Source: Hysterangium stoloniferum (Eukaryota; Basidiomycota; Agaricomycetes; Hysterangiales; Hysterangiaceae). Taken from it: a DNA stretch of 64,000 bases. The notes under the pieces were generated by a model that was given only the letters and a program-made list of their open reading frames with translations, was not told the origin of the DNA and made no database searches. The number at the start of each line of letters is the position of its first letter. Position 1 is the first letter of the stretch. The DNA lies in assembly GCA_015178975.1 (NCBI GenBank), contig WHVD01000085.1, positions 124,001 through 188,000 on the forward strand, given 5' to 3'. This document shows positions 1 through 64,000 of this stretch, in pieces. Both the position numbers and the translations under genes were made by a program.

Positions 1-1903
1 ACACATTAATTGTAGCGTCCGCCCAATTGTTGACCATCACGACGCTTGCCATGAGGCAGATATGCGATATGACTAGATCGTCATGTGCCGATGAAAAGAA
101 TATGGTCGGAATATATGAAGTTTCGTAAGATCACACGTTAGATTCATGGCTAACTATTAATTGGCTGAACAAACTGAATAGATATATGGCCTCCGTTACT
201 GTGGCATGGTTACTCTCCCGCCCACATTCAATGTTAAACTGGTTTCTGTGATGAAACATGGCAAGTTTAGCTGAATGATCCAAGTCCACGTAAAAGTTCT
301 GTGTAAAATTCACTGCTTGGTTTGGGAAGGTCTTCGGTCTTCCTCCGTCGTTTCTAGGCCGATCCAATCTAGAGTTTAATCATGGAAATCTGTGTAGTTA
401 CGCACCTTGCCTGCGGCATCCCCCTGACGGCCCCATCAGCCCCATCAGCCCGGTCTACCTGCCCACATTCAGAGCATGCCTAATTACATGCAGTCCAAGA
501 GGCAACCTTCATAACATAATGAAACATGTAGTAATCTGATGCGTTGCATTATATACCAGAATTTGACATGGGTAGATGCAACTCTGCTACAAGTATGAAG
601 TGGAAAAACACCTTTAATGGGACTAATAAGGTTTGTACAACATACATTAGCCAGCCTAATCCTTCATACCGCCTTGTTAAGTTTGTTTGGATCCGAAGAG
701 CCTGTGATTTAAGTTTACTTCGCTTTTGTTTAGGACTCGTGTCAATAACATGAATCCATCAGTTATGTGACGCTGCTCCTCGACGCTGTCGTAAGCCCCG
801 CTCATCGTCTAATGCTACCTTCATTGACATTAGTATATGCTTTAACACGATTATTAAGTCTGCATCATTGTTATCCAACATCCAGGACGTAGTCTTTAGT
901 CATGTCACTCATATTTATACTCGGTTTCCAAACCTGAACTTTCATCCCCCCACGAACCACGCATGAAGATTGGGGTTGACTTTTCATTGGTGTGAATCTG
1001 GGTTTGTCTTGTTGCGACTGCCCAGCTTCTTGGAAGAAGGTTTTACTTGAACAAGCAAATATTCCAAAATTTCTTTGCAAGCGATTGGAATCGGAAAGCT
1101 CTATTAGTTGCAAATACTCCATTAAAGCATTCGTAAGAAAATGGCACGCTGACTAATTGTGAAGATAATGTTGAATCGATCCGTCATGTGATCATCACAT
1201 TGAACGGGATTTCATGAGCGACCGGAATTTTAAGGTGGACTTCACACGCCTTGAGATATACCTAAAGTAACAGCTTCCGTCAACTGCCGATTCGTCTTAA
1301 GCAGAGTCTTCAAAAAAGAAAGGGGAAAGTAACATATTTTTACATACTGTACTAGATGATCCATGAATTTAATCTATCATAGGTTTGGAAGACGAATTCC
1401 GGAAGATTGCTCAGGGGATGCCAACACATAAAGTACACTGGTAAATTAAGAACTAGGACATGGCTTTCCATGGGTAAGACAGGCTGGTATTTGAGTCGTA
1501 ATGGTCAAACATCGGGCCATGGGAAAGTGCCATGCAGGTGTCGCAACTGCCGTGAACACCTCAAAATGCCCTCAAAAACACATTTGACTAGCATAAATAG
1601 ATATAACCTTCCATCTATTCTTCATAATATATCAATAAACATGTGTACTGGGGGCCCGTTATTTACTTTAAGACTTAGTTTTAATGTTTAAAATGGTGTA
1701 TTAAGCCCTTTTCTAATAGCATATATCATTTAACATGATATTTTGAATATTTCCTTTCAAAATATGACTCTGCTTTAGTTTGAAACCAAAATGTGTGTTT
1801 GCGGCAATTGCCCACTTTTCATGGCACCCCTCGCAGCAGTGTGCGGCACATTGCTGTGTCAGAGTTTAAAATATTTTGAGCCTCTGGCAGTCAACTTCTA
1901 CAC
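1..1903. other. No recognisable gene (left edge)
   Basis: Only short open frames (60-95 codons) occur here, on both strands, and none resembles a family I know. Base composition is less AT-rich than in the neighbouring transposon, and a CCCCATCAG-type run lies near 430-450. It may be intergenic host DNA or a decayed gene. I see no LTR, terminal inverted repeat or tRNA in it. Confidence 0.4.
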
Positions 1904-2321
1904 TGTTGAGTAGAAGACAAGAATTCGAAAGGATTGAGTGTCTAAATCCGAAGCTCAGTGAGTGAGTGAGTAAATTTCACTATATATTATAATACCTAAA
2001 TCTGAAGCTTAAAGACATTTTGTAAGTAATAGAATAAGAATAGATGATTGTGTATATACCTCAGTGAGTGAGTAAACTTCACTGAGGTATATGGCGAAAT
2101 ATCGCAACTTTTTATTTACTTTCTAATTATTTTAGGAAAGTTATTAGGGGAATAAAAAAAGGGAAATTTTGATGCTTGAAGTTTCTAGTCAATTGCATCA
2201 TTAAGGAGAAATTTGTAATTAGGAGTTACTTCCCCCTTAACGGCACTACAATATATGTGCATATACTCATCATCAGATCCATATTTCAGTTACGTTTTAT
2301 GTGAAGACTTGATTACTAACA
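1904..2321 (-). repeat. 3' LTR of copia-1
   Basis: Starts TGTTGAGTAGAAGACAAG and ends GATTACTAACA. It matches 11498-11821 along most of its length, with an extra stretch in the middle that partly duplicates the GTGAGTGAGT-rich portion. A purine-rich tract (GAGGGGAAG on the minus strand) lies just inside it at about 2322-2330, as expected for the polypurine tract. Confidence 0.85.
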
Positions 2322-5300
2322 CTTCCCCTCAAGTTGAGTGTTAATAAGACCAAGTTTTGATGTAAAATAGATGAGCTTTGGGCAAGGTAAAGCTTTGGTG
2401 AATATATCTGCTGTCATATCTTTGGTAGGACAATATGCAAGTGTAACTGTGCCATTCTCCACAATTTCGTATATGAATTTGTATTGTATGTCGATGTGCT
2501 TCGTTCGTCCTCGAAATCTATTATTCTTCGATATGATAATAGTGGCTTGATTGTCACAATGGAGTGTGATTGATTTGGTGAATGGATGAAAGACTTCATT
2601 CATGAATTTGCGAATCCAGCATGCCTCTTTGATGGCATATGTGGCTGCTACAAATTCAGCTTTGGTGCTAGATAAAGTTACGAGCCTTTGTTTGTTTGAA
2701 CTCCAAGAGAATGCTCCACCATTTAATATAAAACAATAGCCTGCCATTGAATGTCGATCTGGTTGTTGTCCCCAATCTGCATCTGTATATCCCATTATAC
2801 CACTCTTGTTTCTTCCTAATGTTAATTTGAAGTCTCATGTTCCCTTCAAATATTTTAGCACTCTTTTCATTGCTTCCCAATGTACTCATCCTGGATTCTC
2901 CATAAATTGAGATAAAATAGATACTGCAAAGGTAATATCTGGTCTGGTACCCATTGTGGCCTACATTAGTGAACCAATGGCTTCATGATATGGAATGTTC
3001 TTCATATTTTTGTGTTCTTTTGGTGTAGTAGGACATTGTTCTTTTGATAATAATGGTTTGGGGTCCATAGGCAGTGTGATTGGGACTGCGTCTTGTAAAT
3101 TGAAACATTTGATAATCAAGTCGATATATGCAGTTTGCCCGAATGAGATTGTATGCACTTTTATATCGTATTTGACCTCTATATTTAGTAACCAATGTAA
3201 TTCACCCATATCCTTCATTTTGAATTGCGATTTGAATTGCTCCTTTGTTTGAATTATCCCTCCATTCGTATTTGCAGTGATGGTGAGATTGTCCACGGCT
3301 ACTTCAATAATGATAATACTGTGTTCCACTTGTTTGTAGAATATGGCTGGATCGGATAGTGAGCAAGTAAATCCCATTTGATTCATCACCTTGCTGAGTA
3401 GCTTGTACCATTCTCTACCTGATCGTTTTGAACCGTATAGAGCCTTTTTCAATTTGAGTACTTTCGATGGTGGACCTGAGGAAATCCCGGTGGTTGGTGC
3501 ATATACACCATTTCTGTAAGCTTTGCATTCAAGTATGCATTATTAACATCCATTTGCTCTATAGGCCAGCTGTTCTGGGCTGCTATGCCTGTGATGAGCC
3601 TCAGTTTAGCTAGACGAACAATGGGAGAAAACATCTCTTCATAGTCCGTCCCGAATACTTGTGTAAAGCTGTGGGCTACGAGTTGTGCCTTGTATGTGGT
3701 AATGTTTCCATTTGCATCATGTTTTATTCTTGACGTCCATTTAGAACTGACTATATTGACTCCTTCGGGTTTATTGACGAGTTCCCAGGTGCTTACATCG
3801 TGTAAGGCCTTCAACTCCTTTAAAAATGCCGGCTTCCACAATGGCCAATCGTTTCCTCTCATAGCCTCTTCCACTGTAGCTGGAACTCCTTCCTGAAGGT
3901 TTGCAACCATTCCTATCATTTCCAATCTCTCACTGTCCATCCTGTCTGTAAGGTTTATCCACTCCGATGGGCTGTATGTGTCTGTATACGAGATGTTTTT
4001 ATCAACCATAATTGGTGGCTCACTTGGATGATCTTCCCATAGAATTGAGTCTTCATCAAAACCATTTTTGTCTTCTAATATAATGCATGTAGCCTTTCCG
4101 AATTCTTCTGGTACTTGCAGTCCTGGAGAGAATTCGATCTGACTAGAACCTGAGGTACCTTCCCCTTGTCTGCGACGGCACATATAATCAGATGGAAATC
4201 TGGTTCTTGAACTTCGTCTCAATTGCTCTTGAGGTAAAGATTCTGTGGTTTCTGGTAGATTCGGAATGCTAGATTGAGGTGATCTGGGTAATGGTATGTC
4301 TGCAGGCACTTGGGGAAGTATCTTGTTTTTGATTTCGTATGTTTTGTGTTCTAGCTCTCTTCACGATACGTGTATAAGAACCCCAGCTTGCTTGGGGAAT
4401 GCCACATTTCATTCTACAGCCATGGTTCATTTTTCTGGCCAATATATGCAATGTCCTTCACTGTTAAAGCTATACCCAACCCAGTGGCCCTCTTTTGCCT
4501 TGGGTCCTAGTTTACCTCCCTCTGGCTCCATCCTCACATATACAGTCTCTCCCTATTCCGGTAAGCCCCTTAGATTCGGCTTTTTGTTGTGAACTAGCTT
4601 GTATGGTGTTTTTCTATCGAGAGCTTATGTTGCTGTTCTATTCTTTAGATATACTGCATGCTGTATGCACTTGCCCCATAGGAACTTGAGCAGATTGGCA
4701 GTGATGAGCATCGATCGGGTGTGTTCGACTAATGTTCGATTTAGTCTCTCTGCGACACCATTCTGTTGGGGAGTATCATGAACAGTTAATTGTTGGAGGA
4801 TTCCACGTGAGGATAGATAGTCTTTAAACTCATTAGATGTGTATTCGCCTCCATTGTCTGATTGTAACTTCTTAATTGTAGTGTCCCTTGATGTAAGAAT
4901 GCCTTGTATGCTTTGTATTTTTGGAATGCTTCTCCCTTTGTTTTCATCAGGTAGGTTCTTGTTTCCCTTGTGAAATCATCAGTAAATGATATATACCATC
5001 TACAACCTCTGATGGTTTGAACTTTGGATGGCCCCCACATATCGGTGTGTATCTTCTGGCCTTGAAGTTTGGCTTGTTCTGATTTCCAGACTTTTGGGAT
5101 TGGTTCCTGAGTAATCTTTCCTTTGATACAGGCTTTGCAAAACTCAATAGGCCTTGAGTGATCTAGTATTATTCCTTCAATTGCCCCATTTTCAACCATT
5201 TGCTTCACAGCAGCTGGTGCTATGTGTCCCATATGTGTATGCAGTTCATTTATTGTCATCATAGTGCAAGCTTCATCTTATAGATTGTTGGTCTCATGGA

Positions 5301-5960
5301 TAATATAGCTTGTTTGATAAAGACCATTGATTTGATCGATTTGCCTGCATATACCTCCTTCCAGATTTCAAAGGGTGCATTTTCCATCACCAAATGTACA
5401 TGAGAACCCCTTTTTATCACAGCATGTGATGGACACTAAAGTAAAGGCCAATTCAGGTGAGTATAACACATTTTGTAATGTGATGTTAGTGGGCTTGCTG
5501 TCATTTTGCACTTGTATGCACATATTGCCAATTCCCATGGCTAAGAACTCTGTCTTATCGGCGGCGCAAATTTTCCAAGGTAGGTGTATTGTTTTGAAGC
5601 TTGAGAATAAGCTTAGATATGGGGACATATGAGAATTGGCCCCAGAGTCCCATACTTTGATGATTTTTGTGCCATTATTGTTAGTTTCGTCATTTGTTAA
5701 AATTCCCATGTTTAGTGAGGTAGCGAATGCATATGATTCTTCATTTGCAATGTTTGCATTCCTGCTATTGCCTGTATTGTATCCCCTTTGGTTTGTGCTA
5801 TTGCACCTTGAATTTCCATGCATATATCTTGGTCCTTGCCCCTCCTTACCACCACCTTTGGCCCAACAATCAGCTATGACATGCCCGATCCGTCTGCAAT
5901 TCAGATTGAAGCATGTTAGATTTCGATTTTGAGCTGTGGAGGTATTTCTTGAGTTCCAGG
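2322..5960 (-). pseudogene. copia-1 pol remnant (zinc knuckle, PR, IN, RT, RNase H)
   Basis: Read on the minus strand from high to low coordinates there are a gag zinc-knuckle region (about 5850-5930), a protease-like stretch with the DSGANSH signature (about 5640-5660), a GAG-pre-integrase and integrase region (about 4790-5260), a reverse transcriptase (about 2960-4310) with a VDNL variant of the catalytic motif, and an RNase H end with YTDADWG near 2780. This order is diagnostic of Ty1/copia. The block is a fossil: its coding sequence is broken in several places and cannot give a full polyprotein. Confidence 0.85.
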
Positions 5961-5965
5961 AGTTA

Positions 5966-7063
5966 CTACTAGGGCTTGTACTTCATCGCTGGCCCTAGTT
6001 CATGAAGAAAGCTCCACGGATAGTCCCATGGAGGTTTCTCCGGTAACTATATTCCGAACACACACTTTCCGGGTAATAGTTCCACGGACTCCCCGGGTAA
6101 TAGGTCTGGGGAGTTTCTGGGAATATTAGTAGTACAAGGGAGTGTCGTATCAGAATAGTTACCAGAGAATGGGTACGACTGAGATGGACTTGGCTTCAGC
6201 TTATAGGCTGCGCCCTCGTACACTCATTCGGGTGTCCATATCTTGAACTGACAGAATCCATGCAAGGAGATATAGATTCCGGAGTTCCTGTGGGAGTTCC
6301 AGGAATCGAGCGTGCAGACAGATGAGAGGACTAGAGACTGGGATTGAAGGAAAACTTGTTCAAGAGTCAAACTTGTTCGGGGGAAAACTAGTTCGAGATC
6401 AAAACTGGATTCTAAGTACATGAATATAACAGACTTATATAGACTGTGAAATGTAATAATACCAAATCTGGTATTAATGAGAGGCAGAACTATTAAACAT
6501 AAAACGAAACAAGTAAATACTAAACTGGGAATTAGGGATGGAATGGAACGGGAGTGGAGAACGAATCATGACAGGTCATTTAACCATAACTGGAGCGGGG
6601 CTCAGTTAGAGGGGTTCCGGAAGTCCGGTCAGAGTCCGGTGACTTGGTGCACAAGATAGTGTCGGGTATAGACAGGTTTGATGTGCAGGAGGTCTGGTGG
6701 AGTCTGGTGGGTTTTCCAATGACTGGTGTGTAAGATGCAGAGACAGATCATAACAGGAGCGGGGTTCTATGCTCTGTTAGAGGGTTCCAGGAGTCCGGTC
6801 GGAGTCTGGTGACTGGTACATAAGACACAGAGTGTCGGGTGTATGTAGGGTGGAGTCTGGAGTCCGGAGGAGTCTGAGGACTGGTGTATGAGACATAGAG
6901 GGTTAGGTGCAGACAGGTGGGGTGCGTACAGAGTCAGGCATAAACAAGTCGATGTGCGGGCTCCGGCGGGAACTCCGGTTGTAACTATACAATATAGAGG
7001 GTCGGGAGTATGTAGGATGGGGTCCGGGGGCCCGGAGGCCAGCGGGTTTTCCAGTTCCTGACA
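5966..7063. repeat. LTR-like block (family L2) inside copia-1 gag
   Basis: On the minus strand it starts TGTCAGGAACTGG at 7063. It contains the GACTTGGCTTCAGCTTATAG motif shared with the L1 LTR family (6189-6225) and GGAGTCCGG-type repeats. Copia-1 gag-like coding remnants lie on both sides, so it is an insertion. The low-coordinate end is approximate and I could not find a clean target-site duplication. A reverse-oriented, internally deleted relative sits at 37394-37671. Confidence 0.55.
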
Positions 7064-7250
7064 GTTGTTATTAGTTGTTATTAGTTGAGTTTGGGGCTTT
7101 CTTTGATTTTCTACACTCATATTCAGCCTTGATCATTGTTATTAGGCTTGTTAGGGTTAAAATAGTCACAGTAGCTGTGACAGAAGTTGTTACTGCGTTT
7201 GTGATGTATTAGCCTTACTTTAATAATATTTTCTGAAAAAGGAGTCCAAT

Positions 7251-7864
7251 TGTGAAGAGTAGTGGAAGTTCTAACCAATACGAAGAATATCGACCGTTTA
7301 GGTACCACACTAAGATGTATTGACTGTCAAAGTCTAATACAGACTTGACACGTATTGACTACTTAGTTCAATATGGTAGAGAGAAGTAGCTATCTAGAGT
7401 AAGGTAGAGAGCTAGAATGAATAAGTAGAATCGACTGTTAAGTGCGATTCTGGACGACTGCTCGAGTGTAAAATAGAGTAACTAGAGAGTCGAGTAATAG
7501 AGTAGCGTGGATGTAGTCCACACGAGTTGAGATAAGGATTGAGTTTTGACTGGTACAGTTCGAAACTCTGATTGAGTAGATAGTGACAGTCGAGATGATA
7601 CACCAATCACAACTTACAGGACACTAACAGGTGTCTGGGTAAGTCATGGTTGCGGTGTAAAAGTGTCTGAGTTTTAACTACGGGCGCTAGAATACATAAG
7701 TCTGGCGTGTATGTGCCCCACAAGAGTCAATGTACCGCATACATAGGTTGTCGAACTAATTATAGATGTATAATAAAATAGAGAGAAAACAGAAATAATA
7801 AAGGAAATATAGTAAGAGATCATCTGACTATATTTTCTGAGTGTATTTCACTGTACCTCTCACA
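7251..7864. repeat. Solo LTR (family L4) in unit A
   Basis: Starts TGTGAAGAGTAGTGG and ends GTACCTCTCACA, flanked on both sides by CCAAT (7246-7250 and 7865-7869). Unit B has the uninterrupted sequence GGGGTCCAATGCTCTATC at the matching place, which gives the empty site. A diverged relative of its second half lies at about 52690-52988. Confidence 0.85.
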
Positions 7865-8303
7865 CCAATGCTCTATCAAAATGTGCAAATACTCAATTCA
7901 CTGCAAGGTAAAATAATCTAAGTATTTGATATTAATCAGTGGCAGCCTTAGTAGACTTAGAACCCCTGAAGTCAAGAGTTTACTTGAATATATGCACCCT
8001 ACTTCACAAAGAAGGTTTTGAGAGCTGCTTGTGCAAGCTTGTTCTTTTTCTGTGAAAATATATACTTAAAATTTGAATAACAATTCACTGATTCAGAATC
8101 TAGATTCAACTTCGATTCTAGCTAGTTTATATATATTTTATACTACAAGGTCTACTGTGATACTAACTTATCAGGGTCTTATTGTAGTCTTAAGGATCTT
8201 GCAAGGATATTCTCAGTATTTATTGATGCTCAACAGCTTTACTGATTCACAATAAATGAGCAATGAAACAGGGATTATTTGTAATGTAATAAACAGTCAA
8301 ATT

Positions 8304-8591
8304 ACTCAACTAGAGGTGACTGAGGTTTTAGACTACAAATAACAATGTAAAGAAAACTAATAATCAATACTCAATTAAGAGGTGACTATAGTATAAAGGA
8401 TTAATACCAGAAGCTCAACAAGAGGTGGCAGGGAATCCTGATTGGTCAGAAGGGTGACCAGGGGGTAGGACTATTGTCAGAAGCTCAACAAGAGGTGACA
8501 AAGGGATCCTGAGTTAACTTAGGTCAGCAGCTCAACTAGAGGTGACTAAGTGTTTGTATCTATTTGTCCAACAGCCCAACCTAGGGGTGGA
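8304..8591 (+). repeat. Six spaced copies of CTCAACWAGAGGTGAC motif (unit A)
   Basis: The motif or a close variant appears at about 8304-8320, 8370-8386, 8414-8429, 8485-8500, 8531-8546 and 8576-8591, all in the same orientation and spaced 45-70 bp. The intervening sequence is not repeated to the same degree. Unit B carries the same arrangement. The even spacing with a conserved core is what one expects of protein-binding sites or a repeated RNA element, but nothing shows which. Confidence 0.65.
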
Positions 8592-8691
8592 ATAAACTGC
8601 TTGCTGCAGGTGGCACACTGATGTGGCTGATAAAATGTAGTAAAGATGATATGATATGATTCATTCATTCATTTTCAAGGCTGGAGCTGAG

Positions 8692-9508
8692 TGTTAGGAT
8701 ACACACACAGGGCGGGTCTCCGGAGAAACCCACGGGATATCTGGTAGGACTTGGCTTCAGCTTATAGGCTGCGCCCTCGCTAGATCATGTTGTCCAATTT
8801 CGAACAGGCAGACAGGAATCCTGGGGAGCCCAGGCGGGGTTCGTGGGTCATAGGTCATAGGTCAGAGGTCGTGGGTCGTGAGTCGAGATAGTTGAGAGAG
8901 ATAGATGCGCCAGAGCCTGTGGGCTCCGACTAGTGAGAGTGATGTGAATCAAGCAAGGGTTTAGAGCAGAAAATGGATTAGATTACTGGGGGAAATCTAA
9001 GCTAATTTTCTGACTGGATTGTATGTACAACATCTGCCAGTTTTAATAGACCGTGGAGTGAATGTCATACCGAATCCAGTAATTATGAAATGAAATGAGC
9101 AAAACATAAAACAGGAATAGTAAACACCAAATTGGTGTTAGGAACAGGACGGAACGGAGCAGAGTCCAAATCGTGACAAAGCATAACCCATAACGGGAAA
9201 CAGAGCGGGAGCGGAGTCCTAAATTGTGACAGGTCATTTGACTAAAATGGGAATAGGGCTCAGTTAGAGCAGTGACAGGATTCTAAGTGGGGTCCAGTGA
9301 CTGAGGCGTGGGACAAAGACAGACATAGACAGAGACGGAGTCCAGGGGAAGTCTGGTGACTGATATGTGTCGTAATGAGGTCGAACATAACAAGTCTTGA
9401 CGTATGGAGTCTGGGCGGGAAATCCTACAAACAGACGATTGGTGTGTGTAGGGTGTGGGGACGTACGGGTTAGTGCCTGGAGTCCAACGGGATTGTCTGG
9501 TCGTAACA
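8692..9508 (+). repeat. Solo LTR (family L1) in unit A
   Basis: Starts TGTTAGGATACACACACAGG and ends GGTCGTAACA. It is flanked by a perfect CTGAG duplication (8687-8691 and 9509-9513). It contains the GGCTTCAGCTTATAGGCTGC motif that marks family L1 throughout the window. No coding region of this family is present in the window. Confidence 0.9.
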
Positions 9509-9685
9509 CTGAGCTCCTTATATAACATTTTAGTCTGAGACATTTAGAAGATTCTAGAAGATTGAATGATGTCATTTAGAATTTTCTAGAATTTTCTAGA
9601 GCATTGTGGAAGGTTCTAACTACTTTCTAAGATACTATAGAATATTCTTGGCATAAGAGAACATTCTGGAATCTTATAGAATATT

Positions 9686-9845
9686 CTATTCTACAATATT
9701 CTACAATATTCTACAATATTCTACAATATTCTACAATATTCTACAATATTCTACAATATTCTACAATATTCTACAATATTCTACAATATTCTACAATATT
9801 CTACAATATTCTACAATATTCTACAATATTCTACAATATTCTACA
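9686..9845. repeat. Decamer tandem repeat (CTACAATATT)n
   Basis: About fifteen nearly identical copies of the 10-mer CTACAATATT. The matching place in unit B (about 37826-37845) has only one or two copies, so the array expanded in unit A. Confidence 0.95.
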
Positions 9846-10000
9846 AACTACTATCCCTTTGGAAGCCACTGGAATATTCCAGGGAATTTCCGGTTTTTGC
9901 TGTAGTAGCATATACATATGATGACATAATACTCTCACACCTGTGCACATATGACACCTTCGCGTCTTGTGACTGTCACACATTGTGACTCTTGCGCGCC

Positions 10001-10488
10001 TTTTGTGACCATTGCGCACCTCTGTGACCATTGTGCACCTCTGTGACCATTGTGCACCTCTGTGACCATTGTGCACCTCTGTGACCATTGTGCACCTCTG
10101 TGACCATTGTGCACCTCTGTGACCATTGTGCACCTCTGTGACCATTGTGCACCTCTGTGACCATTGTGCACCTCTGTGACCATTGTGCACCTCTGTGACC
10201 ATTGTGCACCTCTGTGACCATTGTGCACCTCTGTGACCATTGTGCACCTCTGTGACCATTGTGCACCTCTGTGACCATTGTGCACCTCTGTGACCATTGT
10301 GCACCTCTGTGACCATTGTGCACCTCTGTGACCATTGTGCACCTCTGTGACCATTGTGCACCTCTGTGACCATTGTGCACCTCTGTGACCATTGTGCACC
10401 TCTGTGACCATTGTGCACCTCTGTGACCATTGTGCACCTCTGTGACCATTGTGCACCTCTGTGACCATTGTGCACCTCTGTGACCATC
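10001..10488. repeat. 19-bp minisatellite in unit A
   Basis: Unit TGTGACCATTGTGCACCTC, about 25 almost perfect copies, grading into diverged copies on both edges. The unit contains the palindrome GTGCAC. Because 19 is not a multiple of three and the unit lacks stops, long artefactual frames run through it. Unit B carries a shorter, degenerate version. Confidence 0.97.
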
Positions 10489-10939
10489 ATGTGCCCTCGT
10501 GACAACTGTCACCTGTTGTGATGGCTGTCACTTGTTGTGATGATTTTCCCACATGCCGTGTAATAAGCACCAGGTGGCCGGTTTGATATTATTATGTAAT
10601 TATTATATTTACTTTTAGTTAACTATAAGTATAATAATATAAATATATATTGTCTTTATCGGAGTTTGAAATGTCATGTGAATATCATGTGATCTTTTCA
10701 CGTGTTGTGAATAAGCGCTGAGTCACCATCATATTAATCAAAAAAGAATAAAAGGTAGAAATTCAATAACTTGCTCAATTTATAAGATAGAAATACAAAA
10801 TAAATTGTATAAATTCAAGATAAATCAAGACAATATTGTACAATTTTATTGCCACAATATAAATACATTTAAACTTTCTTTTTTTGCAATTTGTTAGGGG
10901 AGATTGGTTTAAAAAATGGAAAAGGCTTAGAAATACATA

Positions 10940-11409
10940 ACAGCATTCATCATGACATCGTAAGAGTCTGGGAGTGAACTCAACATGATATTGAAGGAAT
11001 TGGTATCTTCTATCTTCATTCCCATCCCTGCTAATTGCTGATGCATTTTGACCATGTCAAGGTGGAAATGCACATCTTCCCCTTCTTTGCACTTTAGAGC
11101 ATGCATTCTGCACTGCAAATCAACTTGAGCCATTTTCAGCTTTGACTCGAATTCCTGGCAAATGGCCTCCCATACTTCTCTTGCTGTGCTGAGTCTTTGA
11201 AGACTGAGCATAAGAGAAGAGCCAACAGATAGGAAGATCTGAGCTTTGAGTCGTCCTTCATGTACAAGGTAACGATCCAAATGTTCCTCTTGCTTGTCCA
11301 TGAGATCTAACTGGTCATTTGTTAATATAGTTCCTGTGACATATATCGTAGGATCTGGGGGGTGCTGTGCACTTCCGTCGATGTGTTTCAATAGTGCACC
11401 TGATTCCAA
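10940..11409 (-). pseudogene. copia-1 gag remnant
   Basis: The minus-strand frame encodes a UBN2/Ty1-copia gag-type polypeptide: residues DRYLVHEGRLKAQIFLSV, then REVWEAICQEFESK, then LSSLPDSYDVMMNAV. This is the standard order of the copia gag helical domain. It stops at the junction with unit A. It belongs to the broken element copia-1. Confidence 0.8.
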
Positions 11410-11497
11410 TATGGATAATATTCAGCTTTTCCAAGCAATCCAATTTTTGCCATTATTGGTGAGTTTCTTGAGTGTGACCATAGTGAGGCCTATAACC

Positions 11498-11821
11498 TGT
11501 TGAGTCGAAGACAAGAATTCGAAAGGATTGAGTCTAAATTCAAAGCTCAGTGAGTGAGTGAGTAAACTTCACTGAGGTATATGGCAAAATATCACGACTT
11601 TTTATTTACTTTCTAATTATTTTAGGAGAGTTATTAGGGGAATAAAAAAAGGGAAATTTTGATGCTCAAAGTTTCTAGTCAATTGCATCATTAAGGAGAA
11701 ATTTGTAATTAGGAGTTACTCCCACCTTAATGGCACTACAATATATGCACATATATATGCATATACTTGTCATTGGATCCATATTTCAGTTATGTTTTAT
11801 GTGAAGACTTGATTACTAACA
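11498..11821 (-). repeat. 5' LTR of copia-1 with adjacent primer-binding site
   Basis: Matches the LTR at 1904-2321. Immediately inside it, reading the minus strand from 11497, is GGTTATAGGCCTCAC. This resembles the GGTTATGGGCCCCG beside the LTR of copia-3. Both are complementary to the anticodon region of initiator tRNA-Met (CAUAACC), the half-tRNA priming known from Drosophila copia and Ty5. Confidence 0.8.
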
Positions 11822-11917
11822 ACACTTCCTATCCAAATCACATTATATTCCTTGTTGAGACTCTGATTAGCCTTTCCATTACTCCATTCCTATTTGTGAC
11901 TTTTTTCTTTCCAGTTA

Positions 11918-13118
11918 TGTTGAAACAGTTGGATAACTCTTGACAAACACCCTGTGAGTGTGAGGAAAGTAAACACTAAGGAGACTTTCCCACAACCATA
12001 GCAGAGTATGCTACAGGGTGCTTACCTAAGCACCTACACATCAGTTACCTTACTAGGTAACTCACTCAATACTGCACCTTCAGTGCTGGGAAAAATACTA
12101 CAAATATCAGAAAAATATAGGGAACATCATAGACTATGTAAGAGGTGTAATATCATACTCTAACACTCCCACCTGATGAGACAGCTCTATGCTAGTCCCA
12201 GTAGTTTTTGTAAATATTCTACCTTTGGCTTAGCCAATGGTTTTGTCAATAAATCAGCAGGCATCTCTGAAGTAGGGAGATGAACAACTTTGATCTTCTG
12301 TTAAGAACTGAAAACTGACTAATGTTGATGGACTGACGGGGACCGATTGGAAGGACTTGGCTTCAGCTTATGTGCTGCGCCCCCGCAAATATCCATTGAG
12401 TGTCCTTAAATTTTGGACGGGCAAAGACTTATCCTAATGAGTTCCTTTCGGTGTAATACCGATCAGGACCGAAGGTTAAGTCACATGTCAGGCCAAGGGG
12501 TCAGGGATCGAGAGTGAGCAAGCGCATGCAAAGGTGGAAGACAGAATTCTTACTACGAGACTTCTGGAGGTGTAAGAGGGTATTCTGAGTCGATATTCTG
12601 ATTGCCTAGTAACTACAACTACAGCGGGTTCATATACAAGTAACAGGCATCTAGAAAATACTAACTGGGAGAAGAGCAGAACATGGTATTGACAAATAAA
12701 CTTGACTAGGAATGGGAGGTTACTATTAATTCAGAGGCTGTGAAATAACTGAGAGCAGAATTACGAAAAAAGGAAATGGTTTGAGGGTTACAAGTATATA
12801 TAGACATATGTGAAACATAGGATAGAGCGGATCATCATAATAAAAAGGGACATATCAGAGTTTAACCAGATAGTTCGAGTATATCTTGATGTGGGTGTAA
12901 ACAGAGTTTGATCACCACGAAAGTGTATGTCAGCATCGGGGGCCGATGGTTACCGATGTGATGACTTGAACAGTAACATGAATCATCGATAAGTGGTGAT
13001 AACCTCGGGGACTGATAGGGCTGCGACACAGTCATAACACCTTCCCACTATCAACTTCCTTAACAAATATGTTCTCAAGACCAGATGCTTCATATGGCTA
13101 TGATGTTCAGGATCTCCT
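11918..13118 (-). mobile_element. 3' fragment of copia-2 family element, split by solo LTR
   Basis: An LTR at 11918-12165 (TGTTGAAACAG...CTCTAACA) is followed by the polypurine tract and the terminal RNase H part of pol in minus orientation, closely matching 20696-21170. It is broken off at about 13118 and interrupted at 12299 by a solo LTR. A truncated fossil copy. Confidence 0.8.
12299..13039 (+). repeat. Solo LTR (L1-related) inside copia-2 fragment
   Basis: Starts TGTTAAGAACTG and ends CAGTCATAACA. The flanks are TCTTC and CCTTC, four of five identical. The uninterrupted site is seen at about 21058-21070. It carries the GACTTGGCTTCAGCTTATG motif of family L1 at about 12354. Confidence 0.8.
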
Positions 13119-15178
13119 ACAGCTTTGAAGTGTCTGTTCTATGGACAATGTTGGGTTCCTTGACTTGTCACACTATGTGGACTTCCTTTTATTGTTTTTG
13201 AGGAAGGTGGTGAGTCCTTTTGAGTGCTGTCCTAATAATAGGTTCAGGTGTCAACAAGGAACCATGGGTAGAACTGCATGCTGGACAATTACTGTCAGGT
13301 GGGAAGCCAGAATGGTTGCTATGATGTGATGGTGGAAAATCATATCAGAGCTACAGTATGCTGAGAACTCAGAGGTCTGTGTGGCAGACCAATGTAACTG
13401 TGATGGGAATTGGGGGGCCAACTACTATGTGAGCTGGGCATTTGTGTTGCCAATCTACCACCACTGGTCATTCAAGTTTGAGTTTGAGTCTGAGTTTGGT
13501 CACTCTTGGTGACTTCTGTGTTATTCTACATATAATCTATTATAACAGCTTATGAGCCTTGGCTTCCACCAAATATCCCCCAATTTCACATATTTCCCTA
13601 CTCAGTATTCCTATTCTGACACTTCCTGAACCCTTCCATCCAACATCATGTCCTCTAGTCTTACCTCCATCTTCTCTAGTGCTCCTTTCCTTGTTTAGGA
13701 CAACTACTATGGATAGAAGAGTGCGATGAAGACATGTTTCCTATGTGTTGTCTTCACCTAGATCACTGATGATGCTGCTGCTGTTGTCCCTGCAGATAAG
13801 GTCACAGGATGGACAGGCAGCCTTCTTCTTCTATTCTTCTCTCTCCTCAACCCTATTCAAAGGTGTCCAATATCAGCTCTGGATTGGCATCCTGGAAGGC
13901 TGGTCATGGCTATTTTTAGACATCTACCATGGGCTGTGGGGTCAAAGCTGTAGAAGCTTCATGGTGACTAAGCAGAATCCTTCCACAGCTATTGAGGTAT
14001 ACATCCAATCAATTTAGAAGTCTTGTCAAGTGCTGAAAGATCTTGGAGTTCCTCAGTGATGTTTTTATTGGTAACACTATTCTTGTTGGTTGTCATCCTT
14101 TCTACCACACCACCCCCACTAGCATTCTTACTGCCAAGAAAACCTTCATTTTCTGATATCATTGATGCTCTGATGCTCTGATTGCTTCCTCCACTTTAGT
14201 TATCAATATCAAAATTGACCCTATTGAGACTTTATTTGTAGCCTAGACTGGGGAACTACCAGAGGAGGATAGTCACAATTCATTGAATATACAAAACTTT
14301 ATGGAAAAATCCTCATATTTTCAAATGAGACTATTTCCTCTGGCTATGACTATATGTTTTAGGGGTTTATATTTCATTACCCCAAAATTTCATCTTTAAG
14401 GCTTGTATGTTCTTTTAAAATATGCACAAATGTCATGGTCAAACCAGATTATCTGGGTTGTTACCTAATATTAGGGATAAAATGCATTTTCTAGTATCTG
14501 TGACTTTAAAATATCCACAAACACTCATAACATCTCTTTCAAATATTTTTCTCTCACTACTCTCACTACTTCAGTTTCTCTAGCTGTGTTTATAATATTG
14601 ATAATAAATATTCATTTAGAAAAATAAATTTAAAAAATTCAGATACAATTGTGATCTTTCTTAACCTCTTGCAAGTATGGTACCTTGCTGGGCAATGGTT
14701 AAGCATCACTTGTTTGATCTATCAGTCAATCCCTGGGTTATGTTTTATCAACCAGGTGTATCCCAAACTCAGCTGTGGCAACCCAGGCAATCACTGAAAA
14801 TGGGGTACGTTTGCTATGATCCTTGTATCACAGAATTAGGTCCACCATGGAGAAGGGCATGAGGGTGCAGAGGGATGTGCTACAGGCATCTGGGAACCCT
14901 GCAGTGAATTCCAGGAGTTCCTAGATAGCTATGCATGGGCTACACAAGATGTGCATAGGGACTATAAGGAGGAATTAGGAAGCAAAGAGTCCAAAGGATC
15001 TGGGGGATTCAAGGAGACTGTGGGGGCCAATAAGGTTCATAACTTGGTAAAGGAAAGGAGAGAAGAAGATGCTATATATGATGTAGTGTAATAATGAAAA
15101 CCATAATTATTATCTTCTTTTGAAAAAAAAAACTGAATTGGGAAGACTGTGGGTAATCCATCTAAAAAAAGACATAAG
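13119..15178. other. Old AT-rich DNA without an intact gene
   Basis: No frame longer than about 90 codons and no recognised family. Possible retroelement-gag-like residues occur on the plus strand near 13650-13760, too weak to call. A stretch of about 110 bp at 14556-14665 recurs in inverted orientation at 32620-32735. Confidence 0.4.
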
Positions 15179-16264
15179 TCAAGAAATATGCAAGCAAGAG
15201 AGACATCGGGTGAATGAGAAAAATGAAATGAGTCCAAATGGGTTCAGGGTCTGTGGACATTCCAGTGAAATGAAGGATAATGGTCCATATTTCTCATAGT
15301 AAGCTTTGTGAAAGTCAAGTACAATTTCCATGGCATTCCCAAGTTCCATGGCCAAAATCCAAGAGGTTTCTTCATTAGTGCCCTCATAACCCACCCACCT
15401 AACCAAGTAGAGCAGTTTGAAATATTGTTAGCTGTATAAAGGTCTAACATTGAAACATGAAATACTGGGTGTACTGCATGTATATGTACTATCCAGAAGC
15501 TGAAGAGTCCAATATACTGAGCCAGTTTCTGCTATAATCTCAAAAGGTGTCAGAAATTGTCAGCAAGTTGTCTAGAGGGCCATATTGTCTGGAAGAATTG
15601 GGCTTTAACAAAAACATGGTCACCAATCTTGAAATCAGGTGATAGGATCCAGTTTCTGTCTGTGGAACATTGATATTGTTCCTGAGCAGATATTATACTT
15701 TCCAGAGTTCTTGGTGAGGTTCATCAAGCCATGACAGATACTTGAGCAGAGCTCAGGCAAGGTTCTGTTCTGGGTGTACTATGATGTTGGGATTATAACC
15801 TTTCTCAGCAAAAAAGGCTGGTATGACAGTAGTGGTAGATGGTGTGTTATTGTATACAAATTCTGCTAGGGGAAGAAGGGATTTTTAAATGTCCTGTTGA
15901 TATTTGCAATATTCATGGAGGCATTGTTCTGAAGTTAGGTTGATGCATTTAGTTTGTCCATTGCCTTCCAGATGGTATCTGGACATATAGTATAACTTCA
16001 TGTCAAAGGCTTTTCTGAAAGATCTAAAGAAATGAGATACAAACTTGGAACCCAATCAGAGGTTACATGGGACGGGACACCATGTTACAAAAATGCATGA
16101 ATAATTCAAAAGTTCTGCTAGTTACAAAGACACAATGGTGTCATATGTAGGAATAAAAACACCTTGCTTGGAGAAATACATAATGGGGCAAGGCTGTGGT
16201 TGAATACATAAATGCCTCACAGAGTACTTTGAGTGAAGATCATAGAGCTGGCATTCATCCCTTG
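15179..16264 (-). mobile_element. Ty3/gypsy chromovirus relic (integrase end and chromodomain)
   Basis: The minus strand near 15250-15410 encodes a chromodomain-like segment: residues VRWVGYEGTNEETSW, then DFHKAYYEKYGPL. This is the typical chromodomain that ends the integrase of fungal chromoviruses. Degenerate integrase-like coding lies upstream (higher coordinates) to about 16250. It is broken in many places and has no recognisable LTR pair. A solo LTR is inserted next to it at 16265. Confidence 0.7.
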
Positions 16265-17097
16265 TGTTAAGGGCATGTACATGGCAGGTTTCTCGAGAAA
16301 CCCGCAGGAAAGCTAGTAGGACTTGGCTTCAGCTTATAGGCTGTGCCCTCACAAGATCATGTTGTCCAATTTCAAACAGGCAGATATGAAACCTGGGGAG
16401 TCTGGGCAGAGTTTGTGGGTCGAGGGGTCATAGGTTGGAGGTCATGGGTCAAGAGGTCGGGGAGTCAAGATAAATAAGTCAGAGGTTGAGAGATAGATGT
16501 GTCAGAGCCCATGGGCTCCAACTAGTGAGAGTGGTGTAATTCAAAGAGGAGTTTAGAGCAGAAAATGTACTAGATTACTGGGGAGAATCTAAGCTGATTT
16601 TCTGACTGGATTGTATATACAGCATCTGCCAGACTATAGACTGTGGAATGAATAACATACCAAATCCAGTAATAACAAAATGAAACTAGCAAAACATAAA
16701 ATGAGATAAGTAAACACCAAATTTGGTGTTAGGAATGGGATGGAATGGAGTGGAGTCTGAATCGTGACAGGTCATAAACCATAATGGGAAATGGAGTGGG
16801 AGTGGAGTCCGAATTGTGACAGGTCATTGACTAAAATGGGAATGGGGCTCAGTTAGAGGGATGATGGGTTTTCTGAGTGGGGTCCAGTGACTGATGTGTG
16901 GGACGAGGTCAGACATAGACAGTGATGGAGTCTGGCAGGTATTCTGGTGACTGATACATGACATAACAAAGTCAAACATGGACAAGTCTGATGTACAGAG
17001 TCCGGCAGGAATTCCGGTAAACTGACAATTGGTGCATATAGGGCATGGGTGCATATGAGTTAGTGCCCAGAGTCTGGCAGGAATTCCAGTTGTAACA
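16265..17097 (+). repeat. Solo LTR (family L1), diverged copy
   Basis: Starts TGTTAAGGGCATG and ends CCAGTTGTAACA, flanked by CCTTG and CCTTA. Compared with the copy at 51123 it has lost many CpG sites to TpG or CpA, so it is an older member. Confidence 0.85.
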
Positions 17098-18640
17098 CCT
17101 TATGACACAAATTGAATTTTATTGACATTTGTCAAAGAGCAATCAAAGTTCTTCTACAATGTTGAGTACAGGATGCCTCATTCAATGAAGTATTGTTTCA
17201 TCCTGATGGTGAAATGTGAGGCTAAAATAGGACACAAAGCTCACACCTAGATATATTGAAGAGATCATGAATAAAACTTGAATTGGTAATACAATATATC
17301 ATGGACTTTCTGACTGATTACCCTCTGTGAGGAGTATGCTTTTACCACAGTTTCATTGTGGTAAAACACTCCTTTTATTTTATTTATATTTTACACATTT
17401 TATTCATATTTTTCTATCCTTTATATTCTTCGAATATTGCACCATTTCATTAGTTCAAAGCTTTGTGTATACTTGCAGGTGCACTCGGCACCAAATGAAA
17501 CTCAGACACACTTTTACCCAAGCACCACCACTCGTAAGACACAAACTAGGTCTACAGTGAGTGGTGATCAGGGTAACATGTCAGCTACCACATAGGTAGC
17601 ATTATCTGAGCTAGCGAACACTTCTGGCCTCGAACTATAACAGTTGAGGCCTCCACTCGAGTCATCCTTCTTCCCATTCTCCTCATTTCTTCATATATAG
17701 AACAGTCAGAACTTCCACCACTCTTCACACCCTCACTCCTTTCATTGTCCTTTTATGCCTTTTAATGTGAATCAATGACTATGGTATGATATAAAAATGT
17801 AATCATGAATGATGTCAAACTGAGACAAGTTGGAAGTTGAGTCAGAAATCAAGTTGAAGACAAGACAAAGGAAAGTTGAAAGAAAGTTGGGTCTAAGTAT
17901 TGTCATAATTGATCTTGTATATTTATAATGCCTTGAATAACAACTATCCCAACTCTAAAATGTTGGATTTCGAGCATCATCCAAGCTCATGTTCCTTTGT
18001 TCCCTTCCCCTATTGATCCATTATTTCCCTTTTTACATTCCCATTGTCTTCCCCATACAGCATTCTATTGTTCTTAGGGTTTATATATATAGCTACATGT
18101 GAATATAGCTCCCTGCGTGATTGTGAGGGTCTTCTGCTACCCGAGTACGTAATAGAGACATGCATATTTAAACATAAAATGTTCATGATTTGAATTGTAC
18201 TGTCAGCAGTGTCTGAGGTAGTATAACTACCAATAAGTCAGAGATCAATCACTTAAATAGTGGGATTGGCATCTGGACACTCCTGTCTTCTCACATGTAC
18301 AGTTTTATGTTGATGCTTCAAGAGGAACAAATTGGGGATTATTCCAAGCCAAATATAATAGTGTTTAAGGACATTATTATAAGTATTCTGGCCCAAAAGA
18401 GAGACTGACTCATGTACATGTCTTTTAGGTTCAATTTCAAAAAGTATCTAAAGTATAGAATTATAAATAATTAATAAAATTTAAATAAGTTTCTCAATTA
18501 GATCACATGCTCTGATAAATATTTAGACTTGTTGATACAGGAGAGAGTGGTGGGGTATATAGAGGGCTTGCTCACACAGGTTCACCCCTTGTTCCCTGTC
18601 AATAACTAGTAGTGTTATTATATAACACGAATCCTTTAAA
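17098..18640. other. Intergenic, no gene seen
   Basis: AT-rich sequence without convincing frames. A short stem (CCACAGTTTCATTGTGG) lies near 17345-17361. Part of this stretch is the 3' flank of the kinase-fold gene at 18646. Confidence 0.4.
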
Positions 18641-18645
18641 AGGTA

Positions 18646-20484
18646 TCAAGATAGAAAGAAGGAGAACGATCCATCTTTGTAAGGAAATGAGCCGCCATTT
18701 GCCTTATCGTCCCAATTCCCCTCTCGCTCCTTCAACGCAGTCAGTGCCCTGGAGAACTCACTTTCTGGCACCCACCCATCACCACCACAACCGAGTTTGT
18801 CATCCAAAGAAGTAATGGATGTTTGGTATTTGTTATACTGCTGGAATTCTTGGTCGTGATTTCGAACCTCATTATCTGTAAAATGTATCGGACACTGGGT
18901 ATCTTCATGCGCAAATTTGTCCCAAACGTTTCGGAGGTCCAGAAGCGCTTGTCGTAGTAGTACGGGACTGTCGCTCCAGGATCTGAGCACACGGTACGGC
19001 AAAAGCGCTAGCTCCGCGCCAAAAGGCATCGCACATGCAATATTCCTCCTCTCGTTCTCCTCCACAATCTTCTGTTCATATACTTTATGCCTCATTGCGA
19101 GCTTCAAATGTATGCGATAAAGTTCTTGCTGCTCTGAGCTCAACATGGATACATGGCTGGGTAGCTTTGGCGGGACACGACCGGTCGGGATGTCTATCAA
19201 GCCACCGTCATAAGTGAAAAGAGAAGGAAATGTGGCTTGCATGCAGTAAGGAGCTATCGTGCTATGCTGCCAGTCAATTAGGCCTCGGACCTCTGCCGGA
19301 CCCTCCTCCGCAACCAACAAATTTGAATGGCTGAGGTCGGCATGCCAGAGAGTAGGGGTAGTCAGTATATGCGGCGGTATGATGTGCGGAATCGCGAGGG
19401 CAAGCATATCCAAAAGTTTGATGTGAGTAGTCGGGGTTGTCAAATGGGAAACGGCGACATCGGGAGGATGAGTGGTGAGAAGCATGGAGAGTAATCCAAG
19501 TATGCTCTGAATCTACAGCAGCAAGAACAAAGGAGCCCATATCAGGCCCTGCCAATCAGTGGAACAGTCAGCCAATCCCTGTATCAGATGAAATAGAAGA
19601 GGAATTCACATGGACCATGATCATAAATCATTTCTGCTCGTTCTGACCGCCACCATTGACGATCCGCTATTGGACCAATACGATACTTCTCCTTCGCTGC
19701 ATCGAGCTTTCTAAGTAGCTCCGGATTGTGGCTTGGAAGAGAATCCGGGCGAAACAGTGGGCGATCGCGTAAATCGGCTGGTACATCATCCCTAAAATAG
19801 AGGCTGCCTATCTGCGAAAAGGGTGCACACTCAAACTTACATTCTATATCAAAGACACCGTTGAGAAGTGGAGAGACTTGGGGTGCTTTCGCAATATGCA
19901 ACCAGCGGTTATGGGACTCTACCCCAGACAACTTCTCCATGATAATATACTCGGCACCGACAGAACCTGCAGTAGCATCTGCGTTCCATGCGAATACACG
20001 TGGTGCATGTATACCAAGAACTTCACGCACGAACTCCAACGTGGCTACCTCACTGGCGGTAGTGAAGAACGGAGCTCCTGCAAGGGCGGTCGGGAAGCGT
20101 ACAATTGCTTCCATCCCATTATCAAAGTTAAGAGCAAAAACCTTATTATATGATCCTATGGAGTAGGTCAACTTAGATTATACATAGAACGCTAAGGACA
20201 TACCTTCCCCTAGTTTCTTGAGCGATACGCAGCGTTTGGCTCCAACTGCAGCACATGCTACGTGTTGTATCTCATCAACGTCAAATTCGACATATCGTAA
20301 TGCGGTCTCTAACATCTCATCGTATTGAGAACCCATGAGGCTGGCAGAATCACTCACGCTCTTCCTCGTTGTATAACCACCGCCCACTAGTGTATTTGAA
20401 GAGGTCCACTTGCTGAGACCTTGTGAATGGAACAGTCCGCGAGAGACCTGATAGTTTCTGAGCGGCCTTAAAAATTTGTTGCAT
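18646..20484 (-). CDS. Aim9-like APH kinase-fold protein
   Basis: Four exons on the minus strand: 20484-20358, 20308-20204, 20155-19610 and 19548-18646. Introns of 49, 48 and 61 nt have GT...AG borders and phases that keep the frame. The protein (about 560 aa) has the family hallmarks FKYTSGRWLYNEEE near the start, LGEGSYNKVFALNFDNG (nucleotide-binding loop), VGAEYIIMEKLSG (hinge), HADLSHSNLL (catalytic loop, HxDxxxxN) and LIDWQ (metal-binding Asp). Aim9/Fmp29 relatives in yeast are mitochondrial with unknown substrate. MQQIFKAAQKLSGLSR would suit a targeting presequence, which is why I chose that start over an in-frame Met at 20583. The summed exon length is one base out of frame; the shift lies near 19490, where the coding passes from an EHTWITLHA frame to an LLTTHPPDVAV frame. 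This is either a mutation, a sequence error or a splice I missed. Confidence 0.82.
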
Positions 20485-20695
20485 TGCGAGAAGGTTAAGA
20501 TGAGCACTAGCTAGAAAGCTCATTTGAACTCCGACGCAAAAGATCTGCTTACTAACATGACCATGACAGAAACTAAATGCCATTTTTACTCATCAAACCA
20601 GAAATGTCATCCACACTTTTTTGTTGGAATATGAGGAATCATCGATTAGTATGACCTCATACCTTATCTTGTAACTGCTTAGGTTATCACCAGTT

Positions 20696-20933
20696 TGTTG
20701 AAACAGTTGAATAACTCTTGACAAACACCCTGTGAGTGTGAGGAAAGTAAATACTAAGGAGACTTTCCCACACCCACAGCAGAGTATGCTACAGGGTGCT
20801 TACCTAAGCACCTACACATCAGTTACCTTACTAGGTAACTCACACAATACTGCACCTACAGTACTGGGATAAATACTACAAATATCAGAAGAATATAGGG
20901 AACATGTAAGAGCTGTAATATTATACTCTAACA
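20696..20933 (-). repeat. 3' LTR of copia-2
   Basis: Starts TGTTGAAACAGTTG and ends ATACTCTAACA. Copies of the same LTR lie at 11918-12165 and 27238-27475. The adjacent minus-strand CATCAGGTGGGAG is the polypurine tract. Confidence 0.88.
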
Positions 20934-20954
20934 CTCCCACCTGATGAGACAGCT

Positions 20955-23900
20955 CTATGCTAGTCCCAGTAGTTTTCGTAAGTACTCTACCTTTGGCTTA
21001 GCCAATGGTTTTGTCAAGAAATCAGCAGGCATCTCTGAAGTAGGGAGATGAACAACTTTGATCTTCCCACTATCCACTTCCTGCCTTAACCAATATGTTC
21101 TCAAGTCCAGATGCTTCATACGGCCATGATGTTCAGGATCTCTGGCAACTGCAATAGAAGATTGGTTGTCAAGATATAAAGTGGATGCAGTCTTTTGAGG
21201 ATATCCCAATTCCTCAAATAAGTTTTGCAACTATAGCACTTCCTGACCAGCTGACACTGCCGCAATATACTCTGCTTCAGTAGTAGAGAGAGTTACAATA
21301 GTCTGGAGTTTGCTCTGCCAGCTAATGGCTCCAGTACCCATCTTAACCACATATGCACTAGTAGATTTTCCAGTCAACTTATTACCTCCATGGTCAGCAT
21401 CTGAATAAGACACAAACAATTCCCTGTCATTACTAGGGCCAAAGATCAAGCCCAAGTCAAGGGTACCTTTGAGATATCGAAAGAGATGTTGTACTGCTAG
21501 CCAATGAGCCTTTCCTGGATTGTGATTGAATCTGGCTAATACTCCAACAGTATAGGCAATGTCTGGATGAGTGGCAACAGCCAAATACATAAGAGAACCA
21601 ACAGCATGGATGTATAGAATGTCCTTCATGTATGCAATCTCTTCAGGAGACACCGGAGCCTGGTCTTTACTCAATTTTGAGTTAGGTATCATAGGTGTAC
21701 CAATGGGATTGCAGTCAGCAAGACCACAATGCTGTAACATGTCCAAGATATATTGACACTGTGATAGAGTAATAGTACACTTTGTCCTGTCTCTTTCAAT
21801 GCCAACACCTAACAAGTAAGAAGTAGGACCAAGATCATGCAATTTGAAGTGGCTCTTTAGATCATCTTTGAGCTTCTTGATAGCCTCCTTGGATTTAGAT
21901 GCAATAGTCATGTCATCTACAAATACTGGTATAATGACTTTGACATCACCCTTTTGGAAGACCCAAATGCTATGATCACATAGCACTTGTTTGAAACCCA
22001 AACTGAGCAGGGCAGCATTCAACTTCTTATGCCAGATACGAGGTGACTGGTGTAAACCATATAGTCCTTTCAGAAGAAGTAAGAACTCATCACGAGCACC
22101 TTGGTGAAAACCTTCAGGCTGCTGCAAGTATACTTCCTCTTCAAGTTCACCATTCAAGAATGCAGAGGAGATATCTACACTCTCAAGTTCCATGTCCTCC
22201 AGTGCAGCCAATGCTAGGACAGCATGCAAAGTGGCCCATTTGGCAGTAGGAGCAAAGGTATCAGTGAAGTCAAACCCTGGTTGCTGTGCATAGCCTTTTG
22301 CAACAAGATGAGCTTTGAACTTGTCAATTGACCCATCCTTCTTACGCTTGATCACAAACACCCAACGAGAGCCAATAGCTTTATGACCCTCAGGTAGTTT
22401 AGCAAGGCAAAAAGTGCCATTTTCAAGCAGGGATTGCATTTTTGCATATGCCGTGTCATACCACTTATCAGCATCAGGACTTTGTAAGGCCTCTTTGAGA
22501 GTTCTCGGTGCATCATCATGAGCACTGGCCTTGTAGGCAAACTCAAAGGCTTCATCCACATGAATGTAAAGATCTCCCTCACTGGCAGCTAGGGCTTCTT
22601 CCTCAGACTCAACTGAAGGAGGAGAATGTAGTGGAGAATCCTCTGCCTCATCACTGGACTCAACTACAGGAGTAGATTCTCTATAGTTGTGGATGTTAGC
22701 AGGGTCAACTTGCTGGAAATGCTTAGGAGAACTCTGTTTCTGGGTGGATTGCGATGTGGTTGAGGAGGAGGAGGACTCAGTGAATGTTCAGAATGTTCAG
22801 AGTTTGATTCAGAGTTGGAACTAGGACCAGGAGGCAAAGCATTATTCTGACCATCTCCCACCTGATTTGGTTCCTGTGGAGCTCCCACCTGAATAGACCT
22901 AGAGGGTTCAGGAATAAACAAATCAACAAATTGTGGATTATCAGGAAGAACATCAGGAGCAGTAGGTATGGCAGGTTTAGACAAGCCTGGTAAGACTCTC
23001 TCATCAAAGACAGCATTATTACTGATAATAGTCTTCTTAGTCAAGGGATTGTAAAACATCCAACCCTTATAATCTGGAGGATATCCAATAAAGACACATT
23101 TCTGTGTGTGAGGGCCAAGTTCAATATGTTGGTCCTTCTGTACATGCACATAAGCAGTACAGCCAAATACCCTAAGATGTGATACTTCTGGTTTCCTACT
23201 ATGCCAGACAGTATAAGGCACAGAATGCTTAAGAGCAGTGGCAGGCGAGCAGTTGCACACATGAGTAATGGGAATGACAGCATGTCCCCAGAATGAGGGA
23301 GGGAGGTGGGATTCAGCCATAATTGAAGTAGCCCCTTCTTCCAATGTTCTGTTGAAGGGTTCAGCAACCCCATTCTGATGTGGTTCATTCCGCACAGTAT
23401 GCTGCTGGCTGTTGCCAGCAGTGGAAAGAAAAGTATCAAACTCCTTAGACATATATTCTCCACCCTTGTTATCTCTGAATATCTTGATCGTCTGACCAAG
23501 CAAGTTCTCCACTTTAGCCTTATATTGCTTAAATGCTTGAAAGGCATCACTCTTATTTTTGAGTAATGCAATCAAAGCATAGCATGCAATCAAAGCATAG
23601 CGTGAGGCATCATCAATGAAAGTGATCCAGTAGCGAAAACCTTCCACAGTTTGTGTAGGCAAGGGACCATGAACATCACTGAATGAGTGCAAGTGGTTTA
23701 GTATAGTGTGTTGTTGCTATTTTATTAATCACTCTGTTCTGTTTTCCAGCCAAACAAGGTTCACAAATAGGATCAGGAGATGTGTGAGAGTCAATGTTTA
23801 TCCCACCAACCAAATCACCTTTGAGGAGCTTCTGGATATCAGCATGATTGAGATGATTAAAGTGACGATGCCAAAGTGTGGAGTCCAAGGGACAGGTTGT

Positions 23901-24990
23901 AACAAGACCTGCATAATCCGTCATAGGTACCGTCATTCCATCCAAATAGGCCTGGTTATGTTCATTGACTGTGGCAGTGAAATGCAAGACCTTTCTCAAA
24001 TAGAAAGACATGGTGGAATGAAAAATAGAGACACGGAAATTCTTTTTCTTTGTCAAATACAAGACGGAGAAGAGGTTACTTGTGAGATGGGGAACATGGA
24101 GAACCCTCTCAAACTCTATTATTACATTTCCATTCTCTTTAGGCTTAAACTGCACTGCTCCTATCCCTGCAGACATAACTATTTGTCCATTTGCAACTTG
24201 GATAGGTGTTTGAAATGGTGTATAACTTAAAAATCAATGACGATGGGGAGTCATGTGTGAAGAAGTACCCGTGTCAGCAGTCCAGTCAGAACTAGCATTG
24301 ACAAGGAGAGCACAAGATGGATCGGTAGAGTCAGGGATAGAAACACTTGCATTTCCAGCACTCTCTGGTTTCTTCTCCTCTGATACCTTGTCAGACACAT
24401 TGGCTTTGTCAGCCTTAGCAGCCTTTCTTTCTTTATACTCCTTTCTCTTCTGCTCAACTCTGGCCTTTGCTTGTTTCTGTGCATTTACATACTCATGACA
24501 ATTATCTTGGGTGTGGCTGGAACCATTGCAGAATGTGCAAGAAACTTTACCAGAAGTGTTGGAAGTTTTTGACACAATCTTATTCACCATCTCTAAACTC
24601 CTGGCAGACTGCAGACTCTCTTGTGATGCAAAGTGAGTTTTGACATCAGAGAATGTGATAGCAGTATTCATCATTAAAGATGAAGTCCACACAGAGTTCA
24701 GATTCAGGCAGAGAATGAAGTAAAGTGAGAGCAGCAAGCTCATCATCCAGCATGGCAAGAGTGTACTCCTTTGGACGCAAGTTCTGGACACATGCACAAA
24801 CCTTGTCAACATGACTCATTAATGAAGTCAGAGATTCATCAGGTTCCTTCCGAATATTAAAGAGGTCATTATAGGCACTAAAACAAACTGCAGGGAGTTG
24901 TTTATTATGTGCCTTTTCAATTTTAGACCACATATCATCAGGACCATCATCAATGTCAACATGGGTGCTGTAAGGCTGTCGGTATCAGCC
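20955..24990 (-). pseudogene. copia-2 gag-pol region (gag, PR, IN, RT, RNase H)
   Basis: Minus-strand order from high to low: gag helical domain (about 24640-24990, with SLTSLMSHVDKV and LLHSLPESE), zinc knuckle CTFCNGSSHTQDNCHEY near 24480-24560, protease DTGTSSHM near 24250, GAG-pre-integrase WHRHFNHLNHADI near 23870, integrase core (22664-23692) with FRDNKGGEY, reverse transcriptase (21231-22560) with AFLNGELEEEVYLQQPEGF and the catalytic FVDDM, then RNase H with YSDADHGG and the terminal LDNQSSIAVA region. The domains are all present. A few breaks and the nested insertion mean it is not functional as it stands. Confidence 0.88.
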
Positions 24991-25229
24991 TCACTCGGTC
25001 AACACAGACAGGACTAAGTTTTCTTTATTTTTACATATCAGTAGGATACAAGGTGAATGCAAGGTTCCCTAGGGAAGAGTGGGGAAAGGATTAATGGTCA
25101 AGGAGATGATATTCTATCACTATAGGATATGGGGTTTTATATAGAGTCAAGACGAATGGGGTGGAAAAACAAGTAGCAGAATCTAGTGAAGAAATGAAGG
25201 GAATCGGGCAAAAACTGAGGGAGGAAAGA

Positions 25230-26866
25230 ATCAGAAGATGATTGATGCCAACAGAGCGTGACAGTACACAGCATTAACTGCCATTGTGACTATCTGTGCA
25301 GATGGAACTGCCCTCAAGCCAACCATCATCTTCAAAGGGCATAATTTCTTGAAGAAGTGGGGGGAGAATAACGTGTCTGGAGCTTCGTGAGTACCTTCAA
25401 ACATGCTAATTGTAGTGAACACTAACCTTCCACAGGCTCTGCGTGTCCGAGAATGGGTGGACTGATGGAAGTTTAGCATATGAGTGGATCACAAAGGATT
25501 TTGATCCCCAGACACGCGAGAAAGCTGCTGGCAAAACACGTGTCTTGTTAATGGATGGCCATAGCTCACATTACACGGCTGACCTCCTGGAGTATTGTAT
25601 GGCAAACAGCATTGAGGTGCTTGGATACCCACCTCACTGTACACATGCTTTGCAGGGGCTTGACGTCGTATACTTCGCGAAAATGAAGGAGGCCTGGAAA
25701 AATCAAATTGATGAGTTCAAGACCTTTCACCAACGAGGTGTTGGTAAGGAAGACTTCTGCCAAGTCTTCGGAGGAGCATTCCTCAAAGCATTTACCCCTG
25801 AGACTATCATGGCAGCATTCAAGGCCACAGGAATCCAACCATTCAATCCATACGTCATCCAACCCACTCAGATGAAGCCGAGTGAGAATACCTCCACACG
25901 GGCTTCATTCCCGCAACCACAAACCAGCCCCACACGTGCTGTGATGGTCGCCTTCCATGATTACAGCTTCACGACACAGGGGACCCAACCAGACTCACCC
26001 CCCACAGCTGGACCTTCAAATTTCCCCAGTTCCCTCTCTGATCCAATCCCAATGGCTGTTGATACAAATCCCCCACTCCTTACACTGTCCAAATGCCATG
26101 ATCCTGCATCAAATCCTGACCTGGCAACGCCACGTAAGCGGATGCAGCTGCTTGGGGTTGGCCTTGCAAACACTTCATCAGGATCATTCCTAGTCACAAA
26201 AGCACATGTAACGCACCTTGAGATGAAACGAGCCATCCACCCACCTGTCCTAGAACATGTCCCTGGCAAAATAGCAACTCCTGACTGGTCACTTCTTGAC
26301 AAACATGCACCGCTTTCGGAGTTTACACGTAGCACCCTCGAGTCACGATGCAAAACCCTAGAAAGAAATTTGCTTTTACCTCAGCAGTGGCTCGAGGCAC
26401 AGGAAATGATTATGGAAGGGCAGAATGCTCAACTTATCATCCAGAACATAGGAATGGAGAGAATGAATCATACTTTGCATGAAAAGGAGAAGGGAAAGAA
26501 GTCAGACCATACAATCTTGTTTCCAGGAGGAAAGGGCAGGCATCTGACTGATGTTGAGCTCATCAAGCAGAAGCGGGAGCTTGAGGACACGAAAGCACAG
26601 GAGGAAGCAGAGAAGGAGAGGAAGAGGGTGGCAAAGGAGGACCGACGAGTTGAAAAGGCAAACCTTGAAGAGCGCTGGAAGGCAATGCTTGAGGAGTATG
26701 AGCACACAGTCACTGAGTGGACAACAGGATGTCAGACTCTGCAAGCAGCTGGGGTAAAGGTGAAGGACTTACCAAAGAAGCCAAAACATCCCACTAAGCC
26801 TAAATTGATAGAGCCGGAGGACGACGATGAGGGGCAGGACGACATAGATGATGATGGCTCATAGAG
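25230..26866 (+). CDS. DDE_1 superfamily (pogo-type) transposase, 5' truncated
   Basis: A DDE_1/CENP-B-type transposase in two visible exons joined by a 49-nt intron (25387-25435, GTGAGT...CCACAG). The three catalytic Asp appear as ICADGTALKPTIIFKG (about 25290), RVLLMDGHSSHYT (about 25545) and HALQGLDVVYF (about 25650). The conserved GWTDGSLAYEW lies between the first two. A C-terminal Lys/Glu-rich coiled-coil-like tail ends in an acidic DDDEGQDDIDDDGS. The exon 2 frame is open for 473 codons, unusually intact for its surroundings. The N-terminal helix-turn-helix DNA-binding region expected upstream is not visible, and coding fades before 25220, so this is probably a 5'-truncated or spliced relic. 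It sits between the gag and 5' LTR of copia-2. Confidence 0.85.
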
Positions 26867-27237
26867 ATAACTATCGATAAACACAGCGTGTCACACATGT
26901 CACATGCTGTGAATGAAGTGAATTTCGTGACAAATGCATTGTCGACAGAATTCAACGTCAATGAAGTGGTTCCTCTTCATTTATCTTTACCAGTGCATGT
27001 AAATACACTTATAGGACCCCATAGAACAAGATGTATTACTCAGATGTACTGAAAATTGATTGTGGAAGGTATGTGTCGCGAATCATAAAAGGGTGTGAAA
27101 AGGACCACCAAATCACTGTATAACCAAAATAAAATCCAAACAATGCAGAGTGTTTTGGACAAGTAGAAGTTGTCAGAAAGATGTGCAAAGTGATGGATTG
27201 TGTAGATGACAACTGGATGTACCGGTTTAGAAGCCGG

Positions 27238-27475
27238 GTTGAATAACTCTTGACAAACACCCTGTGAGTGTGAGGAAAGTAAACACTAAGGAGACTTTCC
27301 CACACCCACAGCGGAGTATGCTACAGGGTGCTTACCTAAGCACCTACACATCAGTTACCTTACTAGGTAACTCACTCAATACTGCACCTACAGTGCTGGG
27401 AAAAATACTACAAATATCAGAAAAATACAGGGAACATCATAGACTATGTAAGAGCTGTAATATCATACTCTAACA
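27238..27475 (-). repeat. Third copy of copia-2 LTR (probable 5' LTR)
   Basis: Matches 20696-20933 from GTTGAATAACTC to CTCTAACA but lacks the first ten or so bases. No primer-binding site like that of copia-1 or copia-3 is visible inside it, suggesting that the junction has been altered. Confidence 0.8.
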
Positions 27476-27592
27476 GAAACCTGGGGAGAATAATATGACA
27501 TATTATATATAAAAGTCTAAATAAGAATGGATGCTTATAAAGTACGAAATGTAGGGAATGGCGACACTTATATGCTGCATTAGTATAGGTCT

Positions 27593-27911
27593 TGTTGTGA
27601 AATGAGGGCTTACGCATGCTCTAAGATGTAATACAATTGGGAGCCAGTGAGGAGCACGTGATTTATGGGTATCTCCATCCCTTTTGTTCTGAAGTCACAT
27701 ATAAATACACCCAAACTACCAAGAGCTACCTCAGTCGATTCCTATCTACCCGTCGACTGAGGTATGCTTTCTTTGTCTCTTACCGTCAGAACTAGATACT
27801 CATTACACTTAGATATAATTATTGTTATAGGTACATACTGAAATATCAGTTGATTCCTATCTACCCGTCAACTGAGATATAATTATTGTTATAGGGTCTC
27901 CATTGATAATA
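27593..27911 (+). repeat. 5' LTR of copia-3
   Basis: Starts TGTTGTGAAATGAGGGC. It contains two GTCGACTGAGG-type stem-forming segments and duplicated GATATAATTATTGTTATAG. It is paired with 31950-32267. Confidence 0.9.
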
Positions 27912-27927
27912 GGTTATGGGCCCCGTC

Positions 27928-28465
27928 TGTTACGACCTGTTCCTGGATGTTTCAATATCCGACTTCTGATCTCCGACTACGGAACATCATAGTTACCGCA
28001 TCATCCGCATTCTTCCCTTGTTCCGCATTTGGTAACTTGTCCGTTGACAAGTATTCACTCGTTTGTTTGTTGTATTCCCGTTTCGGAATATTGTCTCCCT
28101 AATATGTCTTATTTCCGTTTTAAGAACACTTCCGTTTCTGTCTTATTATGGTCTTAGTTTGTAGTACAATAACGAGTAGACTTATATTAGTTTCCGCGAA
28201 TTTGTATTTTACCTTAGATCTGATATCGACTTAGTTTCTTATTCCTCCTCCCGTCTTTCTGTACGCTCGATATTCGGAACTCTTCGGAACTCTGAATATC
28301 CATATCTTCCGTCGTTAGTTCACTTCTGAAATTAAGGACATTGAGTGTTTGCGTAGAGGCGCAGCACATAAGCTGAAGCTGACGTCCTGACCCTATCCAC
28401 GAGTTTCCGACTTCCCGGTGACTTCCCGATAGTTCCGGAATAAGTTCCCGACACGGCACTTAACA
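27928..28465 (-). repeat. Solo LTR (family L3) in 5' leader of copia-3
   Basis: Starts TGTTACGACCTG and ends GGCACTTAACA, flanked by CCGTC and CTGTC. It includes GCGCAGCACATAAGCTGAAG, the reverse complement of the shared L1/L2 core. It lies just after the copia-3 primer-binding site and so postdates that element. Confidence 0.75.
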
Positions 28466-28819
28466 CTGTCCCAGGTTGCTGAACAGGTATTGATAACATG
28501 ATACAAGGATCCTGACCCAATCAACCCCGATCTAAATACAAAACTGACCCCAGCCAATCACTGAAATAAACAATCCTGATCCCTCTAAATTGATCCCTGA
28601 TACAACCATCACACCGACTATTGTCCCCCGATTACGCTGACCCCAATCCGACTATAATGAACCCAAACTGACTCAGCTACAATCAAGGAGCTGATCCTGA
28701 ACCCGAACTGACCCTGTGTGCGAACCAAATGTACTGAACCCCAATCTGAATATTGGCCCCAACCATGCTGACCCCGACCCGATCATAACAAACTCCAATC
28801 TGACTATACCTGACACCTA

Positions 28820-30008
28820 AACATGCCAACACAGCCATCATTGTTCCAACTTCTTACCGATGACCATTTTGATGGAAACACGTGGTACTCTTGGAAAGAA
28901 ACCATCCTATCCGCAGCTAATGCAAGGGGAGTCATGGTACCTATATGGAAGTATCATTAAACCCACACTGACCCCTGAATGTTCCAATACCAACATTGAC
29001 GAGGTATTGGGGATCCATGACACCAACACTGGACGAATGGCCACAGTGCGATGCGTACACAAGGAGCATGATTGTCCTCAATGTTAAGAATCCACTTGGT
29101 TTTGGAATAAAATCAACCCAAACTGCAGCAGAGGTGTGGAACGCACTTACCATAACAAAGACATACTGATGGTGCTGATATACAATAACAGCGCATTTTG
29201 CAGTCCTTCGAGAAGCTTGGAAAAAGGCGATTGGACAGGGTAGCAAGATTGACGGCCTTGAGTTTTTGCACCATCATTTTAGGATCAATGCCGGGGGAGT
29301 GGTCTATATACATTAGCACACTATACCGTCAGAAGACATCGGCGGCAGTTATTGCGAGACTCACCATGCATGACGTGATGCTGGCGCGATATAGAGGGCC
29401 AGCCATCCAAACAAGCCAGGCACTAGTGACAATGCAACAAAAAGCAACACAAAGTTCATTAGTATGTCGAATCCTGTATGCCGAAAGACTGGATATACCA
29501 TCGATAAGTGTTTTAAGCCTGGGGGAGACATGAGGGCCAGTTCACAGTGACTCAAACAACCAAGTCCATCCAACCCCGTAACCTCATATATGCTGATTCG
29601 ACAGCCAGTGACCATTGTTTTGTAAACATTGGTGACTTCCTATCTTACACATCATTTAACGGGAAACAAGGAACAACAGCCACTGCGGGAGGAACTTTCC
29701 AAATACATGGTGTTGGCACAGTCATTAAAAGGGTAATTTTCGATGGAAAATCTATTAATATTAGCTTCCTGAACGTTTTGCATACTCCTGGATTTTCACA
29801 CAATCTCCTATCGATCGGACCTTTTGACAAAGCTGGATGCTACCCCATATTCGGAGGGGAAGTGTTGTTTTTTATCGACAAAGAAAACGAGCCCCTTATG
29901 CGTGGAACAGGCATTGGAACCATCACTGACCCGGTCACTCCAATTGATATCGACATGGAATCATCTCTCCCACCAATTCAGCATTTCTTTGGCCAATTCC
30001 ACATCTGA
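28820..30008 (+). pseudogene. copia-3 gag/protease remnant
   Basis: After a CTGACCCC-rich leader (28470-28820), gag-like frames run from about 28820 to 29530. The frame at 29547-30008 carries a copia protease-type segment: YADSTASDHCF (retroviral-type aspartic protease site, substituted) followed by FLNVLHTPGFSHNLLSIG, which resembles the conserved NVLYVPxLxxNLLSV block of copia elements. The coding is broken and no later pol domains follow. Confidence 0.7.
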
Positions 30009-30289
30009 GTGCAATTACTTTTGCTCTGTTCTCTCATTGCCACTGTATATATTGCATATGCATTCAACATCATTGACACTGTCCACTGTGATGTGGAACA
30101 GTTACCTTACCCTGACCTCTGTGTGCAATTTCCTCCAATGTCTGATATGTTTGCGACGTGTTCTTAGTACCCAAACCGAGTCAAGCATATTCTGAACTTA
30201 AAACTCTAACACAAACGTATAACCTAGCTTGAAGGGCATTATAAAGCAACGCCAAGTGGGGCTGAAACCACTAGACTTGCACGGCTTTG

Positions 30290-30480
30290 ACTAGCCGCTC
30301 GCTTTATTGTTGCAGACACTCATGCTACGAAGTCGACCTGAACCAAACCTGGACCTGTGGACGCCTCGTTGAAAAGCATCACACGCCGAACCTGAACCCA
30401 AATCTGTAGACGCCTTGTTGAACAGCGTGCACTGAACCCGAACCCGAACCAGTGGATGCCTTGTTGAAAACCACATACCG
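30290..30480 (+). repeat. Imperfect repeats GACGCCTCGTTGAAAAGC inside copia-3
   Basis: The motif recurs about three times at 50-60 bp spacing, with diverged copies again at 31170-31320, in a region rich in GAACCCGAACC. Confidence 0.6.
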
Positions 30481-30483
30481 ACC

Positions 30484-30808
30484 CCAACTCAGATAGAAAC
30501 TGAGTATAAACAAATACCGACTGACTCAGATACAAACTGAGTATAAACAAATACCGACTGACTCAGATACAAACTGAGTATAAACAAATACCGACTGACT
30601 CAGATACAAACTGAGTATAAACAAATGTCGACTGACTCAGATACAAACTGAGTATAAGCAAATACCAACCCGACTCAGATACAAACTGAGTATAAACAAA
30701 TACCGACTGACTCAGATAGAAACTGAGTATAAACAAATACCGACCCAACTCAGATAGAAACTGAGTATAAACAAATACCGACCCAACCCAGATATACACT
30801 GAGTATAG
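30484..30808 (+). repeat. 37-bp tandem repeat with internal palindrome inside copia-3
   Basis: About nine copies of a 37-bp unit containing ACTCAGATACAAACTGAGT, whose ends ACTCAG and CTGAGT pair. The unit lacks stops on the minus strand, so a spurious frame runs through it. Confidence 0.9.
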
Positions 30809-31949
30809 ATGAACTGCACCTCACCCATATCAAATCACAAACCATTGTCATTGAGCAGTGAGGACTCCCACACATGCGGGGGAGCTCATTTACTGTTGTC
30901 CATGCTGAGGAGGAGTGATGGAATGGATACATCATGAACAACAGTTTTCGAGACTGGATTCAACATACACCATACCAATGGTGGAGATAGATCCAAAGGG
31001 CTATCTGCCAACTACACAGATGATGTCAACTGTACAGTGACTATCGAGAACATGGACAGAAATCCAGGTTGCGGCACACATCTGCCAATTTTACAAGGCC
31101 AATCAATTTCTTTTATCCCACCAGATGGAGGACATCGCACACCGAACCCCAAACCCGAACCTGAATTTGTGGACACCCCATTGAGAGGTGTCACACACTG
31201 AATCGAACTGTTGCCACGCCTCATTGAAAAGTGTGTGCTACACTGGACCCAAACTGAACCGAACCTGCATGCCTTGTCAAACAGCATTGCATACCGAACC
31301 GACCGAAAAGTCACGCCTGTCCAAAAAGCGCACTATGCCTATCCGAAAGCATGCTGAACTGAACTCGATGTGAAAATGAACCGTGCCATGTTTGAATCGA
31401 ATAGAACCAAACTTGCCCCATCGAGGTTGAAGTCGATGATATATGCTGCATCGAGACCGAAATTGAATGCCGACTCGTCACCCGTACGTCACCAGATTGG
31501 GGGCCGACCCCATATTTTCTTTTGCACTAGGAATTAGAGCATATTTAATCCAAATGGATGGTCTGCTAGCAATTACTGCTGTGTCTTATGGATGTGCACC
31601 AGCTCAGGCCGCACAAAGGCTGTTATTTAAGACCAATGGGAGGTGAAAGGCAAATGAATGCACAGAAGAACTCGAAAGGGAGGTCACACATTTTGTCATC
31701 CAAGATCCGCAAGAAAAAAACAACAGGTTACTAAACCTGAGCTTGGTCCCTTTCTCCGACAGCATCTAGCCCACACTCGATTGTTATTGCAGCATCTGAT
31801 GGGACCTCAGCAACTGGCACTCATGTTCTGGACATATGTGCATCCAAGCCAGGGGACCAACAGTGCGGGGTGCTCAATACCAAACCCCGATGTTTATGGA
31901 TGTGCTCTGTGACTCCATGACATCCCCGAGCCTGCTTAGCCAGGAGGAG

Positions 31950-32267
31950 TGTTGTGAAATGAGGGCTTACGCATGCTCTAAGACGTAATACAATTGGGAG
32001 CCAGTGAGGAGCATGTGATTTACAGGTATCTCCATCCCTTTTGTTCCAAAGTCACATATAAATACACCCAAACACCAAGAGCTACCTCAGTCAATTCCTA
32101 TCTACCTGTTGACTGAGGTATGCTTTCTTTGTCTCTTACCGTCAGAATTAGATACTCATTACACTTAGATATAATTATTGTTATAGGTACATACTGAAAT
32201 ATCAGTTGATTCCTATCTACCCATCGACTGAGATATAATTATTGTTATAGGGTCTCCATTGATAATA
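31950..32267 (+). repeat. 3' LTR of copia-3
   Basis: Direct repeat of 27593-27911, followed by the GGTCT duplication. Confidence 0.9.
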
Positions 32268-32619
32268 GGTCTGGCCTTTCCTACATTCTGTCCTGTATAG
32301 GCATCCATTCTTGTTTATACTTTTATATATAATATACAATATTATTCTCCAAGTTTCAAACAGAAAAAGTATGTATTTGTGGCGGAGGAGCTGATTCTTT
32401 AACAGAGGTCCAAATGTTAAATAAGAGGAAATAAGAAATTCTGAGTCTAGGAATAGCTTGCCCCATATATATATATGGTGAATACAAAGTATTATATCTT
32501 ACTTCCTCCCCATTATGGAGTTACATGGCAATTTATTTTTGGGACCAAAGCGGAATTTTTTTATTGATTTTCAAACTCCGCACTACGTACCCGGAACAGC
32601 TGTAATGTTTGATAATAAT

Positions 32620-32735
32620 AATAATCACTTTCTGCATCACAATTGTATTTGAATTTTTTAAATTTATTTTTCTAAATGAATATTTATTGTAAATATTATA
32701 AATATAGCTAGAGTAACTAGAGTAGTGAGAGTAGT
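32620..32735 (-). repeat. Dispersed ~110-bp repeat upstream of recombinase gene
   Basis: It is the inverted counterpart of 14556-14665, sharing ATTTATTTTTCTAAATGAAT and a GTAGTGAGAG tail. It lies just before the DUF3435 gene. The rest of 32366-32800 shows nothing else. Confidence 0.7.
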
Positions 32736-32832
32736 ATTGACGTTCAGGCAATGCACTGTCCCAGTTTAGCATACCCAGGGGTGGTGACGGACTCAGAGAC
32801 AAGATCTTGGGACTTAGCATCTGGAGTCGTCA

Positions 32833-35156
32833 ACGATGGCCTCGTCATATAAAGGTCTCCCTCTGGGCTTGCTCACCGCTCCTAAATTCTCCCTTATCGT
32901 CGAACTCTGATGTTGATTGCCTACCCTCTTCACCAACGTCTTCCTCGACGAGCTCGACCGGGAGCAAAGCTGGAGGTTCCGAGAGAGGTCGCAGATGACT
33001 GACGAGGAACATGCCGCCTTTCTCGAGAGAGAAAAAAGTGCGCCTTCGATGGCGCGTCATTGGTCGAAAAACACCAAGCATAATGTTTACTCTATGGATA
33101 AGAAGTGGACTGCGTACGTCGCTAGCACTTAGCATAAGCCTTAGCGAGCTGACTGATACTGGACTCTATACAGATATTGTGCCAAGTATAATCTTGGAGA
33201 TCCCGAAGAAGCGTTGCCAATGACCGACAGGGCAAGAGCAATGGACTTCCTCACCTTCATGTGCGAGAACTATGATATCAATACGACCGACACCCTTTGG
33301 CAGTGCTTTCGGGTCTGGAAGCAACGTGAGTTCCTCCATGTCTATAGGGGTCTGTTGCTCAACCATTATTGTAGTCTACCACCTCTATGTCGGGGAGGAA
33401 TTTAACAGCGTTGATAGTGAAGATGTTTATCACGTATGTGTTGGACCTTGCTTCCCAATCACTACAAACATCGAACTAATACTCTTATCCAGTTCTACAA
33501 GGAGGAAGTCATCCGGGCGTACCGATTCAAGAACTCCCAAACGTGTGTAAAGACTGTCACTGACTCATCGGATCTCCTGGCGATGATGATCCACAATATC
33601 GCCTACGACAAGCTTATCCTCCCCGACGAACGCGTGCGATTGGTTGTTGCAGCCAGCTATCTCATCCTAGGCTATACCGGTTGCCGACCAGCTGAGATCG
33701 TCGACGGTGAGAAGAAACAACCATAACACGTTGGAACGAGCTCTTCGAATCTCGCAATTTGCTTCAGTTAAATGCAGCTTCGGATCCCGAGTTTGAAGAT
33801 GACCTCCCCCGTCAGTCTCCTCGCCGTCCTAATGCTCTCTGCTACGAGGATATCACGCTTTTCGTTTGCCGTCATCCTGACACTGGGGAGCACTGTCTGG
33901 GTATGGCGATCAAGTTTACCCATCACAAAGGTCACGACAATAAACTCAAACCGTAAGTCACTCCTCCTGTTCTCTGTGCCTCGTCGTTCTCAAAGGCTAA
34001 TTCCGATTCCGTGCTGTAGGACTATCTTCTTCTTCTACCAGACTAGAAGAGTCATGTTAGATCTCGTTACCCTCATGATCAGCCTTGCCATCCTCGGTGG
34101 CGCCTTCGAGTCCCAGAACCTGTCGAATCCGTCTTCGCTGCCCAAGGCCCCGATGGCCTCGACTACCTACCTCTGCAGTGGAAAAAGGAATGGCTCAACC
34201 TACCCGTATTCCGGAACTCTAACGACGATTCTTACAAGCCTATGTCTTACCGCACTCTGTACGAGTACACGAAGGACCACTCGCTCAATATGGGCTATCC
34301 GGAGCCTATCGGCCCCAAGGATTGGCGAAGGAATGTAGGCAATACGGCCAACAAAACGACGACGGGACCTGAACGAGATCTCACCATGCGTCATACCGAG
34401 GGATCTAACATCTTCCGCACCAACTACCTCAACCAGGTTGTCGACCACGATATGATAGCTGCAGTGTTGTACGCGCCTAGCCAGGACAGTCTACTCAGGA
34501 AGCTGTCCCACGCTCGAGATCGTCGTGCCAAGCGAGATATGGTTTCTCCAGAGGTATGGGCGGTGTTAAAGAAGGAGGTAGAGGCTCCAGACATCCAGGA
34601 TATGCTGATAAGGAGAGAGGAGTTGAAGGCTGAGGCAAAGGGGCTTTCGATAGAGTAGGTCGAACGCCGGGAGGAGATCAGGACGTTGGTCAAGGCCTTG
34701 ACGAGGAAGATGGCCTCCAGGAGAGCCACCGAGAAGAGGCACGTCATCAGCCGCTACCACAAGTTCTACTTCAAGAAGGCGCCTAAACGTGACCTCGACA
34801 GACAACTCAACGGTGACACACCCATTGAATATACCCCGCCCACTATCGAATGCCAGCTTCCTGAACGTGCAACCGTGGCCATGATTCTCTCCCAGCAATC
34901 AGACAACCTTAACGCTCAGGAGCTTCGTAGCCTTCGTATCGAGGTCTGTTCCTTGTTCGTGAGACTGGGACGTTTGCGGGAGCCTAGTCGTCCTCGGGAC
35001 AAGCAGTTCCTCTCACAGCTTACCGTACCGGCTTCTCAGTCTTCTCCCAGCCACACTCCCGATTTCGACAATGTCCCCTCACCGGAAGCTTTATCCTCAC
35101 CACCTCCCTTTTCGCCTTTGCCTTTGCCTTCTAAGAATAGACATTGTTGTCCATGA
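32833..35156 (+). pseudogene. DUF3435 tyrosine recombinase (Starship-captain-like family)
   Basis: Six exons with phase-consistent GT...AG introns: first exon to 33113, then 33174-33325, 33375-33433, 33493-33706, 33778-33952 and 34020-35156. Family blocks in order are LEREKSAPSMARHWSKNTKH, WKQLYHLYVGEEF, LGYTGCRPAEIVD (first catalytic Arg), YEDITLFVCRHPDTG, KDWRRNVGNTANKTTTG (second Arg), LTMRHTEGSNIFRTNYLN (His and nucleophile Tyr) and DMIAAVLYAPSQDSLLRKL. Members cut and rejoin DNA through a covalent Tyr link; related proteins mobilise Starship elements in ascomycetes and Crypton-type elements. Two lesions are apparent: a one-base frame change near 34110-34125 and an in-frame TAG at 34656. 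The active-site residues remain. The start is uncertain: an ATG in good context lies at 32833, but frame continuity into the body of exon 1 is not clear. Confidence 0.85.
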
Positions 35157-35351
35157 TGCTTTCCAACACTCCTTCTCAGTGTGAACAACAGTTAAGGTAA
35201 GCTCCTCCTCACATATGGAAGTCTGTAATGTATTAGCCTTATTTTAATACTATTTTCCAAAAAAGGGGTCCAATGCTCTATCAAAATGTGCAAATACTCA
35301 ATTCACTGCAAGGTAAATAATTTAAGTATTTGATATTAATCAGTGGCAGCC

Positions 35352-36480
35352 TGTTATGACTGGCCGGACTCCAGGCACTAACCCGTATGCCCCCACGCCC
35401 TCTCTCGACTATCTGGACTCACAACTCACAACCTCCGACCTATGACCTACAACTCACAAACCCTGCCTGGACTCCCCAGGATTCCCGTCCGCCTGTTCGA
35501 AATTGGACAACATGATCTAGCGAGGGCACAGCCTATAAGCTGAAGCCAAGTCCTACCAGATATCCCACGGGTTTTCTCTGGAGACCCGCCCTGTGTGTGT
35601 ATCCTAACAGTCAGTTACTATGTTACTTAGTCTGTTATACCCATCCATGACTCCCTAATAATATGGGTCTTGAATTTTAACATTTTGTGCATTTGCCAAA
35701 ATCGTATTGGCCTCTTAAAAACCATAGAAAGGTGCTCAAAATGTTGCTAAAAAGTAGGTTAGTGTTGCACTAGTATGGTGGAGAGGTGACCTCATTACGA
35801 CACATATCAGTCACCGGACTTCCCCCGGACTCCGTCTCTGTCTATATCTGTCTTCGTCCCACACATCAGTCACTGGACCCCGCTTAGAATCCCGTCACCA
35901 GTCTAATCGAGCCCCATTCCCATTTTAGTCAAATGACCTGTCATGATTTAGGACTCCACTCCCACTCCATTTCCTGTTATGGGTTATGCTTTGTCATGAT
36001 TCGGACTCCACTCCATTCTGTCCCGTTCCTAACACCAAACTTGGTATTTATTATTCCCGTTTTATGTTTTGTTAGTTTCATTTCATCATTACTGGATTTG
36101 GTATGTTATTCACTCCACGGTCTATATAAACTGGCAGATGTTGTACATACAATCCAGTCAGAAAATTAGCTTAGATTCCCCCCAGTAATCTAATCTATTT
36201 TCCCGCTCTAAACCCTTGCTTGATTCACATCGCTCACACTAGTCAAAGCCCATAGGCTCCAGTGCATCTATCTCTCTTGACTATCTTGACTCATGACTCA
36301 TGACCTCTGACCTACAACCTACAACCCATGAACCCTGCCCAGACTCCCTGGGATTCCCATCCGCATGTTCAAAATTGGACAGCACAATCTAGTGAGGGTG
36401 CAGCCTATAAGCTGAAGCTAAGTCCTACCGGATATCCCACAGGTTTCTCCAGAGACCCACCCTGTGTGTGTATCCTAACA
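35352..36480 (-). mobile_element. Internally deleted L1 element in unit B
   Basis: A perfect CAGCC duplication (35347-35351 and 36481-36485) flanks two partial reverse-oriented L1 LTRs, separated by about 180 bp of other sequence. The left one begins TGTTATGACTGGCC and the right one ends TATCCTAACA. Unit A has the uninterrupted sequence at the matching place (about 7925-7960). A remnant with large deletions. Confidence 0.8.
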
Positions 36481-36942
36481 CAGCCTAAATAGACTTAGAA
36501 CCCCTGAAGTCAAGAGTTTACTTGAATATGTATATGCACCCTACTTCGCAAAGAAGGTTTTGAGAGCTGCTTGTGCAAGCTTGTTCTTTTTCTGTGACAA
36601 CAACTATTAAAATAAGAATAAGAATTTACTGATTCCGAAGCTAGATTTAACTTCAATACTAGCTAGTTTATATATATTTTATACTATTTATCAAACAGTA
36701 AAAATATTTATAAACAGGTCAAAAGATTAGACATAGAATAAAACACTATTTGTCTAATATATGCTTTATTTACACTAACCTACAAGGTCTACTGCGATAC
36801 TAACTTATCAGGAGCTTAATGTCATCTTAAGGATCTTGCAAGGATATTCTCAGTATTTATTTATGTGAATATACTTTACTGATTCATAATAAATGAGCAA
36901 ATAGAACAGGGATTATTTGTAATGTAATAAACAGTCAAATTA

Positions 36943-37303
36943 CTCAACAAGAGGTGACTGAAGTCTTAGAGTACAAATAACAATGTAGAGGGATTATTTG
37001 CAATGTAATTAACAGTCAAATTATTCAACTAGAGGTGACTGAAGTTTTAGATTACAAATAACAATGTAAAGAAAACTAATAATCAGTACTCAATTAAGAG
37101 GTGACTATAGTATAAAGGATTAATACCAGAAGCTCAACAAGAGGTGACAGGGAATCCTGATTGGTCAGAAGAGTGACCAGGGGGTAGGACTATTGTCAGA
37201 AGCTCAACAAGAGGTGACAAAGGGATCCTGAGGTAACTTAGGTCAGCAGCTCAACTAGAGGTAACTAAGTGTTTGTATTTATTTGTCCAACAGCCCAACT
37301 AGG
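36943..37303 (+). repeat. Seven spaced copies of CTCAACWAGAGGTGAC motif (unit B)
   Basis: Motif copies at about 36943, 37023, 37090, 37133, 37202, 37250 and 37291, in the same orientation and order as in unit A, with one more copy. The extra copy comes from a local duplication of about 80 bp (36910-36990 and 36990-37070). Confidence 0.65.
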
Positions 37304-37393
37304 GTGGAATAAACTGCTTGCTGCAGTGGCATACTGATGTGGCTGATAAAATGTAGTAAAGATGATATGTATATATTCAAGGCTGGAGCTGAG

Positions 37394-37671
37394 TGCCAGG
37401 AACTGGAAAACCCGCCAGCCTCCGGGCCCCCGGACCCCATCCTACATGCTCCCGACCCTATATATTGTATAGTTACAACTGGAGCTCCCACCGGAGCCTG
37501 CACGTCAACTTGTTTATGCCTGACTCTCTGTATGCACCCCACCTGTCTGCACCTAACCCTCTATGTCTCATACACCAGTCCTCAGACTCCTCCGGACTCC
37601 AGACTCCACCCTACATATACCGGAGAAACCTCTGTGGGACTATCTGTGGAGCTTTGTTTGGGAACTTAACA
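37394..37671 (-). repeat. Deleted L2-type LTR in unit B
   Basis: Starts TGCCAGGAACTGG and ends GGGAACTTAACA, flanked by a perfect CTGAG duplication (37389-37393 and 37672-37676). It is the reverse-oriented, shortened relative of 5966-7063. Unit A carries a different LTR, in the opposite orientation, at exactly this site. Confidence 0.75.
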
Positions 37672-37984
37672 CTGAGCTCCTTATATACATTTTAGTCTGA
37701 GACATTTAGAAGATTCTAGAAGATTGAATGATGTCATTTAGAATTTTCTAGAATTTTCTAGAGCATTGTGGAAGGTTCTAACTACTTCTAAGACACTATA
37801 GAATATTCTTGGCATAATAGAATATTCTACAATATTCTATCTACTATTTGTATCTATTATCTACTTCCTTTGGAAGCTACTGGAATATTCCAGGGAGTTT
37901 CCAGTTTTTGTTGTAGTAGCAAATATGATAACATAATGCTCTTGTGCCTGTGCACGTATGACACCCTTCGCGTGTTGTGACTGT

Positions 37985-38175
37985 CATGTGCTTTTGTGAC
38001 CATCGTGCACCTTTGTGACCATTATGTGCCTTTGTGTGTGACCATTGCATCCCTTTGTGACCATTGCACGCCTTTGTGACCATTGCATGCCTTTGTGACC
38101 ATTGCGCATCTTTGTGACCATTGCGCACCTTTGTGACCATCACATGCCTTTGTGACCATCATGTGCCCTTGTGAC
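37985..38175. repeat. Degenerate 19/20-bp minisatellite in unit B
   Basis: About nine diverged copies of TGTGACCATTGCRYRCCTT, equivalent to the 25-copy array of unit A. Confidence 0.85.
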
Positions 38176-38659
38176 CACTGTCATCTGTTGTGACAGCTGT
38201 CCATCATTGTGACGATTTTCCCACACACCGTGTAATAAATGCCAGGTGGCTGATTTTATATTATTATATAATAATTATATTTACTTTTAGTTAATTATAA
38301 ATATAATAATATTTATTATAATAATAAATATATATATTACCTTGAATATGCGTGATTATTTCACATCAGATTTTGTCCTTGTCAGAGCTTGAAATGTCAT
38401 GTGAATATCATGTGATCACTCACGCGTTGTGAATAAGTGCTGAGTTGCTGGCATATTAATCAAAAAAGAATAAAAGGTAGAAATTCAATAACTTGCTCAA
38501 TTTATGAGATAAAAATACAAAATAAATTGCATAAATTCAAGATAAATCAAGACAATATTGTACAATTTTATCATTGCGATATAAATACATTTAAACTTTC
38601 TTTTTTACAATTTGTTTAGGGGAGATTGGTTAAAAATCAGAAAAAACTTAGAAATACAT

Positions 38660-39702
38660 AATAATCTTCTTTTGAATGAGTCTCTAGATGCCTGTCTCCA
38701 GAATAAATTTGGGATCAAATGAGAATGCTATGGGTGAGAATGAAAAGGCAATCATTGTTATCACTCCCTGATGTTGAAAAAATCAGTGAGAGCATGAACA
38801 GTCAATAGACACATCATAGTGTTCCAAACAGACATCAGAGGATGTTCTGGGATTCAATGTTAAAAAAATCAAGACCAAGAAACATCTCCTCTTTATACCT
38901 TTCTCCATGAATAAAAAGGGATCATACATCTTACTATGTGAGCCATGTGGACAAGTTGAGCCAGACCCTGGCAATTGATCATGCCCCTACTGCATTGGTG
39001 TCACAACTCCTGATATGGTCAACCCCACAGCACATGCAGTGTCCTTTCTTCTTCAACACTCCTCCTCACTGCAGTACTCCACCTTAAGAATGGGTGTCAA
39101 CCACAGGTATTTGATAACATGTGGATGTCATCATAGGAAGAATGGTGGACACTGTTATCTGCATAGTGTGTGCATGACAAGTGTGCTGACAGACACAATG
39201 AGGGACACAAAGTCAACTGCAGCATTTGGTCACAATAGTGAGCATGTGGGGGGAGAGAAGTAGAAACAGGCCATAGCTAAGCATTCACCACCCACAACAT
39301 CAGTGAGATAGTGATGTGTGTGGTACATCATTACCCAGTATAGAATGATTGAACATGTGTTGTTTTGCCTGCATGCCACATTATAGACCTGCGAAAACGC
39401 GCCAATTCATGTGTCCGAAGATGCTGGCCCAAAATTGGAGGGAGCATTGATCACCATTTTGTTTAATTGTTGAACATTGATCAAAATAAGTGCCAAGTTG
39501 ATGCGAGAGGACACTCATGGAGCGCATCAACGTTAACGAGACGAATTAGGCTCAAATGAGAGCCAACCTTGACCCCAGCCTTTTTGTATAACTGTGCAAG
39601 GATATCGCGAGAAACGTTGACTTCCATCGGTGGACGTGTTTTACTTCGAGCCAGCCCATATCTCTTGAGGGTTGTTCCAACTACGTAGACCTATCTACTA
39701 TC
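38660..39702. other. Intergenic, 3' flank of carrier gene
   Basis: No gene recognised. Base composition becomes more GC-balanced beyond about 39390, consistent with the start of host DNA downstream of the carrier gene. Confidence 0.4.
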
Positions 39703-40818
39703 TCAACCCCGTACATCATAACCGAGCAGGTTCAACACGTACTCGTACACTCCAAATGTAATGATAGCAGACGGAACGGAGCGCATCAGGTGCGGCGTCA
39801 TGCCACCATACAAGCCCGCTAAGCCCTCCTCTGCCCTTACCAATCGGAAACACTGCACAAGGCCGACGTATTTGCGGGTCCCATTCTCTATCGGGGCTTG
39901 TCGTAGCCTCGTCCTCAGCACCTGCGGTTATATTAGACAAGAGAAGATGGGTAGAAGGGAAAGGAAGCTGGCAGACCTCGTGGGGATACGTGACCAAAAC
40001 TGCTGCTAGCTTTGCAGATCCCGCAGCTCCGCTAGTGCCAACCCAACTCTTAACTGCATGACCCCAGGTTAAGTCACCCTGCGCGTTGGACCCAGTCGAT
40101 ATTGGGCGAAATAGCTGCTTCAGCTGTTCGTAGAGAACCAGATGGAACACCGTCTCAACCGTGCCTAGATAACTTGCGCCCAGGCCTTGGTACAGACCAC
40201 GGATGCCCTCCTGTTGGAGGATGTTCCGGACGCAGTTGAGACTGCCTGCATACCGTCGAGCCGTAACGTCAGCCCCTTCTGTCCGAACGTCGAGCTGCAG
40301 CCTTGTCTTGATGAGAAAGACTGGGTTCATCACCGTCGAAACCGTTATAGACGCCGCAACAGCAGCCTGCGCGTGAACCAATGCTGTGTCCTCTGCGCAG
40401 TCTAGCATACCCGCTCCGAGACGCTTGCAGTTGCCATAGACATAGAATTTGAGTGCCATCGAGGGGACCACACCCGAGAGGCTCGGTCCGAGACCACGGA
40501 AGAGGCCACGCCAGCCTTCGACATGGCAGATGTTACGCATGACGCCGGCGGTCTGGAGGACATGACGTGACCACACGCCCAGGAAGGAAGCTGGGACGGG
40601 CTGGGGGGAAAGATGTCGCTGACTCATAGAGGACTGGAATCGAGTTTTTAAGACGTCGAGCGGAGAAGTTAACACAGTAGAGGCTACCCCTGCGGCTCTG
40701 CAGGACGGTGAATGAGGACTTGCACCGAGAATCTGGATGAGGTGACTTACGCGCCAGCGAGAAAATGTTTCTGGTCGGGCAAGTAGGGGAGTTGTCCTGT
40801 TGCAGCGTCTGATGGCAT
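39703..40818 (-). CDS. RIM2: Mitochondrial carrier, Rim2-type pyrimidine nucleotide transporter
   Basis: Three exons on the minus strand: 40818-40751, 40697-39977 and 39921-39703. Introns of 53 and 55 nt have GT...AG borders, and the total is 336 codons including the stop (335 aa). It has three SLC25 repeats with signatures PLDVLKTRF, PVFLIKTRLQLD and YPHEVVLRTRLRQAP. The altered second signature and the third repeat GKYxGLVQCFRLVRAEEG...LYGGMTPHLMRSVPSA are characteristic of the Rim2/SLC25A33-36 subgroup, which exchanges pyrimidine nucleotides (and co-transports iron in yeast) across the inner mitochondrial membrane. The start MPSDAATGQLPYLPDQKHF is followed by FLAGAAAGVASTVLTSPLD, the usual first helix. 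No lesion is seen. It appears to be an intact host gene. The subfamily assignment rests on motif memory, not on a tree. Confidence 0.9.
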
Positions 40819-41960
40819 TGACACCAACTTTGTATCTGTTGCTATTGTTATCTATTCGTCCCGAGGACGGGAGTTCGATGAGTAGCTACTTACTGGGGCT
40901 GGGGAAAAAGCAGTTGAGGAGGATCTTTGTCTTTGTCCATGTTTGGGTGAGTGGACCCCGGTGGACGCGAATCCAGAGGGCCACAGGCTCCATTGCGCAA
41001 AACATGCTGATGGGGACATGAGCGAGCCCCAACAGCATGCCAAACTAATAGTAAATACATGAAAAATCAATCTAAACTAGAGTTTTAGGGCAATAAAGGA
41101 GCAGGAAAGGGTGGGATGGCGGGAAAAAGAAAATTAATCAAGGAAAGGCTGAGCAATCCTTGAGGGCCGGCCACTCAGACGATGGTGGCAAGAGACAAAA
41201 GGCGGCGGGAGCTGACTCCCCGATGGCGGAGCTTAAAAGGGGAAACATTCCCATTACAAAGAACACGTACTAACGGGATTAGTCCGTTCCAGCTGGGTCG
41301 ACGTGCCTTTAATAGGATTTATCAATTAACAGCCCTTGGTTTTCTTGATCTGATCGGATCTCTTCGTGCCGCGTTCTGATCGCGTGTTGGGATGGCACAT
41401 GGCTTCCATGACTACCATGGCTTACCAAAAATCCATTATTTCACTTGCACCGAACTCGGCAATTTTGAAGCTATTCTCACCATTTTCTTTTCTTTTTTGG
41501 TTATATAGGTATATTTTTACATATACTTCTATATTTGAGCAAGTTCTCTCCAATATTGTTGCTGTTTTCAAGTCATCTGGAGTAAGTAGAATCATACATT
41601 TGAGGCTCTAAGGCCATCCCTGTACCCTATACTACTACTATAGCCATACCAATGGCTGTTGAGGATATATGTTTGACAATGATACGATGGGTTACACAGA
41701 AGACAATGTAGCAAATGCTATACCCAACATTACAGATAATGACTATTCACTTACCACAGCCGCCTAGAGAAATGCTGTTCCAAAAGGCACCCTAGGTATT
41801 CAACCAAATTAGAAATGGGAAAATACAATATCTATGTGACAGACTTATAAGACCCAGGTTTGCCATCAGTTATATAAACTGTTATAAGAGCACAAGTTGG
41901 CATCATATGTAAGTCCTTATATATATGTATATATAATCTATCATATAATACTAGACTATA
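40819..41960. promoter_or_regulatory. Upstream region of carrier gene, then AT-rich intergenic DNA
   Basis: 40819-41400 is relatively GC-rich and would hold the carrier promoter. I see no clear TATA box in a fixed place, and the frames on the other strand look like shadows. From 41600 the sequence turns AT-rich and repeat-like. Confidence 0.3.
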
Positions 41961-42034
41961 GGGCCAGTAGCTCAGTGGTTAAGAGTACCTGCATATAAAG
42001 CCAGGAGGTCCTTGGTTCAATCCCAGGCTGGGTC
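41961..42034 (+). tRNA. tRNA-like sequence (pseudo-tRNA or SINE head)
   Basis: 74 nt that fold into an imperfect cloverleaf. The acceptor GGGCCAG/CTGGGTC has one mismatch and one wobble. The D arm is GCTC-AGTGGTTAA-GAGT. The anticodon stem CCTGC/GCCAGG has a bulge. The T arm is CTTGG-TTCAATC-CCAGG. Internal pol III boxes are present (TAGCTCAGTGG and GGTTCAATCCC). A run TTCTTTT follows at about 42037. The anticodon cannot be read safely because of the bulge. It could be a decayed tRNA gene or the head of a tRNA-derived SINE. Confidence 0.5.
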
Positions 42035-42479
42035 AATTCTTTTCTATGCCTTTTAACACCAAATGCATAACATTCCAGCCAAAAATGAAGCTATTCAACC
42101 AAAGTAGCTACTTTCTAAGCACCAGGAAGATATACTTGTTTAGTAGATACTATGCCAGGAGATTTTAGGCTATACATTGTCATGTAGCCAGGTCCAAAAA
42201 TGTGTTGACAGTCGCTTTGCTACCTCACAGAAAGCATGCTAGCTGCAACTAGATAGTACCAAAAACCTTTCAGAAATAGCTACTAAAATATGGAAAAGAG
42301 AGTCTGCTCAATTCAATGTGTTTACACCAAAAGCTGTCAACTCACACTTTAATATTTGGGAGTAATATAGCTGGATCAAGCCAGAAAACATCGTCAATGT
42401 CAATAATGGTCAGATTATGGCCAGTTTTGGTACATAAATAGCTGGTTTTTTTAACATAACTAGCTAACAAAGCTTAAGA

Positions 42480-43532
42480 AGGCTATGATAGCCTCATTTG
42501 TGGGTCCTCTGACTCCAAATAAAGAAGGCATTTCTAAAAGGGGTTTAGGTCAATATTAGACCACATTTGTCGAAGCTATTACTGCCGATGGTTGTGCTTT
42601 CGCCCATGGTCTGATTTTCAAAGGCAAAAAGCTTCAAGCATCATGGTTTGAAAATGAGGTAGTAAAAAAAAAAAGTAGCTAATTGGGACTACATAATAAT
42701 GTATAATGGGTGGACTGATAACAATGTAGCCCTGTCTTTGCTGATGAAGGTCTATCTACTACAAATGCAGTCAGCTGACCTATCAGATGCTCAGTCAATT
42801 TTCCTTGATGGACAAAAAAGCCACATGAGGGCAAGTTGCTAGCTATATTGATGCTATAGCTACTATTTGCTTTCTAAACAATGTCTATTACTGTTATCTG
42901 CAATGCATTACTCCCATATTCTCCAGCTGGCAGATAATGGTGTTTTTAATGCTGTCAAAGCTACCTATAGAAAAGCACTACAAAAGCTAGCCAGCTTGAC
43001 GGATTCTGCACCAGTTCACAAGGTTAATCCTCTACATTGCTATGCTAAAGTAAGATAAATCGACATGACTAAAAAGAATAATACAATTAGGCTAAAAACT
43101 ACTGGAAATTTGCCAGTACACATTGCAAGGCTCTGTCATGTTTGGAAATTCAGCTAGATAAGGTGGAATATAGCACCCCTAAGCCTCAAGCGGATGGTGA
43201 TGGTAATGGCTTAGAGACCACACCCACTACCAGCCATCAAATAAGAGATCTAGCCAAAGACAAGAGTTTGTTAAATAGATGGGACTATAGTCTTATCACT
43301 TTGAATGAAAAGAAAAGAAAGTAGTGGTGTTGAAGGCTCATATACAGTATGTAGATTAGAGGAGGAAGTGAACCATTTGCAGCAATTGAAGAAAGGGAGG
43401 AGGGTCCCTAACCTAAACAGTCACTTTCAAGCTATAGCTAAGGCTCTGGTCACTAGTGAAGATATTCCCAGCCTAAAAAGGGAAAAAATGAAGGTAGTGG
43501 ATGAGTCATCTGGCACAGTCCAAATGCATTAA
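42480..43532 (+). pseudogene. DDE_1 (pogo/Fot-type) transposase relic
   Basis: Broken plus-strand coding with recognisable pieces in order: GLGQY and FVEAITADGCAFAHGLIFKG (first Asp, about 42560-42620), GWTDNNVALSLL (about 42710), a degenerate FLDGQKSH second motif (about 42810), HILQLADNGVFNAVKATYRK (third Asp region, about 42915), LASLTDSAPVHKVNPLHCYA (about 42985-43050), and a Lys-rich tail to 43532. It is a different subgroup from the transposase at 25230, judged by the SLTDSAPVxKxNxLxCYAK block typical of fungal pogo/Fot elements. Several stops and frame changes are present and the N-terminal DNA-binding part is not seen. Confidence 0.75.
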
Positions 43533-44460
43533 AAGTGGTCAGGAAGTGAAAAAAACCAGTGTGGTTTGATAACTGGTCAGTTTATAGATAATCCTACTCT
43601 TATATTAATTAGTAAATGAAGCAGCAAAAAAGTAGGATTTTGTTGACAATGTGAAAAATTGGCTGTTCAGTTGGTTAGTGCAGTTGGTGGGCCATGGTAA
43701 GTAATATAGATCATGCACTGACAGTAAGCTTATTGAGAATTCTCAAGTTAACAATGACTGTCAAGCTTGGGAGTCAGTAGGTCAGGCTGCAACATTCACT
43801 GCGGTTGATGGAGAAGGTGGTGTCACATAGTATGTTAAAAGCAGTAGAGCACAGCATTGAAAGAACTTGAATTGATTAACAAAAGCAGTCATCTCTGGCA
43901 TATACAGTGGCTCTAAGTAGCTGTCAACAGTGTAGTAAGCTCCAGGGGTCTGACAGGTGGTGTTGTGGACAGATTGGCCTTTGACATTGTGGTGTGTATC
44001 ACAGAACTGACATAGACTATTTGTTGACAAGAACCACTCGACCAACAAAAGGGAAATCCCTTCTGCGGAAGGTATTGGGTCTGTCTTATCTGGATGTTGA
44101 CACTATTACAGAAACAGGGCACTGCAAGAATGGTCTGTATTTGTGTGAAATAATGCAGTAGAGAGCAAAAGAGAAGCTTGGCCAACTGGGCCCACAAAAG
44201 CCGTCTTTAAGAGGGACAATGTTGAGAGCTCATCATGTGTCACCAAGCCTAATTAGGTCTAGTGTCTGGCCTTGCTTCAGCAGTGTGATCCAAGGGATAT
44301 TATAGTTCAGAGAAGGGGTGGCCAGTTCCATCATGTGTATGATTCACAAGCCATTTATATCACCACCCCTTCATGATGTCATGCTCTTCCCTAGGGGTGA
44401 GTGTGGTTGATCATGGGACATTCCCTATGCAAAACAAAATTGGCAGCCCCAGCCTGGACA
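43533..44460. other. AT-rich spacer before Helitron
   Basis: No recognised gene. Short frames on both strands show no family resemblance. It may contain the decayed 5' part of the Helitron. Confidence 0.35.
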
Positions 44461-47400
44461 GCAGGATGAAGAAGGTGAAGATGAAGATAAAAGTCATAAA
44501 GTGACCCAATGTGAATATTATGCCTATTGCCTATTTCCCAGAGCAAATGAAGCCATGACCATTTCTATACACAAAAGCTATTCCAGCAGTATATTGTTAA
44601 TATCAGCAGGGGTCTGGTTGGGAAGCAATTCATAGGTGACCTCCTCCCAATTGGGATTGGGAGTCATAGTGATAAAGCAGCTGGCATTTCCATACTTGCG
44701 TACAATTGCAAATGAATTCTGTAGACTTTGCCTCATATCCCTTGAACCCCTAGTAAATGAAGAAGGTAGTATCACCCTCTGACCAATACTATTAGCATCT
44801 GTATTCACATCCTGATTTGTAAATGCATCAACCACCTAGTTGTAGAGTTCTGTGCGTAACCTTGGTTGATTATCCCTCAGAAACCTCAATCTGTGCTGCT
44901 CTGTTATGGCCCAGGTCAGCCTGCTTTGGTGTCCCTTGTCTTTGCTGCCAAGAAGGCTAAGTTGCTCAAGATGATCACAGAAGATCACATCTTTGGTAGA
45001 ACAGTAGCTCATATCCATGTTATTGAATTCCAAAAGTGTGGTCTTCCACACATGCACTGCCTCATATGGTTTGATGACCAGAATAAGCCAAGGACACCAG
45101 AAGATGTCAACTCAATGGTTTCTGCCTGTTTTCCAGATCCTGAAACACATCCCAGACTCTTTAATTTAGTAAGGCAACTCATGACCCATGGTCCCTGTGG
45201 AACTGATCATCCAAATGCTGCCTGTATGGTAGATAAAAAATGTAGTAAACACTATCCAAAGGAGTGGTGTGAAGCCACCATTGTCAATGAGGAAGGCTAT
45301 CCAACATGCCATCACCCTAACAATGGAAGGGTTTATGAAACTCCCAAGTTTACATATGACAACAGACATGTTGTCCCTTACTCCCCTATTTTAATTCTCA
45401 CCTTTGAATGCCACATCAATGTAGAGTTGACCTTTACCAATAGGTCAATGAAGTACATGTATAAATACTGTTACAAGGGCCATGATCGTACAACTATGGA
45501 ATTTGGAACAACACCAGATAAGCTTCAACAGTACCTTGATGCATGTTATGTCAGTACACATGAGTCTGTCTGGTGGTTAATGCACAATGAATTCCACATC
45601 CAGGTTCCTGCAGTAATGGCACTTCATGTCCATCTCCCTGGGGAAAACACTGTAGTTTTTGATGGTGATCAAGGTGCTGCTGAGGCTTTGCAAAGGGCAG
45701 AGCATTCAGGGACAACTCTCATGGCTTATTTTGAGGCTAATGCTAAGGATCTCATTTGATATAATGGACAGCATGCCAAGGATACATTTTATATGGACTT
45801 TCCTGAGTATTTCATATTTGTACCCAAGACTAAATCATGGAAGCCATGTCAATGTGGCTTTCCATAGGGCATATTCATTTTGTTAATATTGCCAATGGGA
45901 AAAGATCCCACCTCCATACATTGCTCACTGTTGTCAAAGGTACCACCTCATTTGAACAGCTCAGGACCTTTCAGGGTGAGACTTATCCCACATTTCAACA
46001 AGCCTGTGTTGCACGTGGTTTGCTTGAAGATGATTGCCAGTGGCACATGTGCCTCACAGAAGCTGGTCACATAGACTCTGGGTTTCAACTTCACAGATTG
46101 TTTGCTATCATTTTGACCATATCCTCCGCTGCACAACCCCATGAACTCTGGAATGACTTTCAAGTATTTCTTTGTGATTATTTGAAGTTTATAATTCAGC
46201 AAGAATATGGCATTCACAATCCATCACCAAACAGCATTTATGACTTTGGTCTCTATGAGATTGATAAAATCCTCCACTATTCTGGAAAGTCCCTCTCACA
46301 CTATCCAACTATGCCAAACTGCACTGATGATTGGGATGAGATTATTGGCAACTGTCTCATTAAGGAGCAGTCAGATTATGATGTTGATATTGAGCATGCC
46401 AGTGCCTAAGCTAATCTTGAAAAGTGCAATCCTGAACAACAAGCTGCCTTTGAGACTATCATGAAGGCAGTAGATGAGGAGCAGCAGGGCAAATTGTTTT
46501 TTGTGAATGGTTCAAGTGGCACTGGCAAGTCCTTTGTATGGAATACTCTGGCACATGCACATCATGCCAAAGGCTATATTGTGCTTTGTGTGGCATCTTC
46601 TGGAATTGCATCAATGATTCTCAAGGGTGGTTGCACTTCTTATAGCACATTTTCAATCCCTGTTCCCTGTGAGAAGGATGCTCTATGTCATATCAAAAAG
46701 GGTTCAGAAAAAGCAGAGCTTATGAAGAAGGTCTGACTGATTATCTGGGATGAAGTTCCAATGCAGTCACATTTCACATATGAGGCAGTTGACAGAACCC
46801 TAAGGGATTTATTAGACAAGGAGGATCTTCCCTTTGGAGGGATTCCTGTTGCCTGGGGAGGTGACTTTCAGCAGACTTTGCCTGTTGTACCAAAGGGTTC
46901 AAAAGAACAGATCATTGGACAATGTATCCAGAAATCAGAATTGTGGAAGCATATCAAGGTACTGTTATTGAAAAAGAATATGCGGGTGGACCAGGATGAT
47001 CCAGACAGTCAACAGTTTCCTCAGTGGCTATTGGATATAGGCCATGGGAAGGATTTACCTTTGGATCATACAATGGATATTCCTCCTCATATGATCTGTG
47101 GCAAGATGAAGACTTCTTAGACCAGGCAATTCTGTGTCCAAGGAATTCAGAAGTAGATGAGATTAATTCAGAACTTCTGAATAAATTCCCTGGAGACAGT
47201 TGTGTGTACCATAGTGCTAATACTGCAGAGGGAGATAGTGAGACAGAGATGTATCCTGTAGAGTATTTGAACAGCCTGAATTTTGGTGGAATCTCACCGA
47301 GTCAACTTGAGGTGAAGCCAGGAGTACCTTTGATGCTGTTATGGAACATAGATCCACAGAGGGGGCTTTTCAATGGGACACAATTGTGACTAGTGAAAAT

Positions 47401-47790
47401 GGAAAATCATTTGCTTCAAGTGCAGATTTTAACTGGACCATGTACTGGGAAACTGGCATTTCTTTCACAAATCAAAATAATTACAAATGATGATCAACTG
47501 CCATTTAAACTGCATTGTATTCAGTTTCCAGTGTGGTTGGCATTTGGAATGACAATTAACAAGTCACAGGGAGTGTCTTTGAAAGTGGTGGGAATAGATT
47601 TGTGAATGGCAGTGTTTGGACATGGGCGATTGTATGTGGGACTTTCAAGGGGAAGAAGTTGGAATAGGATAAAAATATTATTAAAAGAGACAAAGAGAAC
47701 AGCAAATATAGCATACACTGGAGGCATCCCAAGGTTTTTGGAGTTTGAAAACCTTTCAAAAATCCTAATATTTGGCCAGATTTTCTGAGA
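44460..47790 (+). mobile_element. Helitron (Rep/HUH plus Pif1 helicase), decayed and internally inverted
   Basis: The Helitron-like N domain starts with TQCEYYAYCLFPRANEA (about 44500). The Rep block has the HUH-type motif GLPHMHCLIW (about 45040). The zinc-binding HGPCG...CSKHYPK and YVSTHESVWWL blocks follow (to about 45580). The Pif1 helicase has Walker A GSSGTGKS (about 46513), Walker B LIIWDEVPM (about 46740), GGDFQQTLPVV (about 46860), FGMTINKSQG (about 47545) and FGHGRLYVGLSRG (about 47615). 44602-44913 is inverted relative to the rest. There are in-frame stops at about 45757 (TGA), 46407, 46734 (TGA), 47387 (TGA) and 47603 (TGA), with frame changes near 45866 and 47100. At least two of the TGA codons stand where relatives have Arg. 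The 5' TC and 3' CTRR ends were not located. Confidence 0.85.
44602..44913 (-). other. Inverted segment inside the Helitron coding region
   Basis: Plus-strand coding ends at FQQYIVN (44581-44601) and resumes at GQPALVSLVF (44914 on). The intervening part of the family sequence (EQHRLRFLRDNQPRLRTELY, then IGQRVILPSSFTRGSRDM, then FITMTPNPNWEEV, LLPNQTPAD) lies on the minus strand between them. The segment therefore reads through correctly if this interval is flipped. Confidence 0.85.
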
Positions 47791-48096
47791 ATTATTTGAA
47801 CTGATAAATTGTTTGAAATTTTTAAGTTTTAGTAGAATTTTCTAAAGTGGAAAAATCATATCTACAAACTTTGAATATTTGTATCACAAAATCTGAGGAC
47901 ACATCAGTAGTCAGAGTTTTTTGATACAAAATATTTAAAGTTTTCAGATATGATTTTCCACTTTGGAAAATGCTATTAAAACTTGAAATTTTCAAAACAT
48001 TTATCAGTTCTAAAGAATTCCTAGAAAATTTGGCCAAATAGTAGGATTTTTGGAAGGTTCTCCAACTCCAAAAACCTTGAGGTGCCTCCAGTGGTA
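47717..48096. repeat. Long imperfect palindrome at Helitron 3' end
   Basis: ACTGGAGGCATCCCAAGG at the left is answered by CCTTGAGGTGCCTCCAGT at the right. The arms are about 180 bp and pair along most of their length, including GGAAAAATCATATCT and AGATATGATTTTCC. The left arm includes the last codons of the Pif1 frame. Confidence 0.85.
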
Positions 48097-48129
48097 CAAA
48101 GATGTATTATTAAATTGAAGTTTTAATGT

Positions 48130-48605
48130 ATTTATTGTTTTGATTGAATTTTTTGCAAGCCTTAGCTTTCCCACACCCACAATGGCACACCAGTTACATA
48201 TGCATTGCTGTCATGTGTGTGACATGCCATTCATGTGCATTTGTGATGTAATGCGCTCGGTCACATGATGTGCCACTTCATTCATGTCCCACGACCAGTT
48301 GCATTATGTCACAAACATGCACACAACATGCCAGCACCCATTCGTGCATGTGTGGGGGTCCATGTGTGCCAGATGCACACTTACACACCACCTCACTCGT
48401 GTTGCATGACAGGACACATTACCTCATGAACACGTGCACATAAACAGAATGTGCCACATGCGACACACTGTTCATGTGCTTTGTGATGTAATGCACTCAG
48501 TCGCACGACGTGCCACCTCACTCACATCGTGCGACTGGGCACATTATCTCATGAATGCATGCACATGAACACAATGTGCTGCACCCATTCGTGCATGTGT
48601 GGGTG
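48130..48605. repeat. CATG/GTGC-rich diverged repeats
   Basis: Two or three diverged units of about 200 bp share TGTGATGTAATGC, GTGCCACYTCAYTC and CCCATTCGTGCATGTGTG. Each unit contains internally complementary pieces such as GTCGCACGACG and CATCGTGCGAC. Confidence 0.7.
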
Positions 48606-48659
48606 TTAAAAAAAATTACAAACAATTTCAGAAGAATTAAAATAAATACCAGAAAATAT

Positions 48660-48860
48660 ACCAAAATTATGGAAATGGAAGTCAATTAAATGAAATATCA
48701 GTAAACCTGTAAATCCAATCAAATTCCAGTAAACTCCAATTAACTTTTACTACATTCCACTGAATTTCAGTAAATTTCAGTAAATTCTAATTAAATCCAA
48801 TCAAATTCCAATAAATTCCAATTAAGCTCAAGTAAATTCCAATAAATTCAGTTAAATAAC
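48660..48860. repeat. Degenerate 12-13-bp repeat (AAATTCCAATTA)
   Basis: Irregular copies of CAGTAAATTCCAATTAAAT and related words. Low complexity. Confidence 0.75.
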
Positions 48861-49247
48861 ATTGTTAAACTGTTCTATTCCTGACCATTCTGTTACATCC
48901 TTTGTGGACTGTTATTCTATCCTCATTGATATTTTGAAATGATTTTAAATGTACAGCACCCAGTGTAATTACCAGAAGCTTGGGACACTAAGAGTTATGA
49001 AGAACTAAATCATGGCAAGGGCAAAAACTGAGACAACAGATATAATAGTACTATTAAGAACTAAGATTCAAGTCTATTGGCCACTCACATAACTATTCAG
49101 ATGCTCCAAAGTTCAAAGACTGGGATTAAATAAAATCAATGGTCTTGAAATGACTATATAAAAAGACCCATGTGGAAGGAATAGATGAGGAATGTGGCAG
49201 GATGTATAATGGCAGTTATGTACGTAGCTATGTATGTATGTATCAAC

Positions 49248-50258
49248 TGGAGGTCCAGAGGCTAAGGTTGCAAAGGTAGTAAGTCTTAGTGTGGCTAGAC
49301 ACTAGCAAAAGAATTAAGCAGGATGAACAATACTTTAAAAATAAATTAAAAGTAAATGAAGGTATTTTTCCATAAACTTCTATAAATGAGAGGGGGATTC
49401 TAAATGGGTATTCTGAGTCACTATTTAAACTGAAGGGTAGTAGTAAACAAGATAGGATTTTATACTAATGTAAATTGAAGCATGGAGGACTGAAAATGGT
49501 GATTTTATATTAACAGGACACAGGAAATTGGGGGAATGGAACAGGGGTCAAGAAAAGGAATACAAGACAAGGGAAAAAAGATAAATACTCTGAAGTGATG
49601 CAAGGAATAATGGAATGCCATCAGAAGGAAAATGGGATGGAGTGGCTAGAAAATGAAGTCATTAAGTGGGTGAGTTGTCAGTACACTCTCATCAGAGATG
49701 TTGCATCAGGAATACCAATGTCAGGATGCCAGAGTATAGGTTGAAAACACACATAGGGGCCTAAATGACATATGTATGTAGTTCCCAACAGGTACGTTCT
49801 AACTCAATATTTCAACTGGAGATTAGTAGAATATAAGACAATAATTTATACTAAAATATTTAATGGCAGAGAGATGAGTAGAAGGGGAATATGAATGCAG
49901 GATGGATTATGGCACTTAGCTGTAAATGAGAGTCCAGAGGCTAAGATAAAAAAGGGTCATAAGTCTCAGTCTGGCCAGACACTAACTAGCAAAAGGATTA
50001 AGCAGTATGAATAATACTTAAAAGGTAAATAAAGGTATTATTTCATACACTTCTAAATATGAGAGGGAGATTCCAAATGGGTATTCTGAGTCAATATTCA
50101 AACTGAGGGATAGTAGTGTACATACATGATGGGGTTTTATACTAAAGTAAATGGAAACACAGAGCTGAAAATGGAGATTTAATATTAACAGAACAAAGAA
50201 AATCAGGAAACTGAACAGGATATTAAGAAAAAGGAATACAAGACAATAGAAAAAAGAT
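49248..50258. repeat. Pair of diverged ~330-bp direct repeats
   Basis: 49248-49571 and 49923-50258 share GTCCAGAGGCTAAG, AGACACTA(ACTAG)CAAAA, GGGTATTCTGAGTCA and AAGGAATACAAGACAA in the same order and orientation. The interval has no coding. They could be LTR remnants of a short element or a segmental duplication. Confidence 0.65.
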
Positions 50259-50342
50259 TAGTATGTAAGGATGTTATTCTTGATCCATGACTAAGTATTC
50301 AGCAAGATTCCAAAAGGAGACTGACATATGTTTTTTAGGTTC

Positions 50343-51962
50343 TGTTACAACCGGACAATCCCATCAGACTCCGGGCACTAACCCGTACACCCCCACGCAC
50401 CACACACACCAAATGTCTGTTTATAGGTCAAGACTCATTACGTTCGACCTCATTACGACACATATCAGTTACCAGACTTCCCCCAGACTCCGTCTCTGTC
50501 TATGTCCATCTTTGTCCCACACATCAGTCACCGGACCCCACTCAGAATCCCATCACCGCTCTAATCGAGCCCCATTCCCATTTTAGTCAAATGACCTGTC
50601 ATGATTTAGGACTCCACTCCTGCTCTGTTTCCCATTATGGGTTATGCTTTGTCACGATTTGGACTCCACTCTGTTCCGTCCCATTCCTAACACCAAACTT
50701 GGTGTTTATTATTCCCGTTTTATGTTTTGTTAGTTTCATTTCATCATTACTGGATTTGGTATGTTATTCACTCCACGGTCTATATAAACTGGCAGATGTT
50801 GTACATACAATCCAGTCAGAAAATTAGCTTAGATTCCCCCCAGTAATCTAATCCATTTTTCCACTCTAAACCCTTGCTTGATTCACATCACTCACACTAG
50901 TCGGAGCCCACAGGCTCCAGCGCATCTATCTCTCTCAACTATCTTGACTCACGACTCACAACCTCCGACCTATGACCTACAACCCACGAACCCTGCCTGG
51001 ACTCCCCAGGATTCCCGTCTGCCTGTTCGAAATTGGACAACACAATCTAGCAAGGGCGCAGCCTATAAGCTGAAGCCAAGTTTTACCGGATATCCCGCAG
51101 GTTTCTCACGAGACCCGCCCTGTGTTAGGATACACACACAGGCCGGGTCTCCGGAGAAACCCGCGGGATATCCGGTAGGACTTGGCTTCAGCTTATAGGC
51201 TGTGCCCTCGCTAGATCGTGTTGTCCAATTTCAAACGGACGGACGGGAATCCCGGGGAGTCCAGGCGGGGTTTGTGAGTCGTAAGTCGTAGGTCATAGGT
51301 CGTGAGTCATGAGTTGAGATAGTTGAGAGAGATAGATGCGCCGGAGCCCGTGGGCTCCGACTAGTGTGAGCAGTCTGATAAGAGTGGGGTTTTAGGGCGG
51401 AAAATATATTAGATTACTGGGGAGAATCTAAGCTAATTTTCTGACTGGATTGTATGTACAACATCTGCCAGTTTATATAGACCGTGGAATGCATGACATA
51501 CCAAATCCAGTAATAATGAGACGAAATGAGCAAAACATAAAATGGGAAATGTAAACACCAAGTTGGTGTTAGGAATGGGATGGAACGGAGCGGAGTCCGA
51601 ATCGTGACAAAGCATAACCCATAACAGGAAACGGAGTGGGAGCGGAGTCCTAAATCGTGACAGGTCATTTGACTAAAACGGGAACGGGGCTCGAGTAGAG
51701 CGGTGACGGGATTCTGAGCGGGGACTGGTGACTGATGCGTGGGATGAAGACGGACATAGACAGAGACGGAGTCCAGGGGAAGTCCGGTGACTGATATGTG
51801 TCTTAATGAGGTCGAACGTAACGAGTCTTGACGTAATGGAGTCCGGGCGGGAAATCCTATAAACAGACGATTGGTGCTTGTAGCGCGTGGGGGCGTACGG
51901 GTTAGTGCCCGGAGTCCGGCGGGATTTGTCCGGTTGTAACACCCTGTGTGTGTATCCTAACA
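50343..51962 (-). repeat. Solo LTR (family L1), split by another L1 LTR
   Basis: The reverse-oriented LTR starts TGTTACAACCGGAC and ends GTATCCTAACA, with a perfect GGTTC duplication outside (50338-50342 and 51963-51967). It is interrupted at 51123-51941 by a forward-oriented LTR of the same family. Confidence 0.92.
51123..51941 (+). repeat. Solo LTR (family L1) nested within an L1 LTR
   Basis: Starts TGTTAGGATACACACACAGG and ends CGGTTGTAACA, with a perfect CCCTG duplication (51118-51122 and 51942-51946). It is the most CpG-rich copy in the window, so probably the youngest. Confidence 0.93.
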
Positions 51963-53160
51963 GGTTCAGTGAATTTACAAATACATATAATGTATATAAT
52001 TTAAACTTTAATCACTTTAAAATAAGTCTCTGAATGAGAATAAATGGGAAGCTGGAATGTACACAAACCCTCAATAGGACATGGTCACAAAAGGAAATAC
52101 AAAAGTTATGTGATCAAGGATTTGAAAATACTATTCTATGACTGCTGATGTAGTGTTTAAAGACATTATTATTGATCCACCAGGTCACAAAGTGACCGAG
52201 TAAGGTTGTTGGGTGGTAGCATGGTGGGGGCTTGTCCTCCACAGCCTTGTTAAATCACTAAATATTAATAATATAGCTTATTAATCTTAACTTTGGGCTG
52301 CTCTAGGCTTCGATTACATAATACAATGTCATATGAAGCTGCAAGGACACGAAGTCAAAAGGAATAAGCTCATCCTTTGAGAAATAAATAAAATAAAATA
52401 AAATAAAATAAATAGCCATTAAATCCCAGAAAATTGAGGGAAAATCATGAGATATATTGATACATCACAGAATAGTGGAGTTGACCTTACAGTACAACTC
52501 CTAGTCAAGAGACTATAGAAAATAAGGGTTTAATGTAATGATAAGTGTAGTCAATAAGTCAGATGTACATAGATTGAGAACATGTGAGTCGATAGAAGTG
52601 TTGACAAATAAGTTTTGATGGTGAGACCTGACTTTGACTTTTCAGTACAAAGTAGGATAAGCTAATCAGTTTCAACTGCTAGTTGTTTAGAATGACTGAG
52701 ACAATACTCCAGTCACAACTTACAGGGACAATTGAATAGGTGTCTTAGGCAAGTTGTGGTTCAGGGTAAAAGGTGTCTGAGTCTCAATATTATGCCCACT
52801 CGTGTACACAGCATTGTAGAATATATGTGCTCACAAGAATCTATGTACCCATAGATGTACATACATAGATCTTCAAACTAGTAAATAGGAAATATCAGTT
52901 AAGAAAATAATAGGAAATTTGGAGTAAAAGAAGAAATGATGAAATGCTAATATTTCAAAAGAGGGAGGGTACCCTGGTACCCCTCACAGTGCCCCCCAGT
53001 TTGAAGAGCTATGTTAGATAAATTTCTGAAGGATGTTGGGAACTCCCCCCCAAGCTTCTTTAGAGGAACCCCCTAACTGCAGGATGGCTTGGGCCCATTT
53101 GCACACTTACTATGGAATGATGTTATTATGTCCTTGTTAGGATCCACACCATTTCAGACC
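51963..53160. other. Non-coding stretch with L4-like LTR end and AAATA repeat
   Basis: An (AAATA)n run lies at about 52384-52413. About 52690-52988 resembles the second half of the solo LTR at 7251, sharing CACAACTTACAGG, AGGTGTCT and a CTCACA end. No gene is seen. Confidence 0.55.
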
Positions 53161-53420
53161 GGAATGAGGATGGAGGTATAACAGAGATGGAGGACTGTCA
53201 GGATTGAAGGCAGAACAGGATAGTGAGATGGGATGACAATATTGGGATGCTATGGGTAATGGTAATACATGTGGGGGTGCCAATAACCATCCCAATATTG
53301 GCACCCCCACATGTATTACCATTACCCATAGCATCCCAATATTGTCATCCCATCTCACTATCCTGTTCTGCCTTCAATCCTGACAGTCCTCCATCTCTGT
53401 TATACCTCCATCCTCATTCC
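53161..53420. repeat. Perfect palindrome, 122-bp arms, 16-bp spacer
   Basis: 53161-53282 and 53299-53420 are exact reverse complements by reading, with the spacer ATAACCATCCCAATAT between them. The same peptide is therefore spelled from both strands. A third, partial copy lies at 53678-53736. Confidence 0.95.
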
Positions 53421-53677
53421 CTACTACCTCACTCCTCTAATATGTTGTTTTACCTCTTTTATTTATTTTTAGTTTGATATGTTGATCTTCCCCATGCTTG
53501 TTTTGACCCATTTGCCCCTCTGCTTCCTTGATCAGACCTCCGACTTCCTGTTTCACTCAGTATAAATACTTCTCATGTATCTTACAAGTTCTTTAGTTCA
53601 AAAATCAACTTAGATTAGCCCTTTCAATGTGAGGAACCTCCTCCTAATCTCTCTCCTCAATTATCTCTCAAGTTTTT

Positions 53678-53736
53678 GTAAAACAACATATTAGAGGAGT
53701 GAGGTAGCAGGGAATGAGGATGGAGGTGTGACAGAG
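53678..53736. repeat. Third, partial inverted copy of palindrome arm
   Basis: 59 bp reverse-complementary to 53395-53453, with about three differences. It extends the right arm beyond the palindrome and ends exactly where an L1 LTR remnant begins. Confidence 0.85.
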
Positions 53737-53903
53737 TGTTAAGAGGCAGGCAGGTTCACAGAGGGTTTCCAGAGAAACCCACATATAATCTGGTAGGACT
53801 TGGGACCTACATCTGGGATAAGGAACCAGAAAGCTGGTCAAAGAATTCTTTGCTTGGAGGTGGTTTGGCCCATTCACATAAGTGGGAACCTAAAATTGTA
53901 ACA
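53737..53903 (+). repeat. Internally deleted L1 LTR remnant
   Basis: Starts TGTTAAGAGGCAGG, passes through GGTTTCCAGAGAAACCCAC and TGGTAGGACTTGG, and ends AAATTGTAACA. It is only 167 bp against about 820 bp for full copies. Confidence 0.7.
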
Positions 53904-54888
53904 CCCAAACAATTTTACTATGCCCACTCTCACAGCCCCATGGAGCAGTATGTCCCACTGGTATGTTTCAAACATCTGTGAGGTTCAAATTGGTCCATGA
54001 TCTATTTTTCAGGTTCATGATCATTTTGTGAAGGAGAAGAACCAGACTAATGAAGAAAGGCTATAATTTACTTCACTATTGGATGGAGAGTTGATGAATT
54101 CATTACTTTATATTCTGCCTTTCACACCCACCCAATTTTCCGCTCTAAATTCACTTTCACATTATATAGACACAACATCATTGTTTCATACTTACTCACT
54201 GCAACTCTGGAATACATTGGTGATGGTCCGGTACCAGCATACTGAACTAGAATTGTTGTCAAGTGTGATCTTAATGGTATTCTGAAGAAATATTTTGTCT
54301 GCAAGTTATGTCAAAGAGATTTTGAAGAATAATTCTGTTGTTATCCTGCTTCACTTGAAATTATCTGAGAGCCATAGCATGATGATGCATTGTCTTGGCA
54401 AGTATCATATATTCCATCCATTTTTTTATGACAATTACCAATTTTCAGATTAGAAGTTTGTTAAGACTCAGAGTACCTTATTAATTCCTTGACTGACGGA
54501 TCAGCAGAAACGAGAAAAAGAAGGATGGATTGGGGTGACAAACACAGCTGCGATGAATGACCATCGTGTCGGAACGAAGAGGACTGTTACAGCAACTCTA
54601 ACACTCAACAATGCTAGAAATAATATACAATGAGGTGATAATTGACTAAACTATTATTAGATGCTGTGTGAGCCTTCAGTAGAAGGCATAAGAAAGTAGT
54701 AAGGTAACTTTGTCACACTGAAGCCTGTAAGGTTCAAGGAAGGTGAGGAAACCTTGTGGACGAAGGCAGGAATGAAATGCTTGTAAGCATGGCCATAAGG
54801 TTGTACCTTGGTGGAATTAACTCTCCTACTGACTGCGGCATAAAATCTCAGTATCCCCATCGAGTGTTAGTACGACTGCTACCTACCA
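53904..54888. other. Spacer upstream of unknown gene
   Basis: No coding family recognised. It would contain the promoter of the gene at 54889. Confidence 0.35.
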
Positions 54889-56731
54889 ATGTCTACTTTC
54901 CACGAGATGACACTGGGGAATCACAATTTGGCAACGGCTGAGTCCCACCTTGAAGACGTTGAGGAATTACCACCCTTAGTTTCCCCAGATGTGTTGAGTT
55001 CAGCTCAACAGGAGAAGATACATGAGGAGTGGATGAGGAAAAGATTCCGGTTGAAGCTCAGAGAACGATGGAGCTGTAACGAACCAGGCCATGATTTGTG
55101 TTATCGGGAAGCCGATGATGAACATCACATACAGCTGTCTGCAAACCATATAGAGGTCTGGGTTGATGAGTTGGTTAGTAAAGTTATAATGCTATTCCCA
55201 TGTGATCTGTGTCACATGCGGCATATTTCAGTGTCAAGGAGAAACGACCTGCCATGACCCACCCACGGTTGTTAAGATATCCACCAACATGACGTCCAAC
55301 CTCAATCGCAGTCATGCCGATGACTGGGGAATGATCTCACGGAGTCTTGAAACATTGTCAAGTATTGAAATTGGCCCCGGGTATTACTGTGGAGTCGCTT
55401 TGGAAAGGGTTGGGATCAAAGTCCTTCTTTATGCAAAGAAAGCTTCGATGATGGCAAAGCTGACGATATACCAGGAAATCATGAGTCGATTGTCTGACAA
55501 CGGTGCATTTAGCAAGTTTCTACACAAGCATCTCACCCTACCAATATTGGGAAGAATAGTCCAGGAGAGCGTCGATTTAATGAGGTAGGGATAACTGAGC
55601 GTCAATGTTTAATATATTCGAAATACCGACGTCTTCGTAGACCTACATATCCAAATTCGGAGACGGGCGGCGGTGGTTTTAGAGAGGGTCCCGATGTCTC
55701 CACTTAATATGCAGCGAAGTAACAAAGGTCACACTACTCAGCTCATGGTATATTTGGCTTGGACCTTCACGCGGTGTCCCGGTGCCTATTGGACAGAAAA
55801 CGAGTCAAACGCGATCACGTCATCACTTTACAACGTTTTCGTCAAGTCACCGCTGCATACCAACTTTGATGAGGTTGCATCAACATTTATTAGACAAATC
55901 CCCGGTTATCATGATCCCTCACCCATTATCGGCCTTCCGTATATCGTGGAAGCGATCTGCCACGTGCGTCAACTATCTGTAGAGGAGCTCACGGCGATCA
56001 GAGGTTTCATTGAATTCTGGTTACAATCGTGCGTCGCGACATCACATCATTTCATCCTGCCCACCAAAACCATAACAGACAATATCATTCACGACGAATT
56101 GACCTTTATAAATATCCTATACGGCTTCTTGTGTGTTGCATCCACCAAGATGCATGGTTTCGAGAGATTGCTGGAGCTGTATTGAAGGTGTTATTGGATG
56201 ACATGAACGTGCATATAGCGTCATTGACACGTGATCTTAATTCTGGGCCATTCCAATCACTTTTTATCAGTATTAACCACTTGAAAACCTTCTTCGACGA
56301 CAACACGCTTCTCACCGATCACATCTACCAGCTGAATGTGGTTTCTTCGCTCATTTGGCCCATCATAAGGTATATTCACTATATTTTACCTTCCAGCACC
56401 GACTTACATCAGCCCATGAAATCTTCTTACCAGTCTGATTCTGACGCACCCGATTTCAAATTGGAATATTCGGATGTCTGGCGAAGGAATAATCGAGTTG
56501 ACTATGAAGCTGATAGCTGGATCTTCCAAGCCCGAATCTGCGTGTACCACAGTGCGCAGCCTCGATACCATCGACAATCTCGCTTCTCTCCTTGCACATT
56601 GCGACGCAATGCGTGGCTCGACCAATAGTCAATCAATCAGTGACCAGTTTGCGCATTTAGATTTCACCGCACGTTCCTTACTTTGCGTGGTCGCCACACC
56701 TTCCACTCGTGTGTCGGTAGGATCTAATTAG
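54889..56731 (+). CDS. Unrecognised multi-exon protein with fungal W-C-H-C-Y N-terminal block
   Basis: Exon 1 (54889-55173) and exon 2 (55232-55584) are joined by a 58-nt GTTAGT...CAG intron that keeps the frame. A further intron starts at 55585 (GTAGGG), with its acceptor uncertain (55640-55682). Coding continues at about 55673-56185, shifts frame near 56150, and reaches a probable end at 56731. The N-terminal block RERWSCNEPGHDLCY, then HHIQLSANHIEVWVDEL, then CQGETTCHDPP resembles the W-x-C...H-x(2-4)-CY...WA...PP block seen in many uncharacterised basidiomycete proteins. I recall no function for it. The C-terminal half is probably helical (HILxxLGRIVQESVDL, GFERLLELY). There is no signal peptide or membrane helix. 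It could be a real host gene or an early pseudogene, given the unexplained frame change. Confidence 0.6.
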
Positions 56732-58540
56732 ACCCCCATACCAATGGTGGAGGAACATGGTTTCCCTCACAAAGACCTTTCCCATCAATCGGACACACTT
56801 CCTAATCATTCTCTTCCATGATCCCAACACATTTCAACAAAACTAGGAGAATATCAATAGCGCCGCCCTTTATTCCACTCACTTTGCAGCCGTTGCAGAT
56901 GTTGTAAAGCTATATGATTTGAGCCGATGTAAGAACGCAAATAGTCACTTGGTATTATCGCCGCGAGCTCTGGAGTTGTCCCCATACATGTGTTGAATAC
57001 ATTTTGGAGCACTTGTCGTGGTTAGACTACCATCCGAATCATGAACGATACTTGTTTTAAATAAGATATCACTTAATGTCTGAAAAGGGGCCTCCCCCGT
57101 CTCCATTTCGATTTATGTCTTGTTCAGGCTCATCACACCTTCAGGCCAGTGTTCAATTGACAAGATCCATGATCTTAAAACCGAGGCCTTCACACCGTGG
57201 GAGGCAATGTGCTGGGCGAATTCCTTAAACTAATTCTTTTCCATTTAAAACTTGACAATAAAACTGCCATAGGTCAAGAGCGCATACAGTCACTTTTCAC
57301 CATTGCTATGAGCTCAGCATGTTCCACGCATTACTGCCATACATGAATTGTATACACTTGTGGGTACCACCCGTAGCTTGACTGACATCCTATTTATAAA
57401 TGACAATCGTGACTTGATAGTTGTATGAAGCCATGTAATTTGTCACAATTTCAAGCAAAGGGAGTCACTTGTAGTGATTGCTACAAGGTTGTCTAGACTG
57501 GTGTTGAATATATTTCAAGGACTACTCGTCGCTGAAATCACATTGCATATACTAGCGGTAACAATGTCAATGGAATACCACTAGGACGCCTCAAAGAAGG
57601 CGGTCCCACCGTTATTCTTGTTTCATTTGTTTGGGAGAACAGGAAGCCGGGCCAAGCCATTAAACAACACCATGATCAAGAGACCGACACTTCTTCACAT
57701 GTCGTGAGCTTTCACCTTGGATAAGAGAAAAGTAGCTCATGGTAATGTCAGATGAAATCACTTATTAACTAACACTATAGGAAGAGATTGCACTTTATTT
57801 AAGCCCATAATGAACTTGTGCTGAGATGTAGTGCACACTGGAGCTGCAGCTAAGAGCACAATATGTCAATTTTGTGGGAAAAAGGCACTTGTTTGAAGAA
57901 CATGAATACAGTGAGATCAAGTTCCTTCTGAAGGAGCTTGTAGAACGGTACATGAGGCATTTTAATCAAGTTCCCGAAACATTTGTAAACTTGACTGTCT
58001 GCCTCTACATCACAAGGTAAATGGATGAATGGTTGCAGAGGGTGGTATTGGCTATTCATCTTTGTCTTCAGGATCAACAAATACTGTGCACACTGTACAC
58101 TGCTGCAGTCAATAATGAACCAATCCTTGGTACTGTAAGGGTATGTCTAGTACAAGACCTCCCCAGTGTCCTATATTGCTTCCAAGCCATCAAAGCCCAA
58201 CATTAGATTGCTACTTCCTCAGTTCCTTTACCAGGCTCTACAATTATCTATTGGACTAATGGAGAATATAAAATTTCAAGACTGGGATGGATGGTCTGAT
58301 GGTGAATGGTCATATCAGTTTATATTAAAAATAGTACGAGTTGACTCTATTGCAATACACAATCTACAAGGGTTTAATAAGCTTGTGATAAAAGTACTTG
58401 TGTCTCAAATCAAGTGTCAGTTAGTGTAGCACCTCCTGACAGAGTAGGCTGGGGAATAGTTTAGGTGTAACATGGTTCTGTCATACATTAACCTCCATTT
58501 GCATGGTCCACAATTGGGGTTATATGGGTCTGGTAGGGTG
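56732..58540. other. Intergenic, no gene seen
   Basis: Only short frames on both strands, none recognised. AT-rich without obvious repeats. Confidence 0.35.
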
Positions 58541-58544
58541 TCAT

Positions 58545-58625
58545 CTAGGGACCAGATCCCTTTGACATAGGGTAGGGCATCTAGGGACCAGATCCCTTTT
58601 ACATAGGGTAGAACATCTAAGGAGC
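58545..58625. repeat. Two-copy 40-bp tandem repeat
   Basis: CATCTAGGGACCAGATCCCT recurs with about 40-bp periodicity. Each unit contains AGGGACCAGATCCCT, a near-palindrome. Confidence 0.8.
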
Positions 58626-58679
58626 AGGATGAACAGCTGTGTGCATGCAACTTTTACTCTAGCACCAAAGTTGCATGTA

Positions 58680-59310
58680 TGTAGGTGTTCATCCAGGATG
58701 AACAACTGTGCACATGCAACATTTATCTAGCACTGAAGCTGTGGGTGTTGTGTGTATGCAGCTGTTCATCCAGGATAAACACCTGTGCACACAACTTTTA
58801 CTCTAGTGCCGAAGCCACAGGTGTTGCAGGTGTGCAGGTGTTCATCCAGGATGAACACCTGTGCACATGCAACTTTAGCGCTGAAGCTGTGGGTGTTGTG
58901 GGTATGCAGGTGTTCATCCAGGATGAACAACTGTGCACATGCAACTTTAGCACCGAAGCTGTGGGTGTTGAGGGTATGCAGCTGTTCATCCAGGATGAAC
59001 AACTGTGCACATGCAACTTTAGTGCAGAAGCTGTGGGTGTTGTGGGTATGCAGCTGTTCATCCAGGATGAACAACTGTGCACATGCAACTTTAGTGCTGA
59101 AGCTGTGGGTGTTGTGGGTATGCAGCTGTTCATTCAGGATGAACAACTGTGCACATGCAACTTTTACTCTAGTGCGGAAGCTGTGGGTATTGTGTGTATG
59201 CAGCTGTTCATCCAGGATGAACAACTGTGCACACACGACTTTAGTGTCAAAGCTGTAGGTGTTGATGAACAACTGTGCACATGCAACTTTAGCGCTGAAG
59301 CTGTGGGTGT
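58680..59310. repeat. 72-bp tandem repeat with hairpin core, open in several frames
   Basis: About ten copies of a unit of roughly 72 bp (63-81 bp) containing GTTCATCCAGGATGAAC, a perfect 8-bp stem around one base, followed by AACTGTGCACATGCAAC and AAGCTGTGGGTGTTG. Because the period is mostly a multiple of three, open frames run on both strands: a 239-codon one on the plus strand (58685-59404) and a 196-codon one on the minus strand. Neither resembles a known protein, and I treat the block as a satellite rather than a gene. Confidence 0.85.
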
Positions 59311-59399
59311 GGAGAATCTCCAACTCCACACACAAGTTCTGGTGGCTATTAATCAAGTTTTTGAACCATTACAGAGGTTTTTGAATGGTGACAGAGTAT

Positions 59400-59720
59400 T
59401 TTGAATGGTGAAGACATTTTCTAATAGTGACCAAGCTGTTTTTGAACAGTGATCAACTTTTTAAACGGTGACAAAGATGATTTTAGATGGCCACAAAGAA
59501 GAGGATTTGAAATAGCAATGATGTTTTTGAACAACAATCACATATTTTCAAACAGCAATCACATTTATGAATGGTGACTTAAGACATTTTTCAATGGCAA
59601 TCACCACAGGAATGCCCACTTTGAAGACTGGGACTGGTAAAGATATTTTTGAACGGCAAGGAAGAGATTTTCCCATAGTAATGATATTTATAAACAATGA
59701 TGATGAGATACTGGTGCTGG
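59400..59720. repeat. Degenerate TTTTTGAACGGTGAC repeats
   Basis: Irregular copies of TTTTTGAACRGTGAYCA spaced 30-45 bp, possibly the decayed edge of the tandem array. Confidence 0.55.
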
Positions 59721-60087
59721 TGAAGAGGACATTGTAAGAATCAAACCAGACATATTTCCAATATTATCTGCATATAAGCTTTTAAGCTTTTCTCTATCAT
59801 TATATTATAAGTGATATCCAATCCAAACAACAGCAATGAGTGTACATGTGCATTGTATAGAGCCATAATAAGACAAAGCATCATTTGTGTTTTCATCCTG
59901 CAATCGAAAAGCCAAGCCAAACAAGGGGTGGAAAAAAGACCGTACAAGTACCAAACAAGGGAGGGGGGTTGAAACTTGATGCTGCCCAAAGTCCAAAGTC
60001 CAATTAAGGCACCCTATCGGATCACGACTTGGTCAACACATCAAGTTTATCATTATCATCATCTTTAATTGGAATAAGAATGACATA

Positions 60088-60105
60088 AACCCTAAACCCT
60101 AACAT
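60088..60105. repeat. Short interstitial telomere-like AAACCCTAAACCCTAAC
   Basis: Two and a half CCCTAAA units, too short to be a telomere. Confidence 0.5.
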
Positions 60106-60170
60106 TATGTAAGTAAGAGCTCGCATGTAAGACAGGGACACAAGGCCAAATGGTAACTCATAGATATGGG

Positions 60171-60341
60171 TGCTTGTGGGGTCAATCTTGCCCGGCACTC
60201 CAAATATGGGTTTGTGGGAACAGTTCCCATCTCCAGTTAAGATTATACTGTATATATGGAATAATTGCTATAGATGCCTGTGGGGTCAATCTCGCCCGGC
60301 ACTTCAAAATTGGGTTTGTGGGAATAATCTCATTTCCCATA
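60171..60341. repeat. Direct repeat pair of about 70 bp
   Basis: 60171-60241 and 60273-60341 share GTGGGGTCAATCTYGCCCGG and GGGTTTGTGGGAA, and differ at several positions. Confidence 0.8.
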
Positions 60342-60359
60342 AAGAGGAATTATTACATA

Positions 60360-61225
60360 TCTAAGCAATTAATCTACAAAAGGAAATTATTCTATATACA
60401 TTAACTGGAGATGGAAGCTGGGATTTTTGGAGTCTCTTATTGTTTGTTCGTGAGTCTGGGCAAGGAAAAGAGTTACATTGTATCGCCACCGCCCTTTTGC
60501 ATGACCCAAAATTGATTGGGCCGTGCTGAAGCAGGTGGAAGCAAAGTACAAGAATTGTAAGAAGTATTTCTAGGGAAAGTGGAAGGGTGGGTGCAAAATA
60601 AATGGACTCAAAGTCTTTGAAGACTATCGAGTGTGGAATTAAGATGAGACAAGATGAGGGATTTGGGAGATGATGTGTAGTATGTATAGGAAATAGAACA
60701 AAAGGTGATAGACAATAGGACAAGGGAACAAAGAGAACAATCAAGTGGTAGCATGATTGTGCATTGTCAAAGACATGTGACATTCCTCCATCAGAGACCA
60801 TGTACAAATAAATTTGTCCAAGACAATTAATTGTTACTCTCACTTCAGACCCAGACCATGTATTTGTACTTGAAAGGTAAGACATTCCATACTCACTATA
60901 CTCTACCTGTCGTTGCTAACTCCCATTACACTACAATTAGATTACAACATAGCCCCAGCTATTTCATATTCCAACAACTAGGATAATCCCACCATGAGAA
61001 TCATTCCTACTTCTTTTGACAGTGCTTCGCCTCAAACTTATGCTACAGCAAGCTCGGGTAAGGTTGGAACCATCTTTCATTGCTGCCTAACACTGTCCCC
61101 TGACAATGAGCAGGTATCATTTCTACAGCGGTTTTCTCAATCATTCAGAACCAGAAAATAACTATACACACCATTTGAACTTTCACCACCTGTTTTATAT
61201 TGACTTCCACTACCATAACCTTTGG
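60360..61225. other. No gene seen
   Basis: A 174-codon minus-strand frame (60361-60885) shows no family resemblance. No repeat structure stands out. Confidence 0.35.
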
Positions 61226-62640
61226 TCAACATTTGTATCTCTGGCACATAATGTTCAATTGACAGCCTATGCTGTGGTCTTGAAACTCGAAGTAGGTGAG
61301 CAATGGTAGTACCACCTGATGTAAAATATGCTCACTCCTCTTCCATCCAAGACTTTCTTTTTCACTTGTGTTCAAAATTTCTGGTGAAATGCTCCTCATA
61401 TCTGTATTGAAATGCTCTGGAGAATTTCCATTCAACTCCATCATTGGGCCATCAGTATCTAAGACTCCTTCAATTCCTTTCATAGACAGATCACCACCTT
61501 CTACCTGAATTCTGTTACCTTCCACCTTATTCATATCTTCAAAATCTGTGTCTGTGGTGTCCCATAGCTTAGACTTGACCTTTGTCATTGATTTTGATTT
61601 CCATTTTGGCTCACTCTTTGACTCTTCCTGTTCTCTACAAGCATCCTGAGTTTTCTTTGTGCAATTCTTCCTTTTTTTGAAGGGAGCAGACGTCACATTA
61701 CTGTTTTCAGGGTTTACCAGTTCTGTCGAAGCATACCACTTTTTGCTGTGTGGTTTCATCAGTGGGAACAATGTTTCACTTTCATTCCCACTTTTTGGCC
61801 TATCATCTGACCTAGATAACTCATCACTCTCATCTCCAGGATGACATACAGCCTTGTCAGTCATAATGTCCAGTAGCTCTGCAAATGCTATCAGTAATAT
61901 CATCCACTGTAAATCAAATTAATACCTTACCTTTACCCAGATCCTTATTTGCAAATGCATTAAACATATCTTCCTTTTGTAAAGTGATCTGGTTGAGGAG
62001 AATATTGGATGATTCACCCACCAACAGGTGAATCACTTTGACAACCTTCTTTTGTGGTTGTCTGTGAGCTCGTCCACATATTTGACAAGTCTCCTGTAAA
62101 CTCCATGGCTGGTTCTAAGCCAGGTCTTTGAGTAGATCCCTTGAGGCTTAAAAAATAAGTGCTTACAAAAAGGATGATCACATCACAAATGGTCAGATTC
62201 AGACCAGTTTCCCCCAATGCTAGAGATGATAAGAATCCTCGGGCTGTTAGGTTTATGGAATTCATCCACAATTACATCTCATAGATCAAAGTCATCCCTT
62301 CCATCAATAGAAAGACTCTTCATTCCATACAGTTCCAACACCTGTTGAACCACATCATTTATTAGCAGAATATAAATTGAGTCAAATTTTCTTTTCTAAC
62401 ATTATGGAGCAGGCGGGTTACCATTGGTGACTCTGAATAGATAAATATCCTCCTATTCATTATCTGAGATGGAACCTCCAGTCCTGGGAAAATGGGAACA
62501 CCCTCATTGAATTCGACATCAGGAATATTATTGTCAAAGAGATAGTGCTTGCATATTTTGGCACAGACATCCATCTTTGTTGATTTCACTGGCTCCCAAT
62601 CTCCTAAAGTCTGGAATTCAGGTTCATCCTCAGGAGCCAG
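61226..62640 (-). pseudogene. SNF2-family helicase, C-terminal part only
   Basis: The minus strand carries the C-terminal RecA domain of an SNF2 ATPase: STKMDVCAKICKHYLFD (about 62580), GVPIFPG, RIFIYSESPMVTRLLHN, a 59-nt intron (62342-62400), LELYGMKSLSIDG, PNSPRILIISSIG (motif V start), ETGLNLTICDVIILF, a 58-nt intron (62109-62166), PWSLQETCQICGRAHRQPQ (motif VI) and KKVVKVIHLLVGESSNI. A Ser/Asp/Glu-rich tail of about 220 residues follows to 61226. Both introns keep frame. The N-terminal RecA domain with Walker A/B is missing: the sequence upstream is an OPT gene. There is an in-frame TGA near 62300 where relatives have Arg (family RDVIVD), and one extra G in a five-G run near 62218 shifts the frame. 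These ATPases remodel chromatin or act in repair; this copy looks dead. Confidence 0.82.
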
Positions 62641-62669
62641 CAGCCAGGTTTAATTACTTACAGCATTTC

Positions 62670-63930
62670 CGGCTGGATTGAGGGCCCTTCTGCACATTAT
62701 AATTGAGATAAAATATAATTGACCAAGTCAGTGACACTTACTCCGGGAATAGAACTGTCACCCCTCCTGCCCCAGCGAGAGCAAATGTTGAAGTCTCAGT
62801 TAGTGTACATTCCTTTCTGTAACAAGTGGACTGACTGAGAATATCAATACAAATATCTGTGCTCCACCATTGATACCAGTTCCGAAAAGATACTAAAATA
62901 GCAAATTCAAAGCTTATTTACATTGGAACAATGTTAAAGGATGAACATTATATTTGCGGAACCATCCAGCACAATACTTGCAGATGTAGAAGTGGATGTT
63001 AGACAATGGCCATCCAAGTGTTAATATATTCATTAGTTCCACCTGCCAAGGTACCAATATTAGTTGCAAATGCTCTCTAATAATTAGCTACAATTGAAGT
63101 TAGTTCTGCAATAGAGTGACGGGGAGAATTTGACCAATCCTTACAAGCTAAAATAAAATAGGTGTGTTTACATAACATAACCACTTCCAACCATACTTTT
63201 GGTAAATGAGCCAGGGAATAACTGGCAACCCCAAGCCAATGACAATCCCAAGTGGAACAATGAAGTAAGGGCCATTGGGACCATCTAAAAAGTACCAGGC
63301 ATGAACACATGATACTCAGAACTAGTCAACACCTACAGATCTCCTTCCAAGAGTGCCCCAAAGCACAGCTTACTATGTGATAAGATGATGGCATTCTCCA
63401 CATTGTTAATAAAAACTCACCATCGGCATTGAAAGTTTGGATCTGTCGACCACACCACACCAAATGTGGATGCCTTTGTTACTCAACTATTACTGTAGTT
63501 TATGTTGAATTGGATATACTGGCCACTAAAATGAAAGTTCTCATCAGAATGGAACACTCGTTGTCCACAATAGTCTCCATGATCACATCTGAAATACTGT
63601 AAGTGTCTAAATCTGCAAGAAGGAAAGAGAGGGAAGAAAAGATTTACAATCAAGCAATGTGCCAATGACCATTCCACCAATTTGCACCAATTTGCACCAT
63701 AAAGGTTACCTAGATAGAGTGGAGTAGAGTAGGTCAATCATCTCTGTATCCAAAGTAACACCATTGTATTTCTCACAAGAGGGGGACCTACCAAGAAACA
63801 TCAGTGGACTTGTGTGGATGGTAAACTGAGTGTACAGCTTACATTTTGAATATTGTCCAAGCTTCAGATCAGAAAGCATGGCTGCCACTTATGTCAGGCA
63901 TGACTAGAATATAATTCAAAGTACTAGGAA
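62670..63930 (-). pseudogene. OPT-family oligopeptide transporter, C-terminal part
   Basis: Minus-strand pieces in family order: SDLKLGQYSK (about 63865), a 55-nt intron (63788-63842), PP then a QIGGMVIGTLLD-like helix (about 63690, spoiled by a tandem duplication of about 10 bp, AATTGGTGCA), DENFHFSGQYIQ (about 63520), GPNGPYFIVPLGIVIGLGLP (about 63260), WLIYQKYGWKWLCYVNTPI (about 63200), AGWFRKYNV (about 62965), TGINGGAQIFVLIFSV (about 62870), FALAGAGGVTVLFPE (about 62765) and ALNPAGNA (about 62670). OPT proteins are proton-coupled plasma-membrane transporters of small peptides and metal chelates. It continues beyond the right edge region, where the N-terminal half would lie. Frame breaks suggest a pseudogene, though some may be unrecognised introns. 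It abuts the SNF2 fragment with no visible end of its own. Confidence 0.75.
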
Positions 63931-64000
63931 AACTGAAGAATTCAGGGCAGGACAGAAATAATGAGAATATACATGGTTCACCATGTTTACTTGAGAAGAT

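Follow-up and report, generated by a model that had tools for sequence, protein, structure and literature searches.

The DUF3435 gene of Hysterangium stoloniferum described here is best read, with a probability of about 0.85, as a decayed, single-copy, solo relic, with the ends of its own element either lost or undetectable and with unit B, an LTR-like repeat, beside it as a separate insertion. Several separate insertions, one nested in another, account for the closeness of recombinase and repeat, which corrects an over-reading. A decayed DUF3435 gene is thereby added for an agaricomycete genome. The window, the whole stretch of 64,000 nucleotides analysed, corresponds to contig C539:124,001-188,000 in an assembly of 111 Mb and 554 contigs. 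The window is repeat-rich. In the assembly, PF20151 (DUF6533) yielded 150 matches among the best 150 of 402 candidates scored, as suits an agaricomycete.

Structure and setting of the gene

The exons, the flanking repeats and the unit B copy beside the gene are given on the forward (+) strand. Six phase-consistent exons had been proposed by the sequence-only reading. Five GT-AG introns of 60, 49, 59, 71 and 67 bp are in phase, with exon 5 starting at 33,778 and the acceptor of exon 6 at 34,019. This part of the model stands, but the frame of exon 6 is broken. Exon 1, taken over the extent of its open frame (32,917-33,113), has a GTACGT donor. Exons 2 (33,174-33,325), 3 (33,375-33,433) and 4 (33,493-33,706) are placed by GT-AG sites and phase. 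Exon 4 carries the motif GCRPAE with the first Arg and lies inside the profile match of exons 1-5. Exon 5 (33,778-33,952), placed by phase, carries HHKG with the Lys, while DWRR, MRHT and NYL are located in the broken exon 6 (34,020-35,120).

The family assignment made earlier was right. Against PF11917 (curated cut-off 25.8 bits), the segment 34,047-34,655 alone scored 69 bits (E 4.8e-19), and the whole-genome search gave 91.5 bits at the DUF3435 locus, both over the cut-off. Exon 5 alone reached 21.7 bits for 33,768-33,950, under the cut-off of the family, and 34,659-35,153 gave a weak match of 14.9 bits (E 0.013). Exon 1, exon 4 and the segment 34,021-34,338, each searched alone against Pfam, had no match. 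A PDB sequence search with 34,047-34,655 at E up to 1 gave no match, and an AlphaFold prediction for 34,107-34,655, made without an alignment, had a mean pLDDT of 41.2 and was set aside. By its profile homology, the gene qualifies as a genuine PF11917 (DUF3435) tyrosine-recombinase homologue.

A dispersed 110-bp repeat had been noticed near the gene start. It is present at 32,603-32,735 (R) and forms a piece of a longer element, X, cut on both sides. In 16 fetched loci, R extends on both sides into this common element of up to about 1.2 kb, which is absent at the gene locus. A second piece of X lies at 14,529-14,655 of the window. R is adjoined by one arm of a foldback repeat (32,266-32,602, the query having ended at 32,602). 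Elsewhere, the foldback repeat occurs mostly as inverted pairs with arms of about 337 bp and a distance of about 15-31 bp, some pairs being wider. On the right, the gene segment meets the left remainder of another dispersed repeat, T (35,121-35,223). About the first 140 bp of T are missing here, its start being judged from the point where the copies diverge. Neither the right part of X nor the left part of T was found on the opposite side of the gene segment, and a simple insertion site is therefore unreadable. The segment meets a truncated repeat at either edge, R on the left and T on the right. A Starship is bounded by direct repeats, sometimes by TIRs, and has its captain at the 5' edge; no such boundary was seen here.

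An allelic contig with an empty site was looked for via the nearby mitochondrial carrier gene (39,719-40,885). None was found, because this gene is single copy in the assembly. A Pfam scan of ten other frames of the window gave matches for five, which represent the mitochondrial carrier, an APH-like protein, a Helitron piece, a DDE_1 piece and a copia-type gag. The APH-like phosphotransferase region (18,496-20,613) is matched by a 92% copy on C530, with further, partial copies on C172, C535 and C24. A perfect inverted repeat with two 125-bp arms and a 10-bp spacer is located at 53,161-53,420.

According to one alternative, the gene is a captain relic, left by a cargo-carrying Starship-like element in H. 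stoloniferum. Captains belong to the same Pfam family, and for a basidiomycete, Tremella fuciformis, the presence of Starships has been claimed (PMC13066641). However, an element boundary was detected at neither side, and the five frames with a Pfam match are the carrier, the APH-like protein and transposon pieces. PF12520 (DUF3723) had no match, but its controls were silent as well, and the result says nothing on absence. A captain relic is unlikely. If it were true, DUF3435 elements would once have moved in the agaricomycete lineage and then died out. Few papers on DUF3435 outside the ascomycetes were found in the literature searched, whose scope falls short of all print and of the main Starship papers.

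Lesions, residues and copy number

Family homology in exon 6 runs to profile position 129 in the frame of exon 5 and then onward in another frame. The change of frame lies at about 34,105-34,125. Exons 1-5 joined scored 27.7 bits against PF11917, and 42.9 bits over profile positions 20-129 when the exon 6 frame continuing them was added. Exon 5 together with a read crossing into the second exon 6 frame yielded 109.7 bits in one stretch. An alternative acceptor at 34,060, the only in-frame one tried, was rejected as a rescue of the frame; exon 5 joined to it reached the lower score of 84.6 bits, in two stretches separated by a profile gap. The second exon 6 frame is interrupted by an in-frame TAG (34,656-34,658). 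Upstream of exon 1, two in-frame TGAs (32,908 and 32,914) stand between an ATG at 32,836 and the open frame. This ATG would therefore enter the gene only via a further, unproven intron. The final 36 bases of the proposed CDS (35,121-35,156), comprising 12 codons with the stop included, belong to the dispersed repeat T. As read from the assembled letters, the gene is not intact. Errors of assembly could underlie the frame change and the TAG, and a shortened but spliced product may arise from the gene.

Active-site residues were aligned by hand, without a family alignment. The R in GCRPAE, the K in HHKG, the R in DWRR (KDWRR), the H in MRHT and the Y in NYL fit the tyrosine-recombinase (YR) set. 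In the same alignment, Lys or Asp stands at the position of HhpA Y381 and Sanctuary Y424 (or of the His of HxxR). The putative active site of Sanctuary comprises R260, A263, K308, Y424, R427 and Y458, and HhpA Y381 and Y416, at the positions of Y424 and Y458, are reported as necessary (PMC12506042). The Tyr or His of the Y/H-x-x-R motif is probably lost. The earlier claim of retained catalytic residues holds for the five fitting residues, but catalytic retention is in essence wrong for a gene with a frame change, a TAG, repeat T as C-terminus and this probable loss. Since the five introns are in phase and most YR residues are kept, the decay is probably not very old.

These same two features would suit an intact and active gene, with assembly errors or unseen splicing accounting for the frame change and the TAG. 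Such a gene is very unlikely. It would have to accommodate two separate lesions in exon 6 besides the two upstream TGAs, the loss of homology through the sole in-frame acceptor tried, a C-terminus made of repeat T, and a Tyr/His position that is not kept in the hand alignment.

A PF11917 profile search of the whole 111-Mb assembly returned only the DUF3435 locus itself. Whole-assembly searches with the catalytic part and with exons 1-5 found no second copy. The gene body, searched as DNA (best 40 of 74 candidates scored), matched only its own locus and, at the 3' end, repeat T. These copy searches score the best candidates and ignore introns, and very diverged copies could escape. No relative of the catalytic part was found in genome_contigs (seven pattern matches, none confirmed) or viral_contigs (none). 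A single copy would be expected if a DUF3435 recombinase had been domesticated as a host gene, but the broken frame and the repeat-derived end make domestication highly improbable.

For a decayed solo relic, the preferred reading, the following course is proposed. The gene most likely formed part of a mobile element inserted in the past. It would then have gained the frame change and the stop codon, and a rearrangement would have joined its flanks to truncated dispersed repeats. The ends of the element were presumably lost rather than merely unseen. Site-specific recombination activity would be at most a past property of the gene.

The nest of T, S and unit B

Unit B had been described as starting about 70 bp past the end of the proposed CDS at 35,156. 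A repeat does start there, but it is repeat S (35,224), and the LTR-like insertion lies within S. S (35,224-38,664) is placed inside T and interrupted by unit B. Its extent was obtained by comparison with other copies, and its end at about 38,664 is approximate; the other copy in the window ends at 10,942, with a matching place in L066. T resumes after S at 38,665-39,448, as seen in a comparison of T loci, seven of which are listed among 14 fetched. Five of the seven (L031, L032, L034, L037 and L038) run from the match to 35,121-35,224 to the match to 38,665 and beyond, while L040 and L043 are not continuous across the position of S. The S position is read through in T copies, and T is therefore the right neighbour of the gene. 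A search for clean target duplications around S did not establish any. Tandem arrays of 19 bp occur in both S copies of the window, at 9,890-10,630 (very regular) and at 37,980-38,245.

Unit B proper (35,352-36,480) is a solo-LTR-like insertion, TGTTATGAC...CCTAACA, with CAGCC flanking both sides. Its target is uninterrupted in five other copies (L011, L017, two in L020, and the window S copy near 7,943), in which CAGCC runs straight into the sequence standing at 36,486 onward in the window. A 5-bp duplication was detected in seven of the eight unit B copies for which both ends were located. In the window, these duplications are CAGCC (35,352-36,480), CTCAG (8,692-9,508), GGTTC (50,343-51,962) and CAGGG (51,123-51,941). 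Outside, they are TGTAT in L024, AGGGG in L025 and GCACG in L027, and L023 is the copy without a duplication. Copies with one end only (L026, L028, L029 and the second L024 copy) and single-end pattern matches at window positions 17,097, 28,790, 35,609 and 55,270 were left out of the count of eight. The family is abundant, with 72 matches among the best 40 of 5,939 candidates scored. TG...CA ends, short target duplications that vary among copies (7/8) and insertion-free targets are found together, as in LTR retrotransposons.

The copy at 35,352 measures 1,129 bp versus a typical 817 bp (L025) and contains a second tail-like piece (35,400-35,609). Part of its approximately 310 extra bases is an inverted piece matching the start of repeat T (window 35,601-35,682). 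The GGTTC copy is paired across a nested copy, the inverted unit B at 51,123-51,941 near its 3' end.

Unit B lies in S, S lies in T, and T, shortened, adjoins the gene. T would have come first, followed by insertion of S into T and of unit B into S. As an LTR-retrotransposon remnant of its own, unit B arrived independently of the recombinase gene. The link between recombinase and unit B that had been speculated upon is contradicted by the unit's own TG...CA ends and 5-bp duplication, by relatives at many other places with other duplications, by the occurrence of PF11917 only at this locus and by the insertion-free targets. That the recombinase mobilised unit B or S in trans, as their neighbourhood and the start of S 70 bp past the proposed CDS might suggest, has next to no probability, being contradicted for unit B by its LTR-like ends and varying duplications (7/8) and, less firmly, ruled out for S by the piece of T between gene and S and by the position of S within T.

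Comparison with known recombinase systems

Starship captains are reported to act as site-specific tyrosine recombinases that move DNA at short direct repeats. With HhpA and the Sanctuary YR, the gene has the Pfam family in common as well as, by hand alignment, R, K, R and the nucleophile Tyr at matching motifs. It differs at the Y381/Y424 position, where K or D appears, and in its broken frame; neither boundaries nor an empty site were found at this locus. Compared with a captain, understood as an open gene with the active-site set and both Tyr, it presents a frame change, a TAG and, by hand alignment, K or D in place of the Tyr of Y-x-x-R.

The genome contains other tyrosine-recombinase genes. 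PF00589 at E up to 1 gave 17 matches in the assembly, eight of them over the cut-off and none at the DUF3435 locus. PF00589 matches were located at L058-L065, and several of them fall in open frames roughly 360 aa long. In two of the six loci read (L062 and L064), the longest frame was RT/RNaseH-like by eye. These genes appear DIRS/Ngaro-like, again by eye, and have the tyrosine-recombinase superfamily in common with the DUF3435 gene. They differ in that the PF11917 search gave no match at them, and PF00589 none at the DUF3435 gene.

Crypton-type recombinases possess the GCR1_C domain. Cryptons resemble the present case as a tyrosine recombinase in a fungal genome on a gene-sized segment. In contrast, a Pfam search with the gene at E up to 1 gave DUF3435 only. 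The two kinds of recombinase are described as very distantly related (PMC12134995).

Solo DUF3435 (PF11917) genes of fungi are similar in their PF11917 homology and in standing without a detectable surrounding element. The present gene differs in being disrupted and in lying in an agaricomycete rather than a Pezizomycotina genome.
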